From NCBI GenBank assembly GCA_036674765.1, contig JARVKI010000102.1, positions 62,001 through 126,000 on the forward strand: a DNA stretch of 64,000 nucleotides, given 5' to 3'. Positions within the stretch are counted from its first letter, which is position 1. Each line of letters begins with the position of its first letter. The notes below the pieces were generated by a model that made no database searches, was not told the DNA's origin, and worked only from the letters and a program-made list of their open reading frames with translations. Source of the stretch: Seiridium cupressi (taxonomy: Eukaryota; Ascomycota; Sordariomycetes; Amphisphaeriales; Sporocadaceae). The position numbers were made by a program, and so were the translations under genes. Shown piece by piece: positions 1 through 64,000 of this stretch.

Positions 1-1664
1 CGGAGTGAACCTGAACACGACCTAGGAATCGACCATGATCGATCAAAAGGCGGAACACGTAGACCGCGAAGGAGATTGCGATTGTGCAGTAAATGCCATT
101 CTCTATCGTCGAGAATATTGTGACAAAGACACCCACAAACCAGATGAACACCTCCAACGGCGATACACGCCAGAACTTGTACAGGGTCTGAGGTGGCGTA
201 ATCAGATCACCAACAGCATGAATAATGACTGCGGACAGCGATGCGCTCGGAATGTAGTAAAACACTGCCGGGAGAGCATAGATGGCGAGGAGAACGACGA
301 GAGCAGTAATCACACCAGCGAGCGGTGTTCGGACGCCAGCCTTTGACTTGATGGCGGTTCGACTGAAAGAGCCAGTGGATGGATATCCGCCCAAGAAGGG
401 ACCGAGGAGGTTGGTGACACCAATAGCAACCATCTCCTGCGAGGGGTTGATGATGTAGTTGTTGACACGGCCAAAGGACTTGGAAATCGCGATATGCTCG
501 ATCAGGAGAACGATGACTGACGCGGGCAAGTCGCTGACAAATGAGTTGATGATCCTGGTGTTCATGATCGGTGCTGCAGCATGGGTGAAGCCACGAGGCA
601 CATCCTGCAGAATCGAGAATTTGGGCTTGTCGTGGTGCCACATGTTAACGAGCCAACTGATCATCGTGTAGAGTAAGATCACAAAGGACGTACGCAGGGT
701 CGAGAGGAAGAAGAACAGCTTCTGGTGCTGGGGGTATCTCTTCGCAGCCTGATTGCAACCGAACCGAATCAAGTACAGCATGGTGAGTGCCGTCAGACCC
801 ATAGCGGCATCAAGCTTGGCAGTCGGAAGGTATTGGAAGGTGTGGATGATGACTAGGTAGGTTGAATCTCGGGTCGTCCACGGACTGGGAAATTTTTCTC
901 CCAACATAGTCGGCACTTGACCGGCTGCGATATTGATGGCGGAACCGGTCATGAACGCGGCCAAGGATACGAGTGGGATGAGCTCGACGATCCGGCCGAA
1001 GCGAACGATACCGATAAAGAACACAATTGCGCCGGTGATTACAGCCAGGGCATTGGCGATAACCCATGGCTGGTCTGCATATTCCGGAAGAATTTGGATG
1101 GCGTTTGTGACCACGTTTCCGGTGACGGTTGACATGACGGCTACAGGCTGCGACATATCAGTACAAGGCACAGTTTTAGAATTGCAAAACGCCTTACACC
1201 AATGGTAATATCTTTGGATGTGGCGAAGAACCAGTAGATCAAGACGCCCATAAACGACGAGTAGAGGCCATATTGAACAGGCAGATTGGCCAGTTTAGCA
1301 TAGGCCATTCCTTGGGGAACGACGACGGCGCCAATCGTGATACCTGTGGGAGGGTAAGCATATGAAAAGCAAGGCTGGCTTGGCAGGAAAACTCGCCTGC
1401 AACGAGATCTCCAATGAGCCACTGCAGGTTGTAAAAGCCAATCCACGACAGGAATGGGAATATCGACTTCACATAGTTGGTGATGTCGCGACCGGTCGGT
1501 GTGATCTCACGAAGCCATTCTGCTGTGGTAGGCTCCTCCTCAACGAATGAGTCGGCGGTCTGAGTGGAAAAGACAGACTCTCCTCTGGTGACTTCCTCCT
1601 GTGTCTCCAACTTGATGCCGAGAAACTTGGCCAGCTTGTGGCCAGTGTTTGTCCGTGCAGACAT
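1..1664 (-). CDS. Sulfate permease (SulP family), partial, C-terminus beyond the window
   Basis: Proton-coupled sulfate uptake transporter of the plasma membrane. Exons read 1664..1397, 1343..1198 and 1147..1 and encode the first ~520 residues; fungal members usually have about 800, so the last membrane helices and the cytoplasmic STAS domain lie off the left edge. The SulP signature is clear: a helix with VVPQGMAYAKLANLPVQYGL, then YSSFMGVLIYWFF, and later AAFMTGSAINIAAGQVP. Intron 2 (1197..1148) is a normal GT-AG intron that restores ITIG-PVAVMS. Intron 1 (1396..1344) has a GC donor (GCGAGT) and is the only choice that keeps VAG-ITIG in frame. The start ATG at 1664 heads a hydrophilic N terminus typical of fungal sulfate permeases. 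Family certain; which paralogue (cys-13- or cys-14-like) is not decidable here. Confidence 0.93.
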
Positions 1665-4600
1665 CTTGAGCTGTGACTCAACTCGAGGTCCCTACAGAGG
1701 GTGGGAAGCGAGAAAACGTGGGAGGATGAGGAGATGTTCAAAAGCAGATCCTCTCGAGGGTAGGATCAGCCTCTGTATATGGAAATACCCTTGTCGGGTA
1801 GGACCCTAATCTCTGGGCGCGAATCCCGGGGATGAATTGCAGAGGGTCAGGATCTATGTCCCTTTTCGTAATAGGCAGCTGATGCGACCCAGGGGTGTGG
1901 TTGATATGCGCCGCGTCTGCAGCGTAATAGCTGCGGGACAACAGCGACAAGTAAGCTTATTGAAAGCCACAAAGCAGACTATGCAGTTCTGGCCAGCAAT
2001 ACCCGACGAAATAGCAGGTTTTTAGTCTGTTCGTTTGGATCGACAAGCTCTTTAGCTTTGCTTTTTTCTTCTTCTAATGCTTAGCTGATCTTGCTTGTCG
2101 AGAAGACCAATGAAGGGGGCGAGATTATGAGCGGTTTATCCACGCTATGGAGGTGATGACAATAGTCTGTAAGGCGTAATCGCACGTGCGGACGGTGCGT
2201 GAAAGCCCTTGAAGGAACGCCTCACGATACCAGGGGCGTGAATGGCGTGTTTCGGTACCAGTTATTAAACGAGAAGAGCAATTCGGTGCGAGTTGTGTAC
2301 GTTAACGAGGACAGACTTGGCGAGCCCTCTCTCATGTGGCACGGATATACTGGACTTCCTCTTTTGAGACGATTATTGCTGCTGTTGACCAAGGCGTTGT
2401 CCGAAATGTCATGTATTCCTTCGATGGTGACAACAAAGTCCGGGCCTGATGGTAGAGCCAGGAGGTGACACCTCTACACAAGAGATCGTGAGCAGGTGTA
2501 GGTCATATACGGCTAGCGATCTACTGTGCAGAACCTAGGTGTAGACGATGTCTCAGGCGAAAGATGACAACGACGGGGCTGAAAACCAGGAAAGCGTGAT
2601 CTCGTGAGGGGTGACAGACGAACCTCCTGCGGCGGTGGCTGTTGTCTCCTACTGCGCAGAAGACGATACCCACCCTATCTTCAGATGGACGGTCGTGCTG
2701 GGCTGGTCAGAGTTTGACAAGCTTCCATGGCGCCATCGCTCCGTACCACCCACCGACCGGTGGACCCCCGTCGACTGCCGCCTCGCCGCCCACTGTTCGT
2801 GGCTCCAGCTGCATACATAGTAGCTGGGCAGGTACCGTTCGGGAGGATCTGATTTCTCCTGCCAATACTGTACTATTCGACCGTTAAACTGTTGAATGTT
2901 GGCGGCTCCGCGATGGCGCTGTGGATCTTATTTGTGGATTGCCCCGTGCGGATCACACTTGCACGTATACGTGTGGAGTATACCTTTGCTCTATGCGGTC
3001 CCGCGCGGGTCACACGTACACGTTCTGTTCGTCCAGGCCTCTGCAACTCACTCTACATCAGGTGTATCGCCGTTTTCCTCGGTTTCATATCCTCGCGAGA
3101 TACCCTCGAGTAATTCCACAGGCATCGCGCACATGATCTTCGACCCAGAGGCAGGCAGTGGCAGGATGGAAAATGGGTATCCACTCGTTCCACGCACTTC
3201 GGCCCAAAGATGGAAAGTGGACTGCTGGGGCGGCCAATAGGAAGCCTCGCACGGTCAAGCGCGGATGGTGCAATCGCCAGGCACGTTGATGCCATCACTC
3301 TAATCCTCTTGGCGATTGGCCATGGAGACCATTTTTTACATGGCCCCGATCAACATATTTCCGCGCAGCTGGCTCGGAAGGGTTGGCTAATGGTCCCAGA
3401 GATCCGGGTCGCCATGGGAAATCGCGGCTCTATCCATTAGGCGAGCATACGCTCGCTCACTTAGGGTTTGGGGGCACCGAGTATGCATTGGGCTCTTGCC
3501 CTGCTCAGGACTCTCATCAAGCACGCGGCTTCGGCTTCCATGAGATCATGCGTCTCCACAAGTGGGTTACGCTGGTGTCGTCGTCAACAGGAGAAGCATC
3601 AACCGCTACTGCACTGAATGCGTCACGATGATTCCAAAAATGGTCGTGCTATTACCAGATAGATACCTTTGAATTCGAATCCGGAAATTTGACCCAACGT
3701 AAAACGACGAGGTCTCTTTAGTCTGCGGGCCCGCCCCTCTACGGAATATGCGCCCACGAAGCTCGTCGCCGGTCTCCCGAAACTAAAAAAAACAAAAAAA
3801 CAAATTGTCGTTCGAAGCTTCAATATCGACCATACGCACACCCGAGCTTCACTGCGGTCTAGACGCGCCTGTGAACAATTACGACACGGGGGCGAACTAT
3901 TGCGATATACCAGGACCGGAGCGATTCGCACGCTTGACCCGGGTTGGACCACTAATGGTTCCAGCTGAAAGCCCGCTCGGTTCACGCGCTCTACCAAACG
4001 GCTGCCGTTACGGGCTGGATAGACGAGAAGCCATTTGAACAATCCAAAGGGCCACGGCGATATGCTTCGTCCCAAAATCTCATACGGTAGATGAATCCAC
4101 TGAGACACGGCAAGAGAAATTTTGCCTCACAACACGGCCGGTGGGATGACTCGTAGGCGGATATAGGCTGACTAGGCTGACTTGGCTAACTATGCTATGA
4201 TGAGTTTCAAAAGCCAAAGTGTGCATACTAAATCGAGAAGCTCTTGCTGATTGGACGAAACCAACACCGACTTCATTACTCGGAGGCTAGCGGTGGACTA
4301 CTAAGTCTTGGTCGAGAAGCTCTTGCTAATTGGTTGAACGTGTTCCACGTTGGAGGCGAGATTCGAAACATACACTGCGTCGCCGAGTATAATCTCATGA
4401 CTGGACACTGGCAATGGACGGGCACCTCTGTGCCATTCAAACATCGAGCGAGGACTCTAACGAACGATTGTATTTAAAATGCAAGATTCAAGACAAACAG
4501 CCCAACGGCAAACCTAGCTTGCGTCGACAGGCCAGGGATGTGACAAATGATAATAGCAAAATATAGTAAAGCTTTACCAAAGCACAACGATACCATGACG

Positions 4601-5160
4601 AGAACAGCAATCCTGAGGATATTTGAGAGAAAGACGACAAGTGCTGTACGCGTGTCCCAAATCAACCCCTATCTGAAGAGCTGGGGAGGTGTTCCAAGTG
4701 TGTATTCCGCACTGGCCGTACCCCGCATAACGGGGCTGGAATTCGCTACAGGACTTCAGTTGGGCATTTAGAACACATTACATGGCAATTAAAGTGGCCG
4801 AGGACGCCCAACGATGCGGCATGGCCTCCAGGACGGTCGGGTTTATATCAAACGCAAAATGGCTGCTGAGTTTGTTCGACAGCTGCATGCTCTTATATGC
4901 AGGGCCTTGTTGAACGGCTACCTAGACTTTGTTTGACCTGTACGCTGCCGGTGCGGGGATAGAGTTGGAGGAAAACATGCACGACGCGTAAAAGACGACG
5001 TTGAGAGGGGCCCGGGCGCGTCACCAACCTCGTGTCAGTCATTCTCCCGATATCCATGAAACGAGTGCATCATCGGCTGTGACGTCCTCACCCGGCAATC
5101 GTCTTGCTCCATAGCGCTTCTCTCCACCGATTGCATGCTGCATTCTCCAATTGCCCCAGC
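1665..5160. other. Non-coding stretch upstream of the sulfate permease and BUB2
   Basis: About 3.5 kb with no open frame that looks like a protein and no convincing RNA gene. It must hold the promoters of the divergent flanking genes. Visible structure is minor: palindromic CACGTATACGTG near 2963, and an imperfect 22-bp direct repeat starting at 4233 and 4312 (TCGAGAAGCTCTTGCT core). Near 3925-4005 the minus strand has a tRNA-like fragment (GGTAGAGC) that does not fold as a tRNA. Confidence 0.6.
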
Positions 5161-6641
5161 ATGCCGAGCCCGACTCTTGCGCCAAGTCTCATGACCGAGC
5201 TGCACGCGCCACCGTCGCCGCGCACACATCGTCAACTGCGGAAACTTCAGTCGGCGCATAACTTGGGGGCAGCCGCACGGCTCTCTGCGGCGCCGCCCTC
5301 AGGTCTGATCACGCAGCAGAGGTTCAGGGAGCTCCAGGCCCGCGATGTGAGCCCCACGCGGCGAACGGTTAGCAACCGCTCGCCACAACGGACCCGCGCC
5401 AACAGCGACGCAGCTTCGCCCGTGAACCTGATCTCCAATGCCGGGAGCATATACGGCCGGCAAAGACTCGCAATGAACAGAACTTCGGCGGCGGCGGACG
5501 CTGTGTCGCTCGAGAGACTCATCCGCGATGGCCCGCCCGATAGCGATATGCCCGCCGCATTGGAGAGTGCGCGACTGAAGGTGTTGGACCAAGGCATCAA
5601 GAGCGACGGTGATGGCATGGTGAGCTCGATCCGTCAATTTCAACGTCAGGTCAAAGCCGCTGAAACTTTCTAGTCCTCCGTCCGTATATACGTGTGGCTC
5701 ATCTTTCTCAATGCTCCCGTCCTCGAGACCGATGCTTACCTTGCGCTCATACATCGAGGCGCATCTCCTGCCTATGCAAAGATCCGCAACGACACCTTTC
5801 GAACGCTTACGACGGATCCTCTCTTTCGTCGCCGAGTGAGTGAGGCAAGCCTGATCCGTCTGCTCAATGCCATTGCTTGGAAGCTACACGATGCGAAGGA
5901 GGAGAAGCGCCCTTCCAGCAGCCGACAGTCTCTGTCATATACCGACAGCAACAGCTCCCGTCCCTCAACATCGCATACAACCACATCTTCGCCGGCCGCC
6001 AAAAACCGAGCTCGAGCTCTGACTTTGACAACAGAGGGAGACTCGGACCACGGTGCTGCAGAGCCGGGTACGTACGTCCAGGGTATGAATGTGCTCGCGG
6101 CCCCGTTCTTGTATGCTGCGCGCAGCGAGGTCGAGGCATTTGTGGCGTTTCACCGACTGCTGACGAAAGAGGTCCCTGGCTACATTCGAGGCGCCATGAC
6201 TGGTGTTCACCATGGGTTGGAGCTGGTAGACAAGGTCCTTGCCATAGTCGACGTGAAGCTTCACCTGCATCTCGTGAATAAGGGGCTATCTGCGAAGATA
6301 TATGCCTTCCCGTCGGTCTTGACCCTCTGCGCATGCACACCCCCCTTGCCTGAAGTGCTGCGACTCTGGGACTTCCTCTTCGCCTATGGGCCGCACCTCA
6401 ATATTGTGTGCATCGTAGCGCAGCTCGTCATGATGCGCGCTGATCTTCTGAAGTCGCCGAGGTAAGTACCCCGAACCTCGTGAACCAATACTTGACCCCA
6501 GTGCTTACACTCAGCAGCCCGAACAAACTCCTTCGGTCGTTCCCTGCACTCAACGCAGAGGACATCAAGAAAACAGCACTAGCTCTTGTCAATCGGCTTC
6601 CCGATGATGTGTATGACGAGATTGTCAAGCACGCATTGTGA
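5161..6641 (+). CDS. bub2: Mitotic check point / exit GAP BUB2 (TBC domain)
   Basis: GTPase-activating subunit of the Bfa1-Bub2 (fission yeast Byr4-Cdc16) complex at the spindle pole body. It restrains the Tem1/Spg1 GTPase until the spindle is positioned. Exons 5161..5619, 5674..6461 and 6518..6641 give about 456 residues. The TBC domain starts near residue 157; both catalytic fingers are present: IRNDTFR (190-196, arginine finger) and YVQG (287-290, glutamine finger). A Ser/Thr-rich insert of ~50 residues lies between them, as is common in filamentous fungi. The N-terminal 150 residues are low-complexity and basic. ATG 5161 is the first in frame; ATG 5191 is also possible. The last acceptor could be at 6515 instead of 6518, adding one Ser. 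Budding and fission yeast proteins are shorter (about 300), so the N terminus is an extension. Confidence 0.9.
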
Positions 6642-7736
6642 TAATGCTGGCGGTGCGATGCACCTTTCCTACATTCTACGACCGTGTCTCTTCATTCATT
6701 AGGAGACTAAAAAGAAAAAAAAGACATCTCTCACGAGATCTGGTAAATGCCACGAAGGCACGTGCATATGATATGAATCGACGACAAAAGACACGAGGCC
6801 TCGGACTGGCCCTTAGCATAGGGAGAAGGGACTGGGAAACTAATGATATCACGAGATGGGCTAGATGTACAGTATGACGATGGCAAAGCATGGTTAGGAT
6901 ATGCCCAGGAATGGCATCCGGGGCGTACCCATGTTCATATACGAAAACCAATGAGATTTTTAGTTTAAATATGCTCCTCATTTCAGCAATGACCGACAGC
7001 CACTCTTGCACTCTAGTTCGGTAGGGACAAACGAATTATCCATACTGATACCGCTTACCGGCATTGCCCCCTTCACGAACACCAGCTTCTTCTCTGGCAA
7101 CCTACTTTTTCAACCGGTAACGCGATTCTAGAACATTAGAAATAATAGTTGGCATTAATATTGGTTCCCTTCGCCCTCGTGGCAGACCTGCGGCGGGCCG
7201 GAAAGCGAATGTGCCGCCACCATAGTAAGACACTCTCCCTCGCCGAGCACCCCGAAACATCCCTATGAAGCGCTATTGAGACGGGGGACCACAACTTTCT
7301 GCAATATCTCAACCCTAACAACGATCTTGGGTATATACTAGATAAACAAAGGTATGCTGATTGTCTGAGACAAAGTCAAGGCATGTTGATCCGACCGACC
7401 TAGTTTCATTTTAGAGGGCTGCCAGGTAGGTATCGTGTGCAAAAGTTGGACGACCCTTGGTCATATCTGTAGTATCGATGAACGAGACCACGACTCCCTG
7501 TGTCTGATATCATCTCAATTCTATTCATATCTAATTACAACTCGCCCACTCTATAAGTCTATCGAGAGGACCCTCTCTATTCACTACCCGCAAACAATAT
7601 TGACAGTCGCCTATCTTGAACGTTTTTCAAAGTAAAACTTTAGCTTGTCGTTACTTGTACAGCCCACAATACTTCTTGCGGGGTTTGTTTGGATCCTTTG
7701 TCCACATGAGTACCATCAACTCTCATATAAGCCAAG
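6642..7736. other. Intergenic, no gene seen
   Basis: About 1.1 kb between BUB2 and the small secreted protein gene, both on the plus strand. No coding signal or RNA gene is visible. It presumably holds the BUB2 3' end and the promoter of the next gene. Confidence 0.6.
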
Positions 7737-8567
7737 ATGCTCTGTTCAACAATTCTGCTGCTAGATTGCGTACTCATGGCGCTTGCAGCAGTCGAGAGGG
7801 AGAGTTATGCGCCTATCTCGGCGGCATTGCTACCTAAGCGGCAGCCGGTGACATGCAACCAAGCATACGGCGCAGGATTCGAAGTATGCGGTGGACCGAA
7901 CAGCACGTTCTGCTATAACGCAGGTTTTGGACAAGTATGATGAACCCCACCGCTAGAATGTTGCTGCGATGAGCCCTGACCTCCCAGATAGACATGTTGC
8001 TTGGATAGAGGTTATTGCCAGCCGGAGACCTACTGCGCCCCTGTGCCTGGTTTTTGTTGTGACAAGGTCAGTCGTCCGATATAAATCTCCAGGTTGGTCG
8101 GCACCATGCTTACGCGCCCGCAGAATCAAGATGTGGCGACCTGTGCCCAGAATGCAGGTTTCGCCCTTACTGAGACGTTGATGCTTTCCCCAACCGTATC
8201 TTCGATTACAAGTGTCGCTGTCGATACTGCTATCGCTACAACTTCGACAGTACCAGTGGAGACGGCGCCTTTCCCTACCCCGGCGGAACAGACGTCTGCT
8301 ACTGCAAATATAGATGCGCAAAGTCTACCAGCTGGTAGTAGTAATCCAATTATTCAAAATGCGACAGCCGAAATCGTATCAACCAATAGCGCTCCGGCTC
8401 AGCCTCAACCCACATTGGATAGTATCGGCACGCCGACAACGACTCGAGTTGTAGTTGTAGCCACAGTGCCGTTTGCACAGGTGGCCATCGCAACCCGGAG
8501 GAGCCTTGCAGGTCTGAGGCCGATGGCAGCTACAGCAATGACTGTTATTATTGTTCTTCTCTGGTAA
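7737..8567 (+). CDS. Small secreted Cys-rich protein, probable GPI anchor
   Basis: Reconstructed from exons 7737..7934, 7992..8066 and 8124..8567, giving 238 residues. An N-terminal signal peptide (MLCSTILLLDCVLMALA) is followed by a compact ten-cysteine module with spacing C-X10-C-X7-C-X8-CC-X5-C-X5-C-X6-CC-X8-C. Next comes a long Ser/Thr/Ala-rich stalk and a hydrophobic C-terminal tail (TAMTVIIVLLW) that fits a GPI-attachment signal. Intron 1 (57 bp) must end at the TAG of GATAG (7991); the CCCAG six bases earlier would lead into a stop. That choice gives GQTCCLDRGYC, a pattern I recognise from uncharacterised Pezizomycotina cell-wall proteins. Function unknown; expected location is the wall or outer plasma membrane. 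Splicing is inferred. Confidence 0.75.
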
Positions 8568-8772
8568 CTGGTCGATCACCAAATTAGGCAAACCCCGGAG
8601 TAGAAAAACTCAGAATTGCGGTGCGAGATTGTGTCCTGACTGGTAGTTTGAGGTCTGCTTCGAGCCGTAGATGCTGATCCACAAAATAGAGGCATCGGAG
8701 CCGATATTTAATACAAATATAATGCTAAAATGCGATTGGACGCCATTTGTAATATCAAGTTCTGGTCGCGCC

Positions 8773-10353
8773 CTAAATGGCGGGACATTCGTTCTGCGCA
8801 CGACGGAAAGCACCAGCGAAGAACTCCTGCATTGCGACGTAGTGATATAGGATGCCTCCAAGAACAGCGAGGTGCCACAGGTTGTGGGCATTGCCAAAGT
8901 AATCGAAACATCCGGGAAACCATCGTTCGGGCACCTTGCTTGCATAGACACATGCTCCAATAACGTAGACACACAGTGACTTTACTAGGTTTGATCCAGT
9001 GTAGAACTCATAGGCCCAAGCCGGACCCCTGGTGTATACGATCTGGAAAATAGGGAGGAAGCCAGTGGCTCCTAGCCCAACAAAGAACCCAACTCGGAGC
9101 CAAGCCTTGTCAGCGCGGTTGAAATATGGGTGCCATGGCATGATGACACCAACGATGCCAAGGAGTCCGGTTGCTGTGATGTAGGTCCAGCAACTGATGG
9201 GCTCGCAATAAAAGGCTGTGTACTCTGTTGTCATGATTGATGCAGCGATTAACAGGGCAATACCAGTGTAATCGACGCAGGCAAAGCGCTCAAGCAGTGT
9301 CTGGTCGGCCACACAGTTCATTGTGTGCCATATAGTACTGCAAACGAGGCACTTGCAGGCCGCAAAGAAGAAGATAGCTGCGATGAGAATGTCGGTTTTC
9401 GTACTGTTGGAGAAGTTTGCCGAGGTTGGATAAAAGTAGAAAGCCACCGAGAGGACGAGTAGCAGCCCAAGAGCATGCGACCAGATGTTGACTGTTTCGT
9501 TGGAAATGTTGAACATGGACCGAATGCAGCCCAGCTTGGTCTCGCTAAAACGATAGCCCTTGAGGATATGAGGGTTGACTCTCCAGGGCACCGGTAATTC
9601 CTCGTATTTCAGCAGCCCGTGCTCTCTCGCACGGGTAATGGCATGTTGAATATGCTCTTCCACTGATCCAGCCGCCCGTTTCGCTCTCTCCAAACCCTCG
9701 TTCGCTACACCACGAGCACGCTCAAGGCTCTCGTCAACAACGCGACGGCCTCCGCCCATTAGAGATTCGGCGGCTCCGGCAGCATTGGCTAAACCCTGGT
9801 CCCGGAATTTGAGCGCTCTCGATTCGTAATCCGTCAGCATGCTGTCCATCAGTTCAATTGCGACTTTCGCCTTTTCGTTCATCGATCCGGTGGCGGCCAA
9901 TGCATCGTGATACCGGGCGTCCAAAGTTTCGACCATAATGTGTAGCCGCCTCCGACCAGCACCGATAACCTCCTCCGAGACTTGAGAACATCTTGCGCGT
10001 ACTGCCTGCAAGGTGGAATATGCTCTTGTGATACTCGTATCTAAGCTGACCTCTCCACAGCTTTCTAGATATTCCAGGCGTCTCTCCAGTTCCGACAGAA
10101 AAAGATCGACCTAATTCGAATTCAAATGTCAGAACGATGCGGCTCAATGGCACCGGGTGTAGGATGAACAAACCTTGAGAAGGAGCCCCTCCTCTCCGTC
10201 CATGATGTGGTTCACTATGGATTTCCTCCGGGGCATGAAGGAAGAATGGCGCCTTCTCTGCCTCGGCTGGACTGGCCGTGACTGGTTTCCTGTACTCGTC
10301 GCTGCCAATACTTCCTCCTGAGACCCTATCGCGAAGGGCGATGCACAAGACAT
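8773..10353 (-). CDS. PAQR / haemolysin-III family membrane protein (Izh type) with N-terminal extension
   Basis: Seven-helix membrane protein of the adiponectin-receptor/Izh family; yeast relatives affect zinc and lipid homeostasis and members may be ceramidases. Exons 10353..10174 and 10110..8773 (63-bp intron) give 505 residues. The C-terminal ~270 residues hold the family core with the metal ligands: STIWHTMNC (S..H), a CVDYTG aspartate, and HNLWH (HxxxH) near the end. The first ~230 residues are an unusual hydrophilic region. It carries an alternating acidic/basic amphipathic stretch (for example SLERARGVANEGLERAKRAA) that resembles lipid-surface-binding helices. Yeast Izh3 also has a long N terminus, so this is Izh3-like in architecture. 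ATG 10353 has a good context (A at -3); an in-frame ATG at 10593 would add 80 low-complexity residues and is less likely. Confidence 0.88.
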
Positions 10354-11768
10354 GTTGAACGAAGTAACTTCTGTCCCAAACTGTGTGGCAAGGTCGCTAT
10401 GTGTAAAATGGCGTGCGGATTGATGGGGACGGCTCCTGCAACGGAGTCGGGTAAGGCGAAGATGCAGCAGACGCACGTGGGTTGCCGTCGCTCGACCAGA
10501 GGTCAATTGGGCACCGGTTTTCTGTGGCTCGGTAAGCTCGCCACACGAGTCGCTCAAAGGTTTTGAATGTGTTTGTGCAGGATTGGCGACCAAAGAAGGG
10601 AGGGTCTGGCTTTCACATGTGAGCCACGAGCCGGAGCTTCGGGGGCCAATTGGTCGAGCGGAGTGTTTGTGCGGATGCGGATCTGTCAGCCGTTGGGACC
10701 CAGAAGGAACTTTTTGGTTAGGCCCAACAATTGCGCTGCGATGCGAATCGGAGAATACAATGTACCTAGTTGTGTCAGGATTCCACAGCGCGCGAAATTG
10801 GATGTTTTTGGATATGCAAGCAGGAGGAGCCAGTGGTGTATTTGACTCGGATCACCCGGTCGGTTCGGGGACGGGTTTTATTTTATTTTGCAGGCCTTCT
10901 GGATACAGCTGACGCGTGAACCCATGGCGCCAGCCATGATGCCTCGACTTCCATTCCATAAGACCTACGTCGTTTCTCGTCGCAGTCAGCTCGTTTGTAA
11001 GGTTTTTCGACAAAGCTGGAGATTAGGCTCAACACTTGTACATCAACTAAAAGCCCATAGTCGAGCGCCAAGGACATCATCTATTGGTTCGACCGCGATC
11101 GCCTAATTCTAGGGTCTTTTATAGGTACCATTATCTGCTTGCAAGCGGGCACGCATAGGAGCTTCGCGCAAAGGTTTGAGAAACGTGCGTGCGTGCCAAC
11201 ATATAGAAATCATCTTCACGGTCTCTAGTAGGGAGCCGCGACCGCAAAACACGTAGGTCGGAGCCGCTTACATCACAGTCTTACATAGCCATAGATAAGG
11301 GCTAGATGGAGATGTGGCTGGGTATTATTCTTGTGATAAAACAGATCATATGTACCTACATCAGGTGTACAGTGCCTTGGCCCAAGTTGTCTTGTCATGC
11401 TTTATAATCCCATTGTACCAGCCATATTGTCGTACTTTTTGCTGTCTCAGTCTACCAATTTCCACTAGATTACCTACATGTAGGTACTAGAAATGCGTCG
11501 ATTGCTATGTGGGCAGCGTGGGAAGATCCCAGCAGCCTAGTCAACCGTCAGCCGGTTCAAGCTACTGCAGCAGAGACCGGAACCCACAATAATTGGTATC
11601 TGATTGGCCGTAATCGATCAGTCCATGAAGCTTCACTTGCCAAAGCCAGGCTCAAATGCTCGAAAATTCCCATCTTTACCACAAGATACCAGCAGCATTG
11701 CAACTCGATACAACAGCCCAAATTTCTTGGAATAACTGACCAGAGACGACCTGTGGTCCAGAGAAGGC
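10354..11768. other. Divergent intergenic region, no gene seen
   Basis: About 1.4 kb between the start codons of the PAQR gene (minus) and THO5 (plus), so it is a shared upstream region. I see no coding pattern or RNA gene. Confidence 0.6.
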
Positions 11769-12551
11769 ATGGCTGTCCACGATATTGTGAAGGAGCCGAA
11801 CCTCGTTGCGGTCATCAACGCATCCCGCGATGCGCGCATCCAGGCCCTCGCCCTCGTGGAACAAGTCACATCCACTGGTTCAGTCGAGAACGCTTCTGCC
11901 GAGGCTCAATCCGAGATATCCAAACAACAGAAACTCCTGATAACACACCTTGCACAGGTGCGAGGGCTACATCGCGCAGCTACCTTCAGCACTCGAAAAA
12001 CGAAGACCGAGACCGCGGAAGCACGCCAAGAAGTCGATCGTCTACACTTGCAGCTTCAGAACCTATACTACGAACAGCGCCATCTACAAGGAGAAATAGC
12101 AGATTGCGAGTCTTACGAGTGCGTCTCCGACTCCCCAAGATTGTTCCAATTGCAGAGCATATGATTCCGCTGCAGTCTATTCCAGGACAGCTGACATCCC
12201 AGGGCAACAGTCACACATACCAGCAACTCCCTTTGATACCTGTGGAGGAGTTCCTGGCGCTCATGCCAGATCATGCCGAGGACGACGAGAATGCGCTGAT
12301 GGTCGCACGGATTGAGCACGAGCGCGCCGAACGAGAGAGCCTGGAGCAGAAGCGCATGGAACTTCTCAAGCGCAAGCAGAAGCTCATTGCAGATAATAAG
12401 AAGAGGAAGGACGACCTGGCGAACCTGGATAAGGAGCTAGAGAAATTCATCGACGTAAGTTTCTTGCGCGTTCATGGGCTTGAAAATTGGAGCTGACTTG
12501 GCCCAGGCGGCCAAACCTATCCAGAAGCTATTCGAGAAGAACATTACGTAG
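11769..12551 (+). CDS. THO complex subunit 5 (THOC5/FMIP-like), short fungal form
   Basis: Component of THO/TREX, which couples transcription to mRNA export in the nucleus. Exons 11769..12118, 12211..12454 and 12507..12551 give 212 residues, the usual size for filamentous fungi and much shorter than the animal protein. Family hallmarks are the helical segment TAEARQEVDRLHLQLQNLYY, then LPLIPVEEFLAL, and a long C-terminal coiled coil (MVARIEHERAERE to KELEKFID). Intron 1 (92 bp) turns SYE|... into SYDHTYQQLPLIP; intron 2 (52 bp) adds the final AAKPIQKLFEKN. Acid and base residues dominate the coiled coil. It is unlikely to be anything else. Confidence 0.88.
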
Positions 12552-13526
12552 TCATCGAAGTGCGACAAGATGAGATGACAACACGATAAAGACACCACAC
12601 ACACTTCCGATGCGACGAGGGAAGATTCTGGCATTCGGGAGCACAACGAGCTTTAAAAACAGTCCTTCAGAGTACATTTGGCCACCGGGGTTTGACGATC
12701 CACAATGCCCGTATGAGTCGTCACCTGGAGCAAGAGTACGTGGGAAAGTGCTCTCACGAAAAGGATCGTCACCGCATAATTAGATCTAGTTCCGCGAGGA
12801 GGCTAGATCTAGCTTAAACCTACAAATAAGAAGCAGTGCAGACGAACTGTCTGATCACTCTCTGAGGCGTATGTTGTAGCAGCTTTGACCTGAACCTCCG
12901 AGGCGTCAGTAGTACATGATGCACTTATCACATATTGCGAATTGTGCAGGAGAAGCAGTGTGGTGCTTCCGGAGCACAGTGGTAGTGAGGCACTCTGGCT
13001 ACAAAATATGAAATCGCTCAGATGAAACGAAGATGGAGCGCAAGTGTAGCGCTGCCACGTTGAATCAATACACTTGAACCATGCTGTCATGTGGATTGCT
13101 GTGAGGCGTGGTGAACACCTTTGCGCTATGGAAACAGAACTTCTCAACGTGAAAGAACCTCGGGCTGGTCTAGATTTGTGTCTGATTACTACTACCAATA
13201 CATCTCTGAACTCGTTTCGGCCGACAACACCGGACCTGGATGTCAAACGTGTATATCGCTAGTAAGTGGTAAGCCTAGACGCCGGCGCCACTGGGTGTTC
13301 TAATAAATCATTGACGGAACGATATATGATACTATAAGAAACGATACAATGATATAAGACCACGTATTATTCCGAAAACTTCTGAGGTTTTATTGAGTAG
13401 GTCGATTGTAGTAGTAATAGGAAACTGATTAGGATTATAGGATCTTCCGTAGGCGACTCGGCCGCATTATTGTAGGAACAGCATCCACAGATCTATGCAC
13501 TCAAACTGTACAAAAGAAAAGAAAAA

Positions 13527-13575
13527 AACCACTATCGTAACTCGGGATCTTACATATTGTAGAACGATAGTGGTT
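13527..13575. repeat. Inverted repeat, 12-bp perfect arms, 25-nt loop
   Basis: AACCACTATCGT at 13527-13538 is the exact reverse complement of ACGATAGTGGTT at 13564-13575. The left arm follows an A-rich tract. It may be a hairpin or a relic of a small inverted-repeat element. No target-site duplication is evident. Confidence 0.7.
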
Positions 13576-14913
13576 GCGTTCTCATAAGCCATGGGAGATG
13601 CAATGCTCCATGTAAGGCAGACTTATCATAGCAAAACACCGACCATGTCGTCAGTTCTTTGGTCGATATCTCACTTGTCGGCAGAAAGCATGACCAGCAG
13701 CTGCTATTACTGGCATAATTGACCCTAACAGTCGTGGCAGGTCCACGGAGAGAAGCATATCACTGGCGGCTAATGTCAGCTGTTGTAATGTGATGAGGAG
13801 TACTTCCAAATTTAGGTAGTCCCTGATTCGATGCCCCATAAGGATTTGGTCGACAAATCCTAATTCCTATAGCTACGCCAATGCAATTGAGAAAGGTGGG
13901 GTTGGAACAAGAAATATGTCAGGCTTGGGAAGCGATAATTACAGTTGTATACATGAAACAGCTGGAGGCCCTTTTTTAGAGCACGACGCTCTAAGGGCTG
14001 GGAACGATCATGCTTGTTAGAATTACCCGGGCGCGCGTGTGGGATTGCTGTAAACACGTGTTGTCAGCGCCTTACGCAACGAACTTACAACGAGGATTGG
14101 CAAGAGACTCTGACGGGCAGGATGGCATGGCTGAGGGATTGATAGCCGATGTGGCATGGAACGCTCGATTATTTATGCCATGAGAGCTTCAACTGGTCTA
14201 GCCTCGCAGCTATTGACAGAGCCAGCAAGCTGTCAGCCTTAGCAACAGCCTATTGGTTTTCGTTGGCATCTACTGTCAGCATTCGACCCGGGCTTTTCCC
14301 ACCATCCCGTGCCCGTGCACCTTGGTCGCCAAGTGGCTCGCTCAAAGCTCGGCTACCTTGATTAAGCTGCAGCGAGGGTTGCGCCAGTTCCGAAAGAGCA
14401 CTTCTCCCGAAGGCGCGCTTGAGATCGTGTTCACACAGGCGATGGCCAGGTCATTGGCATTACTCCGCAAGTGATCTGTGAATACCAACCTAGAGCCATT
14501 GCTCTCCTTGGCTGGTACATGAATAGGTATCATGGGAGACAAAAAAATAAAGAACATTACCGATGAGGGATCGTCGAGCGGGTACCTTCTCACTCCATAG
14601 AAAGGTCTCCATAACCACTTTTAATCTCACAGAGAACCAATGGACGAATCAAGATCGAGGCGCGTGGGCACGGGAGAGCCAATGACAGGCACGACGGGTC
14701 TGCGTGGTAAAATTAGTTACACAAAGTCTGGTCCGGGGTTTGCGAGCGTTTAATCTTAGTCGGCCGGAGAACATTTTCTTGGCGGCCGGCGGCCTCCTTG
14801 AGGGGAAATCAAGTTGTATGTTAGTGACACACCCTTAGTGGGGAGAATGAGACGATTCTGTTGCACGAAAAGCACATTCATTGAATGAATGCAATAAGGT
14901 GCTCATAAGAAGC

Positions 14914-14992
14914 AAGTGCTTGAAGCACTTTGTAGGAGGAGGAGGAGGAGGAGGAGGATGATGATGATGATGATGCTGCTGCTGCTGCTGCT
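14914..14992. repeat. Perfect hairpin next to compound (GGA)8(TGA)n(GCT)6 microsatellite
   Basis: AAGTGCTT-G-AAGCACTT at 14914-14930 is a perfect inverted repeat. Four bases further on a trinucleotide array begins: GGA units 14935-14958, GAT/TGA units to about 14974, then GCT units 14975-14992. No gene frame runs through it that I trust. Confidence 0.85.
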
Positions 14993-17834
14993 CTAGGTTT
15001 GTGTATGAAAGGAAATTTCTCAATTTCCGTCTCATATCGAGTAATGTCACATATACGAAGCTTGATGGTGTCTGTCCAGGCAAGTGAGGTATAGAGACTC
15101 TAGAATAACAGATCTAGCTAGCTTCTGCAGAGAAATCGGCTTCAGACTGATGCCAAGCAACAGTCTTCGTGAAATTATGAAGGTTTTAAGTACAAATTAT
15201 AAGGCCAATTTCTGATGTTCACGCAACACCAAGAAACTGCGATTATCCGCACACAGTCGGGACTGGGCGGCAACGAAGTGGCACTGTGCGCGATATGGTC
15301 CACCTCTGAGGAGATTTGGCCAACCGATCCTACTTCCCATGACTACAATGTATGCAATTATCGAGTTCTGCTGCGGCAAGCGGGTGGACAGCTGACAGAT
15401 GGAGGCGAATAGGTGATCGTTCGAGGTGCGCAAAATGCATGTGGCGTTCGCCTATGGTTAGGTAGTTATTCGATCTCATCTAGAGCCGCGATAAACGATG
15501 AGAGCTGATGACGTGCCACTGAAACCAAAGGATCGATTCTCTGTGGGTGACCGATGACGATACATATGCGCAGAGTGCCGAGAATGCCTCACAAGCTACT
15601 GGTCCGAGCCAAGTGGCTCAGCAGATACAGAAGCCACCCTTGGGAGCGCCAGGGCGCATGTCTCATGCAAGCGATTTGGTCGGCATTGGACTGGTTGCAT
15701 ACTCGACGGTCTGCAGGTTGCACGTCGAGGTGCAGTAGCGACGTGCTCAGGGGCCCACCGAGTATGCCGACGTCGATTCTATAGGCCGAGAATACTCAAA
15801 TGGTACTTCTGGATACCGTGGGAGGCTGCTTTTGCTTCATCTGGGTCATCTTGGTGTGTTGGAATTTGAGCTTCACTGGCGACTGAGCTGGGCTATGTAT
15901 GAATTACTTGTATCAGGAATGTCTAGACGGAGTTCGAGCCGTGGGTCCGACTGATGATGAGTAGTATCGGAAAGCCACTCAGTATGGGAATGATAAGCAG
16001 GAAAAACCCATATCTTTGACATGAGTAAGTCACGGACGGCATTGCTTGCTGAAAAGCTCGCTTTCCCGAACACGGCTGACACCGATGATATGACAACGAA
16101 TTTGCTTGCTCTAAGCGACGAAATCCCCAATAAGGTGATCGCAATGGCAAATCATGGGTTGTTCCACCTTTCTATAATGCTTTGTAACTGTCCCGTGTCT
16201 TCCAATTATGCTTGGATGAAGTTTGCAAGGAGGTAGGAAAGGCGTGCTTATCACAATATTCATGTAGTTACATACCGTGGCTGGTTTCATGGAAACTGTG
16301 TGTATAGGTAAGTAAGCATTGGCCATGACGAATTTCCAGGCTGCGCCGAACGCACAGCCTCACACTCTGCGCTGTTGGTAAGCCAGGATTCTAGCTTTAC
16401 AGCGAAGGATCATAATGGCGGAGCCGGCAGCCAAAATATAGTAATGAAGATCTCTTCGAGACAGAGACGTGCTAAACATAGGCAGCTTGGCTGGTGGGAC
16501 AGTGAAGCACGGGCGAAGGAATGCGACGTGCGCCCACGCTTCTGATCGCCTAGCTGTGTATGTACTGAAGATGGCCAATGGCAGCTCATGAAGGCATAGA
16601 GAGTATCTGGTTCTACAGCAAAATCGACAATATAACGGGGACTCAAAGAGGCGATGATGATCCGCAGTAGCAACGGCGGCAGTAAGGAAAACGACTGCAT
16701 GCCGAGAAACACTGCCTTTCAGCTGCTTGCTTACAGCGCTTTCTATCCTGCTGCCTATTCCACTGTTCGCGGATCCAGTATTTCCTGCATGCTGCGGCCC
16801 TGCGGCATCACCAGTCGCAACATGGAGTCGTGTGCCCCCCTCCTTGCTCCATTGATAGTCCAGAAGGTGCGGGTTTGGCATTCCTCCTGGAACAGGATGA
16901 GCGTTCGAATACTCGTATTTGCGTGCAGGGCATCCGTTTAGAAAGCAGCCCGTGATGGAAACAGATCAGACGTTGGCAAAAAGGCAATTTAACAAGATGC
17001 AATTATCAGATGCCGAATCTGCGGCACAAATTAGGAGCAACCGCTGTAGACCCTGGAATACCCACCTAAACCCACTCAGCTCTAAACAGCCCGGGTCGTA
17101 CTGGCCCCCCAAATTTGAAGGACGCAGCGCCCAGGCCAGCCCCAGAATGAGCAATTAGCGCGCCGTCTAACGACTTCCTTGCACGCCAGAGCCAGAGCTA
17201 ACCATGAGCAAACCCTGCCCAAATCCCATCCAGACATCAAACCCCAGCAAAGTCCAGCGGCCTTGGAACCCGGTCAGAAAATGAGTTCGCCCTTCATCTC
17301 CCCTTTTTTTCTATTGCTAGACCTCACGAACATCGACTCAACTGCAATTTTCCCCCTTTGCAGGCCCGAGTCCATCAGTTAAAACTTCCCCCCTCGTTTC
17401 GCTGCCAGAGACCATCCAACCCGCTCGGAAAGGCAGACAGACTTGACATCTCTTCGCGCGCCACCAGCCCCTAATTAGCCCCCGGCAAGCATTGTTCCAG
17501 GGAGTTTTCAGGCCTTCGCGCTCCACAACAGAGCTGGAGAGGCTATCGATCAAATCTCCAATCTCCAGTCCCCGTCGCTAGGCTGCGCCCTCTGCCTTCC
17601 CGCTAGCCGCACTGATCAGCACACCACCCTGTTTTCCTTCGTTCCCTATCTCTCGTCCACCTCTCCTCCACATTCCACCTCTTCCCTCTCTGTATTCCAT
17701 TCTTCAACCTCACGACTCGGTCAGACAAGGCGGCGCCCGTAAGACGACCACGTCGTCTCCATTTCGCTCCTTTCACCAGACGCGCGCGTGGCTTCATCTC
17801 TTACATCTGGAATCATCCCAACACGTCGCCCATC

Positions 17835-20095
17835 ATGGAGGCTCTCTTTGGTTGGATTTCGAGGCGAGCCGGAGGGCTGGCCATGATCGCTACCATTATC
17901 TTCAGCTACTGGGTCATTAGCAAGGAAGCAGCTTCAACAGGATATGGCTATCACAACATTGTGCACGCGGAGCACAGCTCAGACGTGTCAGCGACGCTGC
18001 CGAATTCCACATCGGGTGGCGGGATGTGGACGGTGGGATTCGCCTATTACTGTCTGGTGATTCACATACTAGTGTTTTCCTTCCCGGTTCGTGCTTGCTG
18101 GTCCATCTTCAGTATCACCCGCGCTTTGAAGAAGAACGCCAAGAGCAAGGCGCTGCGGGATATCAAGCTGTCTCACCGACGCCGTGGATCGTCCACATCG
18201 CTCTCGAGCTCCGAAACCCTTACCTCGTCCCGTGATGGATCTACCCTCTCCTCGGCAACCAGCAGCGAAGCTGGAGATCTGGAGCCCGAGCAATACACCG
18301 ATGGCGACGTCACAACGATTGACAACATTGTCCATGTCATCGTCATTCCCAACTACAAGGAAGAAGTTGATACGCTCAGAGAGACCTTGGATGTTCTGGC
18401 CTGCCATCCCCAGGCCCGGCACAGCTACGATGTGAGTAGTCTAATCTCGAGTCCAGATGTACAACTGAATCTTGACTGTGCATCCGCGCGCGGTGCTCCT
18501 CGAGAACTCGATACTGCCAATTATGTGCGCTTCTGTTATTGCAAAAGCTAATTCGTGGTGCCTCACAGGTCTATCTCGGTATGGAACAGCGCGAGCATAA
18601 CGCGGAATTGAAGGCCATGAATCTCATCCAAGAGTTTGTCAAGAAGTTCCGCTCAATTGACTTTACCCTCCACCCTTCCGACATCCCCAATGAGGCTCCG
18701 GGCAAAGGAAGCAACATGGCTTGGGCGGCGCGAAAGCTGAGCGAGCGCTACCCCATGTCGCAGCGAAAAGATGTGATCATCACCGGTATTGATGGTACGT
18801 GCGCACTGATCCCACTCCCCCTGCATGCACCCTCATGCTTCGGCCACATCTGAGGCAAAACCCGTTTCTGCAACTTGCACGTCATGTCGGGTTGACGAAA
18901 CAACCGGGGAAATCACCACGGGACGAATCGCTAACATTATGCACGACAACTAGCCGATAGTCACCTTTCATCCAACTTCTTCGCGTCCCTTACCAGTATG
19001 CACATGTCCTATCCCGAAACCGCATCAACTACCTTGTACTCTGCTCCGATTATCTTTGACCGAAACGCCAATGATGTCGCCGCGATTGTCCGAGTTGCAG
19101 ATATTCTCTGGTCTGCAGCTGGCATGTCTGGTTTATATCGCGGTTCCAGCATTGCTCCCCCCACTTCGGTCTACTCTGTCCCGATGGTTCTCGTCGATAG
19201 AGTAGGCGGTTGGGACTGTGATTCTGAGGCCATCGGCGAGGATCTGCACATGTACCTCAAGTGCTTCTTTGCTATGAACGGAAACTTGACATCGCGAACT
19301 GTTCTTAGCCCTGTCAGTCAGAGCAACGTCAATGGCGACGGTGGAAAAGGCTTCAACGGGATCTACTCTGATATGAAGGCGCGCTACAAGCAGGCTTTGC
19401 GACACATGTGGGGCTGCTTGGATTCTGGCTACGCCATGCGAAAGGGCTGGGAGCTCTGGCAGGAGAGAAAGCACACCTCCAGAAACTACCGCCCTCTGCA
19501 TATCACATTGAACAACCCGTCTGATACGTACATTCCCCAGCTTGACGGCTTGAACTCAGAGCAAACGCCCGAGAACGGCATCTTCTCCGATATCACCACC
19601 GACACTCTTAAAGACGTCGACTGGATGCGGGTCTTGGTGCTTTGCCACCGTCTTTTTGAGGCGCATTTTCTGCCTGTCCAGACCACAGTGTTGGTGGTAG
19701 CATCGACGCTGTACATGTGGGTAACTGAAGGTAACGGAGATCCTCAGAACCTTGGATGGATCTTCACCCTTTGCAATGTACTCCGTACTGCTGGTTTCAT
19801 GGAGGTCGCCCTCTACCTGTTCCTATACGAGTCGTTCCATAAATTCATGGCCTCAGCACGCGAAAAGGAAATGAGCGATGCAGGTCTAGCCAAGGGTATG
19901 TGTTTCTCTCACCGTGACATGAAGAGGAACTATATCGACTACTTCATGGTGCCATTGGTCGCTCCAGTCTATGGAGCGATTCCAGGTGCACAGGCGCAGG
20001 TCTTCCAATTCTGGACGCAAGACCTGGTTTACACAGTCAGCAAAAAGGTTGTACGACAACGGTCGAAATCACTCTTAGCGGACAGCATGGTATAA
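17835..20095 (+). CDS. Membrane glycosyltransferase, family 2 (GT2)
   Basis: Processive-type GT2 enzyme expected in the plasma membrane or Golgi. Exons 17835..18431, 18569..18794 and 18954..20095 give 654 residues. Two N-terminal membrane segments (about 15-30 and 65-85) precede a Ser-rich cytosolic loop. The catalytic domain begins at VHVIVIPNYKEE. The metal-binding DAD (274-276) is created across intron 2 (159 bp): GID|G and CC|GATAGT join to DADSHL. GEDLHMYLKC supplies the acidic acceptor-site motif, and RYKQALRHMWG stands where QxxRW occurs in processive synthases, with His instead of Trp. Three or four helices follow near 470-600. The pyrimidine-rich leader before the ATG is typical of expressed fungal genes. 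Substrate unknown. It may relate to fungal GT2 proteins needed for hyphal growth, but I cannot assign it. Confidence 0.85.
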
Positions 20096-21413
20096 ACAAC
20101 GCCCAACTGTTTCGCCTCGTACCTTTCTCCAGGACCGGCAAATTGCAGAGCCCCGGCTCCTCTTTCCAGTTCTCTTCTCTGCAACCCCTTTGGAGAACAG
20201 TGGGCAACTTCGCTTGACCCCTTTTATTATTGAACGGCTCCAGAAGCGTGTGTAAATAGAGAACATGATGTTGATATGCATGGCATGGCATCGGCATTGG
20301 CATTCTAGATATGGGGGGTAAATTTTTACCTGGGGCCATTTGGAGTTCTCGGAGCAAATTTGCAGGAAAAGATATGACACTTTCCTGCCGGCATTCGTTT
20401 ATATGGCAAGAGAAGACGATGGCAGTTGGCATCGAAGAGCGGAACAGCGGTTGACATGGACCGACAAGGGATCCCGCGAGGTCGAATCGTCCAGCTGAGA
20501 GGTAGGGCTAGCTCAGTGTGGATTGAAGAGGAGAAGGGTATTCACAGGACGTGTGACAGACCCGGCTCACCTATCAAGCCCGATAATATCTAATCCATGT
20601 GTAACGAGAAGAGACGAACAATATTGCCGGTTGTGGTCTTGGGGAAGCTACCCGAAGAAGCAAGACGGTCAGTAAGAGGATGAACATTCAGGGGTCCAGA
20701 TAGTATCCAGAAAGCTTACCACGATGAATGGATACCTAGCATTGATCTCGCGCCGCTGTGACAACCGGAACCTATGTGAATGTGCGTTTTCGGCGTGTGC
20801 GTGCGGAATGCTTAGGGTACGATGCCAAAGTCAATTGACCTAGAATCCCACCGCCAAAGGCTTTGGTAAGTTGTTCGAGCAAGGTCAAAGCCCGTACCTT
20901 TGCACGTGAGTCCATCTGGAATGCAAGTAGCGCAACAAGGTTCGGAGGTTGCGCAGGCGCACGTATCGCGGGTGTTGCATCATCTCTGTATCTGCCATCG
21001 CTCCGAGATCCTTCGGAGTTTGTCGGTCAGCCAATCACATTACATGCTTGGCTTTAGCCTCAAGTGATTCTTCTTCCCCGAGCATGTTCGGCGTTGTTTG
21101 AGTATACTCAACTCTGCGTATGGGTGGACATGTGGCTTCCAAAGAGTTTGCTTGTGGGTACCTAGTACTGAGTCCTGTTAGGTAGAGCCATATAAGAAGT
21201 GTCGTTTGCCCTTCTGAGTTGGTTGAAAACGTCTGCTCGGCGCCTCAGACTTCATTTGCGTCTTGGACCATCCTTCAGCTCAAATATAGCCGTTGCTCTA
21301 CTTGAGCCAATAGTCTCGTCTTTGGGTTCTTCCTCTGCATCCACTCTGGGAATACGTATCTTCATTCAGCTTGCGAACCGCGCGACCCCGTCGTTTGTCG
21401 CAAAAAGATTATC
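20096..21413. other. Intergenic, no gene seen
   Basis: About 1.3 kb between the glycosyltransferase and the DJ-1 family gene, both plus strand. Nothing coding or structured was recognised. Confidence 0.6.
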
Positions 21414-22345
21414 ATGGGCGCGCCTCGTAAAGCTATCCGCCTGGGCGTTTTCGTCCCCACGGAATGCCAACTTCTCGATGCATCTTGCGTAGACATCATA
21501 GCATCCATGTCCTACGAGTACATGTCTCTTCTGGCAGATATTTTGCCAAAGGCTATCATCGACATGGCACCCAGCGTCATCATCCACTACATCAGCTCAG
21601 TCAAACCAGGAGAGACTTTCAACATGACAGCGAACCACAAGGTCGTAGCCACGAACCACTATTCTGACAATGAGGTTGCGCCAGGGAAGCTGGATATTGT
21701 CGTTGTGCCTGGCCCAGACCCGAGGACGGAGTTCGAGGAGCAAAGTCTAGAATGGTTGAGACGTCAGGGCGCAAGTCCCAGCACGGATATCTTGAGTGTC
21801 TGTACGGGCATATTCGTATGCGGTCACGCCGGCCTTCTACAAGGCAAGACTGTGTGTGGGCCGCGGCTCATGCAGAATGAGATTCGATCCAAGTTCGGAA
21901 AGGATATCGTGCAAAAGGGCGCCGAACTGCGATGGGTTCAAGATGGTAACTTCTGGAGCAGCGGTCAGTACATTAACTCTGAACCATTATTTACCTGCTT
22001 TCTTCCCCTCCTCGTTTGGGACAATCTCCTTGACACTCCTTCTCTTGCCATTGCTTTGCCTTCCTCGCTATAGTATTTCCCAGGATATGATCGTGCTGTC
22101 TTTCTGGTCCGGCTTTCGCTAACTATGATATAAAAATAGGTGGTGTGACGAACGGTAATGATCTCGTAGCTGCGTATGCTCGTCACAAGTCGGAATTCTT
22201 TCCCAGGCCCCTAGTCGAAACTGCGCTTGACATGACAGACACGGGTGACCGCGCTCAGGTATATGGCAAGAGCCAATCGACTGCCATCTTGGGACTTGCC
22301 ATGAATGCATTCCGGGCCTGGCTATCGGGCTTTTGGCGCAGGTGA
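21414..22345 (+). CDS. DJ-1/PfpI (ThiJ) family protein
   Basis: Member of the class I glutamine-amidotransferase-like superfamily. Exons 21414..21963 and 22140..22345 give 251 residues. The nucleophile elbow is SVCTGIF with Cys130, followed by AGLLQGK. The stretch RWVQDGNFWSSGGVTNGNDL spans the 176-bp intron and is typical of fungal ThiJ/PfpI proteins. Relatives include glyoxalase III-like and isonitrile-hydratase-like enzymes, so the reaction is not assigned. The last codons overlap a consensus donor (GTGAGT at 22342) with an in-frame acceptor at 22397. Splicing there would replace the final codon and give an end at 22464 (272 residues). The added 22 residues look unconserved, so the shorter form is preferred. 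The ATG at 21414 follows TTATC and lies just before the alpha/beta fold. Confidence 0.87.
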
Positions 22346-23701
22346 GTCTCCATCATAGGCCACGCGGCACATGGAATGGCGGTTGGGTTATTCCCAGGCT
22401 GGCGTTTCTTGGAGCTGCAGCTATTCATGGTCGTGTAGATAGTACCGGTACCGCGTCCAGTTGAGAATCGATCCCCCTTCAACACATAGAACTACGTCGA
22501 TTTTGTCACTGTATTGCACAATCCGACTTGGGAAAGTGAAAAGCCTTTGCCAAAGTGTGGCATCTGCAAAGATCACTCGGCGGTGCTGCGACCAGGTCGG
22601 GCGACTGCGGGTGCGCATGCGAGCAGCAAGATCTCACTTTAATACTTTGAGCTCGCAACTACCAGCCGGATAGACCGCTTACCACCACGTCATATGCACC
22701 TAAATCATCCAATTGAATCGAGTCAAAAGACCCATTGAAGCAATTTTACCAGAGCACCATGCCCAAAAGAGATGAAAAACATTCGAAAATGCCGGATGCT
22801 ACGGAACGCCCAGATCCCAAAATGTAATCTGATAGGGCTATTGCTGCCAAGAAACTCGGTCGGCAATGGCCCCATTTAAATCCCGAGGTGGTGCTTCTGA
22901 GAGGCGGTGGAACACGATACCATTGGACAAAGATCCACAAGGGGGGGGAGATAAAGAAAGGTAAGTTATGCTTACTTGTATGATGACTTGTAAAGTGCCC
23001 AGAGAGCTGCACATTGCATTCAGCAGTATCGTGCCGTAGGTCGACTGCTGGGTATATAAAAAGCGGTTCACAATTAAAGACGGAGCTGCCTAACCTAGAG
23101 TTGGTCATCCACGGCCAATGGTTATCATGCCATCACAGATGAATGTGCCGGGCAGATTCTGTGACGGTATATATTCCAGCGCGAGACAAGGTATATTCTG
23201 CTTTCTCTCCGCTCCAGGGCGATCGGTCATCTCGTGTAGACACTAACAATGCTACCTATCAACTAACCTACATGAATGCACAATTGTACTGTATGGTTCT
23301 ACAGTATGATAATGGTGATTGTGCTTTTCGAGCCTTGCGGTCTAGTGCTGTTGCTATGGCGCAGATAAGAGCATCTGCAGCACTAGCGTCCCTTATCGAA
23401 AGGCGGTGGGGTGGTTTTTGCGGCGAGTGTGCAGCAGGCAGGCTGCAAGCTTCGAACTTTTTTTTTCCTGCCTCGACCGCCCGAGTCGTACGTACTAGAC
23501 CCTTCGAAAAAATCCGACTTTTTTCCAAGTTGCTCAATACCCTTCACCATTACTCTTTCTCATCTCGGAAAGGTTCAGTCGTTTGGTCAATTGCCCATCA
23601 ATTATAGTTCCGTCTTGTGTATATCTTCGCACCATTGGTTTCCTGGATCACTGCAGTCTCATTCACAAGACTATCTCCAGTTCGTCCATCTTATCTTCAC
23701 A
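22346..23701. other. Intergenic and promoter region of the FKBP gene
   Basis: About 1.35 kb without a convincing gene. It contains a 9-bp inverted repeat CTAGTGCTG (23342-23350) / CAGCACTAG (23378-23386) and a T-rich pyrimidine tract at about 23456-23470, which is plausible as part of the promoter of the downstream gene. Confidence 0.55.
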
Positions 23702-25383
23702 ATGGCGACCGTTGCCCTGTACGGCCTTGAGGTCCCCCCCGTGGGCGTCTTGGTTCCTGCTCAGGCTGAGGACAGCATTCCCAATGCCTCCGTAAGTCTA
23801 TTCCACAGGTTTTCTCTCGGCGCATGCCGCACATGAGCATATTTCGCAAATGCAGCAGGTTTCATTCGAAGGCTGCGCGTGAGCAATAGCTGGCACCCAT
23901 CCACTAACACAATGGGCAGTACCGCATCACCATGGCTGCTCTTGATCCCACCGAGGCCCCTGAAGCTGACGAGGAGGGCAACATTCCTGACAAGCCCCGT
24001 GCCACTCTGAAGCTTGTGCGTCAGCGGTATCCCGACCTTGATGACGAGCTCGATGATGAGTATCTCGAGGCCCTGATGGGTGGCTCCGACGACGAGGAGG
24101 ATGACAGCGATGAGGATGAGGCCAATGGCGGTCCCAGCGACCCCTCCAAGTCCAAGAGGGCCAAGGCTGAGGCTGCTTTGCAGAAGCTCATCGAGGCCGC
24201 TCAAGAAGAGGGAGAGGAGGACTCAGATGACGAGATGGCCGACGCTGACGGCAAGTCCAATGGTGTCAAGAAGGCCAAGAAGGGCAAGGAGCCTGCCACT
24301 TCGAGCGATGACGACGACGACGAGAGCGTCGACTCTGATGCCATTGACTTGGAGGAATTCGTCATTTGCACTCTCGACACCGAGCGCGTGAGTCCATTAT
24401 GCCCATACCAATCTTCGACGTGCTAATTTGTACTCTAGAACTACCAACAACCTATTGATATCACAATCGGCCCCGATGAGAAGGTCTTCTTCCGCGTCAC
24501 AGGCACCCATGCCATCCACCTGACGGGCAACTACGTGATTGACGGTGACGAGGACTCCGAGGATGACTCTGAGGATGAAGACTATGATGACTTCCCCAAC
24601 CAGCTCGAGGAGATGTACGGTGAGGGCTCTGATGAGTCGGAAGAGGATGACCTCGACGGCCTCGAGGATCCCCGCATCACCGAGGTCGAGTCGGAAGAAG
24701 AAGCTCCCAAGTTGATCAAGGCCAAGAAGGGAAAGAACAAACGCCCAGCTGAGGAGGAGGGCGAGAGCCTTGACGCCCTGATTGCCAAGGCCGACGCCGC
24801 CGAGGACAAGATCAGCAAGAAGCAGGAGAAGAAGCTCAAGAACAACAAGGGCGAGGCCGTGGAGGTTGAGAAGGAGAAGGCCAAGGCCGATGCGAAGGAG
24901 AGCCCCAAGGACGCCAAAAAGGTTCAGTTCGCCAAGAACCTCGAGCAAGGACCGACAGGACCAGCAGCTAACGCTGAGAAGGGAGCAACCCCAGGTGTCA
25001 AGGTCGTCAAGGGTGTCACCATCGATGACCGTAAAATCGGCAAGGGTCGTCCGGCCAAGAACGGCAACAAGGTCGGCGTCCGTTACATTGGCAAGCTTCA
25101 AGATGGCAAGGTTTTCGATTGTAAGTGTTGATCCCTCTTCCCCGACTACACTGTCTACTGATGCTGACCTGGCGCAGCCAACAAGAAAGGCAAGCCTTTC
25201 ACATTTGCCATCGGAAAAGGTGAGGTCATCCAGGGATGGGAAATCGGGCTGGAGGGCATGCAGGTTGGCGGCGAGCGCCGCATCACCATCCCGCCCAAGC
25301 TGGCCTACGGCAGCAGGTCTCAGCCTGGCATCCCCGGAAACTCCACCTTGGTGTTCGACATCAAGCTGCTGGAGATCAAGTAA
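23702..25383 (+). CDS. Nucleolar FKBP-type peptidyl-prolyl isomerase (Fpr3/Fpr4 type)
   Basis: Histone-chaperone/prolyl-isomerase of the nucleus and nucleolus; yeast Fpr4 isomerises prolines of the histone H3 tail. Exons 23702..23791, 23920..24387, 24439..25120 and 25178..25383 give 481 residues. The N-terminal nucleoplasmin-like domain begins [15 protein letters not shown] and is interrupted by acidic tracts ([26 protein letters not shown]). A Lys-rich middle follows with many KKAKKGK-type clusters. The C-terminal FKBP domain covers about 375-481: [35 protein letters not shown] and PPKLAYGSR, ending [10 protein letters not shown]. Active-site residues (Tyr, Phe, Asp, Trp) are present. Intron 3 splits the Ser codon after VFD. 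Length and domain order match the family. Confidence 0.95.
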
Positions 25384-26727
25384 ACTGGTTTCCTGACGGC
25401 TTGCATGAGAAGCTGTGTATTTCCATCTAATACCCTCATTTCCTTTTGCAGATAACTCTCTGGACTGTACTATGGAAGAGCTATCTATGATTCTTTGCGC
25501 TGTGAGGTCTCCGACCTGCGCGAGTCTGCGATGATCCGGTCTTCTCCCAGACATGGGAAGCAGATGCTGCTGTTACAAGGGATGACGAGGTCTAGCATTG
25601 CATCACAGGCGTAATAAAATTTGATTTCTCGGGGTGCTGGATTTCTTCTTAATGCGATCATTCAGATCGCTTCGCTCCTGCTTAGGTAGCAGATAGATAT
25701 ACTCGGATTAATACAGACATGTGTCAATCATATCTCATACCTGCACCGCCATTTTGACCAAGTTGACGGCGATATGACGACGATAGAGAGATCTCACTCT
25801 TCCTGCTCTTTGCAATCAGGCACACAGTTGCCCTAAATCAAAGGCGCCGTTCTGATCACATCTGATACGACTTTTCCTGAAGGGACGGCCCATCGCTCTT
25901 GGCGCCCTCTAAATCTTGTGGTCAATGTTACCCGTGTAGCTCCGGGTCTGAAGTAATGCAAAGCCAAGCAAGTACAATACGGCAGACGTTGCATTATCAT
26001 GCGTTATGTCATGCACACAAATTCCAGGGTAACAGTTGCCCACATGAGTAGATCGCAATGATTGGAGAAGGAGAATGCCGGAGACAGGATGTGCTGCAGC
26101 GATCAAGTGTCGGGACTTGCCCGTGTATTCGAGTTTTGTTTGTGCGTTGACGCAGGAATGGACACTCAATACACAGCACCAAATTGCCAAGCCATGACAG
26201 ACCCGGGGAAGACTGCCCCTTTTCACATGTTTCCCTGTCCTGCCCTGTCAGGAACACGATGCCTGCGACTGCCATTTCGTTGCGCTTCCACATCGCCAGT
26301 CTATGGTCTCGCAGTGCTCCTGCACTGGGTATATTTTCTCTGAAGAACAGGACGGACACCTACGGTGCCAATAAAGGCAGTAGCGTCTGCCCCAGGCGTC
26401 TTGAACTGGACCGCTTTCTTCGGGTTAAGGTCTGGACGTGGCTTCCTGGAGAGTAAACAGTAGGTCACAATGCCAGACACAATACGTCACGTCAAGTAAC
26501 TACCACCATCAAACTCGCAAAGCTCCCATCTTTCTCCATCTTCTTGTCATCTTCATCAATCACGGTTCCGCTCGATACCCAGTATTGCCATTCCGTCTTC
26601 TTCTATACTTTGGACGTCATCAACTACAGTCCCGCTGGATTTCCCAGTCTTATCTTCACATCTCCTTCTGTTTCTCCTTTCTTGTTTTTCTTGGGAGGGG
26701 CGGTCTCGCTGCAGTGTCTTCACAATA
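25384..26727. other. Intergenic, no gene seen
   Basis: About 1.3 kb between the FKBP gene and the kinase uORF, with no convincing coding or RNA signal. From about 26500 it becomes pyrimidine-rich, consistent with the kinase promoter and leader. Confidence 0.55.
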
Positions 26728-26874
26728 ATGACCGATCCGCTCATGAGATTTGCACTCCAGCTCATGATCTTATGGCTCGTTCTCCAGATTTTCTTGTTTT
26801 TCCTGATGCTGGAAGACCGCAGCAAGTGGAGAGAAATGCACTTGCGACAGGCCAAGAAATCACCCTCGCCGTAA
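26728..26874 (+). promoter_or_regulatory. Upstream ORF (48 codons) in the kinase leader
   Basis: An ATG in strong context (A at -3) opens a 48-codon frame encoding a hydrophobic peptide (FALQLMILWLVLQIFLFFLM core). Its TAA ends 2 nt before the ATG at 26877 that I choose as the kinase start. It overlaps the weaker in-frame kinase ATG at 26772. The arrangement suggests reinitiation or translational control. It could instead be chance leader sequence. Confidence 0.45.
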
Positions 26875-26876
26875 CT

Positions 26877-28590
26877 ATGGCACCAACAGTCAAGACCGCC
26901 GAGAGAGCGGCTGCTGCTAAGATATACTTCGAGACACATTATCACGACATCCTCACAAAGCCCGACCCGAGATCCCTGCGTCTGCAATACCTCGAGGCTC
27001 AGCTGCACCACAGCGAGCTCTCGAGCGAGCAAAAACACGCCAGACGTGACATGTTCTACCAGACTGAATCCGATAATCTTCGTGAAACGCGAGTCCTCAA
27101 GTCAAGAAGTTTCTGCCCAACTTTGATGGGTTTACCAGGCAAGTTGACGGACAAGTATGAAGTTCTCAAGATCCTAGGCAAGGGTAGCTTCGGAGTTGTT
27201 CGACTGGTGCGGCAGAGAGCACCGAATGATCCAGATGCCCGCTCGACACCACCTGCTGTCTATGCTATGAAGGTAATTCGCAAGTCTGCAATGCTACGTA
27301 CAAGCCAAGAGGGCCATCTTAGAGCAGAGCGAGACTTTCTGGTCTCATCTAATGGATCCAACTGGTGAGGCCCTATACACCAGCCGGCGGAGGTCGCAGA
27401 GCTAACGTCGACGTGGCAGGATTGTCCCATTGATTGCAAGCTTCCAAGATCCTGCCAACTTGTATTTGGTTATGGAGTACATGCCGGGCGGCGATTTCCT
27501 CGGCCTTCTCATACGCGAGAACATCCTCAGCGAGCCCGTGGCCAGATTTTACATCGCGGAGATGATATTGTGCATAGAGGAGGCTCATTCTCTCGGATGC
27601 ATTCACAGAGACATCAAACCTGACAACTTCCTCGTGTCCCCTTCCGGACATCTCAAGATTTCAGACTTCGGACTGGCATACGATGGTCATTGGTCGCACG
27701 ATACCAGTTACTACCACACTCATCGGTACAGTCTGGTTCATAAACTCGGTCTTTCCATCGAGGGTAATGCCCAAGATCAATCAGAGGGCTTTGGTGGCAC
27801 TATGAGATGGGCTCGCAATGTGGCAGAGGGCATGAGGAAGCACGAGCGCGAAGAAGGTCAAAGCAGCTCAGTCAACCACCGCCACGAACCTCTCCTCAAC
27901 TGGCGCAACCGGTGCGGAAATCGTACTGCCGCTCGATCGGTTGTTGGCACGAGCCAGTACATGGCCCCTGAAGTGATCCGCGAAGGTGACTACGATGCGA
28001 GATGCGATTAGTGGAGCCTCGGCATCATCTTGTACGAGTGTCTCTATGGCCACACGCCCTTCCTCTCCGAGGCAGGTGGTCGCCAGGAGACCAAGCGCAA
28101 TATTGTTAACCATCAACAGACCTTTGCCTTCCCGTACCGCCCCCTGATATCCCACCGCTGCATGGAGCTACTGTCTCAGCTAATCTGCGAAAAGGAGCTG
28201 CGACTGTGTTCTAAGCGCTATCAGGATTTCAGGGGCTATGCTGTATATCCACAAGACGCCGAAGACATCAAGGCACACAAATGGTTCCGGGACATACCCT
28301 GGGACCGGCTTCATCTCATCTCACCCCCATTTGTACCACACATCTCCAGCTTGGCCGATACACACTACTTTGACGAAGAGGAACCTATCTCGGATTGGTC
28401 CGAGTCGCAAGCTAGTAATGAAACAACAGAGACTGTGCGGAAGAATGGAAACAAGGAGCGAAAGAGGCCTCGAGATCGGCTTCTGAGAGATCGCCAGACA
28501 AAAGAAACCGTGATGGAAATTCGGAAGCGGAGCGCATTCTTGGGATACACGTGGACTAGGGTGGCCGGCCGAGAGTTTGCGGCGAACTGA
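26877..28590 (+). CDS. NDR/Cbk1-like AGC kinase with in-frame TAG in the kinase domain (PUK1-like)
   Basis: Exons 26877..27364 and 27420..28590 (55-bp intron restoring SNW-IVPLI) would give 552 residues if the TAG at 28009-28011 (codon 360) is decoded as Trp, or 359 if not. Everything around it is intact. There is an N-terminal Mob-binding helix region, a glycine loop GKGSFGVV, a VIRK lysine region, HRD (225-227), DFG (245-247), a ~100-residue NDR-type insert, and VGTSQYMAPEV. Then CD[TAG]WSLG occupies the AGC motif DWWSLG. The same frame continues 193 codons to an NDR-type hydrophobic motif FLGYTW. No intron can remove the TAG. In Fusarium graminearum the perithecium-specific kinase PUK1 carries UAGUAG in its kinase domain that A-to-I editing changes to UGGUGG. 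I infer this is its counterpart, with only the first Trp codon as UAG. The start choice (26877 over 26772) rests on context and the uORF. A plain nonsense allele is the alternative. Confidence 0.85.
28001..28026 (+). promoter_or_regulatory. Predicted hairpin presenting the TAG in its loop (candidate editing site A28010)
   Basis: GATGCGA (28001-28007) pairs with TCGGCATC (28019-28026), giving 7 base pairs with one bulged G. The 11-nt loop holds T-TAG-TGGAGCC. The adenosine 28010 is preceded by U and followed by G, the favoured context of fungal A-to-I editing, which also favours hairpin loops. The fold was drawn by eye; no energy was computed. Confidence 0.5.
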
Positions 28591-28762
28591 AAAGAGAGTG
28601 ATGCACCAATGTTTTTCTTCTTGTTTTCATTACATGTGCGCGGGCAAAAAAACAGTCGTTAGATTTCATAAGGGCCATCACCGTCCTTGTAGTCTCTAGT
28701 AAGACCTTTTTCCCCCTTGAACAATTTCTCACCACTTCTCTCGTTTTACATTGAAGCCTTAC

Positions 28763-30560
28763 TTAACCTCCTCTCTCCTCTCGCCACTTCTTCTCTCTGC
28801 TACCCTCCCTACTACTCCCGTGTGTCTCATCCTCGAAGCCTGGCCCACCTGCTCCAGTTGCTGTAGCTTTTGCATTCATGACTTCCCACTCAAATTCCTT
28901 GAGCGCTCTGATCTCGCTACCGACAAACAGCAATGCGATCAGCCCGTCTACGGTCCCAGCGACAAGGCCCAGGCTCGATAAGAGCATGAGTATAAATGAC
29001 ACATAGTGCGGCGTCCACCAGACCCCGATGTAGCATATAAGGGTCACGATGACCCACGTGCCGAAGTGAATACCGCGCCACCGTCGCTGAAAGCGCTCAC
29101 GGGCCATGTAGGCGTGGATTTGGGTCAGGATCTCATCGTATGTGCTCGAGGGGAGATAAGAGACAGGCTGTGCGGCGGTCTGAAGCTGCGACGCAAACGA
29201 CGAGCTCGATGGCGCGTTGGGGTCACGCGGCTGAGTTGGGGGCAGGGGCAGATGCGTTTCTGATGTCGTGGGCGACTGTAGGTAGACACCATTCTCGAGA
29301 TCAGCGTCTGGGATCTCGGTCCTGCGGGTTTCCGCGAGGGAGGCAGCAGCCGTAGGATGGCGGATGGAACTGCGGCTACGGTTATGTGATCTGCTGCGAT
29401 GGTACTCGTTTGCTGAGGCAGAAGGCGGTGTTGCGTTGACGCGGTGCAGAACCAGGGTGGCCTCGACGGAGAAGTGGTCCGAGAGGCTGCAGCCGAGCGC
29501 CGGGTGCCTACCCATCATGCCGACTCGAACATCATGGACCACCCAGCCCCAGCCGGCACTCTCGCTGCCAGAGGAGGCGAAAATGTAGTCAAGCCGCTTC
29601 CCCTTAGGATCAAGCGTATCGGGGGCGATCTCAGGCCAACTATCCTCGCGGCCGGGCCCAAGTAACTTCTGCTGCGATTTGGGCCACCTCCAGGTGTTAT
29701 ATACGGAATTGCTCGTGGTCCCATTTTCGTCAATGTTGAACTGTGCGTTTGGAATAGGCCGCCGCCTGGCTCGTTCGAGGTCGTCCTCCGCCGAGCCTAG
29801 CGAAGAGTCCGGGTGTAGCACACGCCATACGTCACGAACAGGAGCGTGAGAGGAGATGATGCGATGCATGAGAGACAGGGGGACATCGTTGAAGTCGCCG
29901 AGAGCGAGCACAAGATGACCGCGGGCTGCAGCGCCACGGAGGAGCTTTGCCAGTTCCCAGGCCTGAGAAAGCCGATGTGCCGTGTACGAACAGTTGGTTC
30001 CATGCTCATACCTGGCGTGGGTCTGGGGGAAACAGTATGTCAGCACAATGCAGAGGCACAAGGTTCACCTTCTTTGGCTGTTGGTGTCAGCTACTTACGT
30101 GTGTATTGAACACTTCGGCCACATCTCTAAGGCCCCTTCCGTACCGTATCTTGGCATATGCGACGCCCTTCCCGACAAACCAATCCCCACGAAAGAAAGC
30201 AGTTGGACGGCCGTTGAGAGGGTACTGGTACATGGAGCTTTCTTCTATTGGCCATTTGGACAGAATTGCCAGGCCACCACCAAACGCCCCGCTGTGGTAG
30301 AACTTGCCGTACGGCAGTATGAAGCGGGTGGCCCGCCGTATGGAGCGGTAGTCCTCCTGTGTCCAGCATTCCTGCAAAGCGACGATATGAGGAGTGGGTG
30401 TCGTAGAAGCAATCGTCCGGCCTATCTCCTGGAGTCTGGTAGCGCGTTGCGCGGACAGGTGAAGGAGGCCCCAGCAGTTCAAGGTCAATATGTTCAGCTC
30501 GGTGAGCTCTAGAGGAAGAGCCTCCGTGGAGCTTGCAGGGGAGGCACGTGAGACGCGCAT
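28763..30560 (-). CDS. isc1: Inositol phosphosphingolipid phospholipase C (ISC1 / neutral sphingomyelinase type)
   Basis: Mg-dependent phospholipase C that releases ceramide from inositol phosphosphingolipids at ER or mitochondrial membranes. Exons 30560..30099 and 30022..28763 (76-bp intron) give 573 residues. The DNase-I-like endonuclease/exonuclease/phosphatase fold starts at LNILTLNCWG. Catalytic signatures: ALQECW (metal-binding Glu64), GGGLAILSKWPI, FNTHTHARY across the splice, LGDFND (195-200), and SDHFSVEATL. A Ser/Arg/Pro-rich linker precedes two C-terminal membrane helices (WVIVTLICYIGVWW and SFILMLLSSLGLVAG), as in yeast Isc1. The first ATG of the frame is 30560. It is convergent with the kinase gene, with 172 bp between the stop codons. 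Confidence 0.93.
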
Positions 30561-31827
30561 GGCCAACCTCTGGTAGCAGTTCGTGCTTGACAGTATAGAA
30601 TATGAGTTAGGGCGTCGTGCAGCTGTGCCTACTTAATGTAGTGATGTCAATCCAACGGGCGCAGCGCTGCCGAGAGTCCCGCAGGTGGCATCTACACAGA
30701 CAAACGATACAGAGAAGTCTCACAGGAGCAGTCGACGCACGAGGGCATGAAGGGAAAGTGGACGGAACAACTGGAAAGATATATTCCCAGTCACTTGACT
30801 GCCGGCCGCCAGGAACAAAAGAGCTCGGGAGCCAGGGAAATGAGCCAACGACAGGGGTCGGCAATCGTTTCGCTGCTAACCACCTTCCCTCAACGGGCGT
30901 GGGCAGCGCAGCCTTGCAGCTTGACGCGTTGAGGGGAAGCTTGAAGCTCTGCCGTAGATAGATGAAGCTGTGCGACTTGATCCTCTGCGCCAGGGTACGC
31001 GGAGGGTTCGCATCGCGATGCGCCAGCCATGACAGTCCTTGCTGATGGGAAGCAGCGCTGAACTCGCAAGTGGTGCACTAGCACTGCAGGCTCAGACGAG
31101 GTCCCGGAGGAGTGCAGCATGTTGCAGTACAGAGTTCAAGGTTCCACTTCCGAACTACATTTTACACCTCAGATGATGCCCACCGGCTATTCTTCCAATA
31201 TGACATGGGTGCATGACATGCATGTTCCTTCGGTTCATCGCTTCTCCCCGAGTCCGGATGAGCTGCTGGCCAGGAAGAGAGGCATCGGGGTATTTCGGGC
31301 AAAGCAATCAAAAGCCTGCAGCCGATATTCTGCTGAAGATCAACGCTGCAGTTCACTGAAATCCTTTGCCTTCCTTCCTGCTGCACCCTGATCCACACGA
31401 TCCTCGATCCACGGATTCTGACGGGCGGGTGGGGCTGCAGGAGCCCACATGTCAAGAGTGAAACTAGGCCATATTCAGCCTAGAGCCGGTCGACCTTGTT
31501 CAGCCTCGTCGCAACATTTCCAATTCCCGTTCCCCCCACTGCCCGAGGCTGCGATCCAGGCAAGACGTTCCCATACGTGACCAAGACCAATCTTGCCGGA
31601 GACATCTCCATTCCCATTGGCGCTCCCAGAAACATCAAAGACATATACTCCAACCCTTGGCAAACGCCGCATATTCGCCCTTCGACTCGGGATCTCTGCA
31701 TCATCGACCGTCCCACCCCGACCGCTCCAATCCTTACTACGCCAGTAGTTGCTCTTCCGACTCGCATTGCTGACCAAGGGCCCCGGCATAGCCAATGAAT
31801 CGAAGCTAGTATCGCGCTCCTTTGGCA
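30561..31827. other. Divergent intergenic region between isc1 and swd3
   Basis: About 1.27 kb upstream of both genes. No open frame shows protein-like features and no RNA gene is seen. It presumably holds two promoters and leaders. Confidence 0.6.
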
Positions 31828-33489
31828 ATGCCGGACCCTGTCTCGACAAATGAGGCGCCCGCCTCGCAACCCCCTTCTAAGCGACGGAGGGTTCACGGCC
31901 ATGGCGACGAATCGACCCCGTGCGACGAGGTACTCGACGAAGGCGACGAGAAACGTGCGCTCCAAATTTCCATACGGGAGAGACCACAGGAAAGTCGGTC
32001 AGCGAGTCGCAGCCGTAGCCGTAGCCGTACGCCCAAAGAGGATCGTGAAAAGGAGTACTACAGTGACCGCACGACATCTCGAAGCCGGTCGCGCTCCAGG
32101 TCCACCTCGGGATCGAGATCAAGATCAAGGTCCAGGACCAGGACCAGGTCTAGATCACGATTGAGGTCCAGGTCCAGGTCCAGGTCCGACTCTGAATCAA
32201 GATCAAGGTTACACTCCGAATCCCGATCCATCACGCGCTCTCCATCTCCTGCGTCCGTCGACCCTTCGCCGTTAGAGACGCCGCACCAAGACATCGATCC
32301 TACACCTCCGTCAGAGCAAAGGATAACACCCGATTTCAAGCCGCGCCTTATACTTGGTGGCCACCAGAAACCCATTTCCCAGGTGCGCATCTCGCCCGAT
32401 GGTAGGTGGATAGCCTCGGCATCAGCTGACGGCACCATCAAAATATGGGAAGCTTCCACGGGCAAACACATGGACACGCTGGTGGGACACATGGCGGGTG
32501 TATCAACCGTGGCTTGGTCGCCAGACTCAAAGGTGCTGGCGTCTGGGTCGGATGACAAGGCGATCCGCTTGTGGGATAGAGTGACGGGACGGCCAAAGAG
32601 GGCTCGGCCACTACTAGGACACCACAGCTACGTCTACTGTCTGGCATTCTCGCCCAAGGGCAATATCCTGGCAAGTGGGAGCTACGATGAGGCGGTATTT
32701 CTATGGGACGTAAGGGCAGGCAGGCTAATGCGGAGCTTGCCAGCCCACAGCGATCCTGTCAGCGGCATAGATTTCAGCCTGGACGGAACATTGGTTGTCA
32801 GTTGCAGTACTGATGGCCTGACGTGAGTCCCTCCCCAGATGCTGACACGCAAATTAACGTTGAAACTGACACAACCTTGCCGCAGCCGAATATGGGACAC
32901 CCTCTCCGGCCAATGCCTCCGCACAATGGTACACGAAGACAACCCACCCGTGACCTCGGTCTGTTTTGCTCCCAATGGGCGATACATTCTCGCGTTTAGC
33001 ACGGACTCATGCCTGCGTCTTTGGGACTATGTATCAGGCTCCGTAAAAAAAACATACCAGGGCCACACGAACAAGGGCTTCAGCATCGGTGGTTGTTTCG
33101 GATCCGTCGACCATAATCTAAACGCCTTCATCGCTGCCCCAAGCGAAGACGGCGACATCGTGCTCTGGGACGTGAAGAGCAAGGAGATTGTGCAGAGAAT
33201 AGAGAAGGCGCACGACGGTGTGTGCTTCTGGGTCGACGTGAACGATGAGACCATGGTCAGCTGTGGCCAGGATGGCAGGATAAAGGTGATGAGACATCAG
33301 GGTCCTGCGGTGGTGGTAAATGGGACCAACGGGACCACGATTGAGCCTGAGCAGACGAATGGTGTGGATGAGTCGCCCGAGGTGGATGGTGAAAAGAAAG
33401 AGGCTGGCGAGACGCCGCTGCAAGGAGATGTCGTCATGCAAGAAGATGTTGCGATGCACGAAGACATCATGATTAAAGAAGAGAAGTAA
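31828..33489 (+). CDS. swd3: COMPASS WD40 subunit Swd3/WDR5 with N-terminal SR-repeat region
   Basis: WD40 subunit of the Set1/COMPASS histone H3K4 methyltransferase complex, nuclear. Exons 31828..32822 and 32886..33489 (63-bp intron completing the Thr codon before RIWD) give 532 residues. The first ~165 residues are disordered: a basic SKRRRVHGH patch, then a long run of Arg-Ser dipeptides (about 55-135) encoded partly by repeated GGTCCA/TCCAGG hexamers. Seven WD repeats follow from about 170, each with SPDG and IW or LWD landmarks (HQKPISQVRISPDGRWIASA, ASGSDDKAIRLWD, ASGSYDEAVFLWD). A C-terminal acidic/Met-rich tail (about 60 residues) ends VVMQEDVAMHEDIMIKEEK. The WD order and GHxxxV spacing match WDR5/Swd3. 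A cytoplasmic WD protein is possible but less likely. ATG 31828 is the first in frame. Confidence 0.82.
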
Positions 33490-34064
33490 AGCCTCTTGAC
33501 GCGCGAACCACGAGCGGCAGCTGAAAACCATAGCCGTACATTACGGCGTAAACCTCAGTAGGCACGTGAACGCCTGATTGGCTTCTCTCGAATGTGTCAG
33601 ACGCGGTGGGACGGTGGTTTGTGGTGGCCATCTCACTCAACATTAATGGTTGTGGCGAGAAGCATGATCTGGTTGCTCTCGGACAAGCGACGGACTGGGG
33701 CCATAGTTTGGTAGCACAAAATGTTCATCATCATCAAAGCCCATCACATCAGACTTGAGTATAAACAGCAAGTATTGGCAACGGGAGGAATTGAACATCT
33801 AGATGGAGTTGGTCATAAATACTACACCGGAACTCCGGGATATGGATGAAAAGGAACCCACTCGGATCCTACTTATGCATCGTGGAATGGTCGTAGAATA
33901 GACGATGAAGCCCTGCACGCCGCCCAATGTCTTTCTCCTTGATCCTCGCCCGTTCTATGGGACCACGGAGCCTTTCTGTGGCTTTCCTTGCATTGATTGT
34001 ATTGCATTGTAATTCTATCCTCGCGATCCGCCTGCCACCTCCCCTTCCCTGGATCTTCTCGCCT
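33490..34064. other. Convergent 3' region between swd3 and ubr1
   Basis: About 575 bp between two stop codons. It should hold both polyadenylation regions. No other feature is seen. Confidence 0.6.
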
Positions 34065-37000
34065 CTAGATGGTCTCCCAGCCACCGTTATTGATATCAGC
34101 TTCTAGTTTTCGACTGATAAAACTGGGAATGCCATGCGAGAGCCAAATGTTCCGAAGGGCATCATAGCGCTTCTGGTTCAGGTAAAGCAAACGCCCGTGG
34201 CGCAGACCGACGTCCACCTCCCCGTAGCGGTCGATGTATGGCGCGTGGCTGAAAGAGCCGCTGACACGGTGCAAGTAGAAGACGGAGCACTTGCGGATGT
34301 TGATGAACAGGCCAATGTTCCGTTGGCACCTATTCCCGCAGATTAGCAACGCTTTGCATCGGATGGCGAGGACGGCTCGGAAAACTTACTTGAAGAGCAT
34401 GTGCTGGCTCGCCCCACCAATCTTCATGGTCGGTTTGTCGTCCCGGCCGTCTTCCTTGTAGTCCATGAGGCAACATATAGTCTGGCCGCAGAAGATGTCG
34501 CCGCAAAAGAGGCAGACTATCGGGTCAGCAAGATCCTTGCCCGTGCTTGGGCACCGGCGCTGGGCACACTGCTCGATGAGGGTGTCGTAGTTCTTGGGCA
34601 GCCCGACCAGCTCGAATATGCCAGGATGGCTCAGCTGCGCCGACTTGGGAAGAACGTGCGGGCCTTCCCTCCTGGTTGGAGAAGCGGGTGGTGGATGATA
34701 CAGCTGGTGGCGAATCCAGCCGTGGACGACAGCTTCGATGCGCGAAGGCCAGCCGTAGTTGGGTCCGTACGAGGTCAGCGCTGCGCACATCTCGTCGAAA
34801 GTCGGAACCCGCAGAGCCGCTGTCAGCCGGGACAGCTCGTCCTCTTCGGGCGCTGCAGGCACGTAGCTGTTGAAGTCGACGCCGTAATGAACGTGCAAGA
34901 GGATGGCGCTCTTGCGCAAGAAGACGAGAGCGTACTTTTTTACGAATGCGTAGAAGTCTTGAAGGCCATTCATGCAAGGTTGCTCAAAACCCAGGTTCAG
35001 CAAATCCTCCGGAAGCTCATTGATTTCCTCCCTGTACTTGTGGCCAGCCAAAGTGACGGCATTACAAAACGTGGCGAAGTTGGCCAGGGCGGCGTCTTCG
35101 GGATCTCGCTTCACCATGTGCTCCAACCACTTCCCTATCGGCATGTTGCGAGAAACGTGATAAACCGTCTTGACAATCTCGGCAAGATAATATATTCTAA
35201 TCAAGTTGTTGATGTCCATGTAGTGCGTCATACCGATGCTGAAAACACTCTCACACATGAGAATGAATGGATCCTGGCTCAATATGGGCGAAAAGTCGTC
35301 CACCGCTGAGCAGCCCTTGCTTATGTCGCCGGTAGAGAAATCCGCGATGAAGAGTTGGAAGAACTGGCGTTTAACATCTCGTTGGTATTCATTGCTGATG
35401 CGGCTTTCGCCGCCGTATCGCAGGCCACCAATCGCTATATACGACGCGACCGTTTCCGATAGAATCCGGAGCTGGATCAGCGTCTGCTCCGGGACCTTTT
35501 CGATGAGCGTCATCCCGTACTGCGCCTCAACACCTCTCTGTGTGATCTCAGTTGCCGAGATGGAGAAGCCCACGGCCTGCGCCAAGGCTCTGTTGCCTCC
35601 GAGATCCTCGGTCTTTATCTCAGGGTCTAGCCTATTTAGCAATTTGTTGCTTAGCAGCGTCTCTCGCAGCCGGTTATAAGCTCGCTTCAAGACCTTGTCT
35701 TGCGGCGTCTCCGGGCTTCTCGATCGGACGCTGGAATCTGGGGTGGCTACTGCTGAGAAAGAGTCGCTGAAAGGGGTACCCATGCCCGTAGATTGCGAAG
35801 CAATCGCTTCCCACGAAGCCTCTGCGCCGCCCTGCTGAGAGGGAATATCGTTGAGAGTTTCGGGCATTTTCGCTCGTATATACTCCGTGAAAGCAAGTTG
35901 TGCGGCGTCGTGGAAGTCTCCAAGGTACACGTGTTTTGGCGCGTCCAGGAATGAGGTCAAATCCGCGGGGTTCTGGAGGATACCGGGATAAGACTCCTCC
36001 TTACCGTCCCAAGTGATGGGTAGAAATGCGTTGCCGAGGGCCTTGCAGAGTGGGCATACGAACTCCTTGCGCTCCAAAGATTCCGGATGGTGGCGAGCGA
36101 TCTGGTGAACGTGTCGCCGCGAGGTTGCCTCAATGTATGTTTCGAAGCAACTGTAGTGCATTATGTGACCGCATGACACGGCCACAGGGCCTTGTCGGCA
36201 CATTTTTGCAGGGAACCCTTTGCCAATACGCTGCTTCTCCGCGCTGAACACTTCTCCGGCGGCGTTGACCTTCTCGACTCTTGTACGGTTCTCGTGAGCT
36301 AGACCGAAAGGTCGGATAGGCTCGGCTGACCGGTCGAGATTGACAGGAGTGTTGGCTGCTTCGCGCACGAAATCTGGATCTTGAAAATCTGTCTGGCGGA
36401 GTACATGGCTTTCGAGGAACAACCCAAACGTTCCATACAAACGACCGTCGTCGGCTTCTTCTTGGCAGAGGATGCAAGTTCCCCTGGGATACTTCCAAAA
36501 ATTCTTCTGTGCCTCCAGTGGTGGCGCCTCCTCAACGTCCTCGAGGTCTTCTTCGCCCCAGTCAATATCGCCTTGCATCTCCAAGAAGCTCTTCTGTTGT
36601 TGCTGGAATTGCGCCATAACCTTGGCTTGACGGTCGAGGGCCGCCTTCTTCTTCCGTTCGCGCTCCTCGTCGGCATTTTGAGTACTGGCCGGAGAGGCAG
36701 TATCTAATCTATCGATTGGTATACCCAAGCGCAGGTAGGCAGAATCAAAGTGCGTTGGCATCTTCTGTCTCATTCTCTTCAAAATCAAAGTGATCTTGGG
36801 ATGGCATGCCTTCAACTCTTCTTTTGTGGATATCAACTCGAGAAGGGATACAATAGTCTTCGCAGAAGGTGTGTCTTGTAGGAAATTGCTGCGGCCATGT
36901 GTGTTTAGGGCAATGTACACAAAGGAACTCTCTTCCGGACTCTTTTCACTGGTCTTATCCTCGGCAATCGCGATTAGTACCAAGTGCAGCACCACTTGTA

Positions 37001-40000
37001 GGAATGCTTCCACACGGGTAAAGGGGACCTCCGGGGTCAGCTTGGTTGCCACCAAGGGGTAGAGCAAGCAGTAGTAGATGATCTGTGCAAACATGCCGGT
37101 ACTGGTGAAGTCACCTATTCCGACAAAGGCTCCTGATTGTATGGGCTTTAACTTTGGCTCATACACGACTTCTTCAAAGGGCTGCCCGGTTTTCTTAGCC
37201 ATGAGCTTGCGATAGGACGCTTCTGACTCTTCCCTGTGGTTCTTGTTGTAATGCGCTATATAGGGGTCAATGTCTTCGATGAATTCAGGTTTGAGTTCAA
37301 AGGTGCCCACGTCCGAGACCCCGTCAGGGCCCTTGTAAGTAGACACCTCATCAAGTACTTGCTGGAAGTCCTCTTGCTCATGGAATCTGTCCGGGAGCTT
37401 GCTGCAGATCTCGTTGAATGAGAGCGGCCGGAAACAGAGAACGTGAGTCACGTCGCGCCGCATAGCCATGAGATGGGTCTCGTGCTTGTCCCGAGTAGGA
37501 ATAAGCGAAGTCCTGTCACTCAAAAGGACGATCAGGAGGTGTATCATGTCCTCAATGACATCGAGATGCTGACTCTCATCTTGACCTTCAGTCGTTTGCT
37601 CGAAGAAGCCCTTGACCCATTTCTCCATCCCGAATCGGTCCACAATCGAAACAAGGACACGGCTTGGGTCGCAGACAACCATTGCAGTCTGCAACAAGAA
37701 GATGTCTCGATGATGTGTATGGTTGCGATGGAGTTGGTTCCTGTACGTGATTGCTTGATGCCGAAGACTGATGCCGTTGCGAACCCACATGCTTGCCTTG
37801 ATCTGTGCAAGCCAGGCGCAGACTCGTAAAGGGTAGTCGAAAGCAGCCATCAGGTAATCCTGGGGCGCATAATCGCGTTTGGGCATAGCCTTGCGTCCCA
37901 TGGACTTGGGTTTCATCTTCAATTCTTGAGACGTGAAGCTTAGGATGGATGTTAGTTGCTGGGGAGACATGTGCTTCCCACACTCGATAAGCCACGACAG
38001 CGTGTAATGGAGGGCGTGGTGAAAGCTAATCGGCTGTTCTTCGACAACGAACTTGACGACATCAAACTTGACGGATTCGCCAGCGAACTCAAAATCACTA
38101 AGTTGTTTGAAGCGAATTTCATCCTTGATCTCCGCCTGGATGAATCTGGCACGCTCCGCCCCGATAGAGTTAACAATGACATTCTTAGCGGTCAGTCTTA
38201 TAGCTTTCGAGATGTATTGCAGGTCGTCCTCGGGAAGGTTGCGGAAGGAGTCGGCAAGTAGCCTGCAGAGCTGGTTGATCTCACGTGTCATCAACGAAGC
38301 ACCAATCCAGCTATCAGTCTCGTATTCAACATGCTCACCGACCGCCCTAGTGTTGGGGCATATTCCTTGGTGAAGCTTAACCAGATCGAGGAACTGCAGG
38401 AGATATCTCTCTTCTGTCCTCATTCGCTCTTGGACATGTGGCGAGCCGAACAAATATTTGATGTCCACGTAGAAGTGGTACATTCGTCGATTGGTGACGG
38501 AACCTGTATCAAAGCCGAGAACTGCACTGGACGAGACCTCCCATGGATGTCCCACTTGTCTAGTCGTGAGGAAAGTGTATAGGATAGCTAGGAGATTGGT
38601 CAAAAAGTTGCCACGCTCCACGACCTCGGCTGTAATAGAAGGTGTTGTAAGCATTTGAAGAGATATATTGATGATGGAGTGATCGGGCTCGCGGTCTCCA
38701 ATCAGATAGAGCTGCGCGAGCGTCGTGTAAAGTGCGGCAAACCGGAGACCGAGTATCCGTTTGAAGGCGGGAATGGTAACAACCGTGGAAATGTATAGGG
38801 AGCGTAGATCTTGGCGAACTTTTTTCCACATTCTCAGGTCGAATAAGATCAGCCAGTCAAGACGCACCCGCTCGAAGACATCCTCGAAGGTGCGTTCCGT
38901 CGCAGGTTCTAGATATGCTGCGGGCGCTTCGACCCAGTACTTCCCTGGGCGCGGGGGGTCTGAAGTATCCCCTTTATTCTGACCAGGCGTCTTGGGCACC
39001 TCCAAGTTGACCTTCGCGTATACCGTTGGTGCTATTAGCGGCTCAGCTGTATCCGAATCAGATGGTGTCAGTTCCCGGTCTCGTGTCGTGCGTCTTGGCA
39101 CGGGGGGCGGAGGCGGAGGGGGCGGCGGATATCCTGCCATCGTGGCCTCTTCTTCCTCAAGCGCGTCTCCGGTGACGTCGGGATTTCGCCAATCGGACAT
39201 GTTCACATCGCCAGGGGGTCCCGCATCAATCATCATTACATCGCCATCGAGATCGTCATCATCGTCGTCGTCGTCGTCGTCATTATCATTATCTTCGTCG
39301 TCACTCCCAGGCGTTTGATTTCCATCGTCATCATCGTCCGAGTTGTCTAACATGTCAGTCAGGGTCGCCGTGGTCATCTGAGCTCCCGCAGCGTTCATCC
39401 GTGCGAGAATACGCGCGCGTCTCATAAAGTAGCGTGCGGTTTCGTTCTGCTCGTGCATCTGCTCGATCATATCCTCGTCCTCTATCCCCGGAGGATTGCT
39501 AGCATGGGCAGCAGGACTGCCTTCCCTCCAAGACTTTAAAAGTTCTTCGCAAACGATCTGCCTGAGAACGCTGCCATCAGTTCCCACGAAGCAACCGGCG
39601 ATGTCGTTCAACCAACTAATCATGGTCCCGCACATCTGCTCTCGAAATGTGTCGCGCGATGATCGTATAGTGACAGTGACCTTGATTTGCTCCAGTACCT
39701 TGGCTACGCGGAGGAGGTGGTCGATATCGACGTCGTACATGAGGATACTGCGGCCGATGCTATCTGTCTCTAGAGCCCTCTTATAACCTTCTGGCATGGT
39801 GGTCCTACAAGCCCTTGCAACCTGCGACTGGACTTCCTCGACAGTATGCTTCTCATCATTCCAGAGCAGAACTGCCCATTCGCCAGGTGGCTCCAGGTCG
39901 CCGCCGCAGTATACGGAGTTGAGGCGCGACGATTTCTCATCCTGCTCGATAGACTCTCTAGTCTTAGGTTGCCTCAACTGCTCTGGGGCGCAGGAGATGA

Positions 40001-40589
40001 CGTCGCATATGAAGTCCATGACTCGGGCTACAGTCATTCGGATGTTGTTCGCCAGATCAGGGGCCAGACCTGCTGCCTCTTTGCCTTTGCCCTTGGACCG
40101 ATCCCCATGAAGTTCGGAATGTATGGTGCAGTAGACGGGCCGTTTCCATGCTTCCGGGTCACCACAGTCACAGCAGCCGCTATTCCCAGGAGAAATAGTA
40201 ATCTTGACCATGTGGCCCTCGTGATCGGTCGCATCGAAGCATTTGCTGCAAAGAACGCAGGTTTCGTCGGCGCTGCATGTACGGCACCCGTAGGAGGCCT
40301 CGCCGGCTCGGAATATGTGGCCACAAGCCTTTCCTCTTGCCGCTTCTGTGTATTCTGCGCCCTCCACAGCACCCTGAGCTTCTCTGAGTTTGAGTGTCGT
40401 CTGGGGGGTGATCTTGCCCTCGGGGAAGAACATGCGCATGTATTCTGGCCGCCCCCCGGCCATCGACCAGAACAGATTGTACAGGAGATCGCGAGAAGCC
40501 GCATCGCTGTACCGGTATCCGTGTCGTCTCGGAAGCTCTATGAGGTGCTGGCAGAGCTGCAGCTCCTGTGTCGACAAAGTCGGCTCCAT
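34065..40589 (-). CDS. ubr1: E3 ubiquitin ligase UBR1 (N-recognin)
   Basis: Recognises destabilising N-terminal residues and ubiquitinates substrates with an E2 of the Rad6 type (Arg/N-degron pathway). Exons 40589..34390 and 34329..34065 (60-bp intron, LFK-CQRN) give 2154 residues, normal for the family. The UBR-box zinc domain covers about 88-158 (CGHIFRAG, CRTC, CVLCSKCF, CCDCGDPEAW). A ClpS-like N-domain for bulky residues follows at about 225-310 (EWAVLLWNDEKHTVEEV). An acidic Asp tract and a proline run lie near 410-500, both encoded by simple repeats. The RING-H2 lies at about 1460-1525 (CGHIMHYSCFETYI to FVCPLCKALGN). The C-terminal cap contains CLFCGDIFCGQ and ends in RYGEVDVGLRHGRLLYLN. 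The second exon is needed to finish this UBR-cap. ATG 40589 begins MEPTLSTQELQL. Confidence 0.96.
39108..39310 (-). repeat. Coding simple repeats in ubr1 (poly-Pro and poly-Asp)
   Basis: On the plus strand GGCGGAGGCGGAGGG near 39108-39128 encodes a run of nine prolines on the minus strand, and a (TCG/TCA)n tract near 39250-39310 encodes an Asp run. Both lie between the ClpS-like and central regions and are likely length-variable linkers. Confidence 0.8.
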
Positions 40590-41542
40590 GTTCAAGGCCT
40601 AGGATGGTTCATCATACAACAAGGCGCACTGGAATCGAGCTGCGGCTGTATTGTCGTCAACAAGAGGCCGCGTCGGTCGAAATTTCCGGGTCGATAGGCG
40701 TTCTTCTAAATCTAGTTTGTATGGCAAAGTCAAGATGTAAAGGTGAAATGTCGTGACTAGACGGCTAAGGTAGATGGATAGATGGATAGATGGATGTCTT
40801 CGTTGACAGCTGATGGTGGGGTTCTGACGACACGGAAGCTAACCACGACCTGTTGCGTGGCGAGACGTGAACAGACCACAGTCTGAGCAAAGAGGAAGGA
40901 ATTACTTATGGGAAGAGGATGGCAACATGGACGTTGGTAGATATTCACCAAGGGTTATTGGAAATGGCCCGTCACCAATCCTAGGAAAGGCCAGGGCTGC
41001 CTTGTGGAGGGGCAATGTGCCAGCGGCGACTTCTGCGTCGTGGAGCTCAACTTTTCAGCAAGAGCTGCGAGAACGCGAAGAAACATCAGATATGAAATGC
41101 GTTCCGGGGCTGAAGCTCTCTCGGGTTACAAGCCAAGTCTGACTCAAGTGCACTCTTGTCATTACTTGCACCTTGGAGAGAGACTAACTACAGGCAAGTT
41201 CGCTGAGGCCTGATCAGCCGAGGCAGCAACGCAGCCACGCATTACATCACAACCTAGAACAAGCGTACCGACTCTCTAGGCCGTACACGGTATTGTGATC
41301 TGAGGCGCTCATTGCTAGATGAGCTACTAATAGCAATATCGACCGTCTAGAGAGGTCGACTTTAAACCCCCAGGAAACCACACGTAGATACGGCGTGCCG
41401 CAGGTATCGAAAGCCAGGTCGCACGGAGTCATTGCGTGTTTAATGAAATGTATCTGGACCATCTATAATGTACAGAAGTACAGGAGCAGCTCGAGTCTTC
41501 ATCTTGTCGCGCGTAATTCGCTACTAATCCACGACCGACCGC
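40590..41542. other. Region between the QCR9 stop and the ubr1 start
   Basis: About 950 bp serving as the 3' end of QCR9 and promoter of ubr1, both minus strand. It contains a (GATA/GATG)n tract at 40772-40796. No further gene is seen. Confidence 0.6.
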
Positions 41543-41965
41543 TTATTCCTCGTCCTCGGCCTCCTCGTTCTGGGCGTATCGGCTTCGAATGTCCTTCCAT
41601 TGACGCTGCCCGGTTGTTAGTAGTCACATCCCGTGGCGAAGGGAATCAAACTAATACGTACTCCGCGGTTCATGTTATCCCATAGCCTGTTCATGCCCTG
41701 GTTGTAAAAACTACCTCATCGTCAGCTATTGCGCCCTTCGTGTTGCCAGTCCAGGTCTACCCACAGCTCAAAGGCGAAACCACCACCAAAGACAGCACCC
41801 AGCATTTGCCAGTTTCTTCGGAAGAAAGCGCTACACAGTCACGGTCAATATCGGGATTCGTGGGTCTCGGGGTTTGTCGACGAACTTGTAGACAGGAGAG
41901 CCGGCCTGTTGCGCGATTAGTAACTCGTCTCATTCGTGGCGCCTGGTGTGCTTAATACGTACCAT
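41543..41965 (-). CDS. qcr9: Cytochrome b-c1 complex subunit 9 (QCR9), five tiny exons
   Basis: Small single-helix subunit of respiratory complex III in the inner mitochondrial membrane. Too short to appear as an open frame; assembled from five exons: 41965..41963, 41905..41886, 41830..41765, 41710..41662 and 41605..41543, giving 66 residues. The product starts MAGSPVYNAFFRRNWQMLG, the family signature, continues with a hydrophobic helix (AVFGGGFAFEL), then MNRLWDNMNRGRQWKDIR, and ends in an acidic EEAEDEE tail. The coding part of exon 1 is only the ATG, with the donor GTACGT directly after it. Introns are 57, 55, 54 and 56 bp and all GT-AG. Intron 3 needs the donor GTGGGT (41764) rather than GTAGAC three bases later to stay in frame. 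Divergent from PYM, with 458 bp between start codons. Confidence 0.9.
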
Positions 41966-42423
41966 TGTGACGGATTGGAGCAGTCGCTCGGTATGCGATG
42001 CAGTTTGTATTAGTTGGATGGCTGCGGAGGGTGGTTGTCGCTCGATTGATTGCGTTGTTCAAGCAAATCTAGAGGCAGAACAGGGCGCTCGAACTTCTTG
42101 CTCAGATTTGGGAATTGGCCGTTTCCGATTGGCCAGAGCTTTGAGCCTTTGCGACCCCACTGTGCACATGGTTCGAGCTGAGAACGAGAACACCCTCAGG
42201 CTTGTGTCTCCGAAGCCAAAGGGTGTCGTCCGCTGCCGCCTATATTTGCAGCTCATCGCTCTGCTTCTTCTATTCTGGGAAGGGCCACCTGTGGTCTTGC
42301 CCTTGTATCCTGCCCTTCCTCCCGTCGATTTCGCTCATACATTTTTTCTCTCCTTCTTTTTCGGTTGAGTACCGCGACTCGGGGAGCCGCAGCTCACTTT
42401 TGTGCCCCGCCACTACCGTCACG
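41966..42423. promoter_or_regulatory. Divergent promoter between QCR9 and PYM
   Basis: 458 bp separate the two start codons and contain no other gene. A pyrimidine-rich tract (about 42295-42365) precedes the PYM ATG and is typical of fungal leaders. Specific factor sites were not identified. Confidence 0.5.
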
Positions 42424-43014
42424 ATGCCTTCGGAGCCCTCCACTTCAGGCATTGTCGTTGATGAGAACAGTGGCGAACGGCAAATCCCAGAGTCTGTTCG
42501 TGCAGATGGAACTACGAGAAAGGCAATCAAAATTCGACCAGGGTACCGACCACCGGAAGATGTCGAGATCTATAAAAACCGTACTGCCGAAGTCTTCAGG
42601 AACCGAGGGAAAGGGGGCGTCATAGGCGCCGATGGCTTGAAGGATCAAAAGCTCGAGCTGGCTTCAGCTGCAAGTAACAAGAATGCCAAGCGCCGCGAGG
42701 CACGGAAAAAGGCCAAGGACACTGTGGGGGAGCCGTCTGCTGAGAAGCCGAAGGAGGAGCCCAAGGCCGAGGAGCTCGACCCCGAAGCTGAGAAGGAGAA
42801 GAAAGCTCGCAATCTCAAGAAAAAGCTGAAACAAGCGAAGGATTTGAAGATTAAGAAAGATGAAGGGCAGTCGCTGCTCCCTGAGCAGATTGCCAAGGTT
42901 ATCAAGATCAATGAACTGATCAGGGAATTAGAAGCGCTGGGTTTCGATGCTGATGGCGAGCCGAAAAGTACCAATGGGACTTCCAAAATTGCAAACAGCA
43001 AGGCCGAAGGCTGA
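42424..43014 (+). CDS. PYM (partner of Y14 and Mago), exon-junction-complex recycling factor
   Basis: Ribosome-associated protein that removes the Mago-Y14 core of the exon junction complex from spliced mRNA in the cytoplasm. Single exon, 196 residues. The N-terminal Mago-binding (WIBG) domain is clear at about 16-62: GERQIPESVRADGTTRKAIK, then RPGYRPPEDVEIYKNR and FRNRGKGG. The middle is Lys/Glu-rich and coiled (EKEKKARNLKKKLKQAKDLK), ending in a short helix LLPEQIAKVIKINELIRELE, as in other PYM proteins. ATG 42424 follows CACG and begins MPSEPSTSG; upstream in-frame sequence is pyrimidine-rich leader. The size fits the family. Confidence 0.9.
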   Translation: MPSEPSTSGIVVDENSGERQIPESVRADGTTRKAIKIRPGYRPPEDVEIYKNRTAEVFRNRGKGGVIGADGLKDQKLELASAASNKNAKRREARKKAKDTVGEPSAEKPKEEPKAEELDPEAEKEKKARNLKKKLKQAKDLKIKKDEGQSLLPEQIAKVIKINELIRELEALGFDADGEPKSTNGTSKIANSKAEG

Positions 43015-44112
43015 GATCATACTCTTCTCTCATCTCAACACATACCATTCTGAATAAGGTCTGGAGCGAGGCGCCAAAACAGAGTTCGATTCGCGGGTAT
43101 ACATCAGTAATCAAGTGCATGATAACCACAGCCAAGGTTAACCAACCACGAAGTCCCTGGATCCGCGCTATTTTTGTCGAGTGCCGCGGTTACATGTCTG
43201 GTGAGCTATCTTGGAGAATTTATGGAATGAGAAATGCAGCGATAGATAAGTTAATCTGGCGGACCATGCCGGTAAATATTGACTGCGTGTGGTCCCACTG
43301 GAAAGCTGAAGGTGTCGCTTTTGGTACAGATATTGGCGAATCATCGTTGAATACAACATCTAGATCTAAATGATCTGGCTATTGCTCTGGCGAAACATTA
43401 TTGATATGGTCTATTTTGGTGATAAATATTAATTTCGATGACAATTTGTCTTTTATAATTATGAATTTTTTAGACTACTTAAATATTCTCGAAACGGTGA
43501 TTATTTATAATAGAAAAAAGAAGAAGAAGAAGAAAAAAAAAGAAAAAAAAGGGAGCGTTCGAGAGTCTTCAACTTACTACTCAAATAAGCAAAACATAAT
43601 TATAACTGCTTTCGGACCGTAAAATTAAACACTAGTAAACGTTAACAATCCATCTTTATTAGACTACTATAATATAGCACATTTCAATCCATTTCTCTTC
43701 GTCTAATAATATAATCGTAACGTTGTGACTCACTTCATAATCGATTTTACCACCAATAATTATATGCTATATCCTATATTATAACAAACTCCAACAAGGC
43801 TGTGAGCCCGACGCTATTGACAGGGACTCGATATACCAGCATGAATACCGCTATTGAGAAGGAAGATGTTGCAATTGGCAAATCTACCTTCACATATCGA
43901 CTATTTTTCATTTGTTCAAGACGATATATGACTAAGCATGCCGTGGCGGATCTCCATATTCTACAAATTAATCTCATACAAACAGACCATCCAAGAATCC
44001 GCACATGATTGGTTCACCCAAGAGAAGAATGGCACAAAGCCAAGTAGTTGTTTACACAGTTGTATAGGACCGCGGTTGAAGTTGTGGATCTATTCGGAGA
44101 CTCGAACCAAGC
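43015..44112. other. AT-rich intergenic region
   Basis: About 1.1 kb, strongly AT-rich from about 43370 to 43800, including a purine tract of A and G at 43513-43551. No gene is seen. The composition contrasts with flanking genes and would fit a degenerated repeat, but no element can be recognised. Confidence 0.6.
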
Positions 44113-45603
44113 TCATAATGGCCTTGTCGCAGTTCTGTACTCACATTCCAACCTGTAATCCCAAGCATGGTCACCCCACACCGCAACTGGCTTTCCTGCT
44201 CCCAGATCTGTCCAGGCCAAAATCGCAGCACTATCTCCGCCTTGGAATTGCAGTCCACGCAACGTGTGAGTTGAGCCAGTGGCGCCCTGTCTGTCGAAGA
44301 CACCGTTGCGCCTCCTGATGATTAATTCATAGGCATAAACGTGAAATTCTCCAAGGGGTGGGCTCCAGGTTACATCGTACTGGTCGCCATTCTGTGTGAT
44401 GTTGATGTTCGTAGGCAGTAACACAGTTTCCGGGTGAGCGATAGTGCTGATCGCTGTGGACCACTGAGACTTTGGCTGTGACTGATCGCCATATGTGGTA
44501 CGGACTTGGAATTCGTATAATGTGCGATTTGCGAGCCAGACTGCGTCAAGACGATTTGCATCAGCCTTCCCTGGGGTCCAATGTTTTTCACCAGCAGCGC
44601 GCATTCTGTACTCGTAGCCGAAAGCATCGTACACTGGATCCCAAGTTACCACAACGCCCTCCCGACGCGAAGCTGCCCTAACATTTCCAGGGCTTGAGAC
44701 ATGTGGGAATGTTGAATTCGACGGAATGACCAAGGGCTTTCCCTGGAACCCAAAGTCGTCGGTCGGCGTCTGGACGAAGGCGCTGGCAATCTCGTATTCG
44801 CCCATAAAGTTAAGGTGCAAGCCGTCGTATACATCACGGCAAGCGTGTTCATCGCAATCATAGAGTGATCGTAGATTGACCAGATGGATTTGTGACTCGT
44901 CCGTGCTCCATTCCTTGACTTTACCCTCCAGCAGGTTGTTGTACTGCTCGAGCTTGGCGAGGAGGCCATTTGGTGCCGAATCTGCAAGATAACTATGTTG
45001 CGGTACATTGGCCAGCGCGAAGTGTAGCCTCCAGTTTCCTGCGCGAGCATGGTCGATAAGAACCTTGACGTTCTCCAGAGTCTGTTCTGCAGTGGTAATG
45101 CTGAAGCCTATGTCATTAAACCCGAGCTCGACCAAGAGATAGTCAGGCTCGTACTCGACCACATGCTGTTGAATAATTTCTTTGGCAAGGCGGACTTGCC
45201 AACCCCAAACAGCGCAATGTCGCGAACCATTGCTACGGACAAATTCTTCAGAGTCTTCCATTTGCTTCGAGTAACCGCCACCATCTCTGATTACGAGATC
45301 AGGAAACGGTTCTCCGGGGATGATTGGAGGTAATGGAGGAGTCGCGGCCCTTGGGGGATTGGTGCCAGATCTAGGGCCAACGAATTCCAGGTTGAGTTTG
45401 TTTTCATTCTTCCACTGCCACAGTCTGTAACGCCATGTGAAGTCGCCTTGTCGTCCCTGTGTAATGGAGTCACCGACTATCATGACTTTTGTTGGCACTG
45501 GCGGTGGTACAGGCGTCGATGTCGTGGCTGCTATGAAGAAAGTGAAAAGCAGACATGAGGCCAGGACATTCAGAAGAGAATGAAAACCACTAATTCGGAC
45601 CAT
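44113..45603 (-). CDS. Secreted SGNH/GDSL esterase, CE3-like, with C-terminal FN3-type domains
   Basis: Probable extracellular carbohydrate esterase (deacetylase). Single-exon model of 496 residues. A signal peptide (MVRISGFHSLLNVLASCLLF and onward to about 28) precedes the SGNH domain: GDSITQG with nucleophile Ser46, then GDFTWRYRLWQW typical of CE3-like enzymes, GFND with Asn163, and DGLH with Asp260 and His263. Two fibronectin-III-like repeats follow from about 305 (VTWDPVYDAFGYEYRMR, YEFQVRTTYG, VTWSPPLGEFHVYAYEL). The C-terminal end is uncertain: a consensus donor GTGAGT at 44144 and an acceptor at 44090 would splice to an exon 44089..44052 and give 498 residues with a different tail. 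ATG 45603 gives the cleanest signal peptide; ATG 45663 lies upstream in frame. It neighbours the alpha-amylase gene, divergently oriented. Confidence 0.85.
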   Translation of the reverse strand: MVRISGFHSLLNVLASCLLFTFFIAATTSTPVPPPVPTKVMIVGDSITQGRQGDFTWRYRLWQWKNENKLNLEFVGPRSGTNPPRAATPPLPPIIPGEPFPDLVIRDGGGYSKQMEDSEEFVRSNGSRHCAVWGWQVRLAKEIIQQHVVEYEPDYLLVELGFNDIGFSITTAEQTLENVKVLIDHARAGNWRLHFALANVPQHSYLADSAPNGLLAKLEQYNNLLEGKVKEWSTDESQIHLVNLRSLYDCDEHACRDVYDGLHLNFMGEYEIASAFVQTPTDDFGFQGKPLVIPSNSTFPHVSSPGNVRAASRREGVVVTWDPVYDAFGYEYRMRAAGEKHWTPGKADANRLDAVWLANRTLYEFQVRTTYGDQSQPKSQWSTAISTIAHPETVLLPTNINITQNGDQYDVTWSPPLGEFHVYAYELIIRRRNGVFDRQGATGSTHTLRGLQFQGGDSAAILAWTDLGAGKPVAVWGDHAWDYRLECEYRTATRPL

Positions 45604-46638
45604 TTTGATGGTTTTGTGGGTGCAAAGCTTTCTTGTGGTGTGTTGATGAAGGAGAAATCCCATCAAAACATCCACACAGCCGAGGAGACCTCGGTCTCAT
45701 AACCACATAATTGAGCATATTTCTTTCTACGAAGATACCTTGCGGCCATTAGTTTAGCTCGATGGTCATCAGGTGCCCTTAAAATCGCCTAACTTGCGCA
45801 TCGGTATATTTTCTCATGGTGAAAAAGCACTCTTTCAAACTCACCAGCCTTTACTCCACGGTTGCGATGAATACCAAAATCGTTTAGACGGCGGTGGCAG
45901 TATCGATAAAATGATTTGATGGATTGTTAAAAACATGACTTGCAGACTGAGAAGACTGCTTTTATGGGTGACGCGAAAATGCTGGTTTGGGTAACGTTAG
46001 GTTCAGAGTCTTGAATTTCTAGGCGGAAGATGAATCATCTTCACAGCGGCAAATCTATCACGTAACTCAGTTGATTTCTTAATTAGCTGGTAAATTTCCG
46101 TGTACTTTTTAAAATACGTTGGCAGGACTGTTTCGGAGCATAAGTGCGCAACTTTCTCCCTCCTGTATAATAGCTATTCTATAATGCAGAAGTGTTGTAA
46201 AGTAGGAAATGAAGTACGCGACTTAGAGCAATCGCTAGGTATCTGATAAATCGTATCAGACCCTGCCATAATATCCTACCCCGTCTTTTCCCTACTTTAG
46301 TGAAACTTGAATGCTTCTAATGCTGCAAGGACATAAAAATTTCGGCCGTGAGACTTCAGTCTCGAGGACATTACGGTTCGAATATTTTGACTAGATCCAA
46401 TAATTCCGTAGTTGAGATAAAGTCAAAATCGTGAAATTTGGTGGTGCTAGAGCTATTTATGTTCCTACTTAAACCACCCCGCCAGGACAGAAGCAAGAGG
46501 AATTGCTCTTAGTCGCATTAGGGGAAGGCCTTATAAGAACAAGTTCCACGACACCAAATCTAGGAACATCCTTACCCAGTTTTCATAAAGACCAGTCTTA
46601 TCCAATCCCTCAGTTCGCAGATAGCTGTTCTCTACATA
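45604..46638. other. Divergent upstream region of esterase and amylase genes
   Basis: About 1 kb, AT-rich, between the two start codons of secreted carbohydrate-active genes, so shared regulation is possible. No gene or tRNA is seen. Near 46330-46390 a short hairpin-like stretch (GAGACTTCAGTCTC) is visible. Confidence 0.55.
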
Positions 46639-48535
46639 ATGAAATTCCGAAGCTGGCACCTGTGGCTCTGTGCCTTTCTTCAGGTAATTTCCAACTGCAT
46701 CCCTACAGACGTATCGTCGACTGACTACCAATCCTTCAGGCCTGGCAGCCTGGAAACGCAATGCCTACTGCTGGTATATCGGCGCACCAAAAGCACGAAA
46801 CCGTCGGTGTGCCCTACGAAGTGGGTGCGACTGTTTACCAAATCCTCGTGGATCGCTTTTATGATGGAGACACGAGTAATAACGGCCCCCTCGAAGATAC
46901 CGAAAGAGGAAGAGCCACCAACACGCTCAGCCAGACTGCGAGGACCCCAGAGGAGGCGTCCATCGATTGGAGATATCGGCTGATGAATGGTGGCGACTGG
47001 AAAGGCGTAACCAAGAAGATAGATTATATTGCGGGCATGGGGTTCAAAGCAATCTGGATTAGCCCCATTTCTGAGCCCCAGTTGTGGGCGTCCAAATTCC
47101 CAAAACATTGGATGCCAGCTTTCAGGAATGCATCTCCGGACGAATATATCACCCTACCTTCCGCCTACCATGGATACAATGCGTTTAACCCAGACGAGTA
47201 TAATCACTTCTTCGGGACTCGAGAAGACTTGCGAGATCTCGTCAATGCTGCGCACGATAGGTAGAATTTCCTTCTTGGTTCTTCCAGATTTGCAGGGAGA
47301 ATTGATGGAGGCTAACCGAGCGCAACAGGGGGATGTCTGTCGTTGTCGACATTGTAGCGAACCATGTCGGGTCCTTCCTCGACCCCCAGAAGAAGGAACC
47401 TGGCTACAGCCCCAAGTTCTTTGACGCTTCATACACAACGACCTATCGTCCTGCCCACCCCTGGGATAACACGTCTTGGTATAAGACGGACGAAGTTGCC
47501 GATGACCCCACATTGAAGCACAACATGGATTACCTCGTGTCTAAAGGGTTTACTGGTCTGGACAATTTCAATTATCGAAATACTGATACCAAGAGAGCAA
47601 TTCTCAACGCTACAGCCGAGCACATGGCATTTATCGGCGCTGACGCTATGAGGATTGATGCTGGCCTATATGTCTATCCGGCAGACCTCCACGACTACGA
47701 AAAGATCACCGGGCTCAAATCATTTGTCGAGATATTCGATGGTGATGTCAGGTTTATCAGTCAGTGGATGACCCAAGAACACCAGCGACTCGGGTCATGG
47801 GGTCTGCTGGATTTCCCAGTATACCATGCTATTCAGCACAACTTCGCTCAAGGGCGTCCTTTTACGGACTGGAACAAGTCCACTGTCGCTTCTGTATTCG
47901 CTCAAGACAACGTTTACGGCCGAAACGCCCTCAACCTGCAGACATTTGTAGATAATCACGACGTCGATCGTTTCCTGACCCAAGCGGGCGGCGATATTGA
48001 TAAACTCCATCAGGCGCTCATTTTCCTGTTTACTGTACGTGGTCAGCCTATTGTGCTTTACGGAACAGAGCAAGAAAAAGGGAATGATGGCGGCAAACCT
48101 ATCCAGGGCTTCTTCGCTGATACTAAAAATCGCTGGAGCATGTTTACGCGCGACGAATCCTCCGGAGAAGTCCTGCCAACGTATTTCCGAACAGATACGG
48201 GGATTTATCAGCTGGTCAAGAAGTTGAATGGGTTACGTGATCGATTTGCGGCCTTGAGGACGGGGTTGCAGCGGGAGGTCTGGGTCGACGACTCGGTATA
48301 TGCCTTTTCGCGGCAATGTGAGATTGCCGGTCCCGAGATTATTGCGATCTTCTCCATCGATCGTATACAGAGATGTCTCAGTATTCCTCTCCAGGGGAGC
48401 GCACTTCAAAAAGGGTCGAAACTCGTCAACGTATGGGACGACGACGACGTTATCCAGGTTGAGAACGTGAACGGCACCAATAAGGTTACCGTGTGCGTTG
48501 GAGCGTTCTCGAACAAGATATATCATGGATTATAA
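46639..48535 (+). CDS. Secreted alpha-amylase family glycoside hydrolase (GH13)
   Basis: Starch/alpha-glucan hydrolase. Exons 46639..46683, 46740..47260 and 47329..48535 give 590 residues. Exon 1 encodes just the signal peptide (MKFRSWHLWLCAFLQ). The (beta/alpha)8 barrel begins at VGATVYQILVDRFYDGD. The four GH13 regions are present: DIVANH (196-201), AMRIDAGLY with nucleophile Asp299, FVEIFDGD with acid/base Glu323, and FVDNHDVDRF with transition-state Asp400. A C-terminal beta domain follows (IAIFSIDRIQ to CVGAFSNKIYHGL). The sequence after the barrel start (GPLEDTERGR) differs from the classic Taka-amylase, so a CGTase- or maltogenic-like subfamily is possible. No starch-binding domain is seen. 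Intron 2 (68 bp) completes HDRGMSVVVD. The stop lies about 10 bp from a long compound microsatellite. Confidence 0.92.
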
Positions 48536-48541
48536 TACCTA

Positions 48542-48544
<3 letters not shown>

Positions 48545-48574
<30 letters not shown>

Positions 48575-48621
48575 CATACATACATACATACATACATACA
48601 TACATACATACATACATACAT

Positions 48622-48659
<38 letters not shown>

Positions 48660-48750
48660 TGACTGACTGACTGACTGACTGACTGACTGACTGACTGACT
48701 GACTGACTGGATCTGGATCTGGATCTGGATCTGGACCTGGATCTGGACCT
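48545..48750. repeat. Compound microsatellite: (TACA)~20 (CAGA)~9 (CTGA)~13 (GGATCT)~7
   Basis: Four arrays abut with single-base transitions between units: TACA from 48545 to about 48624, CAGA to about 48658, CTGA/GACT to about 48709, then GGATCT with some GGACCT units to 48750. It starts 10 bp after the amylase stop, so it probably lies in the 3' UTR. Apparent open frames through it are artefacts of the repeat. Confidence 0.97.
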
Positions 48751-49130
48751 GGACACCAGGCTTAATGTGTGAGAAGCTGGGTCGCTTCGGCTAACACACC
48801 AATACCCTGTACCGTATTGACTGGCTCGGTTATATATGAAGGTGCTTCTTTAAATAGCACTAGTTAACTAGTCCGTTACATAATGCGTGCATAGCCAGGA
48901 TTTACACCTGGGGTTAGCCTATTTGGTTTAGAAAGTGGACCTATTAAACCCCCACTATTCGCGTCTGGGAAGTCGCGTACCCAATCCAGGGTCAATAATA
49001 GTCTTTGGAGCTTTATAAACTCACAAAAACAACTTCCAGTCGGAACCAATAATTCATCGCCTGCAGCACCTATTAATTATCGAGCTGAAGTCATTGAGTC
49101 TCTAAGACGCCACTTTGCTCTTCCCGCGCC
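48751..49130. other. Short intergenic region with palindrome
   Basis: About 380 bp between the microsatellite and the next gene. It contains a perfect 14-bp palindrome ACTAGTTAACTAGT near 48859 and a short hairpin CCAGG-ATTTACA-CCTGG near 48896. No gene is seen. Confidence 0.6.
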
Positions 49131-51937
49131 ATGGCAGCTAAAGACCCGCTGAAGCGGGATCTCGCGGAAGTTCTGGATAATGTTGGGCATGGCATGTGTC
49201 GTGCGTGTGCCGAGACAGCTTCGGCTGGCTGTGCACACAATGACCCTGAGTCCCTAGCCCAGCGACTGCGCAACGTCCTCGTACAGTGGTTGTCAGTCAC
49301 TAGCCAGAATAGCCCTGATGAGATTCAGCCCATGTTCTACTACCTGGAGGAAAGATGGAGCACTCATCCTTCAGGTGCAATTCAGGCTCGCGGTGCTGAT
49401 TGGGCAAAATTCGAAGCTGTGCAGTCATTGGCCGCCGAGCTGCAGCTGAACGTCTACCTGGCTCAGTTACAAAGAACCGAGTCGGGCATCGATTACGCCT
49501 ATGGGACCCCTTCAGACCTGGAAGAGACTGACGAAGAAGAGGACGGCGACGAGGATCCGGAGACAGAAAAGGGTTATCCCAAGAGGCATCAACCCAGCAC
49601 CTCCACAGAGAAGCCCCCGGAAAAGGTGGAAGCAGTTCCCAGCAACGAATATGTCGAGACGGAATGGTCAGTCAATGTTCTGCTTGATGGCAGGACTACT
49701 GTTGAATTGTACCTGGATGCTGCCAACATCATCCAGGGATGTGACTTCTTTGACCTTGAGGATCCGGATGAGGAAGACGTCGATGGCGAGTACGGCCATA
49801 GTGTAAGCACTACTGTTTCGTGATGCAAGACGGACACCTGGCTAATATACTCTAGGGAGTCTCATATACTCGCGATTACCGAGCCCAGGTAGGTTCGAAC
49901 CACCCCGGGCTTTGACCCGCAGTCTAATTCTTCATAGTCCCTAGCAATCATTCCCCAAAGATCCATCGGTCACTTCTTTTCCAGAGTCTTCGAGAGGGAC
50001 CAAGGCAGTGAAGCAGTTGCTGTACTAGATTACTTTGCATCCAGGTGTTTGTTGTCCCCCGAGGACGAAGGACATTTCCACGTACTGCGGCATGTTTGCT
50101 CTAGGTGGAAACCGCCAAGTTCGACCGTTGAAGACCCTGGCGCTGGGAAACCGTGGATCGCTGTTCAAAAGATGGTGCTGCCCAGCCACCTCGCTCTCAA
50201 ACTACTCCGAATTGCAGTACGGCATGAAAGCCAAGACTTGTTCGACTCTGTGTGCCTTGGTCTTGGGAGCGTCACGGATAATCATTTCTTATCTCAACTA
50301 AGCGACGCTCTCCAAGGGACAATGCTTTCCTTGGAACTGTTGCGCGAACCGTGAGTTTGTGGTCAAGTTTTCTGTCCAGGTCATTACTGACATTGTATTA
50401 GCTTGATCGGCACTATCACATCCGGAAAAATGTTAGGAGATAGATACGTCTCAGTAATTAGCCTGTGTAATGCTGAGACTATATCAGAAAAGCTTCGCCA
50501 ATATGCACTTGAGGCGCTGGACGAATCTGTCCGACGCTGTGAAGGGGAGCAGGTCATGGAGCAGGATGGGGATACACTGATCCTCATAGCGCAACACTAC
50601 CGGGGTTTCGAATGGCTTCATAACTTGTAGGTCCTGTCCAAAGATTTCATGTTCATACAGCCGCTAACAACAGTAGCGCAGTACCTCTCGTGCGGAAGAA
50701 GTGTCATGATGCCGCCTTCGCAATAGGCTTCATGTGGAAACTCTATTTGAGTGCCTGTCAGGGAGTCTTTCCTCGAGAAACAGCTTTTGACTTGGTGAAA
50801 TCAATGGTGAGGGCCAGCGTGGCTAACTTCCACGTTTCACAGCTTGTCAGTCTTCATTATTGGCAGACTGAGTCCGCAAGGAGAGAAAAATTGCGCAGCC
50901 ATTTCGGCCCCAATGAAGTCAGAGGCTTGCCTTGCCTACCAGCGCCGGCTGTGATAGCAACTCTACTCAATCTAGTAGAAGTCATGGCCAATTTCGGCAT
51001 GGAGGGCGAACTCAAAACCCTTTCCAAATTACTGGCTGCCCAGTGCCATCTCGTACCGGAGCAAGAATTATACCACCTTTATATACCATTCGTCTGCGCC
51101 CTCGTACCGCGACTGGAAAGACTCCCCGGGATTTGCTTTTCTGACGAGTCATACCAGCACCTGTTCCTCAGAATCATCGACACCTACTGGCAAAAACACG
51201 CCCAGGCAAAGCCTCCGATGCACTGGGGCATGTTGAGCAAAGAGCTAGCCCACAAATGCGCAGTCTGCACTGCAATGAATGCATTTCTGGCCGATCGCAA
51301 CAAGCAAAAACATACCATGAGCAACCATTCCAAGACAGGAATGCGAAGCCATTTGCTCGACACCCTTCGGAAGATGCGCGGTGTAAGCTGCGAGGAGGAC
51401 AAGGCAGCAGGAAAGTGCCATCTCACCAAGCTGACCTCTGATCACCACATGGAAACGAAGGAGTGGGAAGTGCGTGGCTTCAACGTCCGAGCAATGCTGC
51501 GGAGAGTTGACCAGAATCATCTCATGCAGTTACTTGGTAGTCATTATCCAAGTATGATGGGCAAGTCTCCCCAAGCTCGACCCGCGGTACCAGCTACCTA
51601 CATAGCGCAAGGCACTGCAACAGAATCTGTGCAGAACTGCACTGACGGAATTGCGTGTCATGTACTGGACCAGCACCCAAAACCGTCACCCACTCATGAC
51701 GGCAGTCAGCCTGTCCTGCAGAGAGGGTCTGAGCAACTCCCTCTACAAGCAGCGATGCCAAATCATCCATGCCGCCGCTCGTCCCGGTCCCCACTAGCGC
51801 CAGTTTCTCCTAACCATCAGCCAATAACGGGTACAAAGAGAAAATTCGATGGTGTCCTTGATCCTTCCCGTAGCCCACCTGCTCAAATCGCCGGCTGGGG
51901 GCAACCTAAAGTTGTTGATCTTTCAAGTGCCGATTAA
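49131..51937 (+). CDS. Large fungal protein resembling the C-terminal half of 2OG-Fe(II) oxygenase-like proteins
   Basis: Five exons, 49131..49802, 49856..49888, 49938..50350, 50402..50626 and 50674..51937, give 868 residues; the introns (53, 49, 51 and 47 bp) were placed by splice signals and frame. Residues near 30-120 (RNVLVQWLSV, FYYLEERWSTHPSGA, GADWAKFEAVQSLAAELQLNVYLAQL) and near 190-250 (WSVNVLLDGRTTVELYLD, YTRDYRAQSLAIIP) resemble the region that follows the dioxygenase domain in large fungal 2OG-Fe(II) oxygenase-like proteins. The dioxygenase domain itself is absent and is not visible upstream. An acidic tract lies near 130-150 and the C terminus is low-complexity with basic patches. 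Function unknown; the family link is from memory of motif order. It may be a naturally shortened paralogue or a remnant. Confidence 0.72.
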
Positions 51938-52900
51938 GGAGGGCCTGGCTTGTTGGAGGCGTTAATTGGACCACCAGCTACGTCCAGCTACCACTCAGGG
52001 TCTCAATTACGTTCTTCACCTGGGTTTTCGTCTTGAATTCATGTTCAAGTATGCTGCCGCCGCTCTGCCTCCATGGACCTTTGAGTTTGAAATTTAAAAG
52101 AGTTTAGTGCCGATTTCTTTATCAGAATTTGAGGCCCAGCCGCGCCATCCCCACAGATGTGGCGGGTAGTTGCCTGAGGATGACCATTCCAAGGTCCTTC
52201 ATACAAATGGACAGGCAGTTCTCCAGACGATTCGATAACATACTGCAAACTCAGGGGCATAGACACACTATTAGTCGCTTTGGCGGGACTTGGGAGATGT
52301 TGTCGTTCGACGAGCGTATGTGCCTCTCCGTATGGGTTTGACAAGTCTGTCGAGTGATCTTGAGGTTCGACCATGTTGGCTCATTTTGATCTCTCAAGGC
52401 CTGTTGCTCTAGATTTTGACTATGGTCTTAAGGCGATGTGGTATATTCCAGATAATTGCATATTCAATGATCAGCTCAATATTCAGAAATTGACTAGGAT
52501 GACTGTGACCACTGATGTATTTTCCCATCTCAAAGGTTTACACCAGAACACTAGGCGACAAATATGGCCATATAATGATTCTTATAACAAGATCCTGTTC
52601 AACATCGCCACCCGGGCATTATCACGAAAAGAACCATAAGCAGCGTCAATATAATGTCCCGATTACTCCGAATACCGGCCCTCTCCGAATCCGCCTCGAG
52701 GCCCTTGACTGATAACCCAGCGGCTCCGGACTTCCGATCCGACTGTAGCCGGTGTCGGCCGCGAACTATAACTACCGTCTCCATCGGCAGCACATCTGAC
52801 TTCTTTCTTCGCAGTTGAATTCGTAGTGACGCCTTGTCAGCCTATCAAATTCAAAAGCAGGTTTCGTTCTTACAGCACTTAACCCACAACGTCTCCATTT
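51938..52900. other. Intergenic, no gene seen
   Basis: About 960 bp between two plus-strand genes. Open frames are short and lack motifs. Nothing else was recognised. Confidence 0.6.
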
Positions 52901-53783
52901 ATGGCAGAAACTATCAGTGGCCCTGGATGTCTCTATGTTGAGTCTAGAATCTCGAAGCCAGGTATTCTGGACGAGAAGACTTACTTAAAATGGTACGGTG
53001 AAGACCACATCGTAGATCTTCTACAGATCTCGGGCATCGGGTCGGCTCGTGTATTGAAAGACGTCAATCCAGACGCGGACAAGCCTTATCTGGTGCTCTT
53101 CTCGTTGGATGACCTGGGTATCATGAAGAGCGACGACATGAAGAACATCAAGGCTAGAAGTGACCTGCTACCAGGCACCGGCAACATCTATGATCTGGCA
53201 GATTTCGATTCCCGTTTTGATAGTCTAATTCAAGTGTACGATCCAACGGGAAAGGGCAAAGGTGAGTTAAGCTACATTATCGGCGCGGCCGCTTGAAATC
53301 GCGAAGGATCTGGCGCTTACGATACAATATCCTAGGCCACGCAAGGTCAGTGATATCAGTGCAAATTCAGCTCAAACAAGGGGGAGATGTGGAGGATTTC
53401 GACAGGTGGTACCGCGAAGAGGTAATACCCTTGAGCCCTTGTTCTGTCCATGCATGTTGCTAACCCCTGCGACACAGCACCTGGGCCTCGTGTCCAAGGC
53501 GACAGGTTACCTACGCACCACGAGATTCAAGCTCGTGGCCGCCATGACCAACCCCCAGATGCGGGCGTCTCAGGGGTTGCCCGCGACGGACGAACCCGAG
53601 ACTGAACGTTGCACCTGGCTAGGTATCCACGAATTTGCAGTTGAGAATCCGGACTTGCAAGAAATCAGGAAGCTCACGGCTTCTCCCTGGACAGACAGGA
53701 TCTACGAGGGCAGGAAGTTGGGCATCTTCAGGATTTACAAGGTTCTAGCCGAGTTTGGTGAGAAGGCTGGTTTCATGGTTTGA
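52901..53783 (+). CDS. EthD-like / dimeric alpha-beta barrel protein
   Basis: Exons 52901..53261, 53336..53421 and 53478..53783 give 250 residues. The pattern is two ferredoxin-like halves as in fungal EthD-domain proteins: first half VESRISKPGILDEKTYLKWY, HIVDLLQISGIGSARVL; second half SVISVQIQLKQGGDVEDFDR, WYREEHLGLVSKATGYLRTT, RFKL. The WYxEEH motif, split by intron 2 (56 bp), is typical of the fold. Relatives act in degradation or secondary-metabolite tailoring and often have no known substrate, so no reaction is assigned. No signal peptide, so cytosolic. ATG 52901 lies in a fair context (TTT at -3 to -1). Confidence 0.8.
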
Positions 53784-54369
53784 AAGTGTGAAAATGCGCA
53801 AGAGAGCGGCTGTCTGAAAGCGACACTGTCTATTACTGAATCTATTAAATTGTAGTCTCAGGCCGTAGCTACCATCTTCCCGTTGCTAAATAGGGAAATA
53901 TAATGGTCAGAGTATCTGTCGATACCGAAACAGATGAAAGTGAAATCAGGTTGGCTTGTGTCCGCATAGGCTACCAAGCACAAACCCTACAACATATTTT
54001 AGCATTTGATTTGTATGCACTCTTTACCAAAAATGCGCTTCTCAAGATGGTTTTGACATTAACTAGAAGAAGTCAATGGTAGAGTGACTCTGGTTACATA
54101 GAGTAGTATATTGGTTGTGAGGTTGGTGAGATGATGCACAACTCAGCATACCTACATTCTTCGAAGGTTCTTTGGCGCTTTCGTTCAATATAGTAATCCC
54201 GGGAGAGAGCGAGAGAGAGAAAGAGAGAGAACAGAAGCTTCGCCACTGGAACGTTTGCTCAAATTCGGAATCTTAGTGGATCTCAATGCATTGAGGCTTG
54301 AACGCCTGTCTATGGTGATCTACCTCTAGCTGACCGCTATCGAAATCCCTACCAAGGAAGTTCAATTAC
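53784..54369. other. Convergent intergenic region with GA tract
   Basis: About 590 bp between two stop codons. It holds a (GA)n-rich tract at about 54203-54231. No gene is seen. Confidence 0.6.
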
Positions 54370-55785
54370 CTAACCTCCTGCCAAAACCTTGACGTTCGCA
54401 CTGTCCGCTCGCTGGCAGCATTCCTCGATCACTTTCCAGAAAAGTGGCATATCCAGGCCCCGGGGTATCCGTACTCCCGGTTGACCAGGCTCGAGTAGGT
54501 GGGCGACCGTTCGTCCGGTTTGTGCCCCCTTCAAGGCCTCGTCTAGCGTGCCCTCGGTGATGACTTTGACGTCGAAGCGCTCTGGACGCTTCTCGCCCTC
54601 AGTGCTCTTGGGGTCAAAATCGTAGAAGGGAATTTCATACTCCGTGCCGGCTAGAGCCGCAGCCACGGCTAACGGGTCGTGAAGTGGCGGCCCTTCCACA
54701 ATGCCGAAGACGTCCCTGTGTACAGTCAGTGATGGAGCCCGTACCGGCCATGTGAGTAGCTCGGGGATGGACAAACCTATATGTAGCCGCAAAGAAGTTC
54801 AATAGCTCAACCAGCATAGTCCTCAACTCTGTCTTGCCTTTCCCACTCTTCTCCCCGCCATAACCGGGCCCGTACAGGATGGTCTCCTGCACGTCATTCG
54901 TTGCCAACACGAGATGCGTCAGATCCAACGGAATGAGTGTGATCTTGCTCTTCAATACTTTGTTGTCAAACAGGCTGGCTGCAGCCTCTGGATCGATGAG
55001 AATGTTGAACTCGGCCCACGGCGTATAATTTCCAATGCGCTCCACGCCATCCACCTTGCCCAGCACCGCGGGCGTGAAGCCGCCGCCGACGCTGCCACCC
55101 ATGATGCTGAGTCCCTTGATATGCCCCGCAAGGTCTGGGTGCTCTATGAATAGCGCGCCGACGTTTGTCAAGCCGCCTGTCGCTACGACCCACGCGGTCC
55201 CCGGCTCCGTTTCCCACAGCGCTTTAGCCATGGCATCAACGGCGCTCACGGAGCGGTCAGGCTGCGTCACAGGCTTGGGCAGGAGATCCGTGCCATCGAG
55301 GCCAGACTCTCCATGGATGTCTGTGGGCGCGTGAATAGGAGCGCGCTGCAGAGCGTGGGGATGGCCGGGATAGACGGTCACATCATTGTGCTTGCCGATG
55401 GCCAACAGGACTGAAAGCGCATTGTTGGTGGTCTTGTCCAGCGATGCATTTCCGTGGACTGTGCTGATGTTGAGCAGCCGGATGCCAGGGTGGTAGGCCG
55501 CGAGTAGTATTGCGAAGACGTCCTGCGGATGTGGTTAGCTACACGGTCTTTGCAGAACGAGGCCCGTATCGGAGTCCGAGAGGGGTAGGTAGGGTGCCGG
55601 CCGCGTCCATTGCCGGCGGCCACGTCTGGCTCCGTGTGTCACCGGCCCCTCAAACGTCATGGAACGGCAGGGTTGGAGTCCTTCTCCTGGTCGGAACTAA
55701 TACTTCAGATTCGAAACTCAAATTCCGGCCTACTCACATCATGACCTGGATCGCAGTCCAGCCAGACTGGGACTGGTGCTGACAT
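54370..55785 (-). CDS. Inosine-uridine preferring nucleoside hydrolase
   Basis: Hydrolyses ribonucleosides to base and ribose (purine/pyrimidine salvage). Exons 55785..55738, 55522..54777 and 54715..54370 give 379 residues. The Ca2+-binding signature DCDPGHDD (10-17) is split by a 215-bp first intron, long for this window. Other landmarks are STVHGN, VVATGGLTNVGAL, SIMGGSVGGG, WAEFNILIDPEAA, and the second signature RDVFG and PPLHDPLAVAAAL, where intron 2 (61 bp) falls between the AG and G of the Arg codon. Length fits URH1-type enzymes (about 340-390). The C-terminal ~30 residues (RIPRGLDMPLFWKVIEEC) resemble the family. No signal peptide, so cytosolic. Confidence 0.92.
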
Positions 55786-56211
55786 TGCCCCAACAGATAG
55801 TGGCAAAACGCTCTTGGGGAGTTCTCTAGAGTATGGACCCGACCTTCAAAGCGCGGATAGCTCAGATGCCCCTTGAATTGCGCCAGTTCTGGTCTCTGTC
55901 TGTCTTTCTATAGATTTTGGAGGTTTGTTGTGAGAAGACGACTCAGCCACAGCCGGTCACCGTCGGTGTGTAATAGGTGGACCCAATCAACAAAGGCCGG
56001 AAGATCGGAGCTCTACGGTAGACGTTTGTTCGGATTGAAAGGGGCCACATCAATCGTATTTTTACCAAAAACGAGCTCGCAAGTCAATTCGAAGAACTTG
56101 GGAAGGTAGACCCAACGCTTTCTTTCTTTCATTCAATAAAACCACCCATCATTGGGCGCCAAGCTGTTGCAGCCTGTCTGTTTGTATGGTCGAGTGCTTG
56201 TGAGATTGCCC
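55786..56211. other. Intergenic, no gene seen
   Basis: About 425 bp between the nucleoside hydrolase start and the RED stop, both minus strand. Nothing was recognised. Confidence 0.6.
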
Positions 56212-57853
56212 CTATTTGGCAGCCTTTCGCTGTTCAACAAGCCGCATGACATCGTCCGCATTGTTGACATCGCCTTTTCGCTTCTTGCCGCCCCTCTTCC
56301 GTTTTGTCTTGCCGCCGCCTCCTCGGCCGCCATCGCCGTCGCCGTCTTCGTTCCACTGGGAAAGCTTGACATCAGATTCATCAAAATCTGCCTCATCCTC
56401 AAATCTGCTGGTGCCGAAGCCCATATCCATGTCCTCGGCATCGCGATCAACACTTTCCAACATTCTCTTCCTGCGTTCCGCTTTAGCCTTGGCCTCCTCG
56501 TCCTCCTCTTCCCAAGGCTTATGGTTGAGAGCAGCCGCCTTCTTGAATGCGGCTTGAATGGCAGGATCGGACATGGATGGCGCTTGCAGTGTTTGAGACG
56601 ATATCATATCCGTCTTTGAATCCTTGAAGTAGTTGCGTGAGGCGGCGGAGGTTGCAGGCTTTGGTGGAGGTGCCATTGCTTTATGATCTGCCGACTTCTC
56701 ATTCTCCGCTGGGGATGTGGCGGGCTTCTCGGTACCCTCATCCGAGTCTGAATCCGAGTCCTCGCCCAGACCAGCCAATGGATCGTAGTCATCTCCCACG
56801 CCGTCGAATATGTCCACGTCATCGTCCTCTGGCTCGTCTGCTCTTTGCCTGTAAATCTCGGGTATTTCCATCCCCAAAGGTTTTGCGTCTTTGTCGGGCA
56901 TCAATAAATCTCGTGCGTTTGCTTCCTCTTCTGCATCTTCCTGTGTCTGGACCTTGCGCACCTTGCGCTTTTCATTTCCGTCCTCGTCGACAATTATAAG
57001 CACTTCCCTGCCCTTGCTGTCCTTTTCAATACGTGAACCTGGGGCCTTGTCCCCAATCTTTTTGAACCTCGAGCCGAGAGCGGACTCCTCTCTTGCTTTG
57101 GCGGCTTCCCGCGCAGCCTTCAATTCGGCTAATATCATAGCCCTCGAGCGTTTCTGCCCAGCCTTGAGTGGTATATCCGCAGCGACCTGGCCCTTTTTGG
57201 TGGCTGCCTCTCGTGTGATAGTCTCGACATTCGTTTCCTCCAATTGGTCCAAAACATCGTCCACATCGTCCAGCTCGGGCTCAGACGCGGGCGTGTCGGC
57301 AGCTTCTGATTGTTTGTTGCCGAACACATCCTCTCCTTTCCGTACTCTCTCAAGCAGCTTGAAGTCTAACCCCTTCACAAGGTGGGTGCTTTCGAGGTCG
57401 CCACCAGCTATCCGGCTTCGAAGGTTATCGTATGTGGCCTGGTCGATCTCCTCCTTTTTGAGGGCTTCTTCTAGCGCTTTTAACCTCACAGCCCTCTCAT
57501 CTGCTTCCTCGTCCTCTCGTGATTTTGTTCGATCCGTATAACCTTGTGCGAGCTTGCTCCCTTTTGGGGCGGAAGTCTTAAGCCTTTTCTGCGGTCTTTG
57601 GGTCTGGTTTCGTTCGGCTAGCTGGCGCTGAAAGTCGGAATGACTGAAGCCTACGGACCGTCTGCGCTGAATGGTCAACAAGAATGCCAATATAACAGAT
57701 CATCATCGTGCCTTACGGTGTCATTGGTATACTGGATCTCTGCCTAGACCCCAGCGCAACAGCGCGGGGCGTAGCCTGTGATGCGCCATTGCTATTCGGC
57801 GACGTTTTCGGGGCACTCGATGCTATGAGCTTGCGAAATTGATCATTGTTCAT
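56212..57853 (-). CDS. RED-like splicing factor (IK / RED N-terminal domain)
   Basis: Spliceosomal B-complex protein that partners SMU1 in metazoans. Exons 57853..57717 and 57661..56212 (55-bp intron) give 528 residues. The short first exon starts MNNDQFRKLIASSAPK and ends SSIPMTP; joined to RSVGFSHSDFQRQLAERN it makes the conserved RED N-terminus. The domain continues with YDNLRSRIAGGDLESTHLVK and GLDFKLLERVRKGEDVF. Much of the rest is charged and disordered, with acid runs (EDDDVDIFDGVGDDYD) and a basic KTKRKRGGKKRK near the end. The acceptor must be the CGCAG at 57662; the CAG four bases upstream shifts the frame. The C terminus lacks the RE/RD dipeptide repeats of the animal protein. Confidence 0.88.
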
Positions 57854-58365
57854 CTTGCTGAAGCAGTCGCAGATAGTGGTGTTTTGAATATGGGCTGACG
57901 AAACATGGATGTTGGGGATGGAAGTTTGCGGCAGGCAGGTCTTCAGCCTTGCCCTTTAAGCTCTAGAGCTATTTGCCAGGCGAACGCCTCTAAGCTGTAC
58001 GGCAGGCGGTACCTAGTTACAGGCCGCAGCGTCCCGTGGGGCAGTTTTGAGTGCTGACAAGCAAGTCACGGGATGACGTGAAGAAGACAACCGCGTCTGG
58101 CCCCACGTCAGCGCGTATCCAATGGATCACTTCTAAATGCTCATTACCGCGACCAAGATCAGCGAGTGGCAGGTTGCAATGATTGTCTGATCCTTTTGCT
58201 CTGCTCAAGAAGTACAGTTTGTACTTTGAAAAGCCTGCATTGCTTGATCGATGCCGTCCTAGTGTTTGCCGACAGCGCCGTGATAGCTGTTGTCGACAGG
58301 AATAGTGACCATCTTTCTTCTTGCTCCTGAGATTTAAGTTGAACATCCGAGGTGGTCCTTCCAAG
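57854..58365. promoter_or_regulatory. Divergent promoter between RED and REV1
   Basis: 512 bp separate the two start codons, so regulation may be shared. No further gene is seen. Confidence 0.5.
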
Positions 58366-61300
58366 ATGGGTAGCCGCTTGGATAAAAATTCAAACGAGGT
58401 GCGGAAACGCATTGAAAGTCATTCACTTACCGACGAAGGGGGTGATGAGTACGAACCAAGCGCTTTTGGTGGATTCTCGGACTACTTTCGCCGAAAGAAG
58501 ATCAAACTACAGAATCTGGACTCAGAGATTCGGGCCTCTACCAACAGACCGCCGATTTTCAAAGGTGTTGTGGCCCATGTCACAGGATATACTCAGCCGC
58601 CGCTCCATGTCCTGCACAAAGAATTGGTAGAACATGGGGCTGGCTTCATTCAATACCTGGACTCAAAAACCATGGCCACTCACATCATCGCCTCGAGCCT
58701 TCCACCGAAGAAGATGGTTGAGTTTAAAAAGTACAGAATTGTCAAACCCACATGGGTCACAGACTCCATCGAAGCCGGAAAACTTCTGCCATGGTCGGAT
58801 TACAGAGTCATTGAAGAAACTCCGAGGCAGAAGACCTTCCAGTTCGACCGAGGCTTGATAACTACGCAGTCAAATACCCAGCCATCGCCTCTGTCCAGAT
58901 ACCGGGAGCAGACCGAAAACAGTTTCTACACTCGCAAACTGCGAGGGCTTGCTGCGACCATCGATGGCAGGCAAGTCGAAGATCATTCACCAAGTACGAT
59001 GAAAACATCAAGTGTTCAAGGCAGTATAGATAGAAGTAGCCCGCTGGTCGATGAAGGACCAAGACAAGCTCTAGAGATTTCGGCTGATTCTGACATACCT
59101 ATGGGTGTGGGGGAAATAGGCGCGATGGAAGACGCAGGTAAAGACCACGACCCAGATCGCAAGACCGAAATACCACGGCCGCCTTCTATTCTAAGACCGC
59201 CCGATAAGCCGCTTGAGGAAATGACCTCTGAGGAGCACAACGCCCTTTTGCTTCAGGATCCTCGTATGCGAAAATCCTCCACGGCCAATCCAGACTTCAT
59301 TCAGCAGTATTACTTGGAAAGCCGCCTTCACCACCTGTCAGCTTGGAAAGCTGAGCTCAAGTCGAGAATGCAGAAGCTTGCAGCAGAGAAAGGGCCGCAA
59401 GCGAAACCAGCGAGGAGGAAACCTGGCACAAGACGGTATGTCATGCATGTCGACTTTGACAGTTTCTTCTGCGCAGTGTCACTCAAAAGTGCACCGGAAT
59501 ATCTCAACAAGCCCACAGTTGTAGCGCATGGTACCGGGACTGGATCCGAGATTGCAAGTTGCAACTACCCGGCTCGGGAATTCGGGGTAAAAAATGGCAT
59601 GTGGATGAAAAGAGCTAAAGAGTTGTGTCCCGATCTCAAAATCCTGCCCTACAATTTCCTGGCTTACGAAGAAGCGAGTAAGCTGTTCTATGAGTCAATC
59701 CTAGAAGCCGGCGGCGTCGTACAGAGCGTCAGCATCGATGAGGCTCTAATCGACGTCAGTTCAGTCATATTTCAGTCTGTGGGATCGAAAGGAGATGGAG
59801 TCGATGAAGGCAGCATCTGGAGAGAGCAAGAAAGAGCCGATCATATTGCTCAGGACCTTCGAGATAAGATCAAAAGCAAGACTGGGTGCGCTGTGTCAGT
59901 CGGCATCGGAGGTAATATACTGCTAGCCAAAGTTGCTCTACGAAAAGCAAAGCCGGCCGGCCAGTTTCAGTTGAAGCCCGAAGCTGTGTTGCCATTCCTA
60001 GGAGAGTTGAAAGTGGATGATCTACCTGGAGTGGCGTACAGCATTGCTGGTAAACTCGAGGAGATTGGAATAAAATACGTAAAAGACATTCGAGAAGTGT
60101 CAAAAGAGCGTCTCACCACCACACTGGGGCCAAAGACAGGGGAAAAGCTTTGGGAATATGCTCGCGGTATCGATCGTGTTGAAGTTGGCGATCAGACTAT
60201 ACGCAAGTCAGTATCGGCCGAAGTGAACTGGGGCATACGGTTTATTAGCCAAGAAGAAGCGGAAGAGTTTGTTCTCAACCTAAGCAAGGAGTTAGAACGA
60301 CGTCTACTCAATGAACAGGTCAGGGGCAAGCAGCTGACCATGAAAATTATGAGGCGATCAATGGATGCGCCCTTGGATCCCCCCAAACATCTCGGTCATG
60401 GGAAATGCGACACCTTCAATAAAAGCATGATGTTTGGAGTGGCTACGAACGATCACCAGGTCATTGGCAAAGAGGCAATATCCATATTGCGATCCTATAA
60501 ATTCAGTCCAGGCGATCTTCGAGGACTTGGTGTCCAACTCACAAAGCTGGAGCCCCTGAAACCTTCAACGGCTGGTAGACCCGAGAGCAGCCAGAGAAAG
60601 ATCAACTTTAGTGCCTTCAAGACCCCAGGTTCGGCGGCGAAACCTACGAAAGACTCTATTCAGGAGATCGGCAGCCCGGATAAGCCGAGTCCAACGTCAA
60701 GCCGTGGTGAACCCAACGATCCCATCATTGACGGTCCACTGACTCCAAGGAAACCAAAGCTTGGTACCATCCACCCGGCACTCAGTATCTCGAAATCGCA
60801 CCGACGCGATTTCAAAGCCAACACCCCCCTCAATATCGGTGGTACACAATTCATCCTACCAGCGAATCCCGATCCTGCCGTTCTCGCTGAGCTGCCCCCA
60901 GATATCCGGGACAAGCTGCTTGCCCAGATGAAGCCCCAGTCCGAGTCCAGGGGGCCCGAATCGGCTACGAGATCAAGAACTCAAAGCCCTGTAGTGGTAG
61001 ATGAGATCGCACCGGATATTGATACAGACGTCTTCAATGCCCTACCCGATGATGTGAAAGCCGAAGTGCTAGCCTCATATAAGCCAAGGGTTCCTCGGCG
61101 TCTCTTGCCTCAGTCTCCGAGCAAGAACCGCATCATCCAGCAAACTAAGAAAACCACGCCAACGAAGAAGCGCGTCCCAGGATCCCTGGCGAGGGCTCGT
61201 GAACGGCATGCCGACGCACAAAATAAAGTAGTACAGACTAGCATAGCTTTCACCCGGGGCGAGGAAGGGATTGCTAGTGGTACGGACGAGCTTGACTACG

Positions 61301-61902
61301 AGTTCCTTGCCGAGTTACCAGAATCGGTCCGGAAAGAAGTGTTGGACGACTATCGACAGAGGCGCGCGCAACGCTTCGGTCAGCACTTGAAGTTGCCCCA
61401 GAACCGCCAGCGAGAGATCGAGAATGACATCGATAAGGATAGTGACCGCTCCAGTGATGAAAATGGAGTGGAGGAAGATGAGGGGAAAGGAAAGGAGGAA
61501 GTGGCAAGAGGACAAGGCGGAAGAGAGGAGGGAGAAGGCCCACCAGAGGTTGAATCGACTCTGCAGTTCAAGCCGCAGCCAGGCAAGGTCGCCTTCACGA
61601 ATGCGGGACTGACATCACTGTCGGACATTAGAGATATGCTGAATGTCTGGCACAAAGAAACATCCACTGACGGCCCGCATCGAAGGGATGTTGAGATGCT
61701 GGAGATTTACTTTGTTCGAGTCATCATGGAGGAGAGGGATTTGGACAAGGTCACGAAGCTCGTCCGATGGCTCGAGTATCTCATCGAGGAAGGTGAGACA
61801 GAGACGCAGGGCAAGACATGTTGGCTTAGCGCGGTCAAGGGTATCAAGCGTGAGATACAGCTCGCTATGAAGCAAAGGGGGTTGGGTCCCTTGGATATAT
61901 AG
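58366..61902 (+). CDS. rev1: DNA repair protein REV1 (deoxycytidyl transferase, Y-family)
   Basis: Scaffold and dCMP transferase of translesion synthesis; works with polymerase zeta in the nucleus. Intronless, 1178 residues. The BRCT domain covers about 65-150 (FKGVVAHVTGYTQPP to WSDYRVIEE). The Y-family polymerase begins at MHVDFDSFFCAVSL (about 359), with the second catalytic motif SIDEALIDVSS near 454 and the little finger to about 710. Three copies of an LP-type ubiquitin-binding motif follow: LAELPPDIRDKLLAQ (about 839), FNALPDDVKAEVLASY (about 889) and LAELPESVRKEVLDDY (about 978). The C-terminal REV1 domain that binds REV7/Pol partners lies at about 1080-1175 (LTSLSDIRDMLNVWHK). ATG 58366 begins MGSRLDKNSNEVRKRI, the usual REV1 N terminus. 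Confidence 0.96.
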   Translation: MGSRLDKNSNEVRKRIESHSLTDEGGDEYEPSAFGGFSDYFRRKKIKLQNLDSEIRASTNRPPIFKGVVAHVTGYTQPPLHVLHKELVEHGAGFIQYLDSKTMATHIIASSLPPKKMVEFKKYRIVKPTWVTDSIEAGKLLPWSDYRVIEETPRQKTFQFDRGLITTQSNTQPSPLSRYREQTENSFYTRKLRGLAATIDGRQVEDHSPSTMKTSSVQGSIDRSSPLVDEGPRQALEISADSDIPMGVGEIGAMEDAGKDHDPDRKTEIPRPPSILRPPDKPLEEMTSEEHNALLLQDPRMRKSSTANPDFIQQYYLESRLHHLSAWKAELKSRMQKLAAEKGPQAKPARRKPGTRRYVMHVDFDSFFCAVSLKSAPEYLNKPTVVAHGTGTGSEIASCNYPAREFGVKNGMWMKRAKELCPDLKILPYNFLAYEEASKLFYESILEAGGVVQSVSIDEALIDVSSVIFQSVGSKGDGVDEGSIWREQERADHIAQDLRDKIKSKTGCAVSVGIGGNILLAKVALRKAKPAGQFQLKPEAVLPFLGELKVDDLPGVAYSIAGKLEEIGIKYVKDIREVSKERLTTTLGPKTGEKLWEYARGIDRVEVGDQTIRKSVSAEVNWGIRFISQEEAEEFVLNLSKELERRLLNEQVRGKQLTMKIMRRSMDAPLDPPKHLGHGKCDTFNKSMMFGVATNDHQVIGKEAISILRSYKFSPGDLRGLGVQLTKLEPLKPSTAGRPESSQRKINFSAFKTPGSAAKPTKDSIQEIGSPDKPSPTSSRGEPNDPIIDGPLTPRKPKLGTIHPALSISKSHRRDFKANTPLNIGGTQFILPANPDPAVLAELPPDIRDKLLAQMKPQSESRGPESATRSRTQSPVVVDEIAPDIDTDVFNALPDDVKAEVLASYKPRVPRRLLPQSPSKNRIIQQTKKTTPTKKRVPGSLARARERHADAQNKVVQTSIAFTRGEEGIASGTDELDYEFLAELPESVRKEVLDDYRQRRAQRFGQHLKLPQNRQREIENDIDKDSDRSSDENGVEEDEGKGKEEVARGQGGREEGEGPPEVESTLQFKPQPGKVAFTNAGLTSLSDIRDMLNVWHKETSTDGPHRRDVEMLEIYFVRVIMEERDLDKVTKLVRWLEYLIEEGETETQGKTCWLSAVKGIKREIQLAMKQRGLGPLDI

Positions 61903-62333
61903 AAGTGAGCGCTAGGAATGAGATATGGATCCAACCGAGATACCACACTGTTATAGTGACCTCAATACGACTAGTTAGAGTCTGTTGATGAATGTGAGTT
62001 AGCATGTACGAAGGTTACTTTATGGGCAAATGGAGTAGTAAACAATTGATTGGCCACAGTTTGCTGTGTAATACTCGTCAAAACCTATGCGATTTCATCC
62101 GTCATGATTTATCGTGTAGGAGTGATTGCCTATTTACCTGTCGTATGCTGGCAAAGCGTATTCATGATCTACACCACAACAAGCTCGTCCCAGATCTCTT
62201 GACATTTTCCCAAGATCTATGTCTCGTAAGTCAACTAACTCCTAGCAAATGCATTTTGTTTCTCGCATCATGACACCGTAACTCATGACACTATGGCTCC
62301 TGGGAGCAGGAAAAGGACGGGTATATGTTTTGT
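61903..62333. other. Convergent 3' region
   Basis: About 430 bp between the REV1 and TyrRS stops, no gene or structure recognised. Confidence 0.6.
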
Positions 62334-63619
62334 TTATGGTGCCTTCGTTTCGGCATCAATCTTCAACGTCTCGATACCGTGAGAGGCGCTAGCCGGCGCA
62401 CTCTTCTCCGATTGCTGTGCTGCCTTTGCCGCCCTCGCGGCCGCTGCTGCTTCTCGCAGGGCAGGGTCGCCACCTTTCGTCTTCTTCTCCTTCTTTGGGT
62501 TCGCAGGCTTCTTTTCCGGCGGGTATGCCAGCTCGGCAGTCTTCTTCCACTCTTCTGAGGCTTGGAACTCGGCTTGTATAGGGGCTAGGAGCTCATTGAG
62601 TACCTTGGTAAGTGCGGCCTTGAGCAATTGGGGAGTCAACTAGACACTCGTTAGCCTATGCCCCCCTTTAATACCTGCGCTTGCCAACTCACGATGTCTT
62701 TCTCGAAGTCAGATTTGAGCACCGCAACATCCTCGTAAATCAGTGGCTCTTTGCCGTCTCTCTCTCTATCGACGATGAACTTGGCCTTGCCTCCCGATTT
62801 CAAAGCTTGTACTCGGAAAATGACGTGCTCTACAAAGGCGACGACGCCGTTGCCCTCGGTGACGCTGGTAGCGCAGTGGGCCTTCTTGAGCTTCTTTGCG
62901 ACAACCTCGGGTGCGTCGAGCAAGTCAATCTTCGAGTCCGGTTCACTAGAGCTCATCTTTTGCGCCTGGCCTAAACCTGGCACCATGGTGTTCATCAGAT
63001 GTGCGCGGACCTTGTAGCCGATCTTGGGCAAGTTCTCGAGGGCGAAGGTGAAGATCTTCCTCTGATCTACACCACCGATCTGCACATCCACGTCCAGGTA
63101 CTGCTCATCCAGCGCCTGCATGAGAGGGTAGATCAAGCCGCCCAGAGCCGGGTCGTCTGTCTGCTTGACGACCTCGGCACCGGCCTTCTGGGCAACTGTT
63201 ATCCTCGTGATGCCCTCCAGCTTGAAACGGTCCATTGTATACTCCTTGTCCAACTGGTAGGAGCTGCCCTTGACAAAAACAAGCTTCGAGATGTCGACTC
63301 CCACTGCCTTCAGCAGACTCTTGATAACAAACTCGTAGTACTTGCATCGCTGCTCGACCAGCTCCAGCGGGGCCTTCATGTTGTCGAGGTAGGCGTGGAT
63401 ATCGGCCAGAAGGACCTTGACGTGGCATCCTGCGGCGAGCAGCTCGGCAAGTTTGACCATTGGGACGAAGTACCCGCAGTGAGGCTTTCCCGTGGTCGCA
63501 GTGCCCCAGTAGACTTTTAGGGGGCGCTTCTCGTTTAGGATGACATTGTCGATGATTTCGGGGTTCAGGATCTCGGCCAGATTGGCCTTGACCAGGGCGA
63601 GCGACTCTTCGGGGGTCAT
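62334..63619 (-). CDS. tys1: Cytosolic tyrosyl-tRNA synthetase
   Basis: Charges tRNA-Tyr. Exons 63619..62693 and 62639..62334 (53-bp intron, EKDI-LTPQLLKA) give 410 residues, typical of the eukaryotic cytosolic enzyme. The class I signatures are present: the HIGH-like HCGY (47-50) within TGKPHCGYF, and KMSSS (221-225). The tyrosine pocket strand (YWGTATTGKPH) and DVDVQIGGVDQRKIF are also clear. The C-terminal Lys/Ala-rich tail (PEKKPANPKKEKKTKGGDPA) is a fungal tRNA-binding extension. A single stop ends the frame (62334). ATG 63619 begins MTPEESLALV. Confidence 0.95.
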
Positions 63620-64000
63620 GGCGGGCAATTGCGTAGAGGGAAAGCAGAGGAATAGAAATGAATGAAGACTGTCGACGGAAAACAGACCAATTGCAGATTT
63701 TCAGGGTCTATAGGGGCAGAAAGTAAAAGTCGACCGGGCTGGAGTCTGTTCAATAATGCCTTTGCTTTTTTGAGTCATAGAGGGGTAAATTTCGAGGAGC
63801 CCAAGTCCAGGTCCCTGGTCGCGGGGCAATCGAGAAGCAGGGGGGGGGGGTGCGGGGGGTGCCCAGACATCCCAAGTCGAGAGAGCCACCAATTCAACCA
63901 GCTATGCGCAAGTCAACACAACGTATCGATTTGACGAGTGCAACCCCAGTCAACAAACATCATCACAATATCGCGTTAAACAGCATTGTTTCCGGCACCC
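63620..64000. other. Upstream region of tys1
   Basis: About 380 bp to the window end, containing a G10 run at 63841-63850. No gene is seen; it presumably holds the tys1 promoter. Confidence 0.6.

What the first reader, a model, noticed from the sequence alone, without database searches (positions are those of the whole stretch)
26877..28590. NDR-like kinase with an in-frame UAG at the DWWSLG tryptophan: candidate A-to-I edited gene (PUK1-like)
The frame is open and family-like on both sides of TAG 28009-28011, which replaces the first Trp of the AGC motif DWWSLG (context CD-TAG-TGG-SLG). Downstream coding continues for 193 codons to a normal NDR hydrophobic motif, so neutral decay is not evident. 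In Fusarium graminearum, PUK1 carries tandem UAGUAG in its kinase domain that are changed to UGGUGG by A-to-I mRNA editing during sexual development. Here only the first is UAG and the second is already TGG, which would be an intermediate state in that history. Unedited mRNA would yield a 359-residue kinase lacking its C-lobe and hydrophobic motif; edited mRNA gives 552 residues.
Basis: partly seen in the sequence, partly recalled or inferred. Interest (0 to 1): 0.92.

Follow-up and report, generated by a model that had tools for sequence, protein, structure and literature searches.

The report
Kinase gene with editable stop codon
A fungal kinase gene carries a stop codon in its middle at what appears to be the place where related fungi erase the stop by RNA editing during sexual reproduction, so this is probably another case of a known trick rather than a broken gene.

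Summary
In detail: an NDR kinase gene (26877-28590, one 55-base intron) has an in-frame TAG at 28009-28011 in place of the first Trp of DWWSLG, and the frame stays open and family-like to 28587. It is the PUK1/stk-21 orthologue of a Seiridium-like fungus: nearest relative Seiridium cardinale, one copy found, grouped with PUK1 relatives and not with COT1, beside the same FKBP gene as in two Hypocreales. UAGUGG is the state reported, and shown edited in perithecia, for Neurospora crassa NCU03242; so it is neither new nor clearly an intermediate. In 212 relatives this codon is the least occupied residue of the kinase domain (59 of 212). Among rows with both flanks, gene models skip it in 65 of 68 Xylariales (wide sense) and 43 of 44 Hypocreales but in 0 of 27 Leotiomycetes. 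The part after the stop shows no excess change against Pestalotiopsis fici. A-to-I editing that corrects the stop is the best explanation; editing in this species is untested and the hairpin test did not support it clearly. Verdict: new member of a known kind.

The parts
26877..27364 (+).
   Evidence: S. cardinale P0001 starts at the equivalent of 26772 and has Val at the equivalent of codon 1. Exon 1 alone matches no Pfam family at 1e-3
27365..27419 (+). 55-nt intron GTGAGG...TGGCAG
   Evidence: The one GT-AG pair that passed in the scanned stretch; family alignment continues across it
27420..28587 (+). Exon 2: rest of the kinase domain and the AGC-type C-terminal tail
   Evidence: Pfam Pkinase on 27421-28008 at 1.1e-30; on 28012-28587 at 1e-05, 25.5 bits, below the curated cut-off of 31.7 when taken alone
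28009..28011 (+). In-frame TAG at the first Trp of DWWSLG; putative A-to-I editing site at A28010
   Evidence: taken as equivalent to the edited UAG of N. crassa NCU03242 and A1831 of F. graminearum PUK1 as described in PMC4817773 (passages)
28588..28590 (+). Normal stop codon TGA of the full-length frame
27943..28011 (+). Stretch equivalent to the piece skipped in the S. cardinale gene model; as an intron its 3' end would be the TAG itself
   Evidence: GTTGGC...GATTAG, 69 nt, in frame, giving the junction ARSV|WSLG of P0001
23920..25377 (+). Extent of the match to the neighbouring NPL/FKBP-type peptidylprolyl isomerase gene (not gene bounds)
   Evidence: tblastn of the first 500 residues of the fused models P0136 and P0144: 57% and 54% identity; PF17800 match at C102:86439-86537, i.e. 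window 24439-24537

Best explanation
This is the PUK1/stk-21 orthologue of a Seiridium-like sordariomycete. Its genomic UAG is kept and is corrected to UGG by sexual-stage A-to-I mRNA editing carried out by the Tad2-Tad3-Ame1 type of machinery. Without editing, translation stops after residue 359, before helix F, and gives an inactive fragment; edited mRNA in fruiting bodies gives the full kinase. Shown here: the stop, its position, orthology, shared gene order with two Hypocreales, the recurrent skipping of the same codon in related gene models, and lack of excess change downstream. Inferred: that editing occurs in this species, its stage, the machinery used, and the inactivity of the fragment.
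For: TAG in place of the Trp codon at the site taken as the edited one. Tree position and FKBP neighbour. Codon 360 is the least occupied kinase-domain residue in 212 relatives: 59 of 212. Of 179 rows with both flanks, 122 lack it, 53 have Trp and 4 Tyr; lacking it are 65 of 68 Xylariales, 43 of 44 Hypocreales, 12 of 20 Sordariales, 1 of 2 Coniochaetales, 1 of 1 Glomerellales, and 0 of 27 Leotiomycetes, 6 Magnaporthales, 5 Diaporthales, 1 Chaetosphaeriales and 5 unnamed rows. N. crassa, reported with UAG, shows the skip; Pyricularia oryzae, reported with TGG, does not. After the stop 191 of 192 residues match S. cardinale, before it 328 of 337; mean identity to 185 of 207 outgroups in residues 386-492 is 0.646 for the window and 0.620 for P. 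fici, whose model keeps Trp-Trp. Context U(-2) U(-1) A G(+1) U(+2) G(+3) G(+4) fits five of six published preferences. COT1 of the same genome keeps TGGTGG. Tad2-like and Tad3-like genes (my reading of motifs) and three DUF726 (Ame1 family) genes are present.
Against: No RNA was available. The hairpin preference is not clearly met: probability of a hairpin loop at A28010 is 0.99 with 20-nt flanks, 0.09 with 30 and 0.02 with 50; with 30-nt flanks 62% of 66 other UA sites of the same transcript score as high or higher, and the 61-nt fold is no better than shuffles, z 0.09. Which DUF726 gene is Ame1 was not resolved. PF04769 (mating-type alpha box) was not found, though its control rang nowhere, so sexual competence is not shown. 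The relatives' codons are inferred from protein models, with one named positive and one named negative control. Claviceps paspali is reported with TGG, yet all 12 Claviceps rows here, none named C. paspali, lack both Trp: a lineage difference or an error of the proxy. Identity is lower after than before the stop for several relatives, e.g. P0002 (86 of 107 versus 217 of 244) and N. crassa (63 of 107 versus 169 of 238), though P. fici, without a stop, shows the same general drop to outgroups.
Confidence: 0.85

Rival explanations
1. The stop is real and unedited: the gene is a recent pseudogene or makes only a short protein in a fungus that rarely has sex.
For: No RNA evidence; the gene is shortened at its N-terminus and lacks a C-terminal insert; the alpha-box mating gene was not found (control silent).
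Against: Frame open for 192 codons after the stop, 191 of 192 residues identical to S. cardinale, which also seems to carry the stop; no excess change after the stop compared with P. fici.
Confidence: 0.08
2. The stop lies inside a real intron, as public gene models have it.
For: The S. cardinale model and many others leave the stretch out.
Against: The spliced protein would lose the APE motif and the start of helix F (motif roles recalled); the donor GTTGGC is poor against the usual fungal GTRAGT (recalled); the 3' end of the missing run varies (residue 360 in 25, 361 in 24, 368 in 24 of 122 rows); in F. graminearum cDNA showed the predicted intron to be wrong (PMC4817773 passages).
Confidence: 0.03
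3. Sequencing or assembly error at 28010 or a rare allele.
For: One assembly only was read here.
Against: An independent genome, S. cardinale (P0001, differing at 10 of 529 compared positions), has a gene model whose skipped piece ends on the same codon.
Confidence: 0.02
4. UAG is read through by ribosomes or a suppressor tRNA rather than edited.
For: Would also give a full-length protein; not tested here.
Against: UAG followed by U is not a leaky context known to me (recalled); N. crassa, F. graminearum and F. verticillioides orthologues are reported as edited here.
Confidence: 0.02

Closest known systems
Neurospora crassa NCU03242 (stk-21)
   Same: Orthologous kinase with UAG at the first and UGG at the second of the tandem codons, edited in perithecia (PMC4817773, passages seen)
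   Different: Its model (P0184, 908 aa) is longer; editing shown there, only inferred here
Fusarium graminearum PUK1 (FGRRES_01058)
   Same: Same gene and, by the paper's equivalence with N. crassa, same codon (A1831); needed for normal ascospores; edited in perithecia
   Different: Two tandem UAGs there, one here; its own sequence was not among my named rows
Fusarium verticillioides FVEG_01191
   Same: Orthologue with one edited UAG
   Different: UAG at the second codon, not the first
COT1/CBK1 (canonical NDR kinase)
   Same: Same kinase family and motifs; paralogue in this genome (L008)
   Different: TGGTGG intact; far off in the tree

Membership tests
PUK1/stk-21 orthologues | Groups with PUK1 relatives, not COT1 | tested here: met
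   FastTree of 214 rows from residues 1-335 and 386-492: window with S. cardinale (98*), inside a starred set of 9 rows, the other 8 all Xylariales; COT1 of the same genome, the only outgroup row, on a 2.34 branch. The program warned that COT1 and Verticillium P0091, both long, were joined. N. crassa, Fusarium and Pyricularia relatives are among the rows
PUK1/stk-21 orthologues | Conserved gene order | tested here: met
   NPL/FKBP gene just upstream on the same strand, as implied by fused models of Fusarium longipes and Stachybotrys chartarum; two comparisons only
PUK1-like premature-stop-corrected genes | In-frame UAG in the coding region with open, conserved frame after it | tested here: met
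PUK1-like premature-stop-corrected genes | Stop at the same codon as in edited orthologues | tested here: met
   By inference: the edited sequence reads UGGUGG, and none of the 55 relatives with Trp-Trp here has a second Trp-Trp; the N. crassa model skips this place. The published A1628 lies 57 nt beyond the place expected from P0184 without introns, which one intron would explain (not checked)
PUK1-like premature-stop-corrected genes | U at -1 and favoured neighbours | tested here: met
   Five of six positions preferred; +2 U is neither preferred nor named depleted
PUK1-like premature-stop-corrected genes | Edited A in a hairpin loop (a preference: over 62% of sites) | tested here: inconclusive
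   Met with 20-nt flanks, not with 30 or 50; the paper's own measure uses 30-nt flanks
PUK1-like premature-stop-corrected genes | A-to-G change in sexual-stage RNA | not testable with these tools
   No RNA reads held
Fungal mRNA editing machinery (Tad2-Tad3-Ame1) | Tad2, Tad3 and an editing-competent Ame1 in the genome | tested here: inconclusive
   Tad2-like L024 and Tad3-like L030 by my reading of motifs; DUF726 matches at three places. The Ame1 copy and its MV500-501 site were not identified, and Tad2/Tad3 are general to eukaryotes (recalled)

The most novel reading that the evidence does not exclude
The UAG of PUK1 is not a slip repaired by editing but an old, kept switch: nearly all Xylariales and Hypocreales sampled, and over half of the Sordariales, hold a stop at one of the two Trp codons, so the kinase is locked off at the RNA level outside the sexual stage across much of Sordariomycetes, with a few lineages returning to Trp or escaping to Tyr.
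Probability: 0.4. Interest if true: 0.6.

Novelty: new member of a known kind. Interest (0 to 1): 0.35.

Why it matters
It adds a Seiridium-like case to the first described edited stop codon of fungi and points to a cheap survey: annotation scars at one codon suggest that the stop is near universal in the Xylariales and Hypocreales sampled and absent from the Leotiomycetes sampled, in line with the reported origin of Ame1-dependent editing in Sordariomycetes. That makes 'adaptive switch or repaired accident' testable with public DNA and RNA data.

Tried and rejected
Hairpin prediction gave opposite answers for different flank lengths and was not counted for the reading. PF04769 told nothing about sexual competence because its control rang nowhere; PF00145 gave six matches at four places, but I could not place the edited site of RID. 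A TP6A_N match (PF04406, 38 of 62 positions) only says that a Spo11/topoisomerase-type gene may be present. Ame1's MV500-501 could not be located in the DUF726 genes. The idea that the state is an intermediate towards UAGUAG was rejected. A second S. cardinale sequence (P0002, 79%) suggested a duplicate; in this genome one copy was found (such counts are lower bounds). No DNA of relatives was read: the DNA collections open to me are prokaryotic, viral, plasmid or E. coli, the metagenome cap was 0, and I scanned none of them. A first alignment (120 rows) was replaced (212 rows). No structure was predicted.

Papers. I saw passages by term of PMC4817773 (with its abstract), PMC5381528, PMC11156358, PMC9600606 and PMC11087585; all other papers only as search listings. 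A search for PUK1, editing and Xylaria found 0 papers. One for at least three of A-to-I, RNA editing, Seiridium, Pestalotiopsis, Xylariales gave 16; only two of these hold the words A-to-I and RNA editing, a circRNA review and a Fusarium transcription-factor paper. I make no wider claim of absence from print.

Row selection. The 212 rows are the best 120 hits of each of three searches, merged, chosen by likeness, not at random, and each stands for a cluster at 90% identity. 33 of 212 rows that lack a flank were left out of the 179-row count. In one search my pattern labelled four Podosporaceae-like rows with Tyr-Trp as 'junction|W'; they are not junctions. In the outgroup comparison 185 of 207 rows passed the length filter. 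In one search the cut of the N-terminus failed for P0005 and P0010 (nearly whole proteins were searched), so the N-terminal test rests on P0003, P0004, P0006 and P0007, and the C-terminal insert on P0003 alone.

Full report
What is there. The window comes from a 45.4-Mb genome in 228 contigs. The kinase gene reads from ATG 26877 through a 55-nt intron (27365-27419) to TGA 28588-28590; codon 360 is TAG at 28009-28011 in GAT-TAG-TGG-AGC. The product before the stop is 359 residues; 192 follow it. A single alignment to CBK1 covers residues 6-506, and the motifs GKGSFG, AMK, HRDIKPDN, SDFG and APE are in the sequence (their roles recalled). The stop falls at the first Trp of DWWSLG. Pfam finds Pkinase on both sides of the stop in exon 2, the part after it below the curated cut-off when taken alone, and nothing in exon 1 alone.

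Who it is. The best relative is a Seiridium cardinale protein (P0001, 94% over the whole query); next are a second S. cardinale sequence (P0002), Pestalotiopsis fici and Truncatella angustata; so the organism is Seiridium or close to it. One such gene was found in the genome; the next best place is 52% identical and is COT1 by my reading. In a FastTree of the window, 212 relatives and COT1, built without residues 336-385 and after 492, the window sits with S. cardinale inside Xylariales, and COT1 is on a branch of 2.34; the program warned that COT1 and a long Verticillium row were joined. All 14 group labels need 15 changes where 13 is the least possible, so the relatives sort by taxonomy as orthologues would. 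An NPL/FKBP isomerase gene matches at 23920-25377 on the same strand; Fusarium longipes and Stachybotrys chartarum models fuse the same two genes in that order. The gene is therefore taken as the orthologue of PUK1 by sequence and by place.

What is known. From passages of PMC4817773: F. graminearum PUK1 has UAGUAG edited to UGGUGG in perithecia; N. crassa NCU03242 has UAG at the first codon only, edited; F. verticillioides has it at the second only, edited; Magnaporthe oryzae and Claviceps paspali have G's in DNA. The window's UAGUGG is thus the N. crassa state. That these codons are the DWW Trp codons is my inference: none of the 55 relatives with Trp-Trp there has another Trp-Trp, and the N. 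crassa model skips this place. Passages of PMC5381528 give the neutral-evolution view, of PMC11156358 the review of premature-stop correction, of PMC9600606 the sequence and hairpin preferences, and of PMC11087585 the Tad2-Tad3-Ame1 machinery, whose interaction arose in Sordariomycetes. The review states that genome-wide editing was not identified in apothecia of Botrytis cinerea, a leotiomycete.

A scar in other genomes. PMC4817773 describes that automated annotation hid the PUK1 stops in a false intron. I used this as a proxy. Among 212 relatives residue 360 is present in 59, the lowest figure of the kinase domain; outside two variable stretches (117-124, 309-317) and residues 337-435 around the stop, occupancy is 203-212. 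Of 179 rows with both flanks, 122 lack it, 53 have Trp and 4 have Tyr. Lacking it are Xylariales 65 of 68, Hypocreales 43 of 44, Sordariales 12 of 20 (4 Trp, 4 Tyr), Coniochaetales 1 of 2, Glomerellales 1 of 1, and 0 of 27 Leotiomycetes, 6 Magnaporthales, 5 Diaporthales, 1 Chaetosphaeriales and 5 unnamed metagenome rows. Gaps of 5 or more residues in the other seven 50-residue stretches occur in 0-33 of 179 rows, against 123 in 331-380. Of two named controls N. crassa shows the skip and Pyricularia oryzae does not. Against the proxy: C. paspali is reported with TGG, yet all 12 Claviceps rows, none named C. paspali, lack both Trp. In the S. cardinale model the missing piece equals here a 69-nt stretch whose last two bases are the AG of the TAG. 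By my pattern, models resume at Trp in 22 of 73 Xylariales and 3 of 66 Hypocreales rows and just after the second Trp in 11 and 24; in 37 and 38 the motif is skipped altogether and in 3 and 1 it is intact. This hints at first-codon stops in the former and second-codon stops in the latter. At least 14 state changes (skipped, Trp, Tyr) are needed on the FastTree. The codons themselves were not read; gene models from one pipeline are not independent.

No sign of decay. After the stop 191 of 192 residues match S. cardinale, before it 328 of 337 compared. Over 185 of 207 outgroups the window averages 0.696 in residues 92-335 and 0.646 in 386-492, P. fici 0.703 and 0.620. Against several single relatives the window is less alike after the stop than before it, for instance P0002 (86 of 107, 217 of 244) and N. 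crassa (63 of 107, 169 of 238); P. fici, without a stop, shows the same general drop to outgroups.

Mechanism. Shown: the stop, its place, orthology, lack of excess change. Context is U U A G U G G from -2 to +4; five of the six published preferences are met. Hairpin evidence is mixed: 0.99, 0.09 and 0.02 with flanks of 20, 30 and 50 nt, and 62% of 66 other UA sites score as high or higher with 30 nt. Tad2-like and Tad3-like deaminases (by my reading of motifs) and DUF726 genes at three places are present. Inferred: editing in sexual tissue makes the full kinase, absence of editing leaves a dead fragment.

Verdict. The wider pattern across Sordariomycetes is the more interesting lead.

Noticed in passing
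P0195, P0196, P0198, P0210 (two Cladorrhinum, Podospora fimiseda, Triangularia setosa): These relatives read DYWS instead of DWWS. Tyr codons are one step from TAG but two from TGG, which suggests an ancestral TAG that escaped to Tyr.
   Followed up: partly
window 25378-26876 and 28400-28587: The gene lacks about 220 N-terminal residues, and 116 residues before KERKRPRD, that P. fici has; tblastn found no convincing match in the window. S. cardinale P0001 (564 aa) is short as well.
   Followed up: partly
window 26728-26874: A 48-codon upstream ORF in another frame (MTDPLMRFALQLMILWLVLQ...) ends two bases before ATG 26877.
   Followed up: no
P0002 (Seiridium cardinale): A second, 79% identical kinase under the same species name, also with the DWW region missing; duplicate or other strain or species not resolved.
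   Followed up: no
L020/L022, G000:C14:402359-403445: One of three DUF726 genes has GFGAG where the other two have GYSLG, so the putative catalytic serine is missing.
   Followed up: no
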